A program made the position numbers and the translations under genes. From Geodermatophilus sabuli (GTDB lineage Bacteria > Actinomycetota > Actinomycetes > Mycobacteriales > Geodermatophilaceae), in contig NZ_JAAGWF010000002.1 in assembly GCF_010686765.1 (NCBI RefSeq), positions 1 to 64,000 on the forward strand: a DNA stretch of 64,000 bases. The letters are read 5' to 3'. Position 1 is the first letter of the stretch. Each line of letters begins with the position of its first letter. Under the pieces are notes generated by a model that had not been told where the DNA came from, ran no database searches, and was given only the letters and a program-made list of their open reading frames with translations. Shown here piece after piece: positions 1-64,000 of the stretch.

Positions 1-1
1 A

Positions 2-520
2 GCGGTGGGCCAGGCGGCGGTCGGTGCGGCGCGGGTCCTCGGTGCGAGCCGGGTGGTCGCCGTCGCCCGGTCCGAGGCGGCGCGGGAGCGGGCCCGGGCG
101 GCCGGCGCGGACGAGGTGCTGGCCCTGGAGGGGGACGCCGACGCCCTCGCCGCCCGGTTCGCCGAGGCCGCCGGGGGCGCGGTGGACGTCGTCGTCGACC
201 CGGTCTTCGGGGTGGCCGCCACCGCCGCCTCGCGGGTGCTGGCCGAGGGCGGCCGGCTGGTCAACCTCGGTGGAGCCGGGGGTGACGCCGCCGGCTTCTC
301 CTCAGCCGTGTTGCGCAGCCGCAGCGCCGAGCTGCTCGGCTACACCAACAACGCGCTCACCCCCGACCAGCGCCGGGACGCGCTCACCGCGGTCGCCGCG
401 CACGCTGCCGCCGGCCGCCTGGCGGTGGCGCACGACGTGCTGCCGCTCGCCGAGGTCGCCGACGCCTGGCGGCGGCAGGCCGCCGGGGAGGCCGGCGTCC
501 GGCTGGTGCTCGCCCCCTGA
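2..520 (+). CDS. NAD(P)H:quinone oxidoreductase / MDR-family dehydrogenase, 3' part only
   Basis: The frame is open from the window edge, so the 5' end is missing. About 172 residues remain. They form the C-terminal part of a zinc-less medium-chain dehydrogenase/quinone reductase: the end of a Rossmann fold (VGAARVLGASRVVAVARS), the usual 'A-D-E-V-L' strand, a VVVDPVFG stretch where this family has D-x-V-G, and GGRLVNLGGAGG near the dinucleotide site. No zinc-ligand cysteines are visible in the part present. It reads in the same direction as the intradiol dioxygenase that follows 50 bp later, so the two may be cotranscribed. The substrate cannot be named; a maleylacetate-type or quinone reductase role is only a guess. 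Confidence 0.8.
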   Translation, partial: AVGQAAVGAARVLGASRVVAVARSEAARERARAAGADEVLALEGDADALAARFAEAAGGAVDVVVDPVFGVAATAASRVLAEGGRLVNLGGAGGDAAGFSSAVLRSRSAELLGYTNNALTPDQRRDALTAVAAHAAAGRLAVAHDVLPLAEVADAWRRQAAGEAGVRLVLAP

Positions 521-570
521 ACCCCGCGGACGGCGCCCGCCGTCCGCCTCCCGGACACGAGGAGGACCCC

Positions 571-1434
571 GTGCAGCTGGTCACCGAGGACAACATCACC
601 GATCTCGCCGTCGAGCGCTGGGCCACGGCCGAGGACCCGCGGCTGGCCGAGCTCCTGACCGCGCTGGTCCGGCACCTGCACGCCTTCGCCCGCGAGGTGC
701 GGCTCACCGAGGCGGAGTGGATGGCGGCCATCCAGTGGCTGAACCGCACCGGCCAGATCAGCAACGAGAAGCGCGAGGAGTTCATCCTGACCTCCGACGT
801 CCTCGGGCTGTCGATGCTGGTCGTCCAGATGAACCACCGGCTCCACCCGGAGGCCACGCCCGCCACGGTCCTCGGCCCGTTCCACATCGAAGGCTCCCCG
901 GAGCTCGACCACGGCGCCGACATGTCGCAGGGGCTGCCCGGCCGGCCGCTGTACCTGCACGGCACGGTGCGCGACCTGGACGGCGCGCCGGTCGCGGGCG
1001 CGGTGCTCGACGTCTGGCAGTCGGACTCCGAGGGCCTGTACGAGTCCCAGCACGCCGACGTCGACGAGGCCCGGCTGCGGGCGAAGTACACGACCCGCGA
1101 GGACGGCAGCTACTGCGTGCGCACCATCGCGCCGCTGGGCTACTCCATCCCGATGGACGGCCCGGTCGGCGACCTGATCAGCCGCACCCGGATCAGCCAC
1201 TTCCGTCCCGCGCACATCCACTTCCTCCTCAACGTGCCCGGTTTCGAGCCGTTGATCACCCACCTGTTCGAGGAGGGCGCGCAGTACCTGGACAGCGACG
1301 TCGTGTTCGGCACCAAGCAGGAGCTGGTCGTCGCCTTCGAGCCGCGCGAGCCGGGCCCGACTCCCGACGGCGGGTCCAGTGACGTGCCGTGGTCGGAGGC
1401 CCGCTACGACTTCGTGCTGCAGCGCAGCGCCTGA
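571..1434 (+). CDS. Intradiol dioxygenase, hydroxyquinol 1,2-dioxygenase type
   Basis: 287 residues, GTG start preceded by a good GAGGAGG-like ribosome site. The N-terminal about 100 residues match the helical dimerisation domain of intradiol dioxygenases and end in TVLGPFHIEG. The catalytic beta-sandwich carries all four ferric-iron ligands: Tyr157 (GLYES), Tyr191 (LGYSIP), His215 and His217 (RPAHIHF). The stretch EAEWMAAIQWLNRTGQ followed by a REEFIL segment is typical of hydroxyquinol 1,2-dioxygenases, which open 1,2,4-trihydroxybenzene to maleylacetate; catechol 1,2-dioxygenase is the main alternative. The enzyme is cytoplasmic. No maleylacetate reductase is seen nearby, unless the truncated upstream dehydrogenase takes that role, which is not its usual family. 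Confidence 0.88.
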   Translation: MQLVTEDNITDLAVERWATAEDPRLAELLTALVRHLHAFAREVRLTEAEWMAAIQWLNRTGQISNEKREEFILTSDVLGLSMLVVQMNHRLHPEATPATVLGPFHIEGSPELDHGADMSQGLPGRPLYLHGTVRDLDGAPVAGAVLDVWQSDSEGLYESQHADVDEARLRAKYTTREDGSYCVRTIAPLGYSIPMDGPVGDLISRTRISHFRPAHIHFLLNVPGFEPLITHLFEEGAQYLDSDVVFGTKQELVVAFEPREPGPTPDGGSSDVPWSEARYDFVLQRSA

Positions 1435-1442
1435 GCCGGGGT

Positions 1443-1460
1443 CCCGCGCCCCCGCGCGGG
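1443..1460. terminator. GC-rich hairpin between convergent genes
   Basis: CCCGCGC (1443-1449) pairs with GCGCGGG (1454-1460) around a CCCC loop, just after the dioxygenase stop. There is no T-run. It lies between convergent genes and could act in either direction. The rest of the gap to 1614 shows nothing I can support. Confidence 0.4.
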
Positions 1461-1614
1461 TGTGCCACCGGGCGGGCCATCCGTGCCCGCGAGCGCCTCC
1501 CGGGCAGGAGGTGCGCCAGGCCGCCAACGCCACGAGGCCGGCGAGGAACGGCGGCGCGTCGACCAGCCGCAGCGAGCGGCCGGAGCCCGTCGCGAGCGTG
1601 GCGGCCGGCGCCGG

Positions 1615-2526
1615 CTACGTGCGCAGGGCGGGCAGCACGGCCCGCGTGAACAGATCGACGATGCCGGACCGGGCCGCGCCCTCGCCGACGGGGGAGAAGA
1701 CCAGCGTCTGCGCACCGGCGTCGGCGTACTCCCGGATCCGGGCGGCGACCCGGCCGGGATCACCGTGCAGCAGGTACCGGTCGGCCAGCGGGCCGAAGTC
1801 CTGCTGGTAGACCGCGCTCACCGTCTCGACGACCTGGGCGCGCGAGCGGTCGGGGTCGTCGTCCACGCCGCCCCAGCAGAACACCGCGCCACCGACGGCG
1901 GCCGGGTCCCGGCCGGCCGCCTCGGCCGCGTCGCGCACCTCGGTCAGGCTGCGCGCCAGCTGCTCGGGTGTGTACATGTACGGCATCCAGACGTCGCCGA
2001 ACCGGCCGGCCCGGCGGATCGCCGCGGGCCGGCGCCCACCCAGCCAGATCGGGGGCCCGCCGGGCTGCACCGGTCCGGGGTCCAGCGCCAGGCCCGGGAC
2101 CCGGGTGAACCGGCCGGCGAAGTCGACCGGCCCGCCGGCCCACAGCGCCCGCATGAGCTCGAGCGCCTCGTCGGACCGCGCGCCGCGCTCGGTCACCTCG
2201 ACGCCGGCGGCGAGGAACTCCGGCGGGTGCTCGCCGCCGACGCCGATCCCCAGGTCGAAGCGGCCGCCGCTGACCTGGTCCAGCGTGGTCGCGAGCTTGG
2301 CCGCCAGCGCCGCCGGGTACAGCGGCAGGACGGTCAGCGAGCTGAGCAGCCGGATCCGGGACGTCGCGCCGGCGGCCGCGGCGAGGGCGACGAAGCCGTT
2401 GGCCACCGGTCCGTGGAAGAACAGGTGCTCGCCGGTCGCGACGCCGTCGTAGCCGCCGTCCTCGGCGGCCCGGGCCTGCGCGGCGACGGCGGTCTGGTCG
2501 CTGCCCAGCGTGAGGACGACGCGCAC
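1615..2526 (-). CDS. LLM-class flavin-dependent oxidoreductase
   Basis: 303 residues from a GTG whose GAGGA ribosome site overlaps the stop of the upstream ferredoxin gene (8 bp gap), so it is probably translationally coupled. The sequence is a luciferase-like TIM barrel: an N-terminal VATGEHLFF segment, SRIRLLSSLTVLPLYP, the LDQVSGGRFDLGIGVG block and GGPPIWLGGRRPAAIRRAGRFGDVW, all typical of F420- or FMN-dependent LLM monooxygenases and reductases. It is the last gene of the box operon. Its role there is unknown; a ring or side-chain oxidation, or an F420-linked reduction, is possible. The stop codon is TAG, which matters because TAG is also read as selenocysteine elsewhere in the window. 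Confidence 0.85.
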   Translation of the reverse strand: MRVVLTLGSDQTAVAAQARAAEDGGYDGVATGEHLFFHGPVANGFVALAAAAGATSRIRLLSSLTVLPLYPAALAAKLATTLDQVSGGRFDLGIGVGGEHPPEFLAAGVEVTERGARSDEALELMRALWAGGPVDFAGRFTRVPGLALDPGPVQPGGPPIWLGGRRPAAIRRAGRFGDVWMPYMYTPEQLARSLTEVRDAAEAAGRDPAAVGGAVFCWGGVDDDPDRSRAQVVETVSAVYQQDFGPLADRYLLHGDPGRVAARIREYADAGAQTLVFSPVGEGAARSGIVDLFTRAVLPALRT

Positions 2527-2534
2527 GCCGGTCC

Positions 2535-2867
2535 TCAGCCGTGCTCGCCGACGAGCTCGGTGTCCACCCCGATGCGGCCGACCTTCGAGGCGCCCCCCGG
2601 ACTGCCCAGCGGCGCGTCGCGGCCGGGCAGCAGCTCGACGAAGAACCGGCGGTTGTCGGCGACGTGCGGCTCGTTCTCCTCGGTCACCCGCCGGTCCTGC
2701 GCGATCGCCTCGACCGGGCACACCGGCTCGCAGGCGCCGCAGTCGATGCACTCCTTGGGGTTGATGTAGAGCTTGCGGTCGCCTTCGTAGATGCAGTCGA
2801 CCGGGCACTCCTCCACGCAGGACATGTCCGTGGTGTCGATGCACTCCGAACCGATGACGTAGGGCAC
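2535..2867 (-). CDS. fdxA: 7Fe/8Fe ferredoxin, FdxA type
   Basis: 110 residues, GTG start with GGAGG upstream. The N-terminus has the FdxA cysteine pattern: C9, C17, C21 (VEECPVDC), C25, then C40-x2-C43-x2-C46-x3-C50-P. C9, C17 and C50 would hold a [3Fe-4S] cluster and C21, C40, C43 and C46 a [4Fe-4S] cluster. The family shuttles single electrons in the cytoplasm. It sits 52 bp downstream of a ferredoxin-NADP reductase inside the box operon, so the likely job is to carry electrons from that reductase to the BoxB di-iron oxygenase. A general housekeeping FdxA would be the alternative, but the position argues for a dedicated role. Confidence 0.9.
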
Positions 2868-2919
2868 GGGGGCCTCCTGGCTGGGGCGGGTGGGTGGTCG
2901 ACGGCGCGGTGGGCCCGGC

Positions 2920-4002
2920 TCAGGAGTGCGCGTTCGCGCCGATGCCGGCCGGGTCGTCGCTGCTGTGCCCGGGGAAGAGGGGCTGGTCGGGGTCGAGGTA
3001 GGTCGCGGCGTTGTTGACCGCGGTCGCTGCCTCCCCGAACCCGACCGAGATCAACCGCACCTTGCCCGCGTACTCGGTGATGTCGCCGGCCGAGTAGACG
3101 CCGGACACCGACGTCCGCATGGCCGTGTCGACGAGGATCTTGCGGTCGACGATGTCGATGCCCCAGCCCTCCAGGGGACCGATGTCGGCGGTGAAGCCGA
3201 GCGCGGCGATGACCGCCTGCGCCCTGTGCGGGGTGACGGTGCCGTCCTTGGTGCGCACGTGCACGGTGTGCAGGGCCTCCACGCCGTCGACGGGGCCGCC
3301 CTCCAGGGAGTCGACCTGCGCGTCGGTGACGACGACGGTCGACCCCTTCTCCATGTCGGCCACGCTCGCCGCGTGCGCGCGGAAGTTCTTCCGGCGGTGC
3401 ACCAGGGTGACCGAGGCGGCGATGCCGTCGAGGGCCAGCGCCCAGTCCACCGCGCTGTCCCCACCGCCGACGATGACCACGTCCTGGCCGGCGTGCGCGG
3501 CCAGCTCCTTGACCACGTACGTCAGGCCCCGGCCCTCCCAGACGTCCCCGCCGGGCAGCGGCCGCGGGGTGAAGGTGCCGATCCCGCCGGTGACGACCAC
3601 GGCCCCGCAGGAGATGCGGGTGCCCTTGCCGGTGGTCACCACCAGCCGGTCGCCGGCCCGCGGGCGGTGTCCGGCCTCGTCGGTCAGGGACTCCGCGCGC
3701 TCGCCCAGCACGTAGACCGGGTCGAAGCGGGCCGCCTGGGTGACCAGGCCGGCGACCAGGTCCCGGCCCCTGATGCCGGGGAAGCCGGCGACGTCGTAGA
3801 CCATCTTCTCCGGGTAGAGCGCCATGACCTGGCCGCCCGGCTCGGGCAGGCTGTCGACCACCGCCGTCCGCAGGCCACGGAAGCCGGCGTAGTACGCGGC
3901 GTAGAGCCCGGCCGGCCCCGCCCCGACGACCAGCAGGTCCACCGCGACCTCCCGGCCGCCCCCCGTCGCCGTCGCGGGCGGCCGCGTGTCGGTCGCGGTC
4001 AT
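2920..4002 (-). CDS. Ferredoxin--NADP+ reductase, thioredoxin-reductase-like (YumC type)
   Basis: 360 residues, ATG start that overlaps the stop of the CoA-ligase gene by four bases (ATGA). Two Rossmann motifs are visible: [19 protein letters not shown] near residue 23 for FAD and [15 protein letters not shown] near residue 175 for NADPH. The protein has the thioredoxin reductase fold, but the CxxC redox pair of that family is absent, which is diagnostic for YumC/FNR2-type ferredoxin reductases. The C-terminal [11 protein letters not shown] block is the second FAD contact. Between benzoate-CoA ligase and ferredoxin, it most likely feeds electrons to BoxB, replacing the fused BoxA reductase of proteobacteria. 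Confidence 0.88.
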
Positions 4003-5672
4003 GCAGGCCCTCCGGACGCCATGTTGTCGGCCCGGGCGGCTCCGCTGAGCCGGTCGAGGGCCAGCTCGCGGACCCGGAAGCGCTGCAGCTTCCCGGTCGC
4101 GGTGGTGGGGAGCTCGTCGAACACGAGGACGTGCCGCGGGCGCTTGAAGGCGGCCAGCCCGTCGCGGCAGAACGCCACGAGGTCATCGGGCACCGTCGTC
4201 GACCCCGGCGCCAGGACGGCGCAGGCGACCGGCTTGTCCAGGCCGTCGGCGTCGGGCAGCGAGACGACGACCACCTGGGTGACGTCGGGGTGCTGGCGCA
4301 GCCGCTCCTCGACCTCGGTCGGGGAGACCCAGATGCCGCCGGCCTTGATGATGTCGTCGGTGCGGCCCAGCGAGGTGTAGTAGCCGTCGGCGCTGCGCAC
4401 GTAGGTGTCTCCGGTGCGCACCCACGGGCCCTGGAACACCCGCCGGGTGACCTCCGTCCGCGACCAGTAGCCGGTGGCCGCCGAGTCCCCGCGGACGTAG
4501 AGGTGACCGGGGGTGCCGTCGGGGACCGGGGCGCCGTCGTCGTCGACGATCTTCGCCTCGTAGCCCGCGACGATCTCGCCGGTGCTGCCCGCTCGGGTGC
4601 GGCCGGGCCGGCCGCTGATGAAGATGTGCAGCATCTCGGTCGAGCCGATGCCGTCGAGCATCTCCACCCCGAAGGTGCTGGTGAACCGCTCGAACAGCGC
4701 GGCGGGGAACGCCTCGCCGGCCGACACGCAGGCGCGGACGCCGGCGAAGGTGTCGGCGGGGAGGCCGGCGGCCAGCAGCGCCGCGAAGTAGGTGGGCCCG
4801 CCGAAGAAGAGGGTCGGCCGGAACTCGCGGAGCACCCGGGCCGTGCCGGCGGGGCTGGGCCGGGACCGGTCGAGCACCGTGCTGGCGCCGACCGAGAAGG
4901 GGAAGGTCATCGTGTTGCCGAGCCCGTAGGCGAAGAAGAACTTGGCCACCGAGAAGGTGACGTCGTCCGGGCCGATGGCCAGGACGTCGCGGGCGTAGGT
5001 CTCGGCGGTGTCCCGCAGCGACCCGTGCCGGTGCATCGCGCCCTTCGGGGTGCCGGTCGTGCCCGACGTGTAGAGCCAGAACGCGGGCGAGTCGGCGACC
5101 GTCGGATAGGGGGTCGCGACCTGCCCGAGGACGTCCGCGCCCGCCGCGACGAAGGACTCCCAGGTGCGCACCCGGGCCCCGTCGACCTCCGGCAGCTCCG
5201 GAGCGCCGAGGACGACCACGTCGGCGAGGTCCCGGGCACCTCCGACGGCGGGCGCGAGGTCGGTGAACTCCGAGCTCAGCGCCACCAGCCGGGCCCGGCT
5301 GTCCCGGGCCAGCAGGGCGATGTCCTTGGGCTTGAGCATGGTGCTCACCGGCACCGGCACGGCGCCGATCCGGAGTCCGGCCAGGAAGGCGGTGAGCAGC
5401 TCGGGAGTGTCGCCCATGCACAGCAGCAGCCGCTCCTCGGGGCGGACGCCGGAGGCCACCAGCGCGGCGGCGAACCGGTGGACGGCGTCGTCGAGGTCGG
5501 CGTAGCTGAGCGTGCGGACGCTGCCGTCCAGGTCGATCGCGGTGACGGCCCGCGCCTGCGGCGTCGCCCGCGCGTGGCGGGTGACCAGCCACTCGGCCGC
5601 GTTGAACAGGTCCGTGTCCGGCACCGTGCGCGCGAGGGGGAGGTCGGGAGGTGCGGTCTCGAGGGTGGCCAC
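3999..5672 (-). CDS. Benzoate-CoA ligase family protein
   Basis: 557 residues from a GTG at 5672 with AAGGG upstream; the frame extends 45 bp further but without a better site. ANL-family adenylating enzyme: the phosphate loop YTSGTTGTPKG is near residue 202, the ARFFFAYGLG-like segment (AKFFFAYGLGNTMTFPF) is typical of benzoate-CoA ligases, GIGSTEMLH is the aryl-substrate/adenine motif, TGDTY the hinge region, and PTTATGKLQR carries the C-terminal catalytic lysine. It would convert benzoate, or a substituted benzoate, to the CoA thioester with ATP. It follows boxB by 84 bp, a gap that contains a strong hairpin. The context makes benzoate the likely substrate. Confidence 0.9.
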   Translation of the reverse strand: MATLETAPPDLPLARTVPDTDLFNAAEWLVTRHARATPQARAVTAIDLDGSVRTLSYADLDDAVHRFAAALVASGVRPEERLLLCMGDTPELLTAFLAGLRIGAVPVPVSTMLKPKDIALLARDSRARLVALSSEFTDLAPAVGGARDLADVVVLGAPELPEVDGARVRTWESFVAAGADVLGQVATPYPTVADSPAFWLYTSGTTGTPKGAMHRHGSLRDTAETYARDVLAIGPDDVTFSVAKFFFAYGLGNTMTFPFSVGASTVLDRSRPSPAGTARVLREFRPTLFFGGPTYFAALLAAGLPADTFAGVRACVSAGEAFPAALFERFTSTFGVEMLDGIGSTEMLHIFISGRPGRTRAGSTGEIVAGYEAKIVDDDGAPVPDGTPGHLYVRGDSAATGYWSRTEVTRRVFQGPWVRTGDTYVRSADGYYTSLGRTDDIIKAGGIWVSPTEVEERLRQHPDVTQVVVVSLPDADGLDKPVACAVLAPGSTTVPDDLVAFCRDGLAAFKRPRHVLVFDELPTTATGKLQRFRVRELALDRLSGAARADNMASGGPA

Positions 5673-5698
5673 GCTGCTCAGCCCTTCTGGTGACGTGG

Positions 5699-5757
5699 CC
5701 CTCCTGCGGGATCCCACCCCGAGCGTGCGAGGGGTGGGGGGCAGGAGGGTCCTTTTT
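5699..5757. terminator. Compound hairpin with T-run between boxB and the CoA ligase
   Basis: Outer arms CCCTCCTGC (5699-5707) and GCAGGAGGG (5741-5749), inner arms CCCACCCC and GGGGTGGG, loop of about 10 bases. A run of five T (5753-5757) follows on the plus strand, so as a classical terminator it points rightwards. On the minus strand it lies directly after the boxB stop and may partly terminate or process the box transcript before the ligase gene. Confidence 0.6.
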
Positions 5758-7238
5758 CAGAAGCGGACGTAGTCGTACTCGACCGGCAGGGAGTTGATGC
5801 CGACCGAGGGCGGGGAGATCCAGCCGGCGAACTCGCCCGGCTCGTAGTGCGGCACCATCAGCTCGGCCACGCGGGCGCGGTCGTCGGGCGTGGGCAGGTG
5901 GTCGCCCACGATCGCGTCCCAGGTCGCCTCGTCGACGATCTCGCCGGTGGGCGTCACGTGGTGCCCGGCGAAGGCGCCGACCTTCCGGTTGAAGCCCTGG
6001 TGCGGCAGGACGAGCCGCTCCTCCAGCCCGGCGTCCTCCAGCTCCTGGTTCCACCGCCGGACGCCGTTCTCGCAGTCGGCGGCGTACTCGTTGCGCAGGT
6101 CCAGGTTGAGCGCGGTGAGCATCGGCACCGTCTTGAGGCTCATCGCGCCGTTGTCGATGATCGGCACGTCCATGGTCAGGTCGTGCAGCTGGTGGTCGTC
6201 CTTGCGGCGGGTCTCCATCCACCGGCCCTTGAGCCCGGCGGTGTAGTACGACGCGACGTTCGACGACGTCTCGGAGCCGAAGAGGTCCATCGACACCGAG
6301 TACTGGAAGTTCAGGTACTTCTGGATCACCGAGAGCGGGATGCCGCCGTACTGCCAGATGTCGTCGGTGCCGTGCTCCCTCATGAGCTGGGCGGTCCGCT
6401 GGACGGTGCGCTGCACGCCCGTCGTCCCGACGAACATGTGGTGCGCCTCCTCCTTGAGCATGAACTCGCAGGTGCGCGCCAGCGGGTCGAAGCCACTCTC
6501 CTTGAGCGTGCCGAGCTGGTACTTGCCGTCCCGGTCGGTGAAGTAGGTGAACATGAAGAACGACAGCCAGTCGGTCGTCTCCTCGTTGAAGGCACCGAGG
6601 ATGCGCGGGGAGTCGAAGTCGCCGGAGTTGCGCTTGAGCAGCTGCTCGGCCTCCTCGCGGCCGTCCTTCCCGAAGTAGGCCTGCAGCAGGTAGACCATCG
6701 CCCAGAGGTGGCGGCCCTCCTCGACGTTGACCTGGAAGAGGTTGCGCATGTCGTAGAGCGACGGCGCGGTCATGCCGAGGTGGCGCTGCTGCTCGACCGA
6801 GGCGGGCTCGGTGTCGCCCTGGACGACGATCAGGCGGCGCAGGTCCGACCGGTGCTCGCCGGGGACCTCCTGCCAGGCCGGCTCGCCCAGCCTGTCCCCG
6901 AAGTTCACCTTGCGGTCGGGGTCGCGCTCGGCGAGGAAGATGCCCCACCGGTAGTCCTCCATCGGCACCCGGTCGAAGTGTGCCCAGCCGTCGCGGCCGA
7001 CCGCGATCGCGGTGCGCAGGTAGACGTCGTGGGTCGGGACGGAGGGCCCGAGGGTCTTCCACCAGTCGAGGAACTTGGGCTGCCAGGCCTCCAGGGCACG
7101 CTGCAGCTTGCGGTCGCCGGCGAGGTTGACGTTGTTCGGGATCTTCTCGCTGTAGTCGATCCTCGACAGCGGCCCGGTCGGGGTGGGGGCGTCGCCGGTG
7201 ACGGTGCCGGACTGCGGGGTGGATTCGGTCGTGGTCAT
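5757..7238 (-). CDS. boxB: Benzoyl-CoA 2,3-epoxidase, oxygenase subunit
   Basis: 493 residues, ATG start two bases after the boxC stop. BoxB is a di-iron enzyme that epoxidises the ring of benzoyl-CoA with O2 and external electrons. Two metal-ligand motifs are clear: EEGRH at 173-177 and EEAHH at 263-267. N-terminal KIPNNVNL and the long segments around DWLSFFMFTYFTDRDGK and DYVRF at the C-terminus are characteristic of BoxB. Length matches the family (about 475 residues). Order boxC-boxB-ligase fits the known box pathway. The partner BoxA is missing here; see the ferredoxin and ferredoxin reductase downstream. Confidence 0.95.
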   Translation of the reverse strand: MTTTESTPQSGTVTGDAPTPTGPLSRIDYSEKIPNNVNLAGDRKLQRALEAWQPKFLDWWKTLGPSVPTHDVYLRTAIAVGRDGWAHFDRVPMEDYRWGIFLAERDPDRKVNFGDRLGEPAWQEVPGEHRSDLRRLIVVQGDTEPASVEQQRHLGMTAPSLYDMRNLFQVNVEEGRHLWAMVYLLQAYFGKDGREEAEQLLKRNSGDFDSPRILGAFNEETTDWLSFFMFTYFTDRDGKYQLGTLKESGFDPLARTCEFMLKEEAHHMFVGTTGVQRTVQRTAQLMREHGTDDIWQYGGIPLSVIQKYLNFQYSVSMDLFGSETSSNVASYYTAGLKGRWMETRRKDDHQLHDLTMDVPIIDNGAMSLKTVPMLTALNLDLRNEYAADCENGVRRWNQELEDAGLEERLVLPHQGFNRKVGAFAGHHVTPTGEIVDEATWDAIVGDHLPTPDDRARVAELMVPHYEPGEFAGWISPPSVGINSLPVEYDYVRF

Positions 7239-7240
7239 GG

Positions 7241-8965
<1,725 letters not shown>

Positions 8966-9030
8966 GGGGCCTCCAGGGAGTCGCAGCAGGTGGTGCGGGC
9001 GGGCTACCGCACTGCCGTCGCGGCCCATCC

Positions 9031-9073
9031 TGACGTGCTACACGACTATGCGCAAGCGGCGGAGCGAGTGTAG
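9031..9073 (-). promoter_or_regulatory. Candidate operator of the box operon (paired CTACAC/GTGTAG)
   Basis: CTACAC (9038-9043) and GTGTAG (9068-9073) form an inverted repeat with starts 30 bp apart, 66-108 bp upstream of the boxC start. The left arm lies inside TGACGTGCTACAC (9031-9043), a 13-mer repeated exactly at 14539-14551 in front of the liv operon, where the right arm recurs as ATGTAG with the same 30-bp spacing. On the minus strand TACACT (9072-9067) could also be a -10 box. The nearby PaaX-type regulator is the obvious candidate binder. Confidence 0.5.
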
Positions 9074-9147
9074 ATCTCCCGATCTCGGGGGAGACGGACG
9101 CGGTCCGCGGTGCCACGCTGGGGCCCGAGCCCAGGGGAGGGGTCGCG

Positions 9148-9795
9148 ATGACCACGACGGACGTCCGGACCGACCGGTGGCGGTGGGTGGCCGACCCCGA
9201 CCCGCGGTGGGACCCCGACCGCGAGCGGGTCTTCGCCGCCATCCCCGACCGGGTCTTCCCCACGATGCCGCGGCGTCCCGGCGCGCGACTGCCCGGCGAC
9301 TGGTGGCGCGTGGAGGACGAGCACGGGGTGGTCGGCTACGGGTGGCTCGACGACGTCTGGGGTGACGCGGAGATCCTGCTGGCCGTCGAGCAGGGTGTGC
9401 GGGGCAGCGGTGCCGGGGCCTTCACGCTGGCCCGGCTGGAGGAGGAGGCGGTCGCCCGCGGACTCAACTACGTGCTCAACGTGGTCCGCGACACCCATCC
9501 CGAGCGGGAGGGAGTGACCGCCTGGCTGCTGGCCCGGGGGTTCACCGCCGACGAGGGCGGCCGGCTGCGCAAGCGGGTCGGCGACCGCACCCGCGACGTC
9601 GGTCAGCGGCAGGCCGGCCGGCCGGGCACCGGCACGGCGCCCCTCCCCGACGGCGGGCGGCAGGAGCGCTACGCCGCGGAGCGGGACCGCGCGGCCGGCC
9701 GCGGGCACCCCGACGACCGGACCGGGGGGTCCGACCTCGGTCCGGGCACCGAGGAGAGCGGCGGCTACGTCGCCCAGGAGCAGCACCGTTTCTGA
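9148..9795 (+). CDS. GNAT-like N-acetyltransferase family protein with charged C-terminal tail
   Basis: 215 residues, ATG start with GGGGAGGGG upstream, divergent from boxC. The first about 150 residues look like a GNAT fold: a substrate-side N-terminus, EILLAVEQGVRGSGAGAFTLARLEEEA (the acetyl-CoA binding loop and helix, residues about 81-103) and a LNYVLNVVR strand. From about residue 150 it becomes a hydrophilic, probably disordered tail rich in R, D and G, ending in ESGGYVAQEQHRF. The substrate is unknown. It does not look like a pathway enzyme; it happens to lie between the box and liv operons and may be unrelated to both. Confidence 0.7.
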   Translation: MTTTDVRTDRWRWVADPDPRWDPDRERVFAAIPDRVFPTMPRRPGARLPGDWWRVEDEHGVVGYGWLDDVWGDAEILLAVEQGVRGSGAGAFTLARLEEEAVARGLNYVLNVVRDTHPEREGVTAWLLARGFTADEGGRLRKRVGDRTRDVGQRQAGRPGTGTAPLPDGGRQERYAAERDRAAGRGHPDDRTGGSDLGPGTEESGGYVAQEQHRF

Positions 9796-9807
9796 CGTCG
9801 TCGTCTC

Positions 9808-10509
9808 CTAGGCCACGCCGAGGAGGGCGTGGGCGACCGAGCTGTCCCGGCGGAACTCCTGGGTCGGGGAGCGGTGCACCACCCGGCCCTTGTCCACCAC
9901 CGCGATCTCGTCGGCGACGGCGAAGGCCAGGTGCAGGTCCTGCTCGACGACCACCAGCGTCGTCCCCTCGGCCTTCATGCCGGAGATCGCGTGCCCCACG
10001 AGGTCGACCACGGCGGGGGCCAGACCGTCGGAGGGCTCGTCCATGAGCACCAGCCGGGGGTTGGTGAGCAGGGCCCGCGCGATCGCCAGCATCTGCTGCT
10101 CGCCGCCGGAGAGCTGACCGGCCGCGTGCCGGCGGCGTTCGCCGAGCCGGGGGAGCAGTTCGAGCACCCGGGGGGCGTCCCACGGCCCGCGGCCCCGGCC
10201 TCGCCGGGCGGCGAGGTCGAGGTGCTCGGTGACGGTGAGCGGCGCCCAGACCCGCCGGCCCTGGGGCACGAGGGCCACACCGGCCCGCGCCACGACGTCG
10301 GGACGGCGGCCGGCGAGGTCCCGGCCCTCCAGCCGCACCGTGCCCGCGGACGGCGTCACCAGCCCCATGAGCGTGTGCACCAGCGTGGTCTTGCCGACGC
10401 CGTTGCGGCCGAGCAGCCCCAGCACCTGACCGGCGGCGACGTCGAGGTCGATCCCCTGCAGGACGGTGCTGCGCCGGTAGCCCGAGCGCAGGCCACGGAC
10501 CTCGAGCAC
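9808..10509 (-). CDS. livF: Branched-chain amino acid/aromatic acid ABC transporter, ATPase LivF
   Basis: 233 residues. Walker A is GRNGVGKTT (about residues 34-42), the signature LSGGEQQ is near 135, Walker B is RLVLMDEP near 158, and the switch histidine region reads VVVEQD. The short form without the extra C-terminal extension is LivF. It follows livG directly (1 base apart) as the last gene of a minus-strand liv operon. In this place, between box genes and a PaaX regulator, the transporter more likely imports benzoate or a related aromatic acid than leucine; that is inference. Stop codon TAG, 12 bp from the convergent GNAT gene. Confidence 0.9.
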   Translation of the reverse strand: MLEVRGLRSGYRRSTVLQGIDLDVAAGQVLGLLGRNGVGKTTLVHTLMGLVTPSAGTVRLEGRDLAGRRPDVVARAGVALVPQGRRVWAPLTVTEHLDLAARRGRGRGPWDAPRVLELLPRLGERRRHAAGQLSGGEQQMLAIARALLTNPRLVLMDEPSDGLAPAVVDLVGHAISGMKAEGTTLVVVEQDLHLAFAVADEIAVVDKGRVVHRSPTQEFRRDSSVAHALLGVA

Positions 10510-11301
10510 TCAGCCCACCTCCGTCCGCGACGGCCCCGGGTCGTCGAGGAACAGCGCCTCCCGGCCGGTGCCGAGGTAGGCCTGCTGCACGGCCGTGCTC
10601 GCCCGCACCTCGTCCGGGTCGCCGGTGAGCAGCACCCGGCCCAGGTGCAGCACGGTGACCGAGGTGGCCAGGGCGAACACCACGTCGAGGTCGTGCTCGA
10701 CGATCACCACGGTCACCGACCCGGGCAGCGTCTGCAGCAGGCCGACCAGGCGGGCGCTCTCCGCGGGTGACATGCCGGCGGCGGGCTCGTCGAGCAGCAG
10801 CAGGGTCGGCTCGCAGGCCAGCGCGACGGCCACCTCCACCTGCCGCCGCTCGCCGTGCGACAGCGCGGCCACCGGCGTCCCGGCCCGTTCGGCGAGGCCC
10901 ACGTCGGCGAGCAGTTCCCGGGTCCGCTCGCGGGCCGCGGCCTGGCGGCGGGGAACCAGCGAGTGGCGGGACCGGTGCTGCCGCTGCGCCGCGAGCAGCA
11001 CGTTCTGCTCGACCGTCTGGCTGAGGAAGAGGCTGGAGTGCTGCAGGGTCTGGCTGATGCCGCGCCGGGCCCGCTGCGGCTCCGACAGCCGGGTGACGTC
11101 GTCCCCCGCGAGGGCCACCGTGCCGGCCGAGACCCGCAGCGCACCCGTGACCAGCTTGAACAGCGTGCTCTTCCCGGCACCGTTCGGGCCGATGAGGGCG
11201 TGCCGCGCCCCGGCCGGGACGTCGAGCGTGACGTCGTCCACCGCGGTGAGGGCGCCGAAGGAGCGGGTCACGCCGGACAGGGACAGCAGCGGTGCGCTCA
11301 T
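10510..11301 (-). CDS. livG: ABC transporter, ATPase LivG
   Basis: 263 residues, ATG start overlapping the livM stop (ATGA). Walker A GPNGAGKST near residue 38, a LivG-like segment RARRGISQTLQHSSLF between Walker A and the signature, signature-like LSHGERRQVEVAVAL (H in place of the usual G), Walker B LLLLDEPAAGM, and VIVEHD at the switch. The C-terminal extension typical of LivG is present. It pairs with LivF to power LivH/LivM. Confidence 0.9.
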   Translation of the reverse strand: MSAPLLSLSGVTRSFGALTAVDDVTLDVPAGARHALIGPNGAGKSTLFKLVTGALRVSAGTVALAGDDVTRLSEPQRARRGISQTLQHSSLFLSQTVEQNVLLAAQRQHRSRHSLVPRRQAAARERTRELLADVGLAERAGTPVAALSHGERRQVEVAVALACEPTLLLLDEPAAGMSPAESARLVGLLQTLPGSVTVVIVEHDLDVVFALATSVTVLHLGRVLLTGDPDEVRASTAVQQAYLGTGREALFLDDPGPSRTEVG

Positions 11302-12344
11302 GCCGGTGCCTCGTCGGTGCCCGGCAGGACGGCCCGGCGCCGTCCCCGGCGGAGGTCGGCCAGCCCGGCGACCCCGCGCGGCAGCACGTACACGGCGACG
11401 ATGAAGACCAGGCCGAGCAGCAGCGGCCCGTGCCCCTCGAGCGTCGGGCCGAAGGTGTCCCGCACGAGGACGACGACGGCCGCGCCCAGCGCCGGGCCCC
11501 ACAGCGTGCCGGCGCCGCCCAGGACGACGGCCAGCAGCATCAGGGCGCTGGTGGTGAAGCCGGCGTCGCTGGGGTTGACGATCCGCACCAGGCCGGCGAA
11601 CAGGCCGCCGGCCAGCCCGGCGAAGCCGCCCGCGAGCGCGAAGGCGAGGTACTTGTAGCGGAACGGCGAGTACCCGAGCGAGCGCATCCGCCCCTCGTTG
11701 TCGCGGATGCCGCGCAGCGCGGCGCCGAACGGCGAGGCGGCCACCAGCCACAGGCCGAGGGCGCCGAGCAGCACCACGGCGAGGACGAACCAGTACACGT
11801 ACCCGGCGAGGGTCAGCGGGGTGCCGGCGACCCGGATCGAGGGGATGCCGAACAGGCCGTTGGAGCCGCCGGTGACCGACGACAGCGACTGGGCGAGCTG
11901 GTGCACCAGCTCGCCGATGGCGAGGGTGAGCATCAGGAAGTAGACGCCGCCGCTGCGCACCGCCAGCCAGCCGGTGGCCGCCGCCGCGAGCGCGCCGGCG
12001 ACCGCGGCCGCCAGGACGGTGACCAGGCCCTCGCTGGTCCAGTGCGTCGACACCAGGCCGGCGGTGTAGGCGCCGACGCCGAACCAGGCGGCGTGCCCGA
12101 GCGAGGGCAGACCGGTGAGACCCACGAGCAGGTCCAGGCTCATCGCGAAGAGCGCGAAGACCAGGATCCGGGAGACGGTGTTGGTGCTGAACGGGTCGGC
12201 GACCAGCGGCACGGCGGCCAGGACCGCCAGCAGCGCCACGGCGAGGACGGCGGTCAGCGCGCGCGGCGGCCGGCGCCGGCGCGGTGCGGCCGGGGCCGCC
12301 GCGGCACCGGGCGCGGTCTCGGCGGGGAGGCTCTGCACGCTCAT
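11298..12344 (-). CDS. livM: ABC transporter permease LivM
   Basis: 348 residues, ATG start overlapping the livH stop (ATGA at 12341-12344). An N-terminal tail rich in A, P and R precedes about nine hydrophobic segments. LivM hallmarks are LVGLTGLPSLGHAAWFGVGAY near residue 75 and GIRDNEGRMRSLGY, the coupling-helix region that contacts the ATPases. Forms the membrane channel with LivH. Confidence 0.9.
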   Translation of the reverse strand: MSVQSLPAETAPGAAAAPAAPRRRRPPRALTAVLAVALLAVLAAVPLVADPFSTNTVSRILVFALFAMSLDLLVGLTGLPSLGHAAWFGVGAYTAGLVSTHWTSEGLVTVLAAAVAGALAAAATGWLAVRSGGVYFLMLTLAIGELVHQLAQSLSSVTGGSNGLFGIPSIRVAGTPLTLAGYVYWFVLAVVLLGALGLWLVAASPFGAALRGIRDNEGRMRSLGYSPFRYKYLAFALAGGFAGLAGGLFAGLVRIVNPSDAGFTTSALMLLAVVLGGAGTLWGPALGAAVVVLVRDTFGPTLEGHGPLLLGLVFIVAVYVLPRGVAGLADLRRGRRRAVLPGTDEAPA

Positions 12345-13225
12345 GAGTGGGCCACCTTCCCGGCGAAGAGTCCACGGGGCCGGACGATGAGCACGAGGGC
12401 GAGGGTGCCGAACAGGATGAACGAGGCCACGTCGGGCAGCAGCGCGCGGCCCAGCGACTCGACCTGGCCGATCACCAGCGCGCCGATGAGCGCGCCGCGG
12501 ATGGACCCGAGGCCGCCGATGACCACGACCACCAGCGCGAGCAGCAGGATGGTCTCGTCCAGTCCCGGCCGCGCGCCGTAGACCGGTGCTGCCAGCACAC
12601 CGGCGACCGTGGCCAGCATCGAGCCGATGCCGAGGACGGCGACCTTCACCTTGCGGTTGTCGATGCCCATCGCCGAGACCATCTCCCGGTCGGCGACGCT
12701 GGCCCGGACGAGGGCGCCGACCGACGTCCGTTCCACGACCAGCCAGACGGCCAGGGCCAGGACCAGCCCGACGCCGATGAGCATCAGCCGGTAGGCGGGG
12801 TAGGCGCTGCCGGCGACGTCCACGCTGGTGTCCAGGCCCGGGGGTGGGGAGACCGACCGGACGTCGTTGCCGTACACGATCGAGAGCACCTCGGCCACGA
12901 CCAGCGAGATGCCGAGGGTCAGCAGCGCCTGGTCGAGGACCGGCCGCCGGGCCAGTGGCTCGGTCATGCCCGACAGGGCCCCGCCGGCCAGCAGCCCGAC
13001 CAGCGCGGCGACGCCGAGCGCGGCGAGGAAGCCACCCCACGAGTCGCCGGCGACGAAGTTGACCGCCAGGTAGGACCCCACGAGGAAGAAGGCGCCGTGG
13101 GCCAGGTTCAGCACGTCCATCATCCCGAAGACGATGGACAGGCCGACGGCGAGGACGAACAGCAGCGCGCCGATGGCGAAGCCGTTGAGGATGCTGACGA
13201 GGTTCTCGTCGAACCAGCCGAGCAT
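12341..13225 (-). CDS. livH: ABC transporter permease LivH
   Basis: 294 residues, ATG start. About eight membrane segments; the N-terminal GFAIGALLFVLAVGLSIVFGM and NLAHGAFFLVGSYLA are typical LivH sequences, as is the C-terminal LVLIVRPRGLFAG. It follows the substrate-binding protein gene by 76 bp. Partner of LivM. Confidence 0.9.
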   Translation of the reverse strand: MLGWFDENLVSILNGFAIGALLFVLAVGLSIVFGMMDVLNLAHGAFFLVGSYLAVNFVAGDSWGGFLAALGVAALVGLLAGGALSGMTEPLARRPVLDQALLTLGISLVVAEVLSIVYGNDVRSVSPPPGLDTSVDVAGSAYPAYRLMLIGVGLVLALAVWLVVERTSVGALVRASVADREMVSAMGIDNRKVKVAVLGIGSMLATVAGVLAAPVYGARPGLDETILLLALVVVVIGGLGSIRGALIGALVIGQVESLGRALLPDVASFILFGTLALVLIVRPRGLFAGKVAHS

Positions 13226-13301
13226 GGGAGTGCTCCTCTCGGGGAGCCGGGCCGCGGCGGCAGGGCGGGCAGGTGCCGCTACGGCCCGGCGCCCGGGCTG
13301 G

Positions 13302-14525
13302 TCAGGGCTGCGGGAAGACGCCGAGCTCCTCGACGACGGAGTTGACCAGCGTCCCGTCCTGATCGACCACCTCCCGCAGGTAGACGGCCTGCTCCGGGGT
13401 CTGGTCCGTGAAGCTCCAGGGGCCGCGCGGGCTGTCGTCGATCTCCCCGAGGCCGCCGAGGGCCTCGCTCAGCGCCTCACCGGTGGTCTCGCCGGACTCC
13501 TCCAGCGCGCGGGCGAGGACGTTGGCCGCGTCGTAGGCCTGCACCGCGTAGGTGGTGGGCAGCTCGTCGTAGGCCGCCTGGTAGGCCTCGACGAACTCGG
13601 TGTTGGTCTCGTTGTCGATCTCGGTCGAGTAGTGCAGCGTCGTCCGGACGCCGACCGCCGCCGGGCCCTGCGCGTCGAGCACGCTGCCCTCGGTGAGGAA
13701 GCCCGAGCCGTAGAGCGGGGTGGTGTCCTTGAGGCCGAACTCCGCGTACTGCTGGACGAAGCTCACCGCCTCGCCGCCGGCGTAGAACACGAACGTCGCG
13801 GCCGCGCCGGAGGACTGCACGCCGGAGAGGAACGGCTGGAAGTCCTGCGTCGTGCCGAACGGCGTCAGCGCCTGGCCGGCGATCGTCCCGCCGCCGGCGG
13901 TGTAGGCCTCGGTGAAGCCGGCGACCACCTCCTGGCCGGCGGCGTAGTCCGGTGCCATCACGTAGACCGGGCCGATGCCCTCGCCGGCCAGGTACTCGCC
14001 CATCGCGCCGGCGATCTGGGCGTTGGTGAAGGACGACCGCCAGACGTAGGGGCTCGCGGCGGCCTGGGTGATCGCCTCGGCGCCGGCGTTGGCCACGATC
14101 AGCGGCACCTGCGCCTCGGTGACCTGCTCGGCGACGCCCAGGGCGGTGGCCGAGTTGACGATGCCGACCATCGCGTCGACGTCGCCCTCGGTGAGCAGCC
14201 GCTGGATGGCCGGCACGCCGGTGTCGGGGCCCTCGCCCTCGTCGGCGGTCACCGTCTCGACGGTGAAGCCGCCCATCTCGCCGCCGTTCTGCTCCAGCCA
14301 CAGGTCCCAGCCCTGCTGCATGTCCTCGCCGAGCGGGGTGTAGACCCCGGCCTGCGGGATGACGAGGCCGATGCGGACGGTGCCGCCGCCCTCGCCGCCC
14401 CCGCCGCCGCTCTCCTCGTCCTCGCCGAGGCTGCCGCCGCCGCAGGCGGCCACGGCCAGGGTGAGGACGCCGACGCCGAGGCCGCCGAGCAGTCGCCGAC
14501 CGGACAGGTGATGCAGCACGGGCAC
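13302..14525 (-). CDS. Liv-type substrate-binding lipoprotein
   Basis: 407 residues from a GTG. The N-terminus is a lipoprotein signal: positive RR, hydrophobic LLGGLGVGVLTLAV, lipobox AVAAC, then a glycine/glutamate-rich linker. The mature part is a type I periplasmic-binding fold (Peripla_BP_6) with VRIGLVIPQAGVYTPLGEDM at its start, as in Liv and aromatic-acid binding proteins. It is the first gene of the liv operon and sets its specificity. The neighbouring box genes suggest an aromatic acid ligand; the sequence alone does not show this. Confidence 0.9.
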   Translation of the reverse strand: MPVLHHLSGRRLLGGLGVGVLTLAVAACGGGSLGEDEESGGGGGEGGGTVRIGLVIPQAGVYTPLGEDMQQGWDLWLEQNGGEMGGFTVETVTADEGEGPDTGVPAIQRLLTEGDVDAMVGIVNSATALGVAEQVTEAQVPLIVANAGAEAITQAAASPYVWRSSFTNAQIAGAMGEYLAGEGIGPVYVMAPDYAAGQEVVAGFTEAYTAGGGTIAGQALTPFGTTQDFQPFLSGVQSSGAAATFVFYAGGEAVSFVQQYAEFGLKDTTPLYGSGFLTEGSVLDAQGPAAVGVRTTLHYSTEIDNETNTEFVEAYQAAYDELPTTYAVQAYDAANVLARALEESGETTGEALSEALGGLGEIDDSPRGPWSFTDQTPEQAVYLREVVDQDGTLVNSVVEELGVFPQP

Positions 14526-14538
14526 GCTCCGAAGCTCG

Positions 14539-14581
14539 TGACGTGCTACACCTGCACGTCTGATGTCGCAGAACCATGTAG
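14539..14581 (-). promoter_or_regulatory. Candidate operator of the liv operon (GCTACA ... TGTAGC)
   Basis: GCTACAC (14545-14551) and ATGTAGC (14576-14582) repeat the paired motif found in front of boxC with the same 30-bp offset. A second dyad overlaps it: GACGTGC (14540-14546), seven bases, GCACGTC (14554-14560). The site lies between the liv operon and the divergent PaaX gene and so could control both. Confidence 0.5.
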
Positions 14582-14601
14582 CGGACCGGTAGCTGTGTCA
14601 A
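14573..14601 (-). promoter_or_regulatory. Putative promoter of the liv operon
   Basis: Reading on the minus strand, TTGACA (14601-14596) is followed 17 bases later by CATGGT (14578-14573). The -35 box is perfect, the -10 box weak. It sits inside the operator-like region, as expected for a repressed promoter. Confidence 0.4.
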
Positions 14602-14706
14602 GCGTCACAGTCGGTTCCCCGTGGAGAAGGTGACCCATCCGTGACCTCTCCCACGCGGGTGGTGGCGCGCGGAGGGAGCCGGGTCACCGGGTGTCACGAT
14701 GGAGGT

Positions 14707-15552
14707 GTGGAGGTCGTCGAGGGACCCTTCGTGACCCGCCGGCAGGAGCTCGGCGCGGCCAGCGCGCGCAGCCTGCTGCTCACCGTGCTGGGCGAGTTCG
14801 TGCTGCCCAGCGACCGGCCGGTCTGGACCGCCAGCCTCATCGACCTGCTCGGTGAGCTCGACGTCGCCGAGAAGGCCGCCCGGCAGGCGATCATGCGCAC
14901 CGCCGACAGCGGCTGGATCGAGGCCAACCGCATCGGCCGGGAGACCCGGTGGTCGCTGACCGCGGCGGGTACCCGCCTGCTGCGCGAGGGCACCGACCGC
15001 ATCTACGGCTTCGCCGCCGACGACCGGGCCTGGGACGGCCGCTGGCTGGTGCTGTCCGTCGGCGTCCCGGAGAACAACCGGGCGCTCCGCCAGCAGCTGC
15101 GCACCCGCCTGGGCTGGGCCGGGCTGGGCTCCCTCGACGGCGGCACCTGGGTGACCCCCCGGGTCGACCGCGAGCAGGAGGCCCGGCGCGTGCTCGAGCA
15201 GCTGGACCTGCTCGGCGGGAGCTGGTCGTTCGTCGCCGCGGCCGGCGCCGTCGGGGAAGAGCGCTCGCTGGCCCGCAACGCGTGGGACCTCGACGCGATC
15301 GAGGCCCGCTACGAGGACTTCCTCGACCTGGTCGGCCGCCGGCGACCCCGGACCGACCGGCAGGCGCTGGTGGCCCAGGTCCGGCTGGTCCAGGAGTGGC
15401 GCCGGTTCCCGCTGCTCGACCCGGGCCTGCCGCGGGAGCTGCTGCCACCGCGGTGGAGCGGCAGCCGGGCGGCGGAGGTCTTCCGCGAGCGGCACGCCTC
15501 CTGGGCCCCGCGCGCGCAGCGGGCCTGGTCGGAGCTGTCCGTCGACCGCTGA
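14707..15552 (+). CDS. PaaX-family transcriptional regulator
   Basis: 281 residues if started at the GTG at 14707; a GTG at 14641 with GGAGAAGG upstream would add 22 residues and cannot be excluded. PaaX architecture: an N-terminal winged helix (ARSLLLTVLGEFVLP, then KAARQAIMRTADSGWIEANR as the recognition region), a central domain starting WDGRWLVLSVGVPE, and a C-terminal LVQEWRRFPLLDPGLP...LLP block. PaaX proteins repress aromatic-catabolic genes and are released by an aryl-CoA such as phenylacetyl-CoA. Here it is divergent from liv and near box, so benzoyl-CoA is a plausible effector. That is inference. Confidence 0.88.
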   Translation: MEVVEGPFVTRRQELGAASARSLLLTVLGEFVLPSDRPVWTASLIDLLGELDVAEKAARQAIMRTADSGWIEANRIGRETRWSLTAAGTRLLREGTDRIYGFAADDRAWDGRWLVLSVGVPENNRALRQQLRTRLGWAGLGSLDGGTWVTPRVDREQEARRVLEQLDLLGGSWSFVAAAGAVGEERSLARNAWDLDAIEARYEDFLDLVGRRRPRTDRQALVAQVRLVQEWRRFPLLDPGLPRELLPPRWSGSRAAEVFRERHASWAPRAQRAWSELSVDR

Positions 15553-15559
15553 AGGAGGA

Positions 15560-15645
15560 CCGCCCTCCCCCCACGCCTCGCTCCGCTCGGCGCGGGACCC
15601 TGGAGGGCGGCCGTTCCGGCGCGGGACCCTGGAGGGCGGCCGTTC
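15560..15645. repeat. Hairpin with tandemly duplicated 3' arm (29-bp direct repeat)
   Basis: CCGCCCTCC (15560-15568) can pair with GGAGGGCGG at 15602-15610 or again at 15631-15639. The reason is an exact 29-bp tandem duplication, 15588-15616 and 15617-15645. It lies between the convergent PaaX gene and the gene at 15644 and should act as a terminator. Confidence 0.75.
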
Positions 15646-16195
15646 AGGCGGGGACCGGGTGCCGCTCGAGCCAGGCCCGGCCGGCGTCGGTGAGCACCCG
15701 CATGTCCCGCTCGGCGAGCAGCAGCGGCGGGTCCTGCCGGTACAGCCGCGCGACGAGGTGGCTGTCGGGCGCGAGCTGCCGGGCGATCTGGTGGGCCTCC
15801 AGCTTGTGCAGGCGGCCCTCGGGGGCGGCCGCGAACCGCTGCAGCAGCGCGGCCTGCACCTGCTCGGGGTCGGGCCGGTCCCGGGGGTCGGCCACCGCGG
15901 CGGGCTGCTCGTCGAGCAGCGCGGTGATCGCCCGGGAGAAGGTCTGCACCAGGTCGCGGATGCGGTCGTCGCGCGAGGGTGCCGCCGCCTCGCCGCCGGA
16001 GCCCTGCCAGGTGCGCTGCGGGTGTCGGCGCAGGTACTCCTGCTCGAGCTCGAGCATCCGCTCGGTGTGGGTGCGGAACTGCTCGGCGGTGCCGTGCAGG
16101 AAGACCCAGTGCCGCATCGCGTGGGCGTGCACGCCCTGGCGTTCCAGTTCCTCGTCGGACAGCTCGCGCGCCGGGATGCCCGGTCGGTCGGTCAT
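15644..16195 (-). CDS. Uncharacterised actinobacterial protein (DUF6158-like)
   Basis: 183 residues, ATG start. Soluble and mostly helical: GIPARELSDEELERQG at the start, AMRHWVFLHGTAEQFRTHT, then ELEQEYLRRHPQRTWQ. I associate this pattern with DUF6158, widespread in actinobacteria and without known function; the family number is from memory. A central segment with acidic and proline residues leads to a C-terminal half that may be a small helical domain (EAHQIARQLAPDSHLVARL). The stop overlaps the end of the 29-bp tandem repeat. It lies 136 bp downstream of a hydrolase gene on the same strand; cotranscription is uncertain. Confidence 0.6.
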   Translation of the reverse strand: MTDRPGIPARELSDEELERQGVHAHAMRHWVFLHGTAEQFRTHTERMLELEQEYLRRHPQRTWQGSGGEAAAPSRDDRIRDLVQTFSRAITALLDEQPAAVADPRDRPDPEQVQAALLQRFAAAPEGRLHKLEAHQIARQLAPDSHLVARLYRQDPPLLLAERDMRVLTDAGRAWLERHPVPA

Positions 16196-16331
16196 GGCCG
16201 CTCCCTCCGTCGGTTCCTCGGTCGAACGCCGCAGGCGGTGACCCGCGTCTCATCGTGGGGGGCGCGGGGCCCGGCTGTCACCCCGCGCGGCGCGGCGCCG
16301 GTCGGCCCGGTCGCGGCGCCGGTCGGGCCGG

Positions 16332-17066
16332 TCACGGCGCCGTCGCCAGGCGCAGGATGCCCTCGGCCAGCTCCGCCGGGCGGGTGAACATCGACTCGTG
16401 GCTGCCCGGGACCTCGGTGACCTGCGCGCCGCAGCGCTGTGGGAACCGCGGTGCCCAGGCGTGCTCGCCCGGGGGCAGGGCGACGTCGTCCACGGAGAGC
16501 AGGTAGTCGATCGGGACGTCGAGGTCGCGGTAGGCGTTGCCCCCGACCGCGGGCTCGCTGAAGCACAGGAACGACTGCGGGCGCAGCACCGAGTGCACCA
16601 CCGCGGCCGTCGCCGGGTCGGCGTCCTGCATGAAGCCGCCCTGGAAGACCTCGAGGGGCAGCAGCACCGTGTTGTCGTCGGAGGCGGCGGCCAGCTGCTC
16701 GAACAGCTCGGTGTAGTGCGGCGGCACCTCGTCGTTGAGGCAGCTGCCCGCCTCGGGGACGAACGCGCTCCAGAAGACGAGGCGCTTGAGCCGCCCGGCC
16801 AGCCGGGGCGCGGCGCCGGCGACGACGAACCCGCCCCAGCTGTGCCCCACCAGCGTCACGTCGGTCATCCCGGAGCGGTCCACGGCGTCGACCAGCCGGT
16901 CCACGCAGTCGCTGAGGGTCACCCCGCGCGGGTCGTCGTCGATGCCGAGGCCCGGGCTGGTGGGGGCGATCACCCGGTGCCCCTCCGCCCGCAGCCGGGC
17001 GGCCACCGGCTGCCAGGCCCACCCGCCGTGCCAGGCGCCGTGCTGCAGCACGAACTCCTCCGCCAT
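16332..17066 (-). CDS. Alpha/beta-fold hydrolase
   Basis: 244 residues, ATG start with GAGGAGG upstream. The N-terminal HGAWHGGWAW forms the oxyanion region, GHSWGG (about residue 78) contains the nucleophilic serine, and GSHESMF near the C-terminus supplies the catalytic histidine. This is the EstC/salicylate-esterase-like group. It is 50 bp downstream of the permease gene in the second CoA-ligase operon, where it could be an ester hydrolase or aryl-CoA thioesterase. A relative is encoded at 48413. Substrate unknown. Confidence 0.8.
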   Translation of the reverse strand: MAEEFVLQHGAWHGGWAWQPVAARLRAEGHRVIAPTSPGLGIDDDPRGVTLSDCVDRLVDAVDRSGMTDVTLVGHSWGGFVVAGAAPRLAGRLKRLVFWSAFVPEAGSCLNDEVPPHYTELFEQLAAASDDNTVLLPLEVFQGGFMQDADPATAAVVHSVLRPQSFLCFSEPAVGGNAYRDLDVPIDYLLSVDDVALPPGEHAWAPRFPQRCGAQVTEVPGSHESMFTRPAELAEGILRLATAP

Positions 17067-17116
17067 GTCCGTTCCTCCTCGTCGAGTGCCGACCGCGCCC
17101 GGACGGGCGCGGGGGA

Positions 17117-18037
17117 TCAGGAGCGGCTCTCCGCCGCAGCGGTCGCCGGTCGCCGGGTGGGTGCCACGACCAGCGCGACGCCCACCGTGGTGACCGCGAT
17201 GCCGGCCAGCGACACCGCCGAGAGCCGCTCGCCGAACAGCAGGTAGGCCTCCACGGCGGTCGCCGGCGGCACCAGGTAGTAGAGGCTGGACACCCCGGCC
17301 GCCGTCCCCCGGCGCAGCAGCACCAGCAGCAGGAGCACCGCACCGAGCGACAGGAACACCACCAGCCAGACGAAGGCCGCGACGAACTCGCCCGTCCACC
17401 GGATGCTGGTGTCCTCGGTGCCGACGGCCAGGACCAGCAACAGGGCCGAGGCCGCGGCGTACTGGACCGCGGTGCCCCACACCAGCGGGACGTCGTCGCC
17501 GTGCCGCTTCTGGTACAGCGTGCCCGCGGTGCCGGCGGCCAGGCCGACCACGCAGGCCAGCACCCCGGACGCCGGCAGCGGGTCCTCGGTGCCGGCGGCG
17601 GCGATGCCCGGGCCCACGACCAGGGCGACGCCGGCCAGCCCCAGCAGCAGGCCGCCCCACTGCCGGGCGGTGGGCCGCTCGCCGAGCAGCCGCGTGCCCA
17701 GGACCGCGACCAGCACCGGCTGCAGGCTCACCACCACCGCCGACACCCCCGCCGGCACGCCCACCGAGATGCCGTAGAAGACCCCGCCCAGGTAGCCGGC
17801 GTGCAGGAGCACCCCGACCGCGGACGCGTGCCCGTACTGGGTGCCCGTGGCCGGCCGCGGCGAGCGCAGCGCCAGCGCCAGGACGACCAGCAGCACGGCG
17901 GCGACGGCCAGCCGGACGGCGAGGAAGGTGAACGGCTCGGCGTAGGGCAGCCCGTACTTCGCCCCGACGAAGCCGGTGCTCCACAGCAGGACGAACAGCG
18001 CCGGCCCGCCCAGGCGCACGAGGGGAGAGGAGGTCAC
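17117..18037 (-). CDS. EamA/DMT-family transporter
   Basis: 306 residues, GTG start overlapping the upstream hydroxylase stop (GTGA). Ten hydrophobic segments in two EamA repeats; the N-terminal LLWSTGFVGAKYGLPYAEPFTFLAVRLA and SVVVSLQPVLVAVLGTRLLGER are typical of drug/metabolite transporters, repeated as YYLVPPATAVEAYLLFGERLS in the second half. The overlap with the aromatic hydroxylase gene suggests export or uptake of the pathway's substrate or product. Confidence 0.85.
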   Translation of the reverse strand: MTSSPLVRLGGPALFVLLWSTGFVGAKYGLPYAEPFTFLAVRLAVAAVLLVVLALALRSPRPATGTQYGHASAVGVLLHAGYLGGVFYGISVGVPAGVSAVVVSLQPVLVAVLGTRLLGERPTARQWGGLLLGLAGVALVVGPGIAAAGTEDPLPASGVLACVVGLAAGTAGTLYQKRHGDDVPLVWGTAVQYAAASALLLVLAVGTEDTSIRWTGEFVAAFVWLVVFLSLGAVLLLLVLLRRGTAAGVSSLYYLVPPATAVEAYLLFGERLSAVSLAGIAVTTVGVALVVAPTRRPATAAAESRS

Positions 18038-20388
18038 GGCCGCCAGCGTGCGTGCCGCGTGCCGCTGCCGCCTCTCCGGACCAGGTCCAGCCGGGGCCGG
18101 GGTCCGTCGGTGCGGCCGGTCTGCGGTGGCCGGCTCCCGGCCCGGAACGGCGCGGGCCAGCTGACGCCCGGGCCCTGGTAGCCCTGCTCGGCCGCGGCGT
18201 GCAGGGTCCACTGCGGGTCGTAGAGGTGCGGGCGGCCCAGCGCGCACAGGTCGGCCCGCCCGGCGAGCAGGATCGAGTTGACGTCGTCCCAGCTGGAGAT
18301 GGCGCCGACCGCGACGACCGCGATGCCGTGCGCGCGGCCGACCTCGTTGCGGATCCGGTCGGCGTAGGGCGTCTGGTAGCTGCGGCCGAACGCCGGCCGC
18401 TCGGCCTTGACCACCTGCCCTGTGGAGACGTCGATGCCGTCGACGCCGTGCTCGGCGAAGGCGCGGGCGATCGCGACGGCGTCCTCGACGTCGGTGCCGC
18501 CCTCGCACCAGTCGGTCGCCGAGATGCGGACGGTCATCGGCCGCTCCGCCGGCCACGCCGCGCGCACGGCGTCGAAGACCTCCAGCGGGTAGCGCAGCCG
18601 GGCGGCCGGCGAGCCGCCGTAGCGGTCGGTGCGGTGGTTGGCCAGCGGGGAGAGGAAGGAGGACAGCAGGTAGCCGTGCGCGCAGTGCAGCTCGAGCACG
18701 TCGAAACCGGCACGGGCCGCCGCGCGGGTGCTGGCGACGAACTGCTCGCGGATCGCCGCCAGGTCGGCCTCGGTCAGCTCCCGGGGGACGGCGTTGGCCG
18801 GTGAGTAGGGGACCGCCGAGGGGCCGACCACCGGCCAGTTGCCCGAGGGCAGCGGCTCGTCGATGCCCTCCCACATGAGCCTGGTGGAGCCCTTGCGGCC
18901 GGAGTGGCCGAGCTGCACGCCGATCCGGGCGTCGGTCGCCGAGTGCACGAAGTCGACGACGCGGGTCCACGCCGCCTCCTGCTCCGGCGTGTAGAAGCCG
19001 GTGCAGCCCGGGGTGATCCGCCCCTCGGGGGAGACGCAGACCATCTCGGTCATCACCAGCCCGGCGCCGCCGAGCGCCTTGCCGCCCAGGTGCACGAGGT
19101 GGAAGTCGGTCGGCAGCCCGTCGACGGCCGAGTACATGTCCATCGCCGAGACGATCACGCGGTTGGCCAGCTCCAGCTCGCCGAGCCGGAACGAGTGGAA
19201 CATCGGGGGCCGCGGCTGCGCGGGCACCGGCTGGGTGCGGGCGAACCACGCGTCGACGCCGGCCACGAACTCCGGGTCGCGCAGCCGGAGGTTGTCCTGG
19301 GTGACCCGGCGGCTGCGGGTGATGATGTTGAAGGCGAACTGCTCGGGGTCCTGGTGCACGTACCTCCCGATGTCCTCGAACCACTCCAGGCTGGCCTGCG
19401 CGGCGCGCTGCGTGGAGAGCACCACCGGGCGGCGCTCGGCCTCGTACGCGGTGAGGGCGGCGTCGACGTCGGGCTGCTCGTGCAGGCAGGCGGCCAGGGC
19501 GAGGGCGTCCTCCATGGCGAGCTTCGTGCCCGAGCCGATGGAGAAGTGGGCGGTGTGGGCGGCGTCCCCGAGCAGGACCAGGTTGCCGTGCCGCCAGGTC
19601 TCGTTGCGCAGGGACAGGAAGGCCAGCCACCTCGAGTTGTTGGCGAACACCCGGTGGCCGCCGAGCACGTCGGCGAACAGCTCCTCGATCAGGGCGATCG
19701 ACGCGGTGTCGCTCTCGCCGGGTGGCAGGTCGAGCGCGGCGACGGGGGCGAACGCGCGCTGCCAGACGTCCTCGTGCATCTCGACGATGAACGTGCTGCC
19801 GGTGCGGTCGTACGGGTAGCCGTGGATCTGCATGACGCCGTGCGGCGTCTCCGCGACGTAGAACTCGAACGCCTCGAAGACCAGGTCGGTGCCGAGCCAC
19901 ATGTAGCGGCAGCGGCGGGTCTCCACGGTGGGGCAGAAGACGTCGGCGTAGCGGCTGCGCACGGCCGAGCGGGCGCCGTCCGCCGCGACGACCAGGTCGC
20001 AGTCGCGGCGCAGCACCTCGGGGTCGGGGGCCTCGGTGCGGTGGTGCACCGGCACGCCGAGGTCGGCGCAGCGGCGCTGGAGGACGGCCAGCAGCTCCCG
20101 GCGGCTCATCGCGGCGAACCCGTGCCCGCCCGAGGTGGTCACCCGGCCGCGGTGGTGGACGTCGATGTCGTCCCACCGGGCGAAGTGCCGCTCCATCTCC
20201 CGGAAGACCACCGGGTCGGCGTGCTCGATGCCGCCCAGGGTCTCGTCGGAGAAGACGACGCCGAACCCGTACGTGTCGTCGGGGGCGTTGCGCTCCCAGA
20301 CGGTGACCTCGTGCGTGGCGTCCAGCTGCTTGACCAGCGCCGCGAGGTAGAGCCCCCCGGGGCCACCGCCGACCACCGCGATCCGCAT
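18034..20388 (-). CDS. Flavin monooxygenase / Old Yellow Enzyme fusion (2-aminobenzoyl-CoA monooxygenase/reductase or salicylyl-CoA 5-hydroxylase type)
   Basis: 784 residues, ATG start five bases after the CoA ligase gene. Residues 1 to about 385 are a class A flavin monooxygenase: IAVVGGGPGGLYLAALVKQL at the start, the DG-type motif CDLVVAADGARSAVRSRY and VLLGDAAHTAHFSIGSG. Residues about 400-760 are an Old Yellow Enzyme domain: FRLGELELANRVIVSAM, LELHCAHGYLLSSFLSPLANHRTDRYGG and SWDDVNSILLAGRADLCALGRPHL. Such fusions hydroxylate and then reduce 2-aminobenzoyl-CoA, or hydroxylate salicylyl-CoA; databases call them bifunctional salicylyl-CoA 5-hydroxylase/oxidoreductase. RidA and a BadI-like hydrolase nearby favour the 2-aminobenzoyl-CoA route. 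Confidence 0.9.
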   Translation of the reverse strand: MRIAVVGGGPGGLYLAALVKQLDATHEVTVWERNAPDDTYGFGVVFSDETLGGIEHADPVVFREMERHFARWDDIDVHHRGRVTTSGGHGFAAMSRRELLAVLQRRCADLGVPVHHRTEAPDPEVLRRDCDLVVAADGARSAVRSRYADVFCPTVETRRCRYMWLGTDLVFEAFEFYVAETPHGVMQIHGYPYDRTGSTFIVEMHEDVWQRAFAPVAALDLPPGESDTASIALIEELFADVLGGHRVFANNSRWLAFLSLRNETWRHGNLVLLGDAAHTAHFSIGSGTKLAMEDALALAACLHEQPDVDAALTAYEAERRPVVLSTQRAAQASLEWFEDIGRYVHQDPEQFAFNIITRSRRVTQDNLRLRDPEFVAGVDAWFARTQPVPAQPRPPMFHSFRLGELELANRVIVSAMDMYSAVDGLPTDFHLVHLGGKALGGAGLVMTEMVCVSPEGRITPGCTGFYTPEQEAAWTRVVDFVHSATDARIGVQLGHSGRKGSTRLMWEGIDEPLPSGNWPVVGPSAVPYSPANAVPRELTEADLAAIREQFVASTRAAARAGFDVLELHCAHGYLLSSFLSPLANHRTDRYGGSPAARLRYPLEVFDAVRAAWPAERPMTVRISATDWCEGGTDVEDAVAIARAFAEHGVDGIDVSTGQVVKAERPAFGRSYQTPYADRIRNEVGRAHGIAVVAVGAISSWDDVNSILLAGRADLCALGRPHLYDPQWTLHAAAEQGYQGPGVSWPAPFRAGSRPPQTGRTDGPRPRLDLVRRGGSGTRHARWRP

Positions 20389-20393
20389 CCCGG

Positions 20394-21986
20394 TCACCGC
20401 AGCCGGTAGCGCTGGAGCTTGCCGGTGCTGGTCCGGGGCAGCTCGGTGCGGAACTCGACGGCGCGGGGGCACTTGTAGGGGGCGATCACCTGCCGGCAGA
20501 AGGCGGTCAGCTCCTCGGCGCCCACCCCGCCGTGCTCCGGGTCGAGCACGACGAACGCCTTGACGACGGTGCCCCGGTCGGGGTCGGGCGCCCCGACCAC
20601 CGCGCACTCGACGACCGCGGGGTGGCCCAGCAGCGCCTGCTCGACCTCCGGGCCGGCGATGTTGTACCCGGCCGAGATGATCATGTCGTCGGTGCGGGCC
20701 CGGTGGGTGAAGTACCCGTCGGCGTCGCGGACGTAGGTGTCGCCGGTGTAGTTCCAGCCGTGTCGCACGTAGACCTCCTGCCGGTCGCCGTCGAGGTAGC
20801 GGCAGCCGGTGGGTCCGCGCACGGCGAGGTGTCCCTCCGTCCCGTCCGGGACCGGGCGGCCGTCGTCGTCGAGGACGGCGGCGGTGTAGCCGGGGACGGC
20901 GCGGCCGGTCGAGCCGGGGCGGATGTCGTCGTCCGCGGCCGCGATGAAGACGTGCAGCATCTCGGTGGAGCCGATCCCGTCGACGATCCGCACCCCGGCC
21001 GCGTCGTGCACCGCGTGCCAGACGGCGGCCGGCAGGGGCTCGCCGGCGGAGACCGCCCGGCGCAGGCCGCGCAGCCGGCCGCCCCGCCCGCCGGCGACCA
21101 TCGCCTTGTACGCGGTGGGCGCGGTGGAGAGGACCGTGACGCCGTGCTCGGCGACCGCGTCGGCGAGCTCGTCGGGCGAGGCGCGCTCGAGCAGCAGCAC
21201 GCTGGCGCCCGCGCGCAGCGGGAAGACGACCAGCCCACCCAGGCCGTAGGTGAAGGCGATCGGCGGGCTGCCGGCGAACACGTCGTCGGGGGTGGGGCGC
21301 AGCACCGACGCGGAGAAGGTGTCGGCGATCGCCAGCACGTCGCGGTGGAAGTGCATCGTCGCCTTGGGCCGGCCGGTCGTGCCCGACGTGAAGGCCAGCA
21401 GCGCGACGTCGTCGGCGGCGGTGGGGACGTCGGAGAAGCCCGCGGGCCGGCCGGCACACCGGGCGTCGAGGTCGTCGGAGGCGACCACCGTCAGGCCGGG
21501 GACGTCGGCACGGGCCAGTTCACCGGTCAGCCGGGCGTCGCACAGCGCGACCGTGGGCCGGCACATCTGCCCGACCGTGGCCAGCTCGCCCGCGCGCAGC
21601 ATCGGCATGGTGGTGACGACGACGCCACCGGCCTTGAGCACGGCCAGCCAGCAGGCGACCAGTTCCGGGCTGTTGTAGCCGCGCAGCAGGACCCGGTTGC
21701 CGGGGACGACGCCGACGTCGTCGACGAGCACGCCGGCGATCCGGTCGGCGCGGTCGCGCAGCTGTCCGTAGCTCCACGCCGGGCCGTCCGGGGCGCGCAC
21801 GCACGGCCGGTCGGCGCCGTGCGCGGCCATGGTGCCCTCGAGCAGCTCGGTGGCGCAGTTGAGCTGGTCGCCGTAGTCCAGGTCCCCGAGGTCCAGGACC
21901 GGCCACTGCTCCCTCGGCGGCAGGTGGTCGCGGCAGAACGGGTCGACGTGCGCCGAGGGGGTGAGGGTCGGGGCACCGCGGCTCAT
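20394..21986 (-). CDS. AMP-dependent aryl-CoA ligase (2-aminobenzoate/salicylate-CoA ligase type)
   Basis: 530 residues from the ATG at 21986; an upstream in-frame ATG adds only low-quality sequence. ANL enzyme: TSGTTGRPK phosphate loop near residue 200, GIGSTEMLHVF, TGDTY, and PRTSTGKLQRY with the catalytic lysine. The N-terminal CRDHLPPREQWPVLDL and DQLNCATELL resemble 2-aminobenzoate-CoA ligases. It is the first gene of the operon and supplies the thioester to the fusion enzyme downstream. A candidate promoter lies just upstream at 22040-22067. Benzoate, salicylate or anthranilate are all possible substrates; context favours the last two. Confidence 0.88.
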   Translation of the reverse strand: MSRGAPTLTPSAHVDPFCRDHLPPREQWPVLDLGDLDYGDQLNCATELLEGTMAAHGADRPCVRAPDGPAWSYGQLRDRADRIAGVLVDDVGVVPGNRVLLRGYNSPELVACWLAVLKAGGVVVTTMPMLRAGELATVGQMCRPTVALCDARLTGELARADVPGLTVVASDDLDARCAGRPAGFSDVPTAADDVALLAFTSGTTGRPKATMHFHRDVLAIADTFSASVLRPTPDDVFAGSPPIAFTYGLGGLVVFPLRAGASVLLLERASPDELADAVAEHGVTVLSTAPTAYKAMVAGGRGGRLRGLRRAVSAGEPLPAAVWHAVHDAAGVRIVDGIGSTEMLHVFIAAADDDIRPGSTGRAVPGYTAAVLDDDGRPVPDGTEGHLAVRGPTGCRYLDGDRQEVYVRHGWNYTGDTYVRDADGYFTHRARTDDMIISAGYNIAGPEVEQALLGHPAVVECAVVGAPDPDRGTVVKAFVVLDPEHGGVGAEELTAFCRQVIAPYKCPRAVEFRTELPRTSTGKLQRYRLR

Positions 21987-22039
21987 GGGACGGACCTCCC
22001 GGGGTCGCCGGGTCCCGGCCGGGACCGCAACCGGCCGCC

Positions 22040-22067
22040 AGTATGCCGCGCAGATGACGGGAGTCAA
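22040..22067 (-). promoter_or_regulatory. Promoter of the second CoA-ligase operon with overlapping dyad
   Basis: On the minus strand TTGACT (22067-22062), 16 bases, CATACT (22045-22040). The -35 box is overlapped by TGAC-GGGA-GTCA (22055-22066). The same TGAC-N4-GTCA pattern occurs at 24164-24175 upstream of the RidA/SDR genes. The PaaX-type regulator encoded divergently at 22100 is a likely binder. Confidence 0.5.
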
Positions 22068-22099
22068 CGGGACGGCATGCGAGCAGGTCGGCCGCTATC

Positions 22100-22957
22100 G
22101 TGGACGCCGTGACCGCCGTCGAGGAGGCGGCGGCGCCGGGATCCGTCGTCCTCCAGCCCCGCCAGCTCATCGTCACCCTCTACGGCCTCTACGCCCGCGA
22201 GCGCGGTGGCTGGTTGTCGGTGGCCGCCGTCGTCCGCCTCATGGCCGACCTCGGGGTGGAGGAGGCCGCGGTCCGCTCGTCGATCTCCCGGCTGAAGCGC
22301 CGCGGGCTGCTCGACGCCCGGCGGGACGGCGAGGTCGCGGGCTACGCCCTCACCGGCGGGGCGCTGGAGATGCTCGCCGAGGGGGACGCGCGGATCTTCG
22401 GCCGCCGGCGGGCCGGGGCCGACGACGGCTGGCTGCTCGTGGTGTTCTCGGTGCCGGAGTCCGAGCGGGAGCGCCGCCACCGGCTGCGCTCGGAGCTCAC
22501 CCGGCTGGGCTTCGGCACGGTGGCGCCCGGGGTGTGGATCGCACCGGCGCACCTGGCCGACGAGCTCGGCGAGGTGCTGCGCCGGCGCGGGCTGGCCGGC
22601 TACGTCGAGCTGTTCTCCCGCGCTCTCGTGCCCGGCGACGACGAGGCGCGGGCCGCCGTCGCCCGCTGGTGGGACCTCGACGTGCTGCACGACCGCTACG
22701 CCGGCTTCCTCGACCGGCACGCGCCGGCCCTGCACCGCGCGTCCCCGGACCGGCCCGCCGACCCCGCGCGGGCCTTCGCCGACCACGTCCGGCTGGTGAC
22801 CGACTGGCGCGCCCTGCCCTACGCCGACCCCGGGCTGCCCCTGGACCTGCTGCCCGGGGACTGGAACGGGGCGCGTGCCGCCGACCTCTTCGCCGACCTG
22901 GCCGGCCGCCTCGCCGGCCCCGCGCAGGCCCACGCCCGCCGCCTCCTCGACGCCTGA
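22100..22957 (+). CDS. PaaX-family transcriptional regulator (second copy)
   Basis: 285 residues; GTG at 22100, with a GTG at 22109 as alternative. PaaX features: PRQLIVTLYGLYARERGGWLSVAAVVRLMADLGVEEAAVRSSISRLKRRGLL is the winged-helix domain (residues about 20-71), DGWLLVVFSVPE starts the central domain, and VTDWRALPYADPGLPLDLLPGDW is the C-terminal signature. Divergent from the ligase/fusion-enzyme operon and 24 bp from the convergent RidA gene. Likely a repressor of this cluster, released by an aryl-CoA intermediate. About 30 percent similar by eye to the other PaaX at 14707. Confidence 0.88.
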   Translation: MDAVTAVEEAAAPGSVVLQPRQLIVTLYGLYARERGGWLSVAAVVRLMADLGVEEAAVRSSISRLKRRGLLDARRDGEVAGYALTGGALEMLAEGDARIFGRRRAGADDGWLLVVFSVPESERERRHRLRSELTRLGFGTVAPGVWIAPAHLADELGEVLRRRGLAGYVELFSRALVPGDDEARAAVARWWDLDVLHDRYAGFLDRHAPALHRASPDRPADPARAFADHVRLVTDWRALPYADPGLPLDLLPGDWNGARAADLFADLAGRLAGPAQAHARRLLDA

Positions 22958-22980
22958 CCCCCGCCCGGGAACTCCTGGGG

Positions 22981-23385
22981 TCAGGCGGGGAGGACGGCGA
23001 TGCCCTGCACCTCGACGAGGGCGTCGTCGTCCCACAGGCGGGCCACGCCGATGCCGGCCATCGCGGGGTAGTCGGCGCCCACCAGCCGGCGCCACACCGC
23101 GCCGATGTCGCGGGCCCGGGCCCGGTAGCCCGCGAGGTCGACGGCGTAGACGGTGAGCGAGGCCAGGTGTGCGGGCTCGCCCCCGGCCGCCCGCAGCGCG
23201 GTCAGCAGGTTGCCCAGTGCCTGCTCGAACTGGGCGACGACGTCCGCGCCGACGATCCGGCCCCCGGCGTCCATGGCGGTCTGGCCGGCGAGGAACACCG
23301 TCCGGCCGGGCTGCGCCACCACCGCGTGCGCGAAGCCCGAGGGGCGGGCCAGCTCCGGCGGGTCCACCCGCTCCAGCCCGCTCAT
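22981..23385 (-). CDS. RidA/YjgF-family protein (enamine/imine deaminase)
   Basis: 134 residues, ATG start overlapping the SDR stop (ATGA). RidA trimers hydrolyse enamines and imines to ketones and ammonia. Visible features are GRTVFLAGQTAMD, the QFEQALGNLLTALRAAGG helix typical of the family, and the C-terminal DDALVEVQGIAVLP, where the glutamate of the V-E-(I/V) motif lies. The catalytic arginine expected before the C-terminal strand is not in its usual I-E-x-x-A context; the arginine of GVARLWDDD is the nearest candidate. Beside an aminobenzoyl-CoA-type enzyme it could remove the amino group from a 2-amino-cyclohexene-carboxyl-CoA. Confidence 0.85.
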   Translation of the reverse strand: MSGLERVDPPELARPSGFAHAVVAQPGRTVFLAGQTAMDAGGRIVGADVVAQFEQALGNLLTALRAAGGEPAHLASLTVYAVDLAGYRARARDIGAVWRRLVGADYPAMAGIGVARLWDDDALVEVQGIAVLPA

Positions 23386-24140
23386 GACTGCACCGCCCCT
23401 CCGTCGACGTTGATGCCCTGCCCGGTGATCGCCGCGCTGGCCACGCAGAGCAGCACTGCGTCGGCCACCTCGTCGGGGTCCACCAGCCGGCCGATGGGCT
23501 GGCGACCGGCGAGGACGTCCCGCGCCTGCCCGGGCGTGCGTCCGGTGGCGGTGCTGATCGCGGCCACGGTGGCCGCCGTCATCGGGGTGTCGGCGTAGCC
23601 GGGGCACACGGCGTTGACGGTGACGCCGCTGCCGGCCACCTCGGCGGCCGCCGACCGGACCAGCCCGAGCAGGCCGTGCTTGCTCGCCGTGTACGCGGCG
23701 ACGTAGGGGTCCCCGCGCTTGGCGGCCGTGGAGGCGACCGCGACCACCCGGCCGAAGCCCTGCCCGACCATCCCCGGCAGGGCCCGCCGCAGCAGCCGGA
23801 ACGGAGCGGTCAGGTTGAGCTCGAGCATCCGCGCCCAGTCCTCGTCGGTGGTGCGGGCCAGGGGCGCCGACGTCCCGGCACCGGCGTTGAGCACCAGCAC
23901 CTCGACGGCACCGCCGAACTCGGCCTCGACCCGGCCCAGCACCAGGTCGGCGGCGTCCGGATCGGTGAGGTCGGCCGCGGTGACGAGCGTCCTGCCGGGC
24001 AGATCGGCGGCCACCGCCGCCAGCTCGTCGGCGCTGCGGGCGGTGAGCGCCACGGCGTGCCCCTGGGCGGCCAGCCGCCGCGCGACCGCGGCCCCGATGC
24101 CCCGTCCCGCGCCGGTCACCAGGCAGCGGCGGGGGACCAC
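23382..24140 (-). CDS. Short-chain dehydrogenase/reductase
   Basis: 252 residues from the GTG at 24140; an ATG at 24179 would add 13 residues but would place a palindrome inside the gene and has no ribosome site. Classical SDR: TGAGRGIG near residue 8 for NAD(P), NAG motif LNAGAG near 87, active-site serine in VASTAA and YTASK (Y-x-x-x-K) near 150, and the C-terminal GQGINVDGGAVQS. It probably reduces a ring ketone or oxidises an alcohol of the CoA-thioester pathway. Overlaps RidA by four bases, so the two are one transcription unit. Confidence 0.88.
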   Translation of the reverse strand: MVPRRCLVTGAGRGIGAAVARRLAAQGHAVALTARSADELAAVAADLPGRTLVTAADLTDPDAADLVLGRVEAEFGGAVEVLVLNAGAGTSAPLARTTDEDWARMLELNLTAPFRLLRRALPGMVGQGFGRVVAVASTAAKRGDPYVAAYTASKHGLLGLVRSAAAEVAGSGVTVNAVCPGYADTPMTAATVAAISTATGRTPGQARDVLAGRQPIGRLVDPDEVADAVLLCVASAAITGQGINVDGGAVQS

Positions 24141-24163
24141 GGCGGCAGCTTGCCAGCCGTCCG

Positions 24164-24175
24164 TGACGACCGTCA
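24164..24175. promoter_or_regulatory. Palindrome TGACG-AC-CGTCA, candidate operator
   Basis: TGACGACCGTCA is a perfect dyad in the gap between the divergent SDR and BadI-like genes. It fits the TGAC-N4-GTCA pattern at 22055-22066 next to the second PaaX gene. Confidence 0.4.
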
Positions 24176-24235
24176 ACATGACGACATACCGGCCCGGGCG
24201 GCGTCCGGCCGGGCGACCACGGAGGGGTGGTGGGC

Positions 24236-25033
24236 ATGCGGCCCGAGGAGTTCACCGACATCCGCTACGTGGTGGAGGAGGACAACCACGCGGTCATCAC
24301 CATCGACCGCCAGGAGCGGATGAACAGCTTCCGCGGGCGCACCGTCGACGAGCTGATCTCGGCCTTCAAGCACGCCTGGGCCGACCGCCGGGTGGCCGCC
24401 GTCGTCCTCACCGCGGCCGGCGAGCGCGCCTTCTGCACCGGCGGCGACGTCAAGGAGCGGGCGGAGACCGGCGGGTACGGCGAGACGGAGTGGGGCACCT
24501 TCGAGATCGAGCGGCTGCACCGGATCATCCGGGACGTCCCCAAGCCGGTGATCGCCGCGGTCAACGGCATCGCCATCGGCGGGGGTCACGTGCTGCACGT
24601 GCTCTGCGACCTCACCGTCGCCGCCGAGCACGCCACGTTCGCCCAGAGCGGGCCGCGGGTGGGGTCGTTCGACGCCGGGTTCGGCTCGGCCTACCTGGCT
24701 CGCGTGGTCGGCGAGAAGCGGGCCCGCCAGATCTGGTTCCTGCTGGACCGCTACGACGCCGCCACCGCGGAACGGTGGGGGCTGGTCAACGAGGTGGTGC
24801 CGGCCGACCGGCTGCTCGACACCGCCCGCGCGTGGGCCCGGAAGATCGGCTCCTACTCGCCGACTGCGCTGCGCTTCCTCAAGCACTCCTTCAACGCCGA
24901 CAGCGACCACCTCGGCGGCATCTCGCACCTGGCCTTCGACGGGCTGGCGCTGTTCGCCGAGGGGGAGGAGGGCATGGAGGGCGCCCGCGCGTTCGCCGAG
25001 AAGCGGCCACCGGACTTCCGCCGGTTCCGTTGA
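24236..25033 (+). CDS. Crotonase-family ring-opening hydrolase, BadI/MenB type
   Basis: 265 residues from the ATG at 24236, eight bases after GGAGGGG; a GTG at 24227 overlaps that ribosome site. Crotonase fold: RMNSFRGRTVDELI at the N-terminus, AFCTGGDVKER, and NGIAIGGGHVLHVLCDLT for the oxyanion hole. The block GPRVGSFDAGFGSAYLARVVGEKRAR is specific to the MenB/BadI branch rather than ordinary enoyl-CoA hydratases. BadI hydrolyses 2-ketocyclohexanecarboxyl-CoA to pimelyl-CoA. No other menaquinone gene is nearby, so a ring-cleaving role in the adjacent CoA pathway is more likely than naphthoate synthesis. Confidence 0.85.
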   Translation: MRPEEFTDIRYVVEEDNHAVITIDRQERMNSFRGRTVDELISAFKHAWADRRVAAVVLTAAGERAFCTGGDVKERAETGGYGETEWGTFEIERLHRIIRDVPKPVIAAVNGIAIGGGHVLHVLCDLTVAAEHATFAQSGPRVGSFDAGFGSAYLARVVGEKRARQIWFLLDRYDAATAERWGLVNEVVPADRLLDTARAWARKIGSYSPTALRFLKHSFNADSDHLGGISHLAFDGLALFAEGEEGMEGARAFAEKRPPDFRRFR

Positions 25034-25171
25034 CCGCGCCGGTGCCATCGCTCCCGACGGTGATGGCCGCCCCGACGGACCGGCCGGCGCAGGGCGGCGG
25101 CTCCTCGCAGCGTGCCGCCGACCCGGTGCCCGCCCGGGTGGTCCAGCGGCCCGCGGGGCAGGATCGCTGAC

Positions 25172-26032
25172 GTGCTGGACGGACACCTGCTGGTCGACGC
25201 GCACGTCCACGTCCCCCGGCTGGGCTCGCTCGCGCCGGCCTGGATCGAGTGGGCCCGTCAGTTCGGCCGGCCGGGCCTGCTCGAGCAGGTGTGGGACGCC
25301 GACGGGACGCCGGACCCGGCCGCGCTCGACCGGCTGTTCGCCGACGAGGGGGTCGACGTCGCCCTGCTCTTCTGCGAGTACAGCCCCAAGGCGACCGGCT
25401 ACCAGCTCTTCGACGACCTGCTGCCGCTCGTCGAGCACAACCCGCGGCGGTTCCGGCCGGTCGCCAACGTCAACCCGCACCTGCACTTCCCGATCGCCCG
25501 GGAGCTGGAGCGCCAGCTGGACCTGGGTGCCGCCGCGCTGAAGATCCACCCGGTGCACGGCGGGTTCCGGCCCGACGACGCCGCGCTGTACCCCGCCTAC
25601 GCGGTGCTGGTCGAGCGCGGCGTCCCGCTCGTCGTGCACTGCGGCACGAGCACCTTCCCCGGCTCGACCAACGCCTACGCCGACCCGCTGCTGCTCGACG
25701 CGGTGCTGCGTGACTTCCCCGAGCTGCAGGTCGTGCTCGCCCACGGGGGCCGGGGCTGGTGGTACGACGCCGCGGCGTTCCTGGCGCTGTCCCGGCCGAC
25801 GGTCTGGATCGAGCTGTCGGGCCTGCCGCCCCAGCGGCTCCCGGAGTACTACGCCCGCTTCGACCTGGGCCGGCTGGCGCGCAGGTGGATCTACGGGACC
25901 GACTGGCCGGGGGTGCCCGGCCAGGCGGCCAACGCCCGCGCGGTCGCCTCGCTCGGCCTGCCCGACGACGTCGTCCCGCTCGTGCTCGGCGGCAACGCCC
26001 GCCGGGTCTACGCCGGACTCGACCCGGCCTGA
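25172..26032 (+). CDS. Amidohydrolase-family protein (ACMSD-like TIM barrel)
   Basis: 286 residues from a GTG. The metal site of the amidohydrolase_2 family is visible: DAHVHVP near residue 9 (two histidines), KIHPVHGGF near 126, VVHCGTSTFPGS near 152, LAHGGRGWW near 190 and YGTDWPGVPG with the metal-binding aspartate near 246. Members include decarboxylases and lactone or ring hydrolases. It lies 138 bp downstream of the BadI-like gene in the same direction and may act on a ring-opened intermediate. Substrate not predictable. Confidence 0.8.
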   Translation: MLDGHLLVDAHVHVPRLGSLAPAWIEWARQFGRPGLLEQVWDADGTPDPAALDRLFADEGVDVALLFCEYSPKATGYQLFDDLLPLVEHNPRRFRPVANVNPHLHFPIARELERQLDLGAAALKIHPVHGGFRPDDAALYPAYAVLVERGVPLVVHCGTSTFPGSTNAYADPLLLDAVLRDFPELQVVLAHGGRGWWYDAAAFLALSRPTVWIELSGLPPQRLPEYYARFDLGRLARRWIYGTDWPGVPGQAANARAVASLGLPDDVVPLVLGGNARRVYAGLDPA

Positions 26033-26129
26033 CCCCGGGCCGACCCGGGCGGGCCAGGGGACCCCGGGGTGGCGCCAGGGGCGACATCCGTCAGGATGGT
26101 CCGAGCACTGGGGGGAAGGAGGCCCGACG

Positions 26130-26729
26130 ATGGGCAAGCACCGGGCACCTGACGCGGACCCCACCGACTTCGACGAGGCGACCAGCGCGCTCGTCGACGT
26201 CACCGGCGAGTACGCGGTCGACGCCGCGCACACCCGCATCGGCATCCGCGCCCGGCACGCGATGGTCACCACCGTGCGCGGGTCCTTCACCGACTTCGCC
26301 GGGACGGCGTACCTGGACGCCCAGCACCCGCCGTCCAGCTCCGTCACCCTGCGGATCGCGACGGCCAGCATCGACACCGGACAGGGCGACCGGGACGCGC
26401 ACCTGCGGTCGGCGGACTTCCTCGACGTCGAGACCTTCCCCGAGATCGTCTTCACCTCCACCCGCGTCGAGCAGGTCGACGAGGACGTCTACACGGTGAC
26501 CGGCGACCTCACGATCCGGGACACCACCCGCCCGGTCGCGGTGGACTTCACCCTCACCGGCTCGGCGAAGGACCCGTTCGGCAACACCCGGGTCGGCTTC
26601 GAGGGCGCGCTGGCGATCCGGCGCAGCGACTGGGGCCTGACCTGGAACACCCCGCTGGACACCGGTGGCGTGCTGGTCAGCGACCGCATCCAGATCGAGT
26701 TCGACGTCTCCGCCGTCCGCACCACCTGA
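26130..26729 (+). CDS. YceI-family protein
   Basis: 199 residues, ATG start with GGAAGGAGG upstream. After a short hydrophilic N-terminus the YceI lipocalin-like barrel starts with GEYAVDAAHTRIGIRARHAMVTTVRGSF, followed by DRDAHLRSADFLDVETFPEIVF and the closing DWGLTWNTPLDTGGVLVSDRIQIEFDV. No signal peptide is visible, so this one is probably cytoplasmic. YceI proteins bind isoprenoid or other lipids. No evident link to the pathways around it. Confidence 0.9.
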   Translation: MGKHRAPDADPTDFDEATSALVDVTGEYAVDAAHTRIGIRARHAMVTTVRGSFTDFAGTAYLDAQHPPSSSVTLRIATASIDTGQGDRDAHLRSADFLDVETFPEIVFTSTRVEQVDEDVYTVTGDLTIRDTTRPVAVDFTLTGSAKDPFGNTRVGFEGALAIRRSDWGLTWNTPLDTGGVLVSDRIQIEFDVSAVRTT

Positions 26730-26744
26730 TCATCGCGGGGCAGC

Positions 26745-27617
26745 TCAGCGGGGCCAGACCGCCAGCAGGGTGCGCACGGCGGTGACCAGGGCCAGCGGCT
26801 GGTCGAGCATCGGGTGGTGTCCCGCCTCGGGCAGGTCGACGACGGGCAGCCCACCGGGCACCAGCGCGGCCATCTCGGCGGCCATCTCCCGGCTGACCAG
26901 GCCCTGCTCGCAGCGGAACAGCGCGGCGGGGGCGCCGAGCCGGGGGAGCAGCCGGCGCACCGGCGGACGGTCGCCGGAGAACGCCGGGTCGAACTTCCAG
27001 GTCCACCCACCCTCGACGGCCCGCAGCGAGCCCCGGGCGACGTGCTCCCGGACGGCGGGCAGGTACACCTCCTGGGGCGGCAGCGTCCGGAACCGGGCGA
27101 CCGCGGCCTCGACGGTCGGGTGCACCCGGTGCACCCGCGGCTCGTCGCGCAGCTCCCGCTCCTCCGGCGGCTGGCGGTCCAGCGGCGAGTCGATGACCGC
27201 GACGCCGGCGACGTCGCCGGCGTGCTCGACGCCCAGGGTCAGCGCGACCCACCCGCCCATGCTGTGCCCGAGGACCACCGGACGGCGCAACTGCTCGGCC
27301 GCGGCCACGGCCAGCACCTCGCGCGCCCAGACCGCCGTCCCGTAGGAGGGGCGCCGCCCGCTGTCCCCGTGCCCGCTGAGGTCGAGCGCGACGACGGTGT
27401 GGGTGTCCAGCAGCGGCGCCACGTGGTCCCACCACCCGGAGTGCGCCGCGCCGCCGTGCACGAGGACCAGCCCCGGCCGGCCCGGCGGGCCCCACACCCG
27501 GTAGTGCACCGGCACGCCCCCGACGCGCACGTCGCGGTGCACCGGCGGGGTGGCCACCGCGCGGAGGAACCAGGCCGGGGGAGGGGCGCCGGCGTCGGTG
27601 GGTCCGGGGCGGGACAT
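26745..27617 (-). CDS. Alpha/beta-fold hydrolase
   Basis: 290 residues, ATG start. LVHGGAAHSGWWDHVAPLL carries the oxyanion region, LDLSGHGDSGRR follows, GHSMGGW near residue 118 holds the nucleophilic serine, VIDSPLD a later strand acid and EAGHHPMLDQP the catalytic histidine. Closest in style to generic meta-cleavage-product or epoxide-hydrolase-like enzymes. Convergent with the YceI gene, divergent from the selenoprotein gene. Substrate unknown. Confidence 0.82.
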   Translation of the reverse strand: MSRPGPTDAGAPPPAWFLRAVATPPVHRDVRVGGVPVHYRVWGPPGRPGLVLVHGGAAHSGWWDHVAPLLDTHTVVALDLSGHGDSGRRPSYGTAVWAREVLAVAAAEQLRRPVVLGHSMGGWVALTLGVEHAGDVAGVAVIDSPLDRQPPEERELRDEPRVHRVHPTVEAAVARFRTLPPQEVYLPAVREHVARGSLRAVEGGWTWKFDPAFSGDRPPVRRLLPRLGAPAALFRCEQGLVSREMAAEMAALVPGGLPVVDLPEAGHHPMLDQPLALVTAVRTLLAVWPR

Positions 27618-27712
27618 GCGGGCTCCTGGTGGCGACGACGGCGACGGCCGGTCGCGACGCTACGCACGACCGGCACCGCACCCCCTCGGCGGCCCCGGCC
27701 GACGCTCCGGCG

Positions 27713-27742
27713 TTGACCGGCGTCCCACCTGCTCGTTAGGGT
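27713..27742 (+). promoter_or_regulatory. Promoter of the UGSC selenoprotein operon
   Basis: TTGACC (27713-27718), 18 bases, TAGGGT (27737-27742) is close to the actinobacterial primary-sigma consensus. It gives a leader of roughly 80-85 bases before the ATG at 27833. The rest of the 215-bp divergent gap shows no other clear signal. Confidence 0.55.
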
Positions 27743-27832
27743 CAGCGTGCGGCCAGAGAACTTGCGTTCGGATGCCGCACACCTGCGCCGGGCTCTCGCG
27801 GGGCCCGGCGCCCCGACGATCGAGGAGTCGCC

Positions 27833-28369
27833 ATGCAGCTCGAGTCCATCCTGGACCCGACCGGCGCGACCGATGCCACGGCGGACACGTCGCTGGCCCC
27901 CCGCATCACCACGCTGCGGGGCAAGACCCTCGGGCTGCTGGACAACGGCAAGCCCAACGGCGCCGCCCTGCTCACCGAGATCGGTTCGGTGCTCCAGCAG
28001 CGGTACGGGGTCAAGGACGTGCTGATGTTCACCAAGCCCTACTTCGGCACGCCCGTGGAGCCCACGCAGACCGAGCGGATCTTCGAGGAGTGTGACTTCG
28101 CCGTAGCGGCGATCGGCGATTAGGGCTCCTGCAGCGCGGCCAGTCTGGCCGACGGCATCCTGTTGGAGCGTCAGGGCGTGCCCACCGTCTCCGTCTGCAC
28201 CGACGCCTTCCGCATCACCGCGGAGGCGATGGCCCGGACCTACGGGTTCCCGGGCTTCCAGTACGCCTCCATCCCGCACCCGGTGGCGAGCCTGTCCGCC
28301 GAGGGGATCGCGCAGCGCGTCGAGGAGATGCTGCCGCGTCTCCTGGAGATCCTCGGGGTCGAGGAGTGA
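27833..28369 (+). CDS. UGSC-family selenoprotein with UAG-encoded selenocysteine
   Basis: ATG with GAGGAG six bases upstream; 178 residues when the in-frame TAG at 28121-28123 is read as selenocysteine (residue 97), ending at TGA 28367-28369. Residues 1-96 (with LGLLDNGKPNGAALL and TKPYFGTPVEP) run into AIGD-U-GSCSAASLADG and on to VPTVSVCTDAFRIT. The TAG sits exactly at the first position of the UGSC motif, which gives a U-x-x-C redox pair with Cys100. The reading frame and family-like sequence are intact on both sides, so this is not a dead gene. Use of UAG for selenocysteine is reported for Geodermatophilus and Blastococcus. A standard annotation would split it into two. Enzymatic function is unknown. 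Confidence 0.88.
28121..28169 (+). promoter_or_regulatory. Bacterial SECIS-like hairpin just 3' of the UAG codon
   Basis: Directly after the TAG, GCTCC (28125-28129) can pair with GGAGC (28165-28169), and inside it GGCC (28138-28141) pairs with GGCC (28147-28150) around the loop AGTCT. The apical stem starts 14 bases after the codon and the loop GU lies about 20 bases after it, within the range of known bacterial SECIS elements. The GUCU in the loop resembles the GGUCU loop of the E. coli fdhF element. The middle of the stem pairs poorly. Confidence 0.6.
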
Positions 28370-28397
28370 CCGGTCGCGGGCCGAGCCGGGGAGCCCT

Positions 28398-29456
28398 GTG
28401 AACGACACCCAGCGGGCGATCGAGCACTGCTTCGCGCAGGGGTGGACCGACGGGCTGCCCGTCGTCCCCTGCGACGCGGCGGCGCTCGACGCCGTGCTCG
28501 CACGGGTCGCCCGCGACCCGGACGAGGTCCTGCTGGGCATGCCGCAGATCAACCGCGCGGTCACCGTGCGGCTGGCGGCGATCAACGCCGTGATGGCAGG
28601 CTGCCTGCCCGAGTACTTCCCGGTGGTCGTCGCGGCGTGGGACTCCCTGCGCGAGGAGGGCTACCCCCGCAAGGGCATCTGGCAGAGCACCACCGGCACG
28701 GCGTCGCTGCTGCTGGTCAACGGCCCGGTCCGGCGCGAGCTGGGGGTCAACAGCCAGGGCAACCTCTTCGGGCCGGGGTTCCGGGCCAACGCGACCATCG
28801 GCCGCGCGATCCGGCTGGCGGCGATCAACTCCCTCGGGCTCCGGCCGCACGAGTTGGACCAGGCCACCCAGGGCACCCCGGCGAAGTACACCGCGTGCAT
28901 CGGGGAGAACGAGGAGGAGTCGCCGTGGACGCCGCTGCACGTCGACTTCGGGCTGGCTCCGGACGACAGCGCCGTCACCGCGATGACCATGCGGTCGACC
29001 GTGCACATCGAGGCCCGGCACACCGGGGTCCCGGAGCAGCTGCTGTTCGACGTCGCGGGGACGCTGGCGCGGACCGGGGCCCTGCTGCACCAGACGGTGA
29101 GCGCGTGCGTGGTGCTGTGCCCCGAGCACGCCCACCTGCTCGCCGACGCGGGGTGGAGCAAGCGCGACGTGTCGCGGCACCTCTACGAGCAGTCGTTCGT
29201 GGCCCGGGAGACCCTGGACCGGGCCGGCAAGGGCGCCGTGTCGCAGAAGAGCCACTGGCGGGTGGCCCGCGACCACCCCGACGCCGTCGTGGACGCCGGG
29301 GCCGACCCCGAGCGGGACGGCATCCACACGATGACCTCGCCGGACGCCGTCCTGGTCGTGGTCGCCGGTGCGTCCAACTCGGGCGTCTCGGCCGTCGTGG
29401 AGACCTTCGGCCCGCGCGGCGACCGGCCGGCGGTCACCCCGGTCGCGGCGGTCTGA
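28398..29456 (+). CDS. Conserved protein of unknown function, partner of the UGSC selenoprotein
   Basis: 352 residues, GTG start with GGGGAG upstream, 28 bp after the selenoprotein. I do not recognise a named domain. Landmarks are QGWTDGLPVVP near residue 14, MAGCLPEYFPVV near 66, KGIWQSTTGTA near 94, FRANATIGRA near 129, and DQATQGTPAKYTACIGENEEE near 153-173, which contains a conserved Cys and a cluster of acids. A close paralogue is at 40280. No signal peptide or membrane segment is seen. Position next to the selenoprotein and an acyl-CoA synthetase suggests one functional unit, perhaps a thiol- or thioester-dependent step. No function can be named. Confidence 0.8.
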   Translation: MNDTQRAIEHCFAQGWTDGLPVVPCDAAALDAVLARVARDPDEVLLGMPQINRAVTVRLAAINAVMAGCLPEYFPVVVAAWDSLREEGYPRKGIWQSTTGTASLLLVNGPVRRELGVNSQGNLFGPGFRANATIGRAIRLAAINSLGLRPHELDQATQGTPAKYTACIGENEEESPWTPLHVDFGLAPDDSAVTAMTMRSTVHIEARHTGVPEQLLFDVAGTLARTGALLHQTVSACVVLCPEHAHLLADAGWSKRDVSRHLYEQSFVARETLDRAGKGAVSQKSHWRVARDHPDAVVDAGADPERDGIHTMTSPDAVLVVVAGASNSGVSAVVETFGPRGDRPAVTPVAAV

Positions 29457-29457
29457 C

Positions 29458-31131
29458 GTGACCGGGCCGGCCGGCGAGGCTCCCCGCTTCCGCGACAACC
29501 TCGCCACGCTGCTGGAGGCGGTCGCCGACGCGATGACCGAGCTGGACCCCGGCCGCACCGCGCTGGTGCACGGGGACCGGACCCTCACCTGGGCGCAGTT
29601 CGACGACCGGGCCGCCCGGCTGGCCGGGTCTCTCGCGGCCGCCGGCGTCGGCCACGGCGACCGCGTGGGCGTCGGCCTCCACAACTCCCCGGAGTACCTG
29701 GAGGGCGTCGTCGCGGCGCTCAAGCTGCGCGCCGTGCCGGTGAACGTCAACTACCGGTACCGGGAGGCCGAGCTGGAGCAGGTCCTGGCCATGGTCGACG
29801 CCCGGGCGCTCGTGTGCGACGGCACGCTGGCCGGTGCGGCGGTCGCCGTCGCCTCGCGGACGCCGGGGCTGCGGGCCGTCGTCGTCGTCGCCGGGGACGG
29901 GGACGGGGCCCCGCCGGGCGGCGCCACCGGGTACGACGAGGCACTGGCCGGACCGCCGCTGCCGCGCCGGGAACGCTCGGCCGACGACCAGGTCATCGTG
30001 CTCACCGGCGGGACCACCGGGCTGCCGAAGGGCGTGGTCTGGGACTGCGCGGGGCTGTGTGGCCTGGTGTCGTCGGCCTACAAGCGGGTCGACCTGCCGG
30101 TGCCCGCCGACACCGCGGGCGTCGTCGCCTCCGCCCTGGCCGCGGCCGGCGCCGGGACCGAGCCGGTGGTGCTGCCGGCCTCGCCGCTGATGCACGGCAC
30201 CGGCTTCTTCGCCGCGCTGGGCAACCTGGTCCGCGGCGGCCGGGTGGTCACCCTCCCGCAGCGTTCGCTGGACTGCGCCGCACTCTGGACGGCGGTGCAG
30301 GAGCACCGGGTGGCCGAGTTGGTCATCGTCGGGGACGCGTTCGCCGTCCCGCTGGTGGCCGAGCTGGACCGGGCCGCCGCCGCGGGCACCCCCTACGACC
30401 TGTCGTCGCTGCGCCGGGTGTTCAGCAGCGGCGTGCGCTGGGGCACCCAGACCAAGCGGCGCCTGCTCGAGGCCGGGCACATGACCCTGCAGGACACGAT
30501 CGCGGCCACCGAGGGCGGCCCCTTCGGCCTGTCGATGTCGGGCCCGGACCCGGACTCGGCCAACACCGTGTTCACGCTGCCGCCCAACGCGCGCGTCCTC
30601 GCCCCCGACGGCACCGACGTGCGGCCCGGCTCCGGACAGGAGGGCGTGCTGGCCAGCACCGGCAACCTGCCGCTGGGCTACCTCGACGCGCCGGAGGCCA
30701 CCGTCGCGGTGTTCCGCACCCTGGACGGCGTCCGGTACGCCGTCCCCGGGGACTCCGCGACGCTGGAGGCCGACGGCACGCTGACCCTGCTCGGCCGCGG
30801 CTCCGGCGTGATCAACACCGGCGGGGAGAAGGTGTTCGCCGAGGAGGTGGAGCACGTCCTCGCCGAGCACCCCGCGGTGGCCGAGGCCGTCGTCGTCGGG
30901 GTCCCGGACGAGCGCTGGGGGAGCGTGGTGACCGCGCTCGTCGTCGCCGAGCCGGGCACCGCCCCCACCGCGCAGGAGCTGGCCGACCACGTCGGCGGCC
31001 GGCTGGCCGGGTACAAGCGCCCGCGGGCGGTGTCGGTGGTGCCGGTGATCGAGCGGACGGTGTCGGGGAAGATCGACCGGCGGTGGGCGGCCGAGCAGGC
31101 GCTGCGGCTGGACGCCCCGGCTCAGAGCTGA
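29458..31131 (+). CDS. AMP-dependent acyl-CoA synthetase
   Basis: 557 residues from a GTG one base after the upstream stop. ANL family: the phosphate loop is LTGGTTGLPKGVVWD (G in place of the usual S), near residue 180; GRGSGVINTGGEKVFAEEVEH carries the adenine-hinge and A8 region; VSGKIDRRWA has the C-terminal lysine. The architecture resembles actinobacterial FadD-type steroid or acyl-CoA synthetases rather than benzoate-CoA ligases. It completes a three-gene set with the selenoprotein and its partner. Its last 10 bp overlap the convergent IclR gene. Confidence 0.85.
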   Translation: MTGPAGEAPRFRDNLATLLEAVADAMTELDPGRTALVHGDRTLTWAQFDDRAARLAGSLAAAGVGHGDRVGVGLHNSPEYLEGVVAALKLRAVPVNVNYRYREAELEQVLAMVDARALVCDGTLAGAAVAVASRTPGLRAVVVVAGDGDGAPPGGATGYDEALAGPPLPRRERSADDQVIVLTGGTTGLPKGVVWDCAGLCGLVSSAYKRVDLPVPADTAGVVASALAAAGAGTEPVVLPASPLMHGTGFFAALGNLVRGGRVVTLPQRSLDCAALWTAVQEHRVAELVIVGDAFAVPLVAELDRAAAAGTPYDLSSLRRVFSSGVRWGTQTKRRLLEAGHMTLQDTIAATEGGPFGLSMSGPDPDSANTVFTLPPNARVLAPDGTDVRPGSGQEGVLASTGNLPLGYLDAPEATVAVFRTLDGVRYAVPGDSATLEADGTLTLLGRGSGVINTGGEKVFAEEVEHVLAEHPAVAEAVVVGVPDERWGSVVTALVVAEPGTAPTAQELADHVGGRLAGYKRPRAVSVVPVIERTVSGKIDRRWAAEQALRLDAPAQS

Positions 31132-32033
31132 CCGGGCGGGGTGGGCCGCGCGCCGAGCAGGGCGATGTCCCGCTCGATCTGCGCGGCGGTCTCCCGCAGC
31201 GCCTCCAGGGAGGTCCGTCGGAGCGCGGCGGCGGACATCCGCCGCGCGTGCGTGCCGACGTTCACCGAGGCGACGACCGTGCCGCCGGCGTCGCGGATCG
31301 GGACGGCGAGGGAGGTCACGCCCTCCTCGAGCTCCTGGTCGACGAGCGCGTACCCCTGCGCGCGGACGTCCATCAGGCGCTGGCGCAGCACCGCCGGGTC
31401 GGTCGTCGTCCGGGCGGTGCGGGCCGGCAGGGGGGTGCGCGCGAGGTAGTCGTCGAGCGCCTCGTCGGGGAGCCCGGCCAGCTGCGCCCGCCCGTGTGAG
31501 GTCAGGTACGCCGGCAGCCGGGTGCCGATGCTGATCCCGCTGGACGCCACCCGCCGGGGGCCGACCCACGCCACGTAGACCACGTCGTCACCGTCGAGGA
31601 CGGCGATGCTCGTCGTCTCCTTCAGCCGGTTGGAGAGGGCGGTCAGGTGCGGCGTGGCCACCTCGGGGAACGACAGGAGCGACAGGTAGGTGTAGCCGAG
31701 CTCCAGCACCGTCGGCCGCAGGTGGAACCGGCGCTCCACGGTGCCGACGTAGCCGAGGTCGACCAGGGTGAGCACGAAGCGGCGGGCGGCCGCGCGGGTC
31801 ATGCCGGTGCGCCGCGCGATGTCGCTGAGCGTGAGCTCCGGCTCGTCGGCGGTGAACGCCTTGACGACGGCCAGCCCGCGCTCCAGTGACTGCACGAAGT
31901 AGTCCCCGCGTGGCCGGACGCCGGTGGCCTCCGGGCCCGCGTCGTCCTCGGGGCCGGCTGCGGCGTCGGGTTCGGTCAGTGGGCCCAGCTCCTCCGCGCG
32001 TGCGCGGCCCTGCGCCGCGGTGTCCGTGTCCAC
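31122..32033 (-). CDS. IclR-family transcriptional regulator (PcaR-like)
   Basis: 303 residues. An acidic, low-complexity N-terminus of about 42 residues precedes the winged helix: YFVQSLERGLAVVKAFTADEPELTLSDIARRTGMTRAAARRFVLTLVDLGYV (residues about 45-96). The effector domain starts at SYLSLL-like YTYLSLLSFPEVATPHL and includes GTRLPAYLTSHGRAQLAG and SLAVPIRDAGGTVVASVNVGTHA. The wording is close to PcaR/PcaU-type regulators of protocatechuate genes. It lies 48 bp behind the aconitase X genes as the last gene of that operon and probably regulates it, the divergent module, or the palindromic sites near ligAB. Confidence 0.88.
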   Translation of the reverse strand: MDTDTAAQGRARAEELGPLTEPDAAAGPEDDAGPEATGVRPRGDYFVQSLERGLAVVKAFTADEPELTLSDIARRTGMTRAAARRFVLTLVDLGYVGTVERRFHLRPTVLELGYTYLSLLSFPEVATPHLTALSNRLKETTSIAVLDGDDVVYVAWVGPRRVASSGISIGTRLPAYLTSHGRAQLAGLPDEALDDYLARTPLPARTARTTTDPAVLRQRLMDVRAQGYALVDQELEEGVTSLAVPIRDAGGTVVASVNVGTHARRMSAAALRRTSLEALRETAAQIERDIALLGARPTPPGQL

Positions 32034-32081
32034 TCTCGATCCTCGTCCCTGCTCTGCGCGCCGGGGGAGGCTCCGCCGGCG

Positions 32082-32522
32082 CTACCCACCCCGCCGGGTG
32101 ATGGTCAGCTCGCCGCGGTCGGCGTCCACCCGCACCAGGTCGCCGGTCGCGATCAGCTCGAACGGGTCGCCGTCCAGGTCGGTGATCGCCGGGACGTGGG
32201 TGACCACGACGCCGAGCGCGATCTTGGTGTTCATCGTCGTGAACACCATCGCGGCCGGGGCGGAGCCCATCAGCCGGGACATGTGGAACATGCCCGACCA
32301 CCCCGAGGAGCCCTTCGCGCCCCGGAACACCAGCACCTTGCCGGCGAAGGACTGCCCGACCAGCTCGTGGCGGGACTCGATGACCCGGCCCTTGCGCGGC
32401 TCCACCCCGCCCCAGCCGGAGATCGCCTCCCGGGTGACCAGGGCCTCGCCCTCGGCGACGCCCCCGACCAGCCCGCGGCCCCGCAGGACGACGGTCTCCC
32501 CGCTGCGCGCCAGATCGGTCAC
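32082..32522 (-). CDS. Aconitase X swivel-domain subunit (DUF126)
   Basis: 146 residues, GTG start overlapping the large-subunit stop (GTGA). The family is the small beta-barrel 'swivel' domain of aconitase X, here a separate protein as in many bacteria. GLVGGVAEGEALVTREAISGWGG and GRVIESRHELVGQSFAGKVLVFRGAKGSSGW are the typical strands, with the K-G-S-S loop near residue 72, and APAAMVF and HVPAITDLDGDPFE follow. AcnX enzymes are hydro-lyases: cis-3-hydroxy-L-proline dehydratase in bacteria, mevalonate-5-phosphate dehydratase in archaea. The substrate here is unknown. Confidence 0.85.
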   Translation of the reverse strand: MTDLARSGETVVLRGRGLVGGVAEGEALVTREAISGWGGVEPRKGRVIESRHELVGQSFAGKVLVFRGAKGSSGWSGMFHMSRLMGSAPAAMVFTTMNTKIALGVVVTHVPAITDLDGDPFELIATGDLVRVDADRGELTITRRGG

Positions 32523-33802
32523 GGCTGCTCCCCCCGCCAGGTGCCGGTCACCGCGGCGTCGACGCACTCGGCGAGCGTGCCGAACCAGCCCTGCACGTTC
32601 ATGATCGCGGGCAGGTAGTGCACCTGCTTCGCCGAGTCGGTGGCGATGACCCGGGTGCCCTTCGGGAGGAACTGGCCGATCGCGGGGCAGGTGTCGCTCA
32701 TCAGCAGCGCCCCGGCGTCCTCCAGGGCCTTGGCGTAGCCGTTCTGCTCGGCGACGTGCCGCAGCGCCCGCGGGGTGAAGACCCACAGCTCGCTGTCCGG
32801 GTGCACCCGGCGGCCCTCGAGCAGCCGGACGACGTCCCGGATCTGGCCGAGGGTGGCGTGCGGGCAGCCGATCATCACCAGGTCCACCGACGTGTCCGAG
32901 GCGGTGGCGTTGAGGTGCTCGTAGGCCTCCCGCCGCTGCGCCGGCCCGTACCCGAGGGTCTCGACCGGTGTCCGGCCGGCGAGGGCCTCGTCGCGGGTGC
33001 GGGCCTCCGCGGTGATGCCCGGGACGTGGTACATCTCCACGCCGCCGGACGAGGCCGCCGCGGCGCCGAAGTGCTTGAGCCGCACCAGGTCGGGGGTGGT
33101 GCCGGTGATGCCGTCGACGACCGGGATCGCCTCCTCCGGCACCTGCTCGCCGATCCAGTAGCCCAGCAGCCCCCAGTCGCGGTTGCTGGTGACCGGCGTG
33201 CTCACCTCGATGAGGTGCGAGCCGCGCCGGTTCTCCTCCAGGTGCAGTCCCCAGTAGGGGATCTTGCCGGTGAGCATCGCCGCGCCGGTGCTCTCCCGGC
33301 CCTCCACGTTGGTGCGCGCACCGAGCACGGAGTTGACGTAGACGACCGCCGAGCTCTCCATCCAGGCGCAGTGCTCGCCCTTGAGCGGCACGTTGCCCAC
33401 CTGGTACGGCGTGCAGGTGGTGAGCAGGTGGATGCCGTGCTCGGCGTTGTACTGCTCGCTGGCCATGATCTCGTCGTGCTCGGCCTGCGGCAGCCCCTGG
33501 ACCTGCCAGTTCTTGGTGTCCATGGGCCCGATGAGCTGGTAGCTCTGCGCCTTCACCGGGGGGATGGTCAGCACGGTCGGTGCGTCCAGGCTGTGCTCGG
33601 AGAACGCGGCGTCCGGCGTGGGGGAGCCGCAGACCAGGCTGTGGCGGGAGCCGAACAGGTTGGCCCCGCACACGTTGTCGGTGTCGACGAGCCGCTCGGC
33701 GCCGAGCACCTCGCCGTAGCGGACCAGCAGGTCCATCGCGGCGGCGACCGCCTCGCCCTGCTCGCCGTCGAGCATGGCCTGCTCGTCGTCGGCCAGCCTC
33801 AT
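32519..33802 (-). CDS. Aconitase X catalytic subunit (DUF521)
   Basis: 427 residues, ATG start overlapping the upstream oxidoreductase stop. Aconitase X large subunit: MRLADDEQAMLDGEQGEAVAAAMDLLVRYGE is the usual opening, and three cysteines suitable for an Fe-S cluster stand in TDNVCGANLF, LTTCTPYQ and SDTCPAIG. The segments MESSAVVYVNSVLGARTN and IGCPHATLGQI are family signatures. With the swivel subunit it should dehydrate a hydroxy acid. The company of an FAD oxidoreductase and an IlvD-like dehydratase differs from the hydroxyproline loci I know. Confidence 0.88.
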   Translation of the reverse strand: MRLADDEQAMLDGEQGEAVAAAMDLLVRYGEVLGAERLVDTDNVCGANLFGSRHSLVCGSPTPDAAFSEHSLDAPTVLTIPPVKAQSYQLIGPMDTKNWQVQGLPQAEHDEIMASEQYNAEHGIHLLTTCTPYQVGNVPLKGEHCAWMESSAVVYVNSVLGARTNVEGRESTGAAMLTGKIPYWGLHLEENRRGSHLIEVSTPVTSNRDWGLLGYWIGEQVPEEAIPVVDGITGTTPDLVRLKHFGAAAASSGGVEMYHVPGITAEARTRDEALAGRTPVETLGYGPAQRREAYEHLNATASDTSVDLVMIGCPHATLGQIRDVVRLLEGRRVHPDSELWVFTPRALRHVAEQNGYAKALEDAGALLMSDTCPAIGQFLPKGTRVIATDSAKQVHYLPAIMNVQGWFGTLAECVDAAVTGTWRGEQP

Positions 33803-35151
33803 CGGGTGCCCTCGCCGCCGAGGAAGGCGCCGTCCTCCTCCAGCCGGGCCTGGAGCTTGCCGACGTCGATGTCGCCGACGGCCACGCCCGCGCCGAGGGC
33901 GAGGTCCGCGGCGGTGCCGGCGGCCTGGCCCATGGCGAAGCAGGGGCCCGAGACCCGGGCGCTGGACTGCCCCTCGTGGGTCATCGACGCGCACCGGCCG
34001 ACGACGTAGGTGTTGGTCAGCACCTGCGGCACGATCATCCGGAACGGCAGCTGGTTGTAACCGCGGGGATCGCGCTGCCAGCGGATCTCGACGTCGCCCT
34101 CGACGTGCGCCTCGACCGGCCAGCCGTTGACGCCGATCGTGTCGGGGAAGTCGACGCAGTCGAGGATGTCGGCCTCGGACAGCTGGTAGGGCCCGATGAT
34201 CCGGCGGGTCTCGCGGATGCCGATGTCGGGGGCGATGTCCACCACGTAGGAGGCCTCGAACCCGGGGACCTCCCGCTGGAAGAACGGGAAGACGTCGCGC
34301 ACCTGGCGGCGGCCCTGCAGCTCGCCGCGGGTCAGCTGCCACACGTCGGTGCCGTCGATGGCGCTGCCGTCGGCGTTGGACAGCTGGGTGATGTTGGCCC
34401 GCCACTCCAGCGGGTTGCGCTGGGGGCGCACGATCGGCCGCTTGCGCGGGAAGGAGAAGCGGCCCGATCCCTCGGCGTCCTCCATCAGCGCGGGCAGCTG
34501 GTCGTAGGTGGCGCGGGCCGCGTCGGCGTCGACCCCGTTCACCCGGAACATCAGCGACGGGTAGAGCATCCCGTGCCGGGGATCGGTCTTCTCGAAGGGT
34601 GCCCCGGCCCAGGCCGCGAGGTCGCCGTCGCCCGAGCCGTCGACGAACACCTGCCCCCGGATCGCCCCCCGGCCGGACTTCGACTCGACCAGCAGCGCGT
34701 CCACCCGGTGCTCGTCGGCCATGACGACGCCGACGGCCAGGGCGTGGAAGAGCAGCTGCACGCCGGCCTCGACCAGCATGTCGTCGAGGGCGATCTTGTA
34801 CGCCGAGATGTCGTAGGCCTGCGCCAGGATCCGGTTGGCGAAGCTCAGGTGCGGCGCGTTGAGGCCGTCGAGGGCGTCCATCCGGGTCAGCAGCTCGTCG
34901 GCCAGCCCGTGGATCACCTGCCGGTGCTCCCCGTGCACGTTGGCGTGCAGGCCACAGAAGGTGGACAGGCCACCGGCGCTGCCGGCCCCGCCGGTGTAGC
35001 CGTTGCGCTCCACCAGGATCGTCGAGCGGCCCGCGCGGGCGGCGGCGGCCGCGGCCATGACACCGGCCGGTCCGCCGCCGACCACCACGACCTCGTACTC
35101 GCCGAGGACGGCGGTGCGCCGTCCGGGCTCGTCCAGCCAGCTCTGCGTCAC
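33799..35151 (-). CDS. FAD-dependent oxidoreductase (FAD_oxidored type)
   Basis: 450 residues, GTG start overlapping the IlvD-like stop (GTGA). The N-terminal YEVVVVGGGPAGVMAAAAAARAG binds FAD, and SKSGRGAIRGQVFVDGSGDGDLAAWAG is the 'ASGDGD' motif. The C-terminal VVGRCASMTHEGQSSARVSGPCFAMGQAAGTAA is the closing FAD motif of the PF12831 family. SAGGLSTFCGLHANVHGEHRQ includes a conserved Cys-Gly-Leu-His. No signal peptide. Substrate unknown; a hydroxy acid or amine oxidation upstream of the dehydratases is plausible. A close paralogue is at 41428. Confidence 0.85.
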   Translation of the reverse strand: MTQSWLDEPGRRTAVLGEYEVVVVGGGPAGVMAAAAAARAGRSTILVERNGYTGGAGSAGGLSTFCGLHANVHGEHRQVIHGLADELLTRMDALDGLNAPHLSFANRILAQAYDISAYKIALDDMLVEAGVQLLFHALAVGVVMADEHRVDALLVESKSGRGAIRGQVFVDGSGDGDLAAWAGAPFEKTDPRHGMLYPSLMFRVNGVDADAARATYDQLPALMEDAEGSGRFSFPRKRPIVRPQRNPLEWRANITQLSNADGSAIDGTDVWQLTRGELQGRRQVRDVFPFFQREVPGFEASYVVDIAPDIGIRETRRIIGPYQLSEADILDCVDFPDTIGVNGWPVEAHVEGDVEIRWQRDPRGYNQLPFRMIVPQVLTNTYVVGRCASMTHEGQSSARVSGPCFAMGQAAGTAADLALGAGVAVGDIDVGKLQARLEEDGAFLGGEGTR

Positions 35152-36872
35152 GGGCCGTTCTCCTCGGGGGTCGGGGTGCGGCCGGGGGCGGGGGCGGTGA
35201 GCACCGCGCCGCCCGGCACGGGGGAGACCAGCCGGCGGTAGGCCGACAGCCAGCCGTGGTCGGGGCCCAGCTCCGGCGCGCCGAGCCGGTCCCGCCGGGC
35301 GGACAGGACGTCGTCGGGGACCTCGAGGTCGACGGTACGTCGGTCGACGTCGATGACGATCCGGTCGCCGTCCTCCACCAGGGCCAGCGGCCCGCCGAGC
35401 GCGGCCTCCGGGGTCACCTCGCCGACGACGGTGCCCACGTTGACCAGGCCCGACATCTGCCCGTCGGTGACCAGGGCGACGCTGTCGCCGAGCCCCGCGC
35501 CCTCGAGGGCGAAGACGACCGCCGAGCCCAGCGCCATGCCGGGCCCGCCGACGACCCCCAGGCCGCGGACGACGAGCACGGTGCCGGGTCGCACCTCGCC
35601 GTTGGCCAGTCCCTCGAGGGCCGCGTCGCGGGAGGGGTAGCACAGCGCGGTGCCCTCGAACCGGCGGGCGCCGCGGTCGTCGACCGGGCGCTTGACGACG
35701 GCGCCACCGGGCGCCAGCGACCCGCGCACGATGACGATGGTGGGGCGGGTGCCGAACGGCTGGTCGGCCGGGCGGACGACCTCCGCGTCGGCCACCGTCG
35801 CGCCGGCCAGCACCTCGCCGAGCGTGCCGCCGTCGACCGTGCGGACGTCGAGGTCGAGCATCCCGGTCAGCTGCGACAGCACGGCGCGGGCGCCGCCGGC
35901 CCGCTCCAGGTCCTCGATGAAGTGCGGGCCGTTGGGGCGCACCGCGCACAGCAGCGGCACCCGGTCGGCCAGCTCGGCGAACAGCCCCGGCACGTCGACC
36001 GGGCAGTCCGCCTCGTGCGCGACGGCCTGCAGGTGCTTGATCGAGTTCACCGACGCGCTGGTGGCCAGCATGAGGGTGACCGCGTTGCGGAAGGCCCCCT
36101 CGGTGAGCACCTCGCGCGGGCGCAGGCCCTCGGTGACCAGCTCCACGATCCGCGCGCCGGCCCGCCGGACGCCGTCCCACATGGCCGGGCTGTTGGCCAG
36201 CACCGGGGTGGTGCCGGTCAGCGACATGCCCAGCGCCTCGCACGCCATGTGCATCGTGTTGGCGGTGCCCAGCCCGGCGCAGACCCCCGGGCCGCGGATG
36301 GCGTTGTCGGCCATCCCGCACAGGTGCTCGAGCGACATCCGCCCGGCCGCGACGGAGCCGGCGGCGAGGAACACCTCCTCGATGTCCACGTGCTCGCCGC
36401 GGTAGTCACCGCTGGGCTGGTAGCCGCAGCCGACGACGATCGTGGGGATGTCCAACCGGCCGGCGGCCATGAGGTGCGCCGGCGCGGTCTTGTCGCACGA
36501 GGCGAGGGTGACCATGCCGTCGAGCTGGGCACCCTCGACGGCCACCTCGATGTCGTTGGTGATCAGGTCACGGCTGGGCAGGATGTAGCGCCCGTCCCGG
36601 CCGGCCGAGGTGATGAAGTCGCTGGGGGCCGCCGTCCGGACCTCGAACGGCACGCCGCCGGCGGCCCGGATCGCCTCCTCCAGCGCCGGCACGATGCCGT
36701 CGAGGTGGCTGAAGCAGATCGCCAGCTTCGACGAGCTGTTGACGATGGCGATCTTGGGCTTGGTCATGTCCTCGTCGGGGATGCCCAGCGCCCGCCACTG
36801 GGCCCGCCGCACCGCCCAGCGCGAGCTGCCCTCCTGCAGGTTGCTGCGCAGGGGGCGCGGCGGAGTGGTCAC
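35148..36872 (-). CDS. IlvD/Edd-family dehydratase
   Basis: 574 residues, GTG start. Dihydroxy-acid/sugar-acid dehydratase family with an Fe-S cluster: KPKIAIVNSSSKLAICFSHLD, then ASCDKTAPAHLMAAGRLDIP with a cluster cysteine, GPGVCAGLGTANTMHMACEALGM with another, IVRGSLAPGGAVVK and the C-terminal TDGQMSGLVN where the family usually has T-D-G-R-x-S-G. It is probably a sugar-acid or hydroxy-acid dehydratase rather than the valine-pathway IlvD, because it sits in a catabolic operon and has a paralogue at 42774. Confidence 0.88.
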   Translation of the reverse strand: MTTPPRPLRSNLQEGSSRWAVRRAQWRALGIPDEDMTKPKIAIVNSSSKLAICFSHLDGIVPALEEAIRAAGGVPFEVRTAAPSDFITSAGRDGRYILPSRDLITNDIEVAVEGAQLDGMVTLASCDKTAPAHLMAAGRLDIPTIVVGCGYQPSGDYRGEHVDIEEVFLAAGSVAAGRMSLEHLCGMADNAIRGPGVCAGLGTANTMHMACEALGMSLTGTTPVLANSPAMWDGVRRAGARIVELVTEGLRPREVLTEGAFRNAVTLMLATSASVNSIKHLQAVAHEADCPVDVPGLFAELADRVPLLCAVRPNGPHFIEDLERAGGARAVLSQLTGMLDLDVRTVDGGTLGEVLAGATVADAEVVRPADQPFGTRPTIVIVRGSLAPGGAVVKRPVDDRGARRFEGTALCYPSRDAALEGLANGEVRPGTVLVVRGLGVVGGPGMALGSAVVFALEGAGLGDSVALVTDGQMSGLVNVGTVVGEVTPEAALGGPLALVEDGDRIVIDVDRRTVDLEVPDDVLSARRDRLGAPELGPDHGWLSAYRRLVSPVPGGAVLTAPAPGRTPTPEENGP

Positions 36873-36945
36873 GGGGTCTCCTCGCTGGCGCTCGTCGGCC
36901 CCGTGCCGCGAGGTGCTGTGCTCATGCGTGACCTCGCGAGCTCGG

Positions 36946-37821
36946 TCACGGGCTGACCCCGGCCACCGAGTCGTGCCACGGGATCATCAGCCGCTTGGTC
37001 AGGGTGACCGCGGCGTAGAGCAGCGAGCCCATGAGCGCCAGCAGCACGATGACGGCGAACAGCTGCGGGGCGTCGAGGGCGTTGAGGCTGCGGACCACCA
37101 GGTGGCCCAGGCCCTCGCTGCCGCCCAGGTACTCACCGACGATCGCGCCGATGACGGCGAACACGATGCCCACCTCGGCGCCGGCGAAGATGTAGGGCAG
37201 CGTGCTGGGCAGCTCGAGGCTCTTGAACGTCGCCCACTTGCTGGCGCCCAGGCCGCGCATGACGTCGCGGTGCCCGCGGTCGACCGAGCGGACGCCGAGC
37301 ATCACGTTCAGCATGATCGGGAAGAAGGCCAGGATCCCGGCCATGATGATCTTCGACGTCGTCCCGAAGCCGAACCAGATGACGAAGATCGGGATGAACG
37401 CGACCTTCGGGACCACCTGGAGGGCCACCAGGGCGGGCTGGACGGCCCGTTCCAGCCAGATCACCCGGCCGAGGACGGCGCCCACGGCCGTGCCCACGAT
37501 GAGCGCGAAGAGGAAGCCGACGAGCACCTCGTAGAGGGTGATCCAGATGTCGCGCCAGACCGCCCCGCCGGAGAGGAGGTCGATCAGCGACCGCCACACG
37601 TCCAGCGGTGCGGGGAGGATGAACTCCGACACCCCGATGACCGAGACGGCGAACTGCCAGCTGCCGATCAGGACCACCAGCAGGATCGGGGTGGAGATGA
37701 AGGGCAGCCACTTCATCAGGGTGTCGCGGTCCTGCACCGGCGCGTCCGGGTCCTTGGCCGCCGGCGGGCGGGGGCCGGCGGTCGCGGCGGTGGTCTCCGA
37801 GGACTTCACGAGATCGGTCAT
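36946..37821 (-). CDS. ABC transporter permease (SsuC/TauC type)
   Basis: 291 residues, ATG start overlapping the upstream ATPase stop (ATGA). Six membrane segments; the coupling loop EAA motif is seen in RGLGASKWATFKSLELPSTLPYIFAG. The family imports sulfonates, nitrate, taurine, pyrimidine precursors or aromatic acids. Together with the ATPase (37818) and binding protein (38771) it forms a complete importer at the head of the IlvD/AcnX operon, so it probably brings in that pathway's substrate. Confidence 0.88.
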   Translation of the reverse strand: MTDLVKSSETTAATAGPRPPAAKDPDAPVQDRDTLMKWLPFISTPILLVVLIGSWQFAVSVIGVSEFILPAPLDVWRSLIDLLSGGAVWRDIWITLYEVLVGFLFALIVGTAVGAVLGRVIWLERAVQPALVALQVVPKVAFIPIFVIWFGFGTTSKIIMAGILAFFPIMLNVMLGVRSVDRGHRDVMRGLGASKWATFKSLELPSTLPYIFAGAEVGIVFAVIGAIVGEYLGGSEGLGHLVVRSLNALDAPQLFAVIVLLALMGSLLYAAVTLTKRLMIPWHDSVAGVSP

Positions 37822-38669
37822 TCTTCGTCCAGTTCGTGGCGGAGCACCCGGACGATCTCCTGGAACTCCGCGCTGGTCTCGGTCTCCAGCGAGCGCGGCC
37901 GCGCCAGCGGGACGGGGGTGACGGAACGGATGCGGCCGGGCCGCGGGGTGAGCAGCACGACGCGGTCGGCGAGGAACACGGCCTCGTTGATGGAGTGCGT
38001 GACGAAGACGACGGTGGCGCCGGCCTGCGCGTGGATCGACTGCAGCTCGAGGTTCATCTTGTCGCGGGTGAGGGCGTCCAGGGCACCGAACGGCTCGTCC
38101 ATCAGCAGGATGGTCGGGTCGTAGCTCAGCGCCCGGGCGATCGCGGCGCGCTGCCGCATCCCGCCCGAGAGCTCCCGCGGGTAGGCGTTCTCGAACCCGG
38201 GCAGTCCCACGAGTTCGCAGAGCTCGGTCGCCCGCGCCCGCCGCGCCTTCTTGCCGACCCCGCGGAGCTTGAGCGGCAGCGCGATGTTGTCGGCGACGGT
38301 GTACCAGGGGAACAGGTTGGCGTCCTGGAACACCAGCCCGAAGTGCTCGAAGGCCTTGTCGTTGCGCTTGCCGCCCCGCCAGATGCTCTCCCCGTCGGCG
38401 GTGACGCTGCCCGAGCTCGGCGGCAGCAGGCCGGCGAGGATCCGCAGCAGGGTCGTCTTCCCGCAGCCGGACCGGCCGACCAGGGAGATGAACTCCCCGC
38501 GGGCGATGGAGAGGTTCACGTTGCTGAGGGCGTGCACCTCCCCGCGGCGGGCCTGGTAGATCTTGTCGACCCCGGAGACCTCCAGCTGGGACTGCCCGTC
38601 CAGGGCGCCGGGGGTGCGGGCCGCACCCGGGCGGGGTGCGACGTCGGGTTCGGTGGCAGGGGCGGTCAT
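37818..38669 (-). CDS. ABC transporter ATPase (SsuB/TauB type)
   Basis: 283 residues from the ATG at 38669. Walker A GRSGCGKTT near residue 67, Q-loop GLVFQDANLFPW, signature LSGGMRQRAAIARAL, Walker B ILLMDEPFGALDALTR and switch VTHSINEAVFLADRV. The N-terminal about 28 residues are a disordered proline/alanine tail. Energises the permease at 36946. Confidence 0.9.
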   Translation of the reverse strand: MTAPATEPDVAPRPGAARTPGALDGQSQLEVSGVDKIYQARRGEVHALSNVNLSIARGEFISLVGRSGCGKTTLLRILAGLLPPSSGSVTADGESIWRGGKRNDKAFEHFGLVFQDANLFPWYTVADNIALPLKLRGVGKKARRARATELCELVGLPGFENAYPRELSGGMRQRAAIARALSYDPTILLMDEPFGALDALTRDKMNLELQSIHAQAGATVVFVTHSINEAVFLADRVVLLTPRPGRIRSVTPVPLARPRSLETETSAEFQEIVRVLRHELDEE

Positions 38670-38770
38670 GCGGTCCTCCCGTCGTCCGGCCTCGGCCTCG
38701 GGGACCCCGGACGGGGTGGCCCCGACGTGCGTGGGTGAGCCGGGTCCGGCGCTCGCCGGTCGGGGCGCGG

Positions 38771-39871
38771 TCACGGCGCCGGCGCGAAGTCGTTGGTGTA
38801 CCACTCGGCCGGGTCCAGGCCCTCGGGGACGAAGCCCGAGCCCGACATCTCCTCGTACACCGCGGTCCACTGCTCGTCCACGGTGCGCGCGATCTCGCCC
38901 TCGCCGGCCGCGGTCCACGACTCGACGTACTGGGACAGCGCGCCCTGCGCCACGGCCGGGTCCTGGAGGGTCGGGATGTCGTACTCCGAGAGGCACTCGA
39001 TCGTCTCGGCGAAGTCGTTGGCCTCGTCCTCGGCGACGAACTGCACCGCCGCCTTGATGGCCGCCAGGTAGGAGCGCAACTGCTCCTGCTTCTCCGGGTC
39101 GTCGGCCTGCTCCTGCGAGGTGATGTAGACCTGCCCGCCGCTCTCGACGTCGTCGGACGGGGCGTAGATGACGGCGTCGGGCTGCTGCTCCTCCAGCGCC
39201 ACCGCGGTGTCGAGGGAGACGATGTAGCCGCCGATCCGTCCGGAGGTCACCAGGTCGAACACACCCGGGGCCAGGCCGACCACCTGGGTCTGGACGTCGT
39301 CGGGGTTGATGCCGGCCGAGGCGGCCGCGAGCTTCAGGATGATCTCGCTGGTCCCGCCCTCCGACGGCGTGCCCATGAGCCGGCCCTCGATGTCCGCGGC
39401 GGTCTCCAGCGGGTCCGACTGCGCCGACACGAAGCGGATGGTGCCGGTCTTGAAGATCTGGCCGACGTTGACCAGGGGGGCGTCGCGCTCGCCGATCGCC
39501 AGCATGGTCTCCATGTCGCCGACGCGGGTGATCAGCGCGCCGCCGGCGATCACGGTCTGGATCGCCTGGGCCGAGCCCTGGGTGGTCTCGAAGCTCACGT
39601 CGAGGCCCTGCTCCTCGAAGTGCCCACAGGCCTGCGCGACCAGCTCGGGGGTGAAGGTCAGGCTCTCCAGCGGGAGGATGTTGAGGAAGGTGACCTCCTG
39701 CAGCTCGCCGCCGCCGCCACCGCCACCGCCGGTGCCGCCGCCGTCGCCGGCCGCCTCGTCGTCCCCGCCGCCACAGGCGGCCAGGAGGGTCGCGGCGCTG
39801 ACGGCCGCCAGGGTCACCTGCCAGCGCGGGCGGCGACCGGAGCGGGCGGAGCGTGCGGTCGTGCGGGTCAT
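38771..39871 (-). CDS. Substrate-binding lipoprotein (NMT1/TauA type)
   Basis: 366 residues, ATG start. Lipoprotein signal: RRPRWQVTLAAVSAATLLAAC with lipobox LLAAC, then a glycine/aspartate linker. The mature part is a type II binding fold of the NMT1/SsuA kind (VTFLNILPLESLTFTPELVAQACGHFEEQGLDV). It is the first gene of the minus-strand operon, 200 bases behind a near-consensus promoter. The ligand would define the pathway; the sequence does not reveal it. Confidence 0.88.
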   Translation of the reverse strand: MTRTTARSARSGRRPRWQVTLAAVSAATLLAACGGGDDEAAGDGGGTGGGGGGGGELQEVTFLNILPLESLTFTPELVAQACGHFEEQGLDVSFETTQGSAQAIQTVIAGGALITRVGDMETMLAIGERDAPLVNVGQIFKTGTIRFVSAQSDPLETAADIEGRLMGTPSEGGTSEIILKLAAASAGINPDDVQTQVVGLAPGVFDLVTSGRIGGYIVSLDTAVALEEQQPDAVIYAPSDDVESGGQVYITSQEQADDPEKQEQLRSYLAAIKAAVQFVAEDEANDFAETIECLSEYDIPTLQDPAVAQGALSQYVESWTAAGEGEIARTVDEQWTAVYEEMSGSGFVPEGLDPAEWYTNDFAPAP

Positions 39872-40279
39872 CGAGCTCTCCTTCGAGCGGCGGGGCGGTC
39901 GGGTTCGGTCCGGAGGACGGGCGTCGTCGACACCGGCGGGACGGCGAGCGGTCTGGCCACGGCGGTCTCCCTGCGGGTGGCAGTGGACGGGCGGTGGAGG
40001 TCGGCGGGACGACGAGGTGGGCCGGCGGCGCCGATGTGTGCGGCATGCGAGCAGTCGTGCTCCTACCGAACATTATGGCGCCCATCACAGGGGTGTCAAC
40101 GGGAGGATCCCGACCCGGGCGGCGCCCCGCGTGATCCGTGACCGAGATGTGACCCACACCGCTCGCGCCCTTGACCCGGAGGCCGCGCTGGGGGAGCGTC
40201 TGTGCGCAGAGAGAGCGCTTGTACGGATGGCGCACACCATGGCGCTCGATCCCGGCGCGCCCACCAGGAGGGAGAACCC
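39872..40279. other. 408-bp divergent control region
   Basis: Between the ABC-transporter/IlvD/AcnX operon (minus) and the second module (plus). It holds a strong minus-strand promoter at 40072-40099. For the plus strand TTGACC occurs at 40171-40176, but the -10 region 17-18 bases later is poor. The stretch 39872-40060 is GC-rich, low in signals, and would be the roughly 200-base untranslated leader of the minus-strand operon. I see no small gene in it. Confidence 0.6.
40072..40099 (-). promoter_or_regulatory. Near-consensus promoter of the ABC/IlvD/AcnX operon
   Basis: Minus strand: TTGACA (40099-40094), 16 bases, CATAAT (40077-40072). This is the best match to a primary-sigma promoter in the window, in a locally AT-richer patch. 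It implies a long leader of about 200 bases before the binding-protein gene. Confidence 0.65.
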
Positions 40280-41431
40280 GTGAGCAGCGGGCTGGACTCG
40301 AGGGACGGCGTGGCGGGGGCGGCCGACGACGCCGGCCGTCCACGGGTGGACATGGAGACGCTGCGGCGGGTCCAGGAGTACTACGCCGGCCAGGGCTGGA
40401 CCGACGGGCTGCCGGTCGTCCCGGTGACCGACTCCTACCTGGCCGAGTTCCTCGCCCGGACCGACCGTGCCCCCGACGACGTCGTCTTCCGGATGCCGCA
40501 CCTGCAGCGCTCGTGCACGGTGCGCTCGGCCGCGATCAACGCGGCGATGGCCGGGTGCCTCCCCGAGTACTTCCCCGTGGTGCTGGCCGCGTGGGAGGCG
40601 CTCACGCTCGAGGGGTACGCGGGCAAGGGCATCTGGCAGAGCACGACCGGCACGGCGCCGATGCTGGTCGTGAACGGCCCCGTCCGCGAGCAGCTCGGGA
40701 TCAACAGCCGCGGCAACGTCTTCGGCTCGGGGTTCCGCGCCAACGCCACCATCGGCCGGGCCCTGCGGCTCACCGCGATCAACGCCTTCGGCCTGCAGCC
40801 GCAGCAGCTGGACCAGGCCACCCAGGGGACGCCGGCGAAGTACACCTGCTGCATCGGGGAGAACGAGGAGGACAGCCCCTGGACCCCGTTCCCCGCCGAC
40901 CACGGTTTCGCCCCCGGCGAGAGCACGGTCACCGCGATGCTGATCCGCTCGGTCATCCACCTGGAGGCCCGGCACACCGAGGACCCCGAGCAGCTGGGCC
41001 GCGACCTCGCCGGCACGCTGGCCCGCACCGGGGCCCTGGTGCACGAGACGATCAGCGGCTGCCTGGTGCTCGGCCCCGAGCACGCGCACCTGTTCCACCG
41101 GGCCGGCTGGTCGCGGACCGACGTCCGGCAGTTCGTCCACGAGCACGCGGTCAACACCCGGGCCCGGCTGGCCGAGGTCGGCAAGGACGCGATCTCCAAG
41201 GAGACCCGCTGGCGGCTGCCGGCCGGCCACCCCGACGCGGTGCCCGGGTCGGACGCGGGTGCCCCGGAGGACCTCGTCCCCGTGCTCAACTCGCCCGAGG
41301 CGCTGCTGGTGACCGTCGCCGGCGCCCACAACGCGGGCGTGTCCGCCGTCGCCGAGACCTTCGGCCCCCGCGGCGGCGCCCCGGCCATCGCCCGCGTCCC
41401 CGCCGACCCGTCCACCGGAGGACCCCGATGA
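40280..41431 (+). CDS. Conserved protein of unknown function, paralogue of the UGSC partner protein
   Basis: 383 residues, GTG start with AGGAGGGAG upstream. It shares long blocks with the protein at 28398: QGWTDGLPVVP, MAGCLPEYFPVV, GKGIWQSTTGTA, FRANATIGRA, DQATQGTPAKYTCCIGENEE and the C-terminal AETFGPRGG. It has an extra N-terminal about 35 residues. Unlike 28398 it has no UGSC gene beside it; instead it leads an operon with an FAD oxidoreductase (4-base overlap) and an IlvD-like dehydratase. Function unknown. Confidence 0.8.
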   Translation: MSSGLDSRDGVAGAADDAGRPRVDMETLRRVQEYYAGQGWTDGLPVVPVTDSYLAEFLARTDRAPDDVVFRMPHLQRSCTVRSAAINAAMAGCLPEYFPVVLAAWEALTLEGYAGKGIWQSTTGTAPMLVVNGPVREQLGINSRGNVFGSGFRANATIGRALRLTAINAFGLQPQQLDQATQGTPAKYTCCIGENEEDSPWTPFPADHGFAPGESTVTAMLIRSVIHLEARHTEDPEQLGRDLAGTLARTGALVHETISGCLVLGPEHAHLFHRAGWSRTDVRQFVHEHAVNTRARLAEVGKDAISKETRWRLPAGHPDAVPGSDAGAPEDLVPVLNSPEALLVTVAGAHNAGVSAVAETFGPRGGAPAIARVPADPSTGGPR

Positions 41432-42777
41432 GCAGCACCGTCCACGAGCCCGCCCGCGACATCCCGGTCCACGGCGAGTTCGACGTCGTCGTCATCGGCG
41501 GCGGGCCGGCCGGGATCACGGCCGCCGCCGCGGCGGCCCGGACCGGCCGCAGCACCCTGCTGGTCGAGCGCTACGGCTTCCTCGGTGGCGCCGGCACCAT
41601 GGGCGGGCTGTCCACCTTCTGCGGCCTGCACGCCAAGGTGCACGGCGAGCACCGGCAGGTCGTCCACGGCCTGGCCGACGAGCTGCTGGAACGGCTGGTC
41701 AAGCTGGACGGGCTCAACGAGCCGCACCTGACCATCAACGACGGCATCCTCGCCCAGGCCTTCGACATCTCCGCCTACAAGCTGGCCGCCGACGAGCTCG
41801 TGGTGGACGCCGGCGCCCGGCTGCTCTTCCACGCCACCGCGGTCGGGGTGGTGATGGCCGACGACGACACGATCGACGCCGTCGTCATCGAGTCCAAGTC
41901 CGGCCGGGCCGCCGTCCGCGGCCGGGTGTTCGTCGACGCCTCGGGGGACGCCGACGTCGCCGCCTGGGCCGGGGTGCCGTTCGAGAAGGCGCCGCACCTG
42001 CTCTACCCGTCGCTGATGTTCCGGATCAACGCCGTGGACGTCGCGGCGGCCGGCCCCGCCCCGTGGCGCACGGTCGAGCGGCTCATGGAGGAGGCCGAGG
42101 CCGCGGGGACCCACACGTTCCCGCGGAAGAAGCCGATCGTCCGCCCGCAGCGCAACCCGCTGGAGTGGCGGGCCAACCTGACCCAGCTGTCCAACGCCGA
42201 CGGCACCGCTGTCGACGGCACCGACGTCGACCAGCTGACCCGCGGCGAGCTGCAGGGCCGGCGCCAGGCCTTCGACGCCTTCGACTTCATCAAGCACCGG
42301 ACGCCGGGCTTCGAGGAGTCCTACATCGTCGACCTCGCCCCGCAGATCGGGATCCGCGAGACCCGCCGGGTGTTCGGCCGGTACCGGCTCACCGAGGACG
42401 ACGTCCTCGACTGCGCCGACTTCCCCGACACGATCGGGGTCAACGGCTGGCCGGTCGAGGCGCACGTCGCCGGCACCGTGGAGTTCCGCTGGCAGCGCGG
42501 TGAGGACCCCCGCGGCTACAACCAGCTGCCCTACCGGATGCTCGTGCCCGAGCGGGTGACCAACCTCTTCGTCGCCGGCCGCTGCGCCTCGATGACCCAG
42601 GGCGGTCAGTCCTCGGCCCGGGTCACCGGCCCCTGCTTCGCGATGGGGGAGGCCGTCGGGACGGCGGCCGACCTCGCCATCCGCGACGGCGTCGCCGTGG
42701 GCGACGTCCCGATCGACGAACTGCAACGGCGCCTCGAGCTCGGCGGCGCCTTCCTCGGACGGCAGGAGACGGCATGA
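41428..42777 (+). CDS. FAD-dependent oxidoreductase (paralogue of 33799)
   Basis: 449 residues, ATG start overlapping the previous stop (ATGA). FAD motif FDVVVIGGGPAGITAAAAAART, GLSTFCGLHAKVHGEHRQVVHG, FVDASGDADVAAWAG, RPQRNPLEWRANLTQLSNADG and the C-terminal AGRCASMTQGGQSSARVTGP all align with the copy at 33799. The two are clearly duplicated genes that now differ across their length. Probably the same reaction type on a related substrate. Confidence 0.85.
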   Translation: MSSTVHEPARDIPVHGEFDVVVIGGGPAGITAAAAAARTGRSTLLVERYGFLGGAGTMGGLSTFCGLHAKVHGEHRQVVHGLADELLERLVKLDGLNEPHLTINDGILAQAFDISAYKLAADELVVDAGARLLFHATAVGVVMADDDTIDAVVIESKSGRAAVRGRVFVDASGDADVAAWAGVPFEKAPHLLYPSLMFRINAVDVAAAGPAPWRTVERLMEEAEAAGTHTFPRKKPIVRPQRNPLEWRANLTQLSNADGTAVDGTDVDQLTRGELQGRRQAFDAFDFIKHRTPGFEESYIVDLAPQIGIRETRRVFGRYRLTEDDVLDCADFPDTIGVNGWPVEAHVAGTVEFRWQRGEDPRGYNQLPYRMLVPERVTNLFVAGRCASMTQGGQSSARVTGPCFAMGEAVGTAADLAIRDGVAVGDVPIDELQRRLELGGAFLGRQETA

Positions 42778-44444
42778 CCGTGCTGCGCAGCAACTTCCCC
42801 GTCGGCGGCACCCCGTGGGCGATGCGCAAGGCGCAGTGGACCGCGCTGGGGCTCTCCGACGAGGACATGGAGAAGCCCAAGATCGCCATCGTGAACAGCT
42901 CGTCCAGCCTGGCCAGCTGCTTCAGCCACCTCGACGGTGTGGTGCCCCCGCTCATGGCGGCGATCCGGGCGGCCGGCGGCGTCCCGTTCGAGGTGCGCAC
43001 GGCGGCGTCCAGCGACGCGATCACCAGCGCCGGCGCCCAGGGCCGGTACATCCTGCCGACCCGCGACCTCATCGCCAGCGACATCGAGGTCGCCGTCGAG
43101 GGGGCCCAGCTCGACGGGATGGTCACCCTCGCCTCGTGCGACAAGACCACCCCCGGCCAGCTCATGGCCGCGGGCCGGCTGGACATCCCGACCATCGTCG
43201 TCGGCTGCGGGTACCAGCCCTCGGGGGTCTTCCGCGGCGAGCACGTCGACTTCGAGGACGTCTTCCTCTACGCCGGGCACGTGGCCACCGGCGCCATGAC
43301 CGTCGAGGACCTGGCCGAGATGGCGTCGGTCGCGGTCGGTGGCCCCGGCGTCTGCGCCGGCATGGGCACGGCCAACTCGATGCACATCGCCACCGAGGCG
43401 CTGGGCATGATGCTGCCCGGGAGCGCACCGGTGCTGGCCAACAGCCCGAAGATGTTCGCCGACGTCGAGCGCGCCGGGCACCGGATCGTGGAGCTGGTGC
43501 TCGAGGACCTCCGCCCGCGGCAGGTCATGACCCCCGGCGCGTTCCGCAACGCGGTGGTCGCGGTGCTCGCGATCAGCGGGTCGGTCAACTGCGTCAAGCA
43601 CCTGCAGGCCGTCGCAGTGGAGGCCGGGTGCGACGTCGACGTGCTGGCCCTGTTCGAGGAGCTGGCGCCGCAGGTGCCGCTGCTCACCGGCGTGAAGCCC
43701 AACGGCGACCGGCGGATCGACGAGTTCGAGGCGGCCGGCGGCGCGCAGGCACTGCTGCACCGGCTGCGCCCGCTGCTCGACCTCGACCAGCCGGTGGTGG
43801 CCGGCGGCACGCTCGGCGACGTGCTGGGCGCCGCGCAGGTGGCCGACAGCGACGTCATCCGCTCCGTCGACGACCCGCTGGCCCGCCACCCCGGCATCAC
43901 CATCGTCCGGGGCTCCCTCGCGCCCGAGGGCGGCGTGGTCAAGCGCACCGTCGAGGACGACGGGGTGCACCGCTTCACCGGCCCGGCCAAGGTCTACTCC
44001 TCGCGCGACGAGGGGATCGCCGGCATCCGCGGCGGCGAGGTCAGCCCCGGGGACGTCGTCGTCCTGTCCGGGCTGGGCCTGCGCGGCTCCCCGGGGATGG
44101 CGCTGACCTCGGCGTTCATCTTCGCCCTCGACGGCGCGGGGCTGGGCGACCAGGTCGTCGTCGTCACCGACGGGCAGATGTCCGGGCTGGTCAACAAGGG
44201 CCTGGTGATCGCCGAGGTGAGCCCCGAGGGCGCCGTGGGCGGTCCGATCGGGCTGGTCCGCGACGGCGACACCATCTCGGTGGACGTCGACGCCCGGAGC
44301 CTCGAGCTCGAGGTCCCGGCCGACGAGCTCGAGCGGCGCCGCGCGGAGCTGCCCCCGCTGGCCGCCCCGACCGGCTGCGGCTGGCTCGACGTCTACGCGC
44401 GGACGGTGGCGCCGCTGTCCCGCGGGGCGACGCTGGGCGGCTGA
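42774..44444 (+). CDS. IlvD/Edd-family dehydratase (paralogue of 35148)
   Basis: 556 residues, ATG start overlapping the oxidoreductase stop (ATGA). Same motifs as the copy at 35148: KPKIAIVNSSSSLASCFSHLDG, ASCDKTTPGQLMAAGRLDIP, GPGVCAGMGTANSMHIATEALGM, IVRGSLAPEGGVVK, TDGQMSGLVNKG. Fe-S cysteines are conserved. Last gene of the plus-strand module; its end overlaps the convergent transporter gene by 52 bp. Confidence 0.88.
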   Translation: MTVLRSNFPVGGTPWAMRKAQWTALGLSDEDMEKPKIAIVNSSSSLASCFSHLDGVVPPLMAAIRAAGGVPFEVRTAASSDAITSAGAQGRYILPTRDLIASDIEVAVEGAQLDGMVTLASCDKTTPGQLMAAGRLDIPTIVVGCGYQPSGVFRGEHVDFEDVFLYAGHVATGAMTVEDLAEMASVAVGGPGVCAGMGTANSMHIATEALGMMLPGSAPVLANSPKMFADVERAGHRIVELVLEDLRPRQVMTPGAFRNAVVAVLAISGSVNCVKHLQAVAVEAGCDVDVLALFEELAPQVPLLTGVKPNGDRRIDEFEAAGGAQALLHRLRPLLDLDQPVVAGGTLGDVLGAAQVADSDVIRSVDDPLARHPGITIVRGSLAPEGGVVKRTVEDDGVHRFTGPAKVYSSRDEGIAGIRGGEVSPGDVVVLSGLGLRGSPGMALTSAFIFALDGAGLGDQVVVVTDGQMSGLVNKGLVIAEVSPEGAVGGPIGLVRDGDTISVDVDARSLELEVPADELERRRAELPPLAAPTGCGWLDVYARTVAPLSRGATLGG

Positions 44445-45972
44445 GCGGCGGTCCGGCCCACCAGCAGCCCGGTCAGGACGGCGGCCACCAGGCAGACGCC
44501 ACCGCCGACGACGCCGATGACGGTGTACCCGGCACCGTCGGGCAGGCCGCCGTCCGCCGGGGTGACCGCGGCGAGCACCGTCGCGGTCAGGGCGCTGCCG
44601 ACGGCGAAGCCGGTGTAGCGGCCCACCTGGTTCAGGGCCATGGCACTACCGGTCTCCCGCTGCGGGACGGCGGCGACGACCAGCCCCGGGGCCGCGGCGA
44701 ACACCGTGCTCACGCCCAGGCCCGCCACGGCGGTGACGACGAACAGCACCCAGAGGTCGGCCCGGTACAGCGCGAACAGGGTCAGCGACGCGGCCATGAG
44801 CAGCGCACCGACCGGGAGCACCACCCGCGGGCCGTGTCGCTCGCCCAGCCGGCGGGAGAGCGGGCCGGCGAGCATGCCGGCCAGCGAGAACGGCAGCAGC
44901 ACCGCCCCGGCGACGAGCACCGAGGCGCCGAAGCCGTAGCCGCTGACCGTCGGTGTCTGGGCGAAGATCGGCACCGAGCTCATCATCAGGTAGTTGGACA
45001 GGCTGACCAGGAACACCGACAGGTGGCCCGCCGAGGCCAGCCGGCCCCGGGCCAGCCGCAGGTCGATCAGGGGCGCGCGGACCCGCAGGGCGACGGCGGC
45101 CCACGCGAGCAGGGCGACGACCGAGCCGGCGCTCACCAGCAGGACACGGGCCGACGACCAGCCCCACTCCTCGCCCTCGCTGAGGGTGACCAGGGCGCCG
45201 GCCAGACCGGCGCCGAGCAGGACGGCGCCGGCCAGGTCGAACCGCCGGGGCGCCATGGGCGGAGCGGCCGGCAGCACCAGCGCGGCGGCGACGAGCGCGC
45301 CGGCGCAGACCACCGTCGCGGTCCAGAAGGCCGCCGTCGCCGACGCGTAGGTGGCGATCGCCCCGGCGATGGGGAAGCCGAGACCGACGCCGGAGACGAC
45401 GGTGATCGACAGCGCCGCGATCGTGCCCTTCGAGCGGTCGGGGGGCAGCGCGTCCCGGGCCGTGGCGATGAGCAGCGGCATGAGGCCGAGGCCGAAGCCC
45501 TGCAGCCCCCGCCCGGTCAGGAAGAAGCCGAGGGGCAGCGGCAGCGCGGTGAACATGCCCCCGAGCACCACGAGACCGAGCGCGGCCAGCACGACCGCCC
45601 GGCGGTGCGGGCCGTCCCCGAGCCGGCCGAGGGCGGGGGTGGCGACCGCACCGACCAGCAGCGGCATGGTGAGCGACCACTGGGCCACGTGCAGCGGCAC
45701 GTCGTGCAGGTCGGCGACGGCCGGGATCAGCGGGGCGCCGACGCTGCTGGTGACCGCCACGACGGTGCCCAGCAGGATCAGCACCGGTACCAGGAACCGC
45801 GGGGTGCGCCGGCCCGGCTCGTCCCCTCCCTCCGGTCGCGGACGCGCCGCAGCGGCGGCGGTCCCCGTCCCGGTGGCGGGGTCCGCCGCGGCGGCGACCG
45901 GCTGCTCGCTCAGGAGGGGGAGCCCACGGAGTGGGTGTCCGTGATCTCGGGCGACTGGTCCAGCGTCACCAT
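44393..45972 (-). CDS. MFS transporter (DHA2-like), apparent frameshift near the N-terminus
   Basis: The frame from 45784 down to a TAG at 44393 encodes a 463-residue major facilitator with about 12-14 membrane segments: VAQWSLTMPLLVGAVATPALGRLGDGPHRR is the motif A region after helix 2, and GRGLQGFGLGLMPLL and PLSRRLGERHGPRVV follow. The best start, ATG 45972 with GAGGAG upstream, opens a 20-codon frame (MVTLDQSPEI...) that ends at 45910, exactly where the transporter frame continues with SEQPVAAAADP. One base too many in the C-run near 45916 would explain this. If there is no error, translation must start at GTG 45784 or at an upstream codon. Related to the transporter at 49463. Confidence 0.75.
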
Positions 45973-46219
45973 CGGTGGTCTCTCCTCGGGCTCGGGTGGA
46001 CGGGTCCGGGCGTGCCGGCCGGGACCCCCCTGGGGCGGCGGACGCGCTCCGGAGCTGCCCGTCCGCGGCGGGGTACACGGTAGGCGCCCGCGGTGGCGAC
46101 CGCGCCGGGCACCCTGCCCCCGGTCCCGGCGCGGTCGAGGTGCCGATGTCCGCGCGGTCGCGCACTCTCGGTGCGCCCACACCGCCCAGCCCGCACGGCG
46201 TCCAGAGGAGTGCACCCCC

Positions 46220-47554
46220 GTGGCCAGGACCAGCAGCACCACCCCCGCGACGGGCGGCCCGTCGCGCAAGGGGATCTTCGCGGCGAGCTTCGTCGGCACG
46301 TCGATCGAGTGGTACGACTACTACATCTTCGGCACCGCGGCCGCGCTGGTGTTCGGGACGGCGTTCTTCCCGGACGCCGATCCCACGGTCGGCACGCTGG
46401 CCGCCTTCACCACCTTCGCCGTCGGTTTCCTCGCCCGCCCGCTGGGTGCCGCGGTCATCGGCCACTACGGCGACCGCATCGGCCGCAAGTCGATGCTGGT
46501 GCTGACCCTGCTGCTGACCGGCGGCTCGACCTTCCTCATCGGCGTGCTGCCCACCTACGCCGCCATCGGCATCGGCGCACCCCTGCTGCTGGTCTCGCTG
46601 CGCCTCATCCAGGGCTTCGGCGTCGGCGGTGAGTGGGGCGGTGCGGTCCTGATCGCCACGGAGCACGCCAGCCCGAAGCAGCGCGCGGTCTACGGCAGCT
46701 TCGCCCAGTTCGGCGTGCCGATGGGCGTGCTGACCTCCAACCTCGCCTTCCTCGCCGTCTCCGGCCTCGACGACGACGACTTCCAGGCCTGGGGCTGGCG
46801 CATCCCCTTCCTGCTCAGCATCGTGCTGGTGGTCGTCGGCTTCCTCGTCCGATCCCGGCTGCAGGACGCCCCCGAGTTCCAGGAGGTGAAGGAGAAGAAG
46901 GAGGTCAGCAAGATCCCCGTGGCCGAGCTGTTCCGGCGTCAGCCGCGCACGCTGATCCTGGCCAGCCTGGCCTCGATCGCGCCGCCGGCGGTGGGCTACA
47001 CCGTCATCGTCTACATGCTCAACTACGGCACCGAGGTCGTCGGGTTCGACCGCAACACCCTGCTGTGGCTCATCCTGGCCTCCACCGTGCTGTGGATCGC
47101 CACGATCGTCGTGGCCGCCGTGGTCGCCGACCGGATCGGGTCGAAGAAGGTCTTCATCGTCGGGGCGCTCACCGCGGTCATCTGGCCCTGGCCGCTGTTC
47201 GCCCTGGTCGACACCGGCAGCGCCGCGGCCGCGCTCCTGGGCTTCAGCGTCGCGGCGCTGGTCCAGGGGATCATGGCCGGCGCCCAGGGCGGCCTGTTCA
47301 CCGAGATCTTCGAGCTCAAGACGCGCTACAGCGGCATCTCGATCGCCTACCAGCTCGGCGGCATGATCGGGGGCGCGGTGACCCCCATCGTGGCCGTCGC
47401 GCTCTACGACGCGTTCGAGTCGTCGACGCCGATCGCCCTGTACGTGGCCGCCCTGTCGCTGGTCAGCCTGGTCGCCGTCCTCGGCATCCGGGTGACGTCG
47501 TCGACCGGGCGGGCGGCCGACGTCCCGACGTCCGCGGCGACCGCCCGGCGCTGA
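46220..47554 (+). CDS. MFS transporter of the metabolite:H+ symporter (MHS) family
   Basis: 444 residues, GTG start with GAGGAG nine bases upstream. MHS hallmarks: SFVGTSIEWYDYYIFGTAAALVF in helix 1, GHYGDRIGRKSMLV (motif A) and RLIQGFGVGGEWGGAVL in helix 4. Twelve membrane segments. The family carries organic acids such as shikimate, dicarboxylates and aromatic acids. It stands before the LigK-like aldolase gene and probably imports the aromatic or hydroxy-acid substrate of that pathway. Confidence 0.9.
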   Translation: MARTSSTTPATGGPSRKGIFAASFVGTSIEWYDYYIFGTAAALVFGTAFFPDADPTVGTLAAFTTFAVGFLARPLGAAVIGHYGDRIGRKSMLVLTLLLTGGSTFLIGVLPTYAAIGIGAPLLLVSLRLIQGFGVGGEWGGAVLIATEHASPKQRAVYGSFAQFGVPMGVLTSNLAFLAVSGLDDDDFQAWGWRIPFLLSIVLVVVGFLVRSRLQDAPEFQEVKEKKEVSKIPVAELFRRQPRTLILASLASIAPPAVGYTVIVYMLNYGTEVVGFDRNTLLWLILASTVLWIATIVVAAVVADRIGSKKVFIVGALTAVIWPWPLFALVDTGSAAAALLGFSVAALVQGIMAGAQGGLFTEIFELKTRYSGISIAYQLGGMIGGAVTPIVAVALYDAFESSTPIALYVAALSLVSLVAVLGIRVTSSTGRAADVPTSAATARR

Positions 47555-47563
47555 GTCCGCGGC

Positions 47564-47603
47564 CCCCGTGCCCCCGCCCGCTCCCTCGTGCGGGGCCACG
47601 GGG
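47564..47603 (+). terminator. Hairpin after the MHS transporter gene
   Basis: CCCCGTG (47564-47570) pairs with CACGGGG (47597-47603), continued by CCCC (47572-47575) with GGGG (47592-47595) after one mismatch. It begins 10 bases after the stop and has no T-run. Confidence 0.5.
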
Positions 47604-47720
47604 ACCCGGCTCCCGGCAGGTCCGGGGGGCCGACCAGAATGACCCCGCCCAGGTCGCCCCGCCGGACCGGCTCGCGCCGGCCCGGGCAGCGACCCCCGCC
47701 CCGACGGAGGAGCAGCAACA

Positions 47721-48416
47721 GTGGGAACCCGGCACGTCATCGTCCGCAACGTCCCCCGGCCCGACGAGGACGCGGTCAGCGTCCTGGGGAGGGTCGGCGT
47801 GGCGACGGCTCACGAGGCCATGGGCCGCCGCGGCCTCACCCACCCGGTGCTGCGGCCGATCTACCCGGGCGCCCGCATCGCCGGCCGGGCGGTGACCGTG
47901 CTGAGCCAGCCCGGTGACAACCTCATGATCCACGCGTCGATCGAGCAGACCGGGCCCGGCGACGTCCTCGTCGTCACGACCACCTCGCCGTCCACCGACG
48001 GGATGTTCGGCGAGCTGTTCGCCACCCAGCTGGCCACCCGCGGCGTGCTCGGCCTGGCCATCGACGCGGGGGTGCGTGACGTGTCCGAGCTGACCGCGAT
48101 GGGCTTCCCCGCCTGGTCGCGCGCGGTGTCCGCGCAGGGGACGGTCAAGGCCACCCCCGGGTCGGTCAACGTGCCCGTCGTGCTTGCCGGGGCGCTGGTC
48201 CGCCCCGGCGACGTCGTCGTCGCCGACGACGACGGCGTGCTGGTCGTGCCACGGGAGGACGCGCCCGCGGTGGCCGAGGCCTCCATCGCACGCGAGGACA
48301 GCGAGCAGGAGAAGCGCGAGAAGTTCCAGGCCGGCGTGCTCGGCCTGGACGTCTACGGGATGCGGCCCACGCTCGAGCGCCTCGGTGTGGTCTACGTCGA
48401 CGAGGAGGGCCGGTGA
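47721..48416 (+). CDS. ligK: 4-carboxy-4-hydroxy-2-oxoadipate aldolase (LigK/RraA family)
   Basis: 231 residues, GTG start with GGAGGAG upstream. RraA-like fold with class II aldolase residues: VATAHEAMGRRG at the start, VTVLSQPGDNLMIHASIEQTGPGDVLVV, GELFATQLATRGVLGLAIDAGVRDV, where the metal-binding Asp follows the catalytic Arg (GVRD), and PGDVVVADDDGVLVVP. Length matches LigK/ProA aldolases (about 228), which split CHA to pyruvate and oxaloacetate, the last step of the protocatechuate 4,5 and gallate pathways. LigJ- and GalD-like genes in the window support this. Confidence 0.88.
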   Translation: MGTRHVIVRNVPRPDEDAVSVLGRVGVATAHEAMGRRGLTHPVLRPIYPGARIAGRAVTVLSQPGDNLMIHASIEQTGPGDVLVVTTTSPSTDGMFGELFATQLATRGVLGLAIDAGVRDVSELTAMGFPAWSRAVSAQGTVKATPGSVNVPVVLAGALVRPGDVVVADDDGVLVVPREDAPAVAEASIAREDSEQEKREKFQAGVLGLDVYGMRPTLERLGVVYVDEEGR

Positions 48417-49150
48417 GCGAGCTCGCGAGCGCACGCGGGGGGCACGGCAGCGCCTTCGTCCTGGTCCACGGCGCCTGGCACGGCGGCTGGTGCTGGGACC
48501 GGGTCGCCCCGGCTCTGCGCGCGGCCGGCCACGAGGTGCACGCCCCGACGCTCACCGGGCTGTCGGAGCGGTCGCACCTGCTGTCCCCGCTGGTCGGGCT
48601 GGACACCCACGTCGAGGACGTCGTCCGGGTGATCGACACCTTCGGCCTGCGCGACGTCGTCCTCGTCGGGCACAGCTACGCCGGGCAGGTGGTCACCGCG
48701 GTGGCCGACCGGCGGCCGGAGGCCATCGCCCGGCGGGTCTACCTGGACGCCTTCGTCGGCTCCGACGGGGAGGCCGCCCGGGACCTGCTGCCCGAGCAGG
48801 TGGAGCACCACTGGGCCGAGTCCGCGGCCGAGCAGGGCTTCGGCTGGCTGGTCCCGGTCCGCAAGCTGTCGGTCCTCGGGGTGACCGACCAGGCCGACGT
48901 CGACTGGCTGACCCCCAAGCTGACCCCGCACCCCTGGAAGACCTACCTCGACCCGCTCGACCTCACCGGCGCCGTCGACTCCGTGCCGGCCGCCTTCATC
49001 GAGTGCGTCACCTGGATGCGGGTGTTCCAGGCGCAGGCCGAGCGCGCCCGCGAGCGGGGCTGGCCGGTGCACGAGCTCGACACCGGGCACGAGGCGATGG
49101 TCACCGCCCCCGAGGCGCTGGCCGACGTCCTGCTCGAGCTCGCCCGCTGA
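48413..49150 (+). CDS. Alpha/beta-fold hydrolase (EstC-like)
   Basis: 245 residues, GTG start overlapping the aldolase stop (GTGA), so translationally coupled to it. FVLVHGAWHGGWCWDRVAPALRAAGHEVHAPTLTGL is the oxyanion region, GHSYAGQV near residue 82 carries the nucleophilic serine, and LDTGHEAMVTAPEAL the catalytic histidine. Same subfamily as the gene at 16332. Within this operon it could release an aromatic acid from an ester or hydrolyse a lactone. Substrate not known. Confidence 0.82.
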   Translation: MSELASARGGHGSAFVLVHGAWHGGWCWDRVAPALRAAGHEVHAPTLTGLSERSHLLSPLVGLDTHVEDVVRVIDTFGLRDVVLVGHSYAGQVVTAVADRRPEAIARRVYLDAFVGSDGEAARDLLPEQVEHHWAESAAEQGFGWLVPVRKLSVLGVTDQADVDWLTPKLTPHPWKTYLDPLDLTGAVDSVPAAFIECVTWMRVFQAQAERARERGWPVHELDTGHEAMVTAPEALADVLLELAR

Positions 49151-49182
49151 CCCCCGTCCCCGTACCCGACCAGGAGGTCGTC

Positions 49183-49458
49183 GTGGAGTTCCTCGTCCGT
49201 TCCGAGAACCGGCTGCCCCCGGAGACCCCGGTCGAACGGCGGGAGGAGTTGCGCGCCGCCGAGCGGGCCCGCGCCATGGAGCTGCGGCAGGCGGGCGTCC
49301 TCAAGCGGCTGTGGCGGGTGCCCGGGCGCAACGCCACCATCGGGCTCTACGAGGCGGCCGACCCCGCGGCCCTGCACGACGCCCTGGTGTCCCTGCCGAT
49401 GGCGCCCTGGCTCGACGTCCACGTCGAGGCGCTGGCGCAGCACCCGCAGGAGCGCTGA
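49183..49458 (+). CDS. Muconolactone delta-isomerase-family small protein
   Basis: 91 residues from the GTG at 49183 with GGAGG upstream. Starts VEFLVRSENRLPPETPVERREELRAAERARAMEL and ends LPMAPWLDVHVEALAQHPQ, the muconolactone-isomerase (ferredoxin-like) pattern, close to the family length of 96. CatC moves a double bond in the catechol ortho pathway; here there is no catA/catB, so it more likely isomerises a different lactone or is a CatC-like auxiliary protein of the LigK operon. Four bases separate it from the convergent transporter. Confidence 0.8.
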   Translation: MEFLVRSENRLPPETPVERREELRAAERARAMELRQAGVLKRLWRVPGRNATIGLYEAADPAALHDALVSLPMAPWLDVHVEALAQHPQER

Positions 49459-49462
49459 GCCC

Positions 49463-50896
49463 TCAGCCGGCCGGCTGCCGCCGGCGGGCCGCCCGCAGGG
49501 TGAGCCCGCCGGCCAGGACGGCGGCCGCGAGGCAGGTCGCGCAGCCGACGGCGGAGACGGCGGTGTACCCGGCGGCCGACGGCAGGCGCGCCCCGGGCTC
49601 GGTGGCGGCCGCCAGCACGCCGGCGCTCAGCGCGCTGCCGGTCGCGAACCCGACGTAGCGCAGCACCTGGTTGAGCCCCATGGCACTTCCGGTGTCCTCG
49701 GGCGGGACGACGGCGAACAGCAGCCGGGGCATGACCGCGTACGTGCCGCCGATGCCCGTCCCCGCCAGCGCCATCAGCGCGAACAGCTCCCACAACCGCT
49801 CCGGGCCGGTGAGCAGCCAGAGGAACGCCGTCGCCGTGACCGCGGCGCCGACGGTCAGCGCCGACCCGGGACCGGAGGGACGGTCCAGGTCCCGCACCAG
49901 CCGCCCGGCCAGCAGGCTGCCCAGCGAGAAGGGCAGCAGCAGCAGTCCGGAGACCACGACCGGCACGGCGAAGCCGTGACCCGAGGACACGGGTGCCTGG
50001 GCGATGATCGTGACGACGGTCAGCAGCACGTAGTTGGCGACGCCGGCCAGCAGCGCCGTGGTGTGGCCGACCAGCGCTCCGGCCTGCCGGGCCTGCCGGA
50101 GGTCCACCAGGGGAGCGGGCACGCGCAGCTCCCGCGCCACGAACCAGCCCCCCAGCGCCACCGCGCTCGCGGCGAGGGCCAGCGCGGGGGTCGACGTCCA
50201 GCCGAGGTCGCCGCCCTCGGCCAGCAGGACCAGCGCCGATCCCAGCCCCCCGCCCAGCAGGAGCGCGCCCGGGAGGTCGAGCGGCCGGCGGGAGGCCCTG
50301 CTCGCGGGCGGCAGGACCAGCGCCGCGACGACGACCACGACCGCCGCCAGGACCGCGCCGCAGCCGAACGCCGCGTGCAGACCCCATCCCTGGGTGATCC
50401 ACCCGGCCAGGGGGTAGCCGAGGCCGACGCCGGCCACGGTGGTGATGGACAGCGCTGCCGCTGCCCGCTGGGCCCGCTCGCCGGTGAGGGCGTCCCGCGC
50501 GACCGCGATGGTGAGCGGGGTGAGCCCGAGCCCGACGCCCTGCAGCGCGCGACCGGCCAGCAGCCAGCCCAGGTCCAGCGGCAGGGCGGCCAGGACGCTG
50601 CCGGCCGCGACGACGGTGAGCACGGCCAGCACGACCGTCCGCCGGTGCGGCCCGTCGCCCAGCCGGCCGAGGACCGGCGTGGCCACCGCGCCGACCAGCA
50701 CGGGGAGGGTGAGCGACCACTGGGCATCGGGAACCGGCACGTCGTAGGCGTCGGCGACCGTCGGCACCAGCGGCGCCCCCAGACTGCCGACCACGGTGAC
50801 CACCGTCGCGACGAGCACGAGGGCCGCGGGAAGTGCGGAGGAGCCGTCCCCCCGCACCGGCGCCCGGCGGCCGCCGCCCAGGGCCCGGGGGAGCAT
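49463..50896 (-). CDS. MFS transporter (DHA2-like)
   Basis: 477 residues, ATG start with GAGGTGG upstream. About 14 hydrophobic segments; motif A region GRLGDGPHRRTVVLA follows VPDAQWSLTLPVLVGAVATPV, and GRALQGVGLGLTPLTIAVARDAL is helix 4. It is strikingly similar to the transporter at 44393, sharing the order of motifs and many residues, so the two are paralogues. Divergent from the GalD/extradiol operon. Likely efflux or exchange of an aromatic or an acid; direction unknown. Confidence 0.88.
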   Translation of the reverse strand: MLPRALGGGRRAPVRGDGSSALPAALVLVATVVTVVGSLGAPLVPTVADAYDVPVPDAQWSLTLPVLVGAVATPVLGRLGDGPHRRTVVLAVLTVVAAGSVLAALPLDLGWLLAGRALQGVGLGLTPLTIAVARDALTGERAQRAAAALSITTVAGVGLGYPLAGWITQGWGLHAAFGCGAVLAAVVVVVAALVLPPASRASRRPLDLPGALLLGGGLGSALVLLAEGGDLGWTSTPALALAASAVALGGWFVARELRVPAPLVDLRQARQAGALVGHTTALLAGVANYVLLTVVTIIAQAPVSSGHGFAVPVVVSGLLLLPFSLGSLLAGRLVRDLDRPSGPGSALTVGAAVTATAFLWLLTGPERLWELFALMALAGTGIGGTYAVMPRLLFAVVPPEDTGSAMGLNQVLRYVGFATGSALSAGVLAAATEPGARLPSAAGYTAVSAVGCATCLAAAVLAGGLTLRAARRRQPAG

Positions 50897-51049
50897 CCAC
50901 CACCTCGATCACGCGGAGCGGGTCCCGGACCGGGCGGCGGGCTGCGCGGACCGTCCCCCGGGAGGGAGCCGGGTCAGGCTAGCGCCCTGACGTGCGACGA
51001 CGGCGCCCGGCGGGCGGACCGGGGCGTGGAGCCGCAGACGCCGGAAGGC

Positions 51050-51064
51050 TTCCACATGGTGGGA
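51050..51064. promoter_or_regulatory. Candidate operator TTCCAC-ATG-GTGGGA
   Basis: An almost perfect dyad in the 275-bp gap between the divergent transporter and the GalD/extradiol operon. It matches the perfect dyad TTCCAC-GAT-GTGGAA at 61615-61629 upstream of ligAB in 11 of the 12 arm positions. The gap also contains GGAAGGCTTCC just before it (51043-51053), which overlaps the site. Confidence 0.45.
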
Positions 51065-51171
51065 GGGCGGTCCCGGGAGGCCCCCGCGCACCGTTGTACT
51101 GTGCACCGGTGGTGCGTGACCCCGGACACGCGTACGAGGACCGTCCGGCCAGCACCGGGGAGGCGGGGACG

Positions 51172-52251
51172 ATGGGCTACGACGACACCGGCGTGCGCTG
51201 CACCATGCTGCGCGGGGGCACGTCCCGGGGCCTGTACTTCGAGGCGCGCGACCTGCCGGCCGACGACGCCGAGCGCGACGACCTGCTGCTGCGCCTGATG
51301 GGCACCCCGGACCCGCGCCAGATCGACGGTCTCGGCGGGGCCACGTCGCTGACCAGCAAGGTCGCCGTCGTCTGGCCGTCGGAGCACCCCGAGGTCGACG
51401 TCGACTACCTCTTCCTGCAACTCGGGGTGGACCAGCCCACCGTCAGCGACCGGCAGAACTGCGGCAACATCCTGGCCGGCGTGGGCCCGTTCGCGGTCGA
51501 GCGCGGCCTGGTGCCCGCGGGCCCGGAGGAGACCGCGGTCGCCATCCGCATGGTGAACTCCGACAGCATCGCCGTCGCGACGTTCCCGACGCCCGGTGGC
51601 CGGGTCGAGTACCGGGGACAGATCGAGATCGCCGGGGTCCCCGGGACCGCCGCCCCGGTCGTCCTCGACTTCGCCGACACCGAGGGGTCGGCGACCGGCG
51701 GGTTGCTCCCCACCGGCCGGGTGCGGGACTCCATCGACGGCGTCGACGTCACCTGCGTGGACAACGGCATGCCGGTGGTCCTCGCGATGGCCGAGTCCCT
51801 CGGGCTGACCGGGTACGAGTCGCACGAGGAGCTGGCCGCCGACGCACAGTTGCTGGCCCGGATCGACGCCCTCCGCACCAAGGCCGGCGACCTCATGGGG
51901 ATGGGCGACGTCCGGTCCTCCTCGGTGCCGAAGACGGCGCTGCTGGCCGCTCCGCGCGACGGCGGGCAGGTGTGCACCCGGTCGTTCATCCCGGTGCAGC
52001 CGCACTCGTCGGTCGGCGTCCTCGCCGCGGTCAGCATCGTGACCGGGATGCTGCTGCCGGGCTCGGTCGGGCACGAGCTGACCCGGGACTGGCCCGAGGG
52101 CACCACACGGGTCGACGTCGAGCACCCCACCGGCCACCTGCTCGTCGACGTGGCCGTGGACCCGGTCGCCGACCCACCGCGCGTGCTGCGGTCCGGCGTC
52201 GTCCGCACCGCCCGCAAGCTGTTCGACGGCCTCGCCTTCCCGCGCGCCTGA
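51172..52251 (+). CDS. PrpF-family isomerase, 4-oxalomesaconate tautomerase (GalD/LigU type)
   Basis: 359 residues, ATG start with GGGGAGG upstream. PrpF/DUF453 fold of two diaminopimelate-epimerase-like halves: VRCTMLRGGTSRGLYF at the start (the Arg-Gly-Gly-Thr-Ser-Lys/Arg-Gly motif), GGATSLTSKVAVV, QNCGNILAGVGPFAVERGLV with the Asn-Cys-Gly-Asn site, and SFIPVQPHSSVGVLAAV. Length equals GalD (about 361). GalD and LigU interconvert tautomers or isomers of 4-oxalomesaconate. With LigJ- and LigK-like enzymes present, that role is the best fit. Confidence 0.88.
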   Translation: MGYDDTGVRCTMLRGGTSRGLYFEARDLPADDAERDDLLLRLMGTPDPRQIDGLGGATSLTSKVAVVWPSEHPEVDVDYLFLQLGVDQPTVSDRQNCGNILAGVGPFAVERGLVPAGPEETAVAIRMVNSDSIAVATFPTPGGRVEYRGQIEIAGVPGTAAPVVLDFADTEGSATGGLLPTGRVRDSIDGVDVTCVDNGMPVVLAMAESLGLTGYESHEELAADAQLLARIDALRTKAGDLMGMGDVRSSSVPKTALLAAPRDGGQVCTRSFIPVQPHSSVGVLAAVSIVTGMLLPGSVGHELTRDWPEGTTRVDVEHPTGHLLVDVAVDPVADPPRVLRSGVVRTARKLFDGLAFPRA

Positions 52252-52256
52252 GAGAG

Positions 52257-52311
52257 GGCCCTCCTCGCACCCGCCACGCGCAGGCTCGCGGCGGGGCCCT
52301 GCAGGAGGGCC
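52257..52311 (+). terminator. Compound hairpin between the tautomerase and extradiol genes
   Basis: Outer arms GGCCCTCCT (52257-52265) and AGGAGGGCC (52303-52311), inner arms CCCGCC (52270-52275) and GGCGGG (52290-52295). Same design and similar arm sequence as the hairpins at 5699 and 15560. It lies inside a same-strand gene series and may reduce read-through or stabilise the upstream mRNA. Confidence 0.55.
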
Positions 52312-52340
52312 GACGGAGACATCAACCGAAGGAGATACCT

Positions 52341-53351
52341 GTGCCCCCGCTGCACGACGTCGCGCACCTCGCCCATGTCGAGCTCCTCACGCACAAGCCG
52401 GAGGAGTGCCTGGACTTCTACGTGAACTACCTCGGGATGACCGAGAACGGTTCCTCCGGGGACTCGGTGTTCCTGCGCGCGTGGGACGACTACGAGAACA
52501 CGACCATCAAGCTCACCGCGGCCCATCAGCCGGGTGTGGGCCGGACCAACTTCCGGGCGGGCACGCCCGAGTCGCTGCAGCGGCGGGTCGAGGCCATCGA
52601 GAAGACCGGCCTGGGCAAGGGCTGGCAGGACGGGGACCCCGGCTACGGCCCGGTCTACGTCTTCACCGACCCCGACGGCCACGAGATGGGCCTCTACTAC
52701 GAGACCGAGTGGTACCGGCCCGAGGGCAGGCTCAAGCCCGCGCTGAAGAACCAGGCGCAGGCCTACCCCGGCCGTGGGGTCAGCGTGCGGCGGATCGACC
52801 ACATCAACTACCTCGGCGTCACCCCGGTGGAGAACCGGGACTTCTTCGTCGACACCCTGGGCGCGATGATCACCGAGCAGATCGTGCTCAACGACGGGAC
52901 GATCGCCGGCACCTGGACCACGTTCACCAACAAGGGCTACGACGTCGTCTGGACCAAGGACAACACCGGCACGTCGGGCCGGCTGCACCACCTGTCGTTC
53001 GCCGTGGACAGCCGCGACGACGTCATCCGCGCCGCCGACCTCGCCCTCGAGCACGGCGTGCACATCGAGACCGGGCCGCACAAGCACACCATCCAGCAGA
53101 GCTTCTTCCTCTACGTCTGGGACCCGGCCGGCAACCGCATCGAGCTGGACAACCCCGCCGCCCGGCTGGTCTTCGCGCCGGACTGGCAGCCGGTCGACTG
53201 GAGCGAGGCCGAGCGGGCCAAGGGCCAGGCGTGGGGGCTGAAGACGATCGACACCTTCCACACCCACGGCACGCCGCCGGTGGGGGAGAACCTGGCCGAC
53301 GAGCTGGCCGGCCGTCCCCGGGCCGCCGGTTCCGGGGGCAGCGCCGGGTGA
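52341..53351 (+). CDS. Class I (VOC) extradiol dioxygenase, catechol 2,3-dioxygenase type
   Basis: 336 residues, GTG start with a strong AAGGAG seven bases upstream. Two VOC repeats: an N-terminal non-catalytic one (VAHLAHVELLTHKPEECLDFYVNYLGM) and the catalytic one with Fe(II) ligands His154 (RIDHINYLG), His216 or 217 (GRLHHLSF) and Glu268 (GNRIELD). The extradiol signature from His249 through Tyr258 to Glu268 (KHT...LYVWDPAGNRIE) is intact. It opens a catecholic ring next to a hydroxyl. The presence of both this enzyme and LigAB suggests two different diphenol substrates or a fallback route. Confidence 0.88.
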   Translation: MPPLHDVAHLAHVELLTHKPEECLDFYVNYLGMTENGSSGDSVFLRAWDDYENTTIKLTAAHQPGVGRTNFRAGTPESLQRRVEAIEKTGLGKGWQDGDPGYGPVYVFTDPDGHEMGLYYETEWYRPEGRLKPALKNQAQAYPGRGVSVRRIDHINYLGVTPVENRDFFVDTLGAMITEQIVLNDGTIAGTWTTFTNKGYDVVWTKDNTGTSGRLHHLSFAVDSRDDVIRAADLALEHGVHIETGPHKHTIQQSFFLYVWDPAGNRIELDNPAARLVFAPDWQPVDWSEAERAKGQAWGLKTIDTFHTHGTPPVGENLADELAGRPRAAGSGGSAG

Positions 53352-54124
53352 CCCTGCCGATCGCGGTGCTCGGGCTCGGCGAGGCCGGGTCCGAGATCGC
53401 CCGGGACCTGGTCGCGGCCGGCGCCGACGTCCGCGGGTACGACCCGCGGGTGCCGTCGGTGGACGGCGTCGTGCCCCGCACCGACGAGGCCGACGCCGTC
53501 CGCGACGCCGACCTGGTGCTCAGCGCCAACAGCTCGCACGACGCCATGCCCGCGCTCACCCACGCCCTGCCCGGGCTCCGCCCGGGCACGGTGTGGGCCG
53601 ACCTCAACACCGCCTCGCCGGGGGTCAAGGCGGCGCTCGCGGAGGCGGCCGCACCGGCGGGGGTCGAGGTCGTGGACGTCGCGCTGATGGCGCCGGTCCC
53701 CGGGCTCGGGCTGCGGACGCCGATGGTGGCGTCGGGGACGGCGGCGCGGCGCTACGCCGGCATGCTGGCCGGCGTCGGCGTCACCGTGGAGGTGCTCCCC
53801 GGTCCGGCAGGGGCGGCCATCTCCCGCAAGCTGCTGCGCAGCGTCTTCTACAAGGGTCTGGCCGCGGCGGTCGTCGAGGCGCTCGAGGGCGCGGAGGCCG
53901 CCGGGGTGGCCGACTGGCTGCACGGCAACATCAGCGCCGAGCTGGCCGGCTTCGACGAGCGCACCATCGACCGCCTGGTCTCCGGCACGCACACCCACGC
54001 GCGGCGGCGGGCCGACGAGATGACGGCCGCGGCCGAGCAGCTGGTGGAGCTGGGCGTGCAGCCCCGGGTGGCCGCGGCCGCCCGTGACCGGCTCGTCGAG
54101 CTGCGGGACCGGCCGCAGCCGTGA
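53348..54124 (+). CDS. NAD(P)-binding 6-phosphogluconate-dehydrogenase-like protein (DUF1932)
   Basis: 258 residues, GTG start overlapping the extradiol stop (GTGA). The N-terminal half is a beta-hydroxyacid dehydrogenase Rossmann domain: VLGLGEAGSEIARDLVAAGADVRGYDPR (residues about 6-33), then LSANSSHDAMPALTH and WADLNTASPG. The C-terminal half (RKLLRSVFYKGLAAAVVEALEGAEAAG) fits the helical DUF1932 domain, with the Lys that follows where catalytic Lys stands in this superfamily. It probably oxidises or reduces a hydroxy acid from the ring-cleavage pathway. It is not related to LigC, the Gfo/Idh-type semialdehyde dehydrogenase. Confidence 0.82.
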   Translation: MTLPIAVLGLGEAGSEIARDLVAAGADVRGYDPRVPSVDGVVPRTDEADAVRDADLVLSANSSHDAMPALTHALPGLRPGTVWADLNTASPGVKAALAEAAAPAGVEVVDVALMAPVPGLGLRTPMVASGTAARRYAGMLAGVGVTVEVLPGPAGAAISRKLLRSVFYKGLAAAVVEALEGAEAAGVADWLHGNISAELAGFDERTIDRLVSGTHTHARRRADEMTAAAEQLVELGVQPRVAAAARDRLVELRDRPQP

Positions 54125-54126
54125 CG

Positions 54127-54165
54127 GCGGTGCCGCCGGACGCGCTCGGCGTCCGGCGGCACCGC
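54127..54165. terminator. Strong bidirectional hairpin
   Basis: A 17-bp perfect stem (54127-54143 with 54149-54165) around the loop GCTCG, exactly between the convergent DUF1932 and ligJ genes. No T-run, but the stem is very stable. Confidence 0.75.
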
Positions 54166-54170
54166 GGTGC

Positions 54171-55190
54171 TCAGCGGCCCCGCTTCTGCAAGGCGGCGTC
54201 CAGCCGGGGGAACACGCGGCGCGCGTTGCCCTCGAACACCTTCTCCCGGTCGGCCGCCGACAGGTCGAGCGCGTCGACGTAGCGGCGGGTGTCGTCGAAG
54301 TAGTGGCCGGTCCGCGGGTCGATGCCCCGGACCGCCCCGACCATCTCCGAGCCGAACAGGATGTTGTCGGTGTCGATGACGTCGAACAGCAGGTCGATGC
54401 CCGGCTGGTGGTAGACGCAGGTGTCGAACCAGACGTTGCCCATCACCGACTCCTCGACCGGCGGCCGCTCCAGCATGTCGGCCAGGCCCCGGAAGCGGCC
54501 CCAGTGGTAGGGCACCGCCCCGCCGCCGTGCGGGATGACCAGCCGCAGGTCGGGGAAGTCGGTGAACAGGTCGGCCTGCAGCAGCTGCATGAACGCCGTG
54601 GTGTCGGCGTTGAGGTAGTGCGACCCGGTGGCGTGGAAGTTGTGGTTGGTCACCGCCGACACGTGCACCATCGCCGGGACGTCGAGCTCGACCATCGCCT
54701 CGTAGAACGGGTACCAGCTGCGGTCGGTCAGCGGCGCGGAGGTCCAGTGCCCGCCGCTGGGATCGGGGTTGAGGTTGCAGCCCACGAAGCCCAGCTCGTC
54801 CACGCACCGGCGCAGCTCGGCCACCGAGTGCGCGATCGGGACGCCGGGGGACTGGGGCAGCTGGCAGACGCCGGTGAACGAGTCGGGGAACAGCTCGACG
54901 ACGCGGGCGATCAGGTCGTTGTTCACCTGGGTCCACCGGGTGCTGACCGCCTCGTCCCCGATGTGGTGGCCCATCGCCGAGGCGCGGGGGGAGAAGACCG
55001 TCAGGTCGATGCCGCGTTCCCGCATGAGGCGCAGCTGGCTGCCCTCGATCGTCTCCCGGATCTGGTCGTCGGAGATCGCGGGGTAGCTCGGTGGCTCCTG
55101 GCCGGCGTCGAACGCCGTCCGCTGCGCCTCCCGCCACGCCGTGTGCGGCTGCGGCGCGGTCGTGTAGTGACCATGGCAGTCGATGATCAT
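54171..55190 (-). CDS. ligJ: 4-oxalomesaconate hydratase (LigJ type amidohydrolase)
   Basis: 339 residues, ATG start with GAGGAAGG upstream. It opens MIIDCHGHYTTAPQPHTAWR, the characteristic LigJ start with H-x-H metal ligands, continues with CNLNPDPSGGHW and VHVSAVTNHNFHATGSHYLNAD, LVIPHGGGAVPYHWGRFRGLADM (metal His) and ILFGSEMVGAVRGIDP, and ends near the LigJ length (341). LigJ adds water to 4-oxalomesaconate to give CHA, the substrate of LigK. It is the last gene of the minus-strand C1/folate gene series. Confidence 0.9.
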   Translation of the reverse strand: MIIDCHGHYTTAPQPHTAWREAQRTAFDAGQEPPSYPAISDDQIRETIEGSQLRLMRERGIDLTVFSPRASAMGHHIGDEAVSTRWTQVNNDLIARVVELFPDSFTGVCQLPQSPGVPIAHSVAELRRCVDELGFVGCNLNPDPSGGHWTSAPLTDRSWYPFYEAMVELDVPAMVHVSAVTNHNFHATGSHYLNADTTAFMQLLQADLFTDFPDLRLVIPHGGGAVPYHWGRFRGLADMLERPPVEESVMGNVWFDTCVYHQPGIDLLFDVIDTDNILFGSEMVGAVRGIDPRTGHYFDDTRRYVDALDLSAADREKVFEGNARRVFPRLDAALQKRGR

Positions 55191-55248
55191 GCGGGCCCTT
55201 CCTCGCGTCGTCGTGGTGGGAGCCGTCCCGGTGCGGGCCGTCCCGGCG

Positions 55249-55917
55249 TCAGCTGGTGATCCGCTGCCGGACCTCCGCCTCGACGTCGGCGGCCCGGCGG
55301 GTGAGGTCGTCGACCGACGCCACCATGGCGGTCAGCTCCTCCCGGTACCGCTCGTCCTGGACGCCGGGCAGGTTGACCTCGATCGCCAGGCGCGCCGTGG
55401 TCGCCGCCGCCCGGGCGGCCTCCGTCGCGGCGGAGACGTCGCTGAGCACGTTGAAGTTGGCGATCGGCAGCAGTCGTTCGGCGAGGGTCATCAGCGACGC
55501 CGACGCCGCGATCACGTCCCGGGGTGGGCCGGCGGCCCGCTCCTGTGCCGCACAGATCGCCTGCCTGCGCGCCGCCTCCTCCTCGTCGGTGTCGCGCGGC
55601 AGCCGGTAGGCCTCGGTCACGGCGGTGAACGCCTCACCGTCGGCGGCCGCGGCGTCCAGGCAGGCGTCCCGCTCGACGTCGGCCCGCGCGACGACCTCGG
55701 CGACCACGTCGGCGTGCTCGGCGTACCGCTCACCGGTGGTGAAGCGGCCGACCATCGCCACGAGCGAGGCCGCCAGCGCGGCCTCCATCGCGGCAGCCGC
55801 GCCGGCGCCCGGCGCCGGCATCTTGGCCGCCAGCTGGCCCAGGAAGTGACCCAGCGGCTGGTCGTCGACGCCGGCGTCCCCGTCGTCGGGGACGCCGGCC
55901 CGCTCCGGTGCGCTCAC
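55249..55917 (-). CDS. Cyclodeaminase/methenyltetrahydrofolate cyclohydrolase (FchA-like)
   Basis: 222 residues from the GTG at 55917, overlapping the purU stop (GTGA). All-helical FTCD_C fold: FLGQLAAKMPAPGAGAAAAMEAALAASLVAMVGRFT near residue 20 holds the P-x-P-G-G-G-like nucleotide/folate loop (here PAPGAGA), then EEAARRQAICAAQERAAGPP and NVLSDVSAATEAARAAATTARLAIEVNL with the conserved S-D. These enzymes convert methenyl-THF to 10-formyl-THF. Coupled to PurU, it would complete conversion of the methyl group to formate. Confidence 0.85.
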   Translation of the reverse strand: MSAPERAGVPDDGDAGVDDQPLGHFLGQLAAKMPAPGAGAAAAMEAALAASLVAMVGRFTTGERYAEHADVVAEVVARADVERDACLDAAAADGEAFTAVTEAYRLPRDTDEEEAARRQAICAAQERAAGPPRDVIAASASLMTLAERLLPIANFNVLSDVSAATEAARAAATTARLAIEVNLPGVQDERYREELTAMVASVDDLTRRAADVEAEVRQRITS

Positions 55918-56786
55918 TGGAGCACGACGGTGCGGTTGCCGTTGAGCTGGACCCGGTTCTCGGTGTGCCAGCGGACGGCGCGGGCCAGCGCGCGGCACTC
56001 GGACTCGCGGCCGCGGGCGACGAACGTGTCGGCGTCCATGGAGTGGTCGACGCGCTGGATGTCCTGCTCGATGATCGGGCCCTCGTCGAGGTCGGCGGTG
56101 ACGTAGTGCGCGGTGGCGCCGATGAACTTGACGCCGCGGTCGTGGGCCTGGTGGTAGGGCTTGGCGCCCTTGAAGGCCGGCAGCATCGAGTGGTGGATGT
56201 TGATGGCGTGGCCGGCGAGCTGGCGGCAGAGGTTGTCGGAGAGGATCTGCATGTAGCGGGCGAGGATGACCAGCTCGACGTTCTGCTCCCGGACCATGTC
56301 CAGGAGCTCGGCCTCGGCGGCGTCCTTGGTGTCCTTGGTGACCGGGATGTGCTTGAACGGGACGCCGTAGTGGTCGGCCAGGGGCTTGAGGTCGGGGTGG
56401 TTGGAGACCACCGCGACGACGTCGAGGTTGAGGTCGCCGACGGAGTTGCGGAACAGCAGGTCGTTGAGGCAGTGCGCGAACTTGCTGACCATGATGATCA
56501 CGCGCTCGCGGTGGGAGGTGTCCTCCAGCCGCCAGGTCATGCCGAACTTCTGGGCGACCGGCTCGAAGGCCTGGCACAGCGCGGCGACGTCCAGGCCGGC
56601 GTCCGTGGTCGGGGCGAACTGCACCCGCATGAAGAAGTTGCAGCTCTCGAGGTCGTCGAACTGCGAGCTCTGGGTGATGGTGGCGTCGTGCTCGACGAGG
56701 AACCCGGTGACGGCGTGGACGATGCCGGGGACGTCGGGGCAGGACAGGGTGAGCACGGCGCTGCGGGCGGTCGAGGGGGTCGTCAC
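55914..56786 (-). CDS. purU: Formyltetrahydrofolate deformylase
   Basis: 290 residues, GTG start. N-terminal ACT domain: VLTLSCPDVPGIVHAVTGFLVEHDATI. The catalytic hydrolase domain has KIAHCL-like VSKFAHCLNDLLFRNSVGDL, HIPVTKDTK and the active-site block INIHHSMLPAFKGAKPYHQAHDRGVKFIGATAHYVTADLDEGPIIEQD with the Asn-His-Asp triad. It releases formate and free THF from 10-formyl-THF. Next to an O-demethylase and folate genes it would regenerate THF. Confidence 0.95.
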   Translation of the reverse strand: MTTPSTARSAVLTLSCPDVPGIVHAVTGFLVEHDATITQSSQFDDLESCNFFMRVQFAPTTDAGLDVAALCQAFEPVAQKFGMTWRLEDTSHRERVIIMVSKFAHCLNDLLFRNSVGDLNLDVVAVVSNHPDLKPLADHYGVPFKHIPVTKDTKDAAEAELLDMVREQNVELVILARYMQILSDNLCRQLAGHAINIHHSMLPAFKGAKPYHQAHDRGVKFIGATAHYVTADLDEGPIIEQDIQRVDHSMDADTFVARGRESECRALARAVRWHTENRVQLNGNRTVVLQ

Positions 56787-56884
56787 GGGTCCTCCAGGGT
56801 CGGGATGGGCGGGGCGGCTGTGCGTGTGCGGGACGGTGTGGGACGGCGTGCGGCGGGTCGGTCAGGGGGCTGCGCGGGCGGCGG

Positions 56885-58723
56885 TCACCGGTCGCTCCCC
56901 CCGACGGGCGCCGGGCGGCGCCAGGAGCCCTCGGCCGGGGGACGGCCGTCGTCGTCGGGGGGCCCCAGCAGCCGGGCCGGGCGCCAGCCGCGCAGTGAAC
57001 TCACCACGGCGAGCTCCTCGGCCGCCAGCAGGTCGGCGAGGTGGATGCCGCGCTCGTGCAGCCGGCCCTCCTCCAGCAGCCGGCCGCGCTCGACGCCGGG
57101 CAGGCAGCCCGCGGCGGTGGGGGGCGTCCACCAGCGGCCGCCCAGGCGGACGGCGAGGGTGGCGATGGTCGTCTCGGTGACCTCGCCGCGCTCGTTGACC
57201 AGCACCACGTCGTCGGCCCCGGGGTGGCGGGCGGCGCGGTCGGTGTAGACGTCGCGGCGGGTGGTCTTGTGCTGCAGCCAGGGTGAGCGTGAGTCGACCG
57301 GGTCGGTGTCGACCGCGAGGGTCACCGGCCCGGCGGCGGCCGGCGGGGCGGGCGCCGTCTGCACGTCCACCCGGCCCGACCGGTGCAGCGCGACCCGCAC
57401 GCGGGCCGGCGTCCCGTGGCCGGACAGCGCGGCGTCCAGCTCGGCGCGGACCGCCGCCAGGTCGCAGGCGAACCCGGACCAGTCCGCCGAGTCGGCCAGC
57501 CGGGCCAGGTGCCGCTCCAGGTTGCGCAGCCCGCGGCCGGGCTCGAACAGCAGGGTCTCGAGCAGCTGGTGGTCCTCGGCCGGCGTGGTCAGCACCGCGG
57601 CCTTGGTGAGCAGCTCGGCCCACTCGGCGGCCGGCTCGGAGTCCCAGGTGATCCCGCCACCGGCGCCGTAGGTCCCGGCACCGGTGGCCCGGTCCACGAC
57701 GGCCGTGCGGATGGCCACGCTGAACCGGGCCCGCGGGTGCGGCCCGCCGGGCGGCGCGATCACGCCGATGGCGCCGCAGTAGACGCCGCGGGGGACGATC
57801 TCCAGGTCGCGGATCAGCTCCATCGTGCGGGCCTTGGGGGCGCCGGTGACCGAGCCGCACGGGAACAGCGCCCGGAACACGTCGACCAGCGAGGTCCCCT
57901 CGGGGGTCCGCGCCGTGACCTCCGAGGTCAGCTGCCACACGGTGGGGTAGCGCTCCAGGGCGAACAGCTCCGGGACGGTGACCGAGCCGGTCACCGCGAC
58001 CCGGGAGACGTCGTTGCGGAGCAGGTCGACGATCATCAGGTTCTCCGCCCGCTCCTTGGCGCTCGAGCGCAGCACGCGGGCCCGGTCCCGGTCCTCGGCG
58101 GTGCTGCGCCCGCGGGCGGCGGTGCCCTTCATCGGCCGGGTGCGCAGCACCTCGCCCGACCACTCGAAGAACAGCTCGGGGCTGGCGCTGGCCACGATCG
58201 TCGGCCCCAGGTCGAGGTAGGCGTTGTAGGCGCCGCGCTGGGCCAGCGCGAGGTCGCCGTAGAAGGCCAGCGGGTCCCCGTCGACCCGGCCGTGCAGCCG
58301 GGCGGTGAGGTTGCACTGGTAGGTCTCGCCGGCCGCGATGTGCGCGCGGACGCCGGCCACGGCCCGGGCGTGCTCCTCCGGCGTCCGGTCCGGGGTCCAC
58401 GCGGAGGCGGCCGGCCGCGGACCGGTGACGGGGGCGACCGGGTCGACCTCCGCCGGGGGGTCCCCGATGCCGAACCAGACCAGCGGCGGGTCGCCGGGGC
58501 GGCGCCCGGCCACGGAGAGTGCCGGGTCCAGGCCCGGGGCGGCCTCGTAGCCGACGTAGCCGAACGCCCAGCTGCCCGCGGCGGTGGCCCGCTCGACGTC
58601 GGCCAGGGCGGGGACGACGTCCTCCGGTCGCTCCGCGGTGACGACCCGGTGCGGCGGCGGGAAGCGCAGCGCGGTGCCCGCCGTCAGGTCGTCGAACCGC
58701 GCCCAGGGGGCAGTCAGCGACAT
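56885..58723 (-). CDS. pabB: Aminodeoxychorismate synthase component I / aminodeoxychorismate lyase fusion (PabB-PabC)
   Basis: 612 residues from the ATG at 58723. Residues 1 to about 360 are PabB: HIAAGETYQCNLTARL, PMKGTAARGRS, ERAENLMIVDLLRNDVSR, FPCGSVTGAPKARTMELI and the GGGITWDSEP C-terminal chorismate motif. Residues about 375-600 are a fold-type IV PLP enzyme (PabC): LLETLLFEPGRGLRNLERHLARL at the start, the lysine in LQHKTTRRD, and VNERGEVTETTIATLAV. Together they make p-aminobenzoate from chorismate and a glutamine-derived amine for folate. In this gene series it may raise THF supply for demethylation. Confidence 0.93.
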   Translation of the reverse strand: MSLTAPWARFDDLTAGTALRFPPPHRVVTAERPEDVVPALADVERATAAGSWAFGYVGYEAAPGLDPALSVAGRRPGDPPLVWFGIGDPPAEVDPVAPVTGPRPAASAWTPDRTPEEHARAVAGVRAHIAAGETYQCNLTARLHGRVDGDPLAFYGDLALAQRGAYNAYLDLGPTIVASASPELFFEWSGEVLRTRPMKGTAARGRSTAEDRDRARVLRSSAKERAENLMIVDLLRNDVSRVAVTGSVTVPELFALERYPTVWQLTSEVTARTPEGTSLVDVFRALFPCGSVTGAPKARTMELIRDLEIVPRGVYCGAIGVIAPPGGPHPRARFSVAIRTAVVDRATGAGTYGAGGGITWDSEPAAEWAELLTKAAVLTTPAEDHQLLETLLFEPGRGLRNLERHLARLADSADWSGFACDLAAVRAELDAALSGHGTPARVRVALHRSGRVDVQTAPAPPAAAGPVTLAVDTDPVDSRSPWLQHKTTRRDVYTDRAARHPGADDVVLVNERGEVTETTIATLAVRLGGRWWTPPTAAGCLPGVERGRLLEEGRLHERGIHLADLLAAEELAVVSSLRGWRPARLLGPPDDDGRPPAEGSWRRPAPVGGSDR

Positions 58724-58801
58724 GTCGTCGCGGGTGCCTGCGGCTGCGGGGAGGAGGGCGTCATCCTGGCTTTCTCGAGGTGGGTGTCTCGGCTGCCGGG
58801 G

Positions 58802-58919
58802 CCGCACGCCCCGCGGCGGACCGGCCGGCGCGGGGCGTGCGGTGCCGGGGGCGGGAGCCGGGTGGACCGGCTCCCGTCCCCGGGGTGGGGCGGTGGTGCG
58901 GGGCCGTTCCGGACGGCCC
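58802..58919 (-). terminator. Three consecutive hairpins between ligM and pabBC
   Basis: Stem 1: 58802-58814 with 58830-58842 (13 bp). Stem 2: 58847-58861 with 58867-58881 (15 bp with one G-U pair, loop GTGGA). Stem 3: GGGCCGT (58901-58907) with ACGGCCC (58913-58919). They fill the 206-bp gap after the ligM stop, so pabBC probably has its own promoter or gets only part of the transcript. Confidence 0.6.
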
Positions 58920-58929
58920 GTGGCAGGGC

Positions 58930-61345
<2,416 letters not shown>

Positions 61346-61753
61346 GTGCTTCCTTCCTCGCTGGACGTGCGCATGGGCGGACGGTCTCGCGCGTCCTACC
61401 CGGATCCGGGCTGTGTCCTGCAGTGTCAGGGGTCCGGATTTGCGACCCCTCCGCCGGGCTCACCCCGCTGATGGGCTCCACCAGCGGCTCGTGCACGTCG
61501 GTCACCGCACCGGATCCGAGCGTGCGGTCGGCCCGCGGGGCCGTGCGGGCGCACGGCGTTCCCTCGGGACCCACGGAGAGTGTCTGCCGTCACGCTGCGC
61601 CGCGAGAACCGACGTTCCACGATGTGGAAGGTCACTCCCGGGTGGTCGACCCGATCGCCGACCGTTGGCGGCGGAACAGTCCACCGCGGGCGCCGCCCGC
61701 ATCCGGTGGATCGGCTCGGTTTCTGGCGACCGGGGAGAGGGAAGCAACGAGCG
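61346..61753. other. 408-bp divergent control region of ligAB and the C1 genes, with palindromes
   Basis: The region holds a perfect dyad TTCCAC-GAT-GTGGAA at 61615-61629, 125 bp upstream of ligA, matched by the site at 51050. It also has CCCGGATCCGGG (61399-61410) and a second CGGATCCG (61511-61518). The dyad resembles sites of IclR-type regulators, and an IclR gene is at 31122. No clear -35/-10 pair is seen. GGGGAGAGGGAAG lies ahead of the ligA ATG. I see no convincing small gene. Confidence 0.55.
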
Positions 61754-62113
61754 ATGACGGTCGAGAGCAGGTTCGACGTACCGGGGACCCCGGTGTTCGA
61801 CGGAGAGTCGAGCCGCCGCGGGTACCGGATGAACAAGATGTTCATGACCTTCCGCGACGCTGCCTCCCGCGAGCGGTTCCTCGCCGACGAGGCGGCCTAC
61901 TGCGACGCGTCCGGGCTCTCGCCGGAGCAGAAGGCGGCGGTCCTCGGCCGCGACTGGCAGGGCATGATCGACCTGGGCGCCAGCATCTTCTACATGTACA
62001 AGCTGGCCATGATGGAGGGCCGGTCCATGCAGTACCTGGGCGGCGTGTTCAGCGGCGTGACCGAAGAGGAGTTCGTCGCCGCGATGCGGCGCCGGGGGGA
62101 GAACCGTGGCTGA
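61754..62113 (+). CDS. ligA: Protocatechuate 4,5-dioxygenase / gallate dioxygenase alpha subunit
   Basis: 119 residues from the ATG at 61754. LigA-type small helical subunit: GYRMNKMFMTFRDAASRERFLADEAAYCDASGLSPEQKAAVLGRDWQGMIDLGASIFYMYKLAMM (residues about 23-87) and GVTEEEFVAAMRRRG. It covers the active site of LigB in the heterotetramer. It overlaps ligB by eight bases and is divergent from the MTHFR/ligM genes. Confidence 0.93.
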   Translation: MTVESRFDVPGTPVFDGESSRRGYRMNKMFMTFRDAASRERFLADEAAYCDASGLSPEQKAAVLGRDWQGMIDLGASIFYMYKLAMMEGRSMQYLGGVFSGVTEEEFVAAMRRRGENRG

Positions 62114-62969
62114 GGTGGTCTGGGGACTGGCGACCTCGCACGTCCCGTCGATCGGCGCCGCCATGGACCGCGGCAAGACCGAGACCGACGCCTGGGCGCC
62201 GCTGTTCGAGGGGTACCGGCCCGCCCGCGAGTGGCTGGCCGACCCGGAGCAGGCGCCGGACGTGGCGATCGTCGTCTACAACGACCACGCCAACGGCATC
62301 GACCTCGACGTCGTCCCGACGTTCGGCATCGGCACCGCTGACGAGTACCCGGTCGCCGACGAGGGCTTCGGACCGCGTCCGGTGCCGGTCGTGCAGGGCC
62401 ACCCCGAGCTGTCGCTGCACCTGCTCGAGAAGCTGGTGGACGACGGCTTCGACCTGACCGTCTTCCAGGAGCTCGAGGTCGACCACGGGCTCACCGTGCC
62501 GTTGTCGGTCTGGACGCCGGACCCCGGGGAGTCCTGGCCCTGCCCGGTCGTGCCGCTCCTGGTCAACGTGATCCAGTACCCGCAGCCCACCGCGGCGCGC
62601 TGCTACGCCCTCGGCCAGGCCCTCGGGCGGGCGATCGCCTCGTTCCCGCAGGACCTGAAGGTCGCCGTCCTGGGCACCGGTGGGATGTCCCACCAGCTCG
62701 CCGGCGCCCGGGCCGGGTTCATCAACCCGGAGTTCGACCACATGTTCCTCGACGCCATCGAGAAGGACCCGGCCAAGCTGGCGGCGCTGTCCCGCGAGGA
62801 CTACATCCGCGACGCCGGCTCCGAGGGCATCGAGCTCATCATGTGGCTGATCATGCGCGGGGCGATGAACCCCCAGGTGCGCAAGGTGCACTCGACCTAC
62901 TTCGTGCCGGCGTCCAACACCGCCGCCGCCCTCGCGCTGTTCGACAACCGGTCGACCCAGCTGGTCTGA
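62106..62969 (+). CDS. ligB: Protocatechuate 4,5-dioxygenase / gallate dioxygenase beta (catalytic) subunit
   Basis: 287 residues, GTG start inside the end of ligA. Class III extradiol dioxygenase with Fe(II) ligands in the LigB positions: His12 (TSHVPS), His61 (YNDHANG) and Glu241 (GSEGIEL), plus the catalytic base His197 (GGMSHQL). Cytoplasmic. It cleaves protocatechuate at 4,5 or gallate to 4-oxalomesaconate. LigC and LigI, needed after protocatechuate cleavage, are not in the window, while GalD-, LigJ- and LigK-like enzymes, needed after gallate cleavage, are. Gallate or 3-O-methylgallate is therefore a serious candidate substrate. Confidence 0.93.
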   Translation: MAEVVWGLATSHVPSIGAAMDRGKTETDAWAPLFEGYRPAREWLADPEQAPDVAIVVYNDHANGIDLDVVPTFGIGTADEYPVADEGFGPRPVPVVQGHPELSLHLLEKLVDDGFDLTVFQELEVDHGLTVPLSVWTPDPGESWPCPVVPLLVNVIQYPQPTAARCYALGQALGRAIASFPQDLKVAVLGTGGMSHQLAGARAGFINPEFDHMFLDAIEKDPAKLAALSREDYIRDAGSEGIELIMWLIMRGAMNPQVRKVHSTYFVPASNTAAALALFDNRSTQLV

Positions 62970-62972
62970 GCG

Positions 62973-63001
62973 CCGGGCCGGGGCGGAGCGCCCCGGCCCG
63001 G
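62973..63001. terminator. Bidirectional hairpin between ligB and the antiporter gene
   Basis: CCGGGCCGGGGC (62973-62984), loop GGAGC, GCCCCGGCCCGG (62990-63001); a perfect 12-bp stem between convergent genes. Confidence 0.7.
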
Positions 63002-63009
63002 GCGGGCCG

Positions 63010-64000
63010 TCACCGGCGGGCCGGCAGCCGTCCCTCCTCGTGGTCGAGCTCGCGCTCGAGCCTCCGGAGGCCCTCGTCGGGCAGCCGGCCGACGTCGCGC
63101 CAGTGCAGCAGCTCCTCGCGCTGCGCGCCGAGGACCGCCCGCCGCACGCGCAGCGCCGCCTCGTACTGCGGGGACAACGGCACCTCGCCACCCTCCGCGC
63201 CCTGGAGCATGTCCAGCCGCTGCCGGTAGCGGTCCAGCCGCGCCTGCAACTGGTCGCGGATGGCCCCGATCGCCTCGTCGTCCACGTCGTCGTGCTGCTC
63301 CCGCTGGAGCTCGTCGAGCCGGGACAGGCCGGCCTCGACCGAGGCGATCCGCGCCTCGTTGCGCAGCCGCGCCTGGTCGGCCTCGTCGGCCCGCAGCCCC
63401 AGCGCGCGCACCAGCGGGGCGAAGGTGAGGCCCTGCCCGACCAGGGTGACCAGCACGGCCAGGAAGGCGCAGAACAGCAGCAGGTTGCGGTCGGGGAACG
63501 GCTCGCCGCTGTCGGTGGTCAGGGGCAGGGTGAAGATCGCCGCCAGGCTGATCACCCCCCGCGTGCCGGCCCAGCTCAGGACGACGATCTCCCGGCCCGA
63601 CAGCCGGCTCGGTGCACTGGTCGGGTCCTCGTCGTCGTCCCCGGCCACCTCGGGGCCGCCCAGCCGGGTGTGCAGGGACTGCGGCAGGTGCTCGGTCAGC
63701 CACAGCCACAGCGGCCGCAGCACGAGGACGACGCCGACGGTGACCGCCGACGCCGTGACGATGGTGCCGGTCGTGTACTGGTCCAGCCCCGCGATGACGC
63801 CGGGCAGCTGCTGGCCGATGAGCAGGAAGACGATCCCCTCGAGCAGGAAGTCGACCAGCCGCCAGACGGCGTCGGTCTGCAGCCGGCTGGCCCCCGACGC
63901 CCAGCTCGGGTTGTGGTGGCCGATGATCAGGCCGGCGACGACGACGGCGAGCACCCCGGAGACGTGCACCGACTCGGCCAGCAGGTACGCCACGAACGGC
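63010..64000 (-). CDS. CPA1-family Na+/H+ antiporter, 5' end beyond the window
   Basis: The frame stays open to the window end, so the N-terminal membrane segments are missing. The visible about 330 residues start at YLLAESVHVSGVLAVVVAGLIIGHH, include WRLVDFLLEGIVFLLIGQQL and the CPA1 motif VVLSWAGTRGVISLAAIFTLPL, then a last helix and a cytoplasmic tail with coiled-coil character (EADQARLRNEARIASVEAGLSRLDELQREQHDDVDDE). Typical NhaP/NHE-type antiporter with a regulatory tail. Function is pH or Na+ homeostasis; not part of the aromatic pathways. Confidence 0.88.
   Translation of the reverse strand, partial: PFVAYLLAESVHVSGVLAVVVAGLIIGHHNPSWASGASRLQTDAVWRLVDFLLEGIVFLLIGQQLPGVIAGLDQYTTGTIVTASAVTVGVVLVLRPLWLWLTEHLPQSLHTRLGGPEVAGDDDEDPTSAPSRLSGREIVVLSWAGTRGVISLAAIFTLPLTTDSGEPFPDRNLLLFCAFLAVLVTLVGQGLTFAPLVRALGLRADEADQARLRNEARIASVEAGLSRLDELQREQHDDVDDEAIGAIRDQLQARLDRYRQRLDMLQGAEGGEVPLSPQYEAALRVRRAVLGAQREELLHWRDVGRLPDEGLRRLERELDHEEGRLPARR

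What the first reader, a model, noticed from the sequence alone, without database searches (positions are those of the whole stretch)
27833..28369. UGSC-family selenoprotein whose selenocysteine codon is UAG, not UGA
An in-frame TAG at 28121-28123 stands exactly at the U of the UGSC motif (AIGD-TAG-GSCSAAS). The frame is open and family-like for 96 codons before and 81 codons after it. UGSC proteins are known with UGA-selenocysteine or cysteine there. UAG decoding as selenocysteine has been reported for Geodermatophilus and Blastococcus (Mukai and colleagues 2016, recalled from memory). This gene would be split or lost in a normal annotation, and the U-x-x-C pair would be invisible.
Basis: partly seen in the sequence, partly recalled or inferred. 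Interest (0 to 1): 0.95.

Follow-up and report, generated by a model that had tools for sequence, protein, structure and literature searches.

The report
Selenoprotein gene with UAG for selenocysteine
This Geodermatophilus-type bacterium carries a gene with an in-frame UAG stop exactly where relatives have selenocysteine or cysteine, and its genome holds a selenocysteine tRNA with the matching anticodon that is predicted to read it; this code variant was reported before in this bacterial family, and the tRNA variant turns up here in most of the family's genomes searched.

Summary
Window 27833-28369 (+) is a UGSC-family gene (PF24696, E 1.6e-62) with TAG at 28121-28123 in the U column. The same genome holds selA, selB, selD and a tRNA-Sec with anticodon CUA, plus two more such genes: a second UAG-UGSC gene and a formate dehydrogenase with UAG at its Sec site. 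A hairpin with G23-U24 in its loop follows the codon in 24 of 24 UAG rows and 3 of 3 UGA rows, but in 0 of 82 Cys rows; its stem covaries. Codon and anticodon match: 48 of 48 family genomes with a UAG-UGSC gene have CUA; 3 of 3 UGA-UGSC genomes tested have UCA. Selenocysteine insertion itself is inferred.

It is not new in kind: Santesmasses 2017 says that Mukai 2016 reported UAG formate dehydrogenases and UGSC proteins in Geodermatophilaceae. New here are the extent (CUA in 95 of 112 family genomes; 0 of 392 others by one pattern), UAG/UGA mixing inside gene clades, a Pfam-less partner gene beside nearly every UGSC gene, and Geodermatophilus marinus, which also carries a UCA tRNA-Sec next to a gene with TGA at a CxxU site: a possible double selenocysteine code.

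The parts
27833..28369 (+). UGSC-family selenoprotein gene, 178 residues if UAG is read as Sec
   Evidence: PF24696 and NF041046 over cut-off; frame open on both sides
28121..28123 (+). predicted selenocysteine codon UAG (residue 97, U of U-G-S-C)
   Evidence: sequence; column is TAG, TGA or Cys in relatives
28137..28151 (+). SECIS-like hairpin, stem nt 17-21 with 27-31 counted from the codon, loop AGUCU 28142-28146
   Evidence: 24 of 24 UAG and 3 of 3 UGA rows have a four-pair stem plus G23-U24, 0 of 82 Cys rows; covariation; same loop position as E. coli fdhF; folding energy alone not significant
28398..29456 (+). partner gene, 352 aa, no Pfam or NCBIfam family
   Evidence: on the same strand within 500 bases of UGSC in 83 of 84 loci and 42 of 43 further loci; fused to it in two genomes; no family hit
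29368..31131 (+). acyl-CoA synthetase-like gene (longest ORF; it overlaps the partner gene, so the true start probably lies further in)
   Evidence: PF00501 173.2 bits and PF13193; kept behind UGSC and partner in the 4 UAG relatives
31122..32033 (-). IclR-type regulator
   Evidence: PF01614 and PF09339; kept in the 4 UAG relatives

Best explanation
The UAG at 28121 stands at the selenocysteine position of a UGSC-family gene and is predicted to be read as selenocysteine by the genome's tRNA-Sec with anticodon CUA, which would give a 178-residue selenoprotein. Shown: the gene, the codon, the tRNA, selA, selB and selD, the conserved hairpin, and the match of codon and anticodon across genomes. 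Inferred: SerRS charges the tRNA, SelA makes Sec-tRNA, and SelB carries it to the UAG after binding the hairpin loop, in competition with release factor 1. Also inferred: U97 and C100, at the start of a helix in a predicted flavodoxin-like fold, form a selenenylsulfide redox pair, and the enzyme works as a complex with the 352-residue partner next door. Its substrate is unknown; the neighbouring CoA ligase suggests an organic-acid catabolic step.
For: UGSC profile over cut-off. tRNA-Sec RF01852 64.2 bits with CTA anticodon, beside selA 416.9 bits, selB 281.6 and selD 388.4, all over cut-off. Four UGSC copies in the genome, two with one TAG and two with TGC. Formate dehydrogenase-like gene with UAG before HSSTVPGLG. 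In a whole-genome scan for TAG-N18-RGTNTG, 11 hits (21 for the reversed control pattern); 3 have a full 4-pair stem, and these are the two UGSC genes and the formate dehydrogenase. Hairpin with G23-U24 in 24/24 UAG rows (23 distinct genes), 3/3 UGA rows and 0/82 Cys rows. Covariation on 16 distinct sequences: 98.8% of cells paired, 4 of 5 pairs with changes on both sides; 0 of 500 shuffles as high for the covariation score, 6 of 500 for pairs changed on both sides, 54 of 500 for pair types. Codon and anticodon agree. Purifying selection after the UAG.
Against: No peptide, selenium or translation data. Folding energy alone does not stand out from shuffles (z -0.25 and -1.31 for the window; -0.62 formate dehydrogenase, 0.56 second UGSC gene, -1.61 the UGSC gene L118). 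16 of 82 Cys rows also have G23-T24 and 8 of 82 a full stem, though none has both. Rows are related, and the hairpin lies in conserved coding sequence. How often UAG ends other genes in this genome was not counted. Redox role and partner complex rest on motif, predicted fold, neighbourhood and fusion only.
Confidence: 0.94

Rival explanations
1. The TAG is a sequencing error or a recent nonsense mutation in a dying gene.
For: The genome is a draft in 122 contigs, and nonsense changes are common in dying genes.
Against: 72 of 95 UGSC matches in 112 family genomes carry exactly one TAG, at the U of UGSC in all 24 rows looked at; dN/dS 0.24-0.30 after the codon in 7 of 7 comparisons.
Confidence: 0.01
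2. UAG is read as another amino acid, for example pyrrolysine; ARAGORN calls the tRNA tRNA-Pyl (cta).
For: ARAGORN's label.
Against: Rfam scores the tRNA as tRNA-Sec, 64.2 bits against a threshold of 47, and it lies beside selA and selB. Relatives have Cys or UGA at the column. A search for pylS was not made.
Confidence: 0.02
3. Translation stops at UAG and the two halves are made separately.
For: UAG is a normal stop; some termination at it is likely in any case.
Against: The hairpin goes with the UAG or UGA codon and not with Cys, and the homologue reads through with Cys at that place in 73 of 80 named loci, a share raised by the search patterns.
Confidence: 0.03

Closest known systems
UAG-selenocysteine in Geodermatophilaceae (Mukai et al. 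2016, not held; known through Santesmasses et al. 2017, PMC5330540, of which section 17 was read in full)
   Same: tRNA-Sec with CUA anticodon, UAG in formate dehydrogenase and in UGSC-motif selenoproteins, same bacterial family
   Different: Santesmasses met three such tRNAs in their genome set; here CUA is found in 95 of 112 family genomes, UCA alone in 7, and both in one. The AhpC with Sec-UAG that they add for Blastococcus saxobsidens was not met in this genome by the motif scan, which sees one loop and spacing only.
UGSC-containing selenoproteins with UGA (Global Ocean Sampling paper, PMC2398784, passages read)
   Same: same family name and UxxC motif
   Different: codon UAG instead of UGA; the predicted fold here is a row of five strand-helix units, flavodoxin-like, where that paper says it likely has a thioredoxin-like fold; it reports a UGSC fusion to a domain Unknown_1, which may or may not be the partner described here
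E. coli fdhF UGA-SECIS
   Same: loop nt 22-26 GGUCU in fdhF and in this genome's formate dehydrogenase; G23-U24 in these and in the UGSC genes
   Different: UAG in place of UGA; the loop begins with A in the UGSC genes

Membership tests
UGSC family (PF24696, NF041046) | profile score over the curated cut-off | tested here: met
   211.1 against 25 and 158.2 against 125
UGSC family (PF24696, NF041046) | U/C-G-S-C motif | tested here: met
   TAG-GSC; C97 G98 S99 C100 invariant in 45 rows, the window row entered with TAG=C
Geodermatophilaceae UAG-Sec code | tRNA-Sec with CUA anticodon | tested here: met
Geodermatophilaceae UAG-Sec code | selA, selB, selD present | tested here: met
Geodermatophilaceae UAG-Sec code | UAG at Sec sites of formate dehydrogenase and UGSC genes | tested here: met
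Geodermatophilaceae UAG-Sec code | bacterial SECIS hairpin after the codon | tested here: met
   loop position and covariation; folding energy alone not significant
Geodermatophilaceae UAG-Sec code | selenium incorporated at UAG in the cell | not testable with these tools
   no protein data
Pyrrolysine decoding of UAG | tRNA-Pyl | tested here: inconclusive
   Rfam reports the tRNA as tRNA-Sec at 64.2 bits and nothing else in the locus, ARAGORN labels it tRNA-Pyl by its anticodon; no tRNA-Pyl model was compared directly
Pyrrolysine decoding of UAG | pylS synthetase gene | not tested
   no search was made
Flavodoxin-like fold | alternating strands and helices with a close solved relative | tested here: inconclusive

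The most novel reading that the evidence does not exclude
Selenocysteine has moved as a whole from UGA to UAG in most of Geodermatophilaceae, gene after gene following the tRNA, and Geodermatophilus marinus has since regained UGA-selenocysteine from a mobile island that brings its own UCA tRNA-Sec beside a peroxidase-like CxxU gene, so that one cell reads two stop codons as selenocysteine through one SelA.
Probability: 0.5. Interest if true: 0.82.

Novelty: new member of a known kind. Interest (0 to 1): 0.52.

Why it matters
Annotation that takes UAG as stop ends these genes early, so a family's selenoproteins stay hidden. The survey turns a reported curiosity into a natural experiment: UGSC genes of one clade carry UAG in hosts with CUA and UGA in hosts with UCA, with the hairpin kept, so the codon appears to follow the tRNA. 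Genomes with UCA inside the family may bracket the switch. A genome with both tRNAs would be a natural test of whether one SelA/SelB set can serve two selenocysteine codons. The constant partner gene gives a handle on what UGSC proteins do.

Tried and rejected

Folding energies of the hairpins are ordinary for such G+C-rich sequence; the case for the hairpin rests on loop, spacing and covariation. The promoter and terminator scan of 27600-31200 found nothing.

Limits of the counts. The genome-contig scan used peptide patterns with C at the Sec place, so the 73 Cys loci of 80 are over-represented. In one search four loci (L109-L112) showed no GSC motif and were left out; among the rows L024 and L108 are one gene (by place), and L028 and L101 one (identical). 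In one search L220, L221 and L223 were left out for lack of the motif; the tree program warned that long branches meet and that the bootstrap had not settled. The partner was missing in L089 (gene at the edge of its contig) of 84 and in L110 of 43. In the class search at most 8 candidates per genome were scored. Ten family genomes have no tRNA-Sec found: G067 was searched with the Rfam model and gave none, the other nine only with the two patterns. The tRNA of the UGA-UGSC genome G203 was not looked for. The 72/23/0 split was counted by hand from its 95 rows.

The AhpD-like gene of G. marinus: in 15 aligned relatives, picked from 120 listed of 233, the TGA column is C in 8, W in 6 and L in 1. 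W may be UGA read as Trp by a source's gene caller, or a real Trp, which would make the TGA a nonsense change; this is open. Its hairpin loop AGUUU sits two bases earlier than in UGSC genes, and its energy is not significant.

The Pfam scan of window 29457-31128 was in the wrong frame and was replaced.

Full report
THE OBSERVATION. The frame 27833-28369 is open except for TAG at 28121-28123, which follows AIGD and precedes GSCSAAS. Read with a residue at TAG it is a full UGSC-family protein, over both curated cut-offs.

THE GENOME. Its genus includes genomes G053 and G054, whose tRNA-Sec places fit those found through the named loci of G. ruber and G. sabuli, so it is a Geodermatophilus-type genome. 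On another contig selA, selB and selD are over their cut-offs, and a tRNA lies just before selA that Rfam calls tRNA-Sec at 64.2 bits. Its anticodon is CTA; ARAGORN labels it tRNA-Pyl. Eight further Rfam hits in the genome scored lower; the seven with loci are tRNA-Ser, -Leu, -Tyr or -Met, the eighth was not read.

OTHER UAG GENES IN THE SAME GENOME. There are four UGSC copies: this one, another with one TAG at the same place, and two with TGC. One molybdopterin oxidoreductase has a single TAG, in NQARI-TAG-HSSTVPGLG; that this is the selenocysteine site of formate dehydrogenase is from general knowledge. A scan of the whole genome for TAG, 18 bases, RGTNTG gave 11 hits, against 21 for the reversed control pattern; three of the 11 have a four-pair stem around the loop, and they are these three genes.

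THE HAIRPIN. Counted from the codon, nt 17-21 pair with 27-31 and the loop is 22-26. The loop is AGUCU here, AGUGU in the second copy and GGUCU in the formate dehydrogenase; E. coli fdhF has GGUCU at the same place. A four-pair stem plus G23-U24 is present in 24 of 24 UAG rows (23 distinct genes) and 3 of 3 UGA rows, and in 0 of 82 Cys rows; 16 Cys rows have the GU alone and 8 the stem alone. On 16 distinct sequences (UGSC genes and the formate dehydrogenase) 98.8% of cells pair and four of five pairs change on both sides. No shuffle of 500 reached the covariation score, 6 reached the number of pairs changed on both sides, 54 the number of pair types; slid controls fall to 17-51% paired. Folding energy alone is not significant.

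ACROSS GENOMES. In 112 family genomes, UGSC was found in 54, with 95 matches: 72 with one TAG, 23 without a stop, none with TGA. 48 genomes have at least one TAG copy. A CUA tRNA-Sec was found by pattern in 75 and by Rfam and ARAGORN in 20 more, so in 95 of 112; all 48 are among them. UCA was found by pattern in 8: seven genomes of three genera without CUA by pattern, of which none has a TAG copy, and G058, which has both. For ten genomes no tRNA-Sec was found. selA is over its cut-off in 108 of 112. Of three named genomes with UGA-UGSC genes (a Pseudonocardiaceae MAG, Plantactinospora mayteni, P. endophytica), three have UCA. In 394 genomes of the class, the two with the CUA pattern are the two family members, so 0 of 392 others; of 21 others with UGSC none has TAG and one has TGA. 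The pattern found 75 of the 95 CUA genomes of the family, so cases outside are not excluded.

HISTORY. In a tree of 62 rows the window's UAG genes and three UGA genes form one clade (support 100/99), and a distant UGSC subfamily likewise mixes 13 UAG genes with one UGA gene (100/99); the program warned of long branches and an unsettled bootstrap. Which codon came first inside these clades is not resolved; UGA as ancestor is the usual view. The stretch after the UAG evolves under purifying selection in 7 of 7 pairs.

FUNCTION. The UGSC model (pLDDT 89) has five strand-helix units; residue 97 lies between the third strand (89-93) and the helix 98-113. A 352-residue gene follows on the same strand. 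It has no Pfam or NCBIfam family and 7905 relatives among 8000 candidates scored; of the 120 listed those with a name are called hypothetical protein, two of them also Thioredoxin in UniRef. It lies on the same strand within 500 bases of UGSC in 83 of 84 loci and 42 of 43 further ones, sets that overlap a little. In Dactylosporangium sp. AC04546 and Nocardioides marmoriginsengisoli the two are one open frame (loci L091, L097). This points to a two-subunit enzyme. A UGSC fusion to an unnamed domain was reported in 2008 (PMC2398784, passages). In the four UAG relatives a CoA ligase-like gene (PF00501) and an IclR regulator follow. The redox role and any substrate are inferred.

WHAT IS KNOWN. 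Santesmasses 2017 (PMC5330540, section 17 read) states that Mukai 2016 reported CUA tRNA-Sec, UAG formate dehydrogenases and UGSC-motif selenoproteins in Geodermatophilaceae, and adds an AhpC. Mukai 2016 itself is not held. In a 2026 review of prokaryotic selenoproteins the passages found name UAG only as a stop or in engineered systems (PMC13188914). The rows shown by my searches (some lists were cut) include no family-wide survey and no genome with two selenocysteine codons; most subscription papers are not held, so this is no proof of absence.

A SECOND FINDING ON THE WAY. G058 is Geodermatophilus marinus: a protein on the contig in question is identical over the whole query to one of that species on a contig of the same length, 69,133 bases, with other Geodermatophilus proteins among its relatives. 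That contig carries a second tRNA-Sec, UCA, 81.8 bits. It lies in the first 6 kb, at 61-68% G+C, with transposase families at 274-834 and 6089-6862 and a Mu-type one further on, while the 10-kb stretch with the genome's CUA tRNA is at 79%. About 300 bases from it lies a peroxidase-related AhpD-like gene (TIGR01926, 112.6 bits against 81.8) with TGA at CFY-TGA. The same genome has a CUA tRNA-Sec and a UAG-UGSC gene and one selA match. This would be a double selenocysteine code; it is unproven.

Noticed in passing
L198 (G. marinus, contig C17) 1169-1263 (-) and 1579-2157 (+): A UCA tRNA-Sec beside an AhpD-like gene with in-frame TGA at CFY-U, on a low-G+C stretch with transposase genes, in a genome that also has a CUA tRNA-Sec.
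   Followed up: partly
window 28398-29456 and related loci: Partner gene of UGSC without any Pfam or NCBIfam model, within 500 bases of UGSC in 83 of 84 and 42 of 43 loci and fused to it in two genomes.
   Followed up: partly
L002 4587-4682: ARAGORN names this tRNA-Sec (CUA) tRNA-Pyl, and did so for every CUA tRNA-Sec locus given to it, so automatic annotation may mislead.
   Followed up: yes
L225, Arthrobacter sp. YA7-1 plasmid pYA7-1a: A plasmid typed as conjugative carries selA, selB, selD, a UCA tRNA-Sec and a formate dehydrogenase cluster: a possibly transferable selenocysteine trait.
   Followed up: partly
G066, G068, G069, G070, G072, G073, G074: Seven genomes of three genera inside the family have a UCA tRNA-Sec and may bracket the codon switch.
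   Followed up: no
G000 contig C87 at 270201-270719 and 281123-281644: Two Cys (TGC) UGSC copies about 10 kb apart; after the codon they form a hairpin with a GGUC loop out of the SECIS register, perhaps a relic.
   Followed up: no
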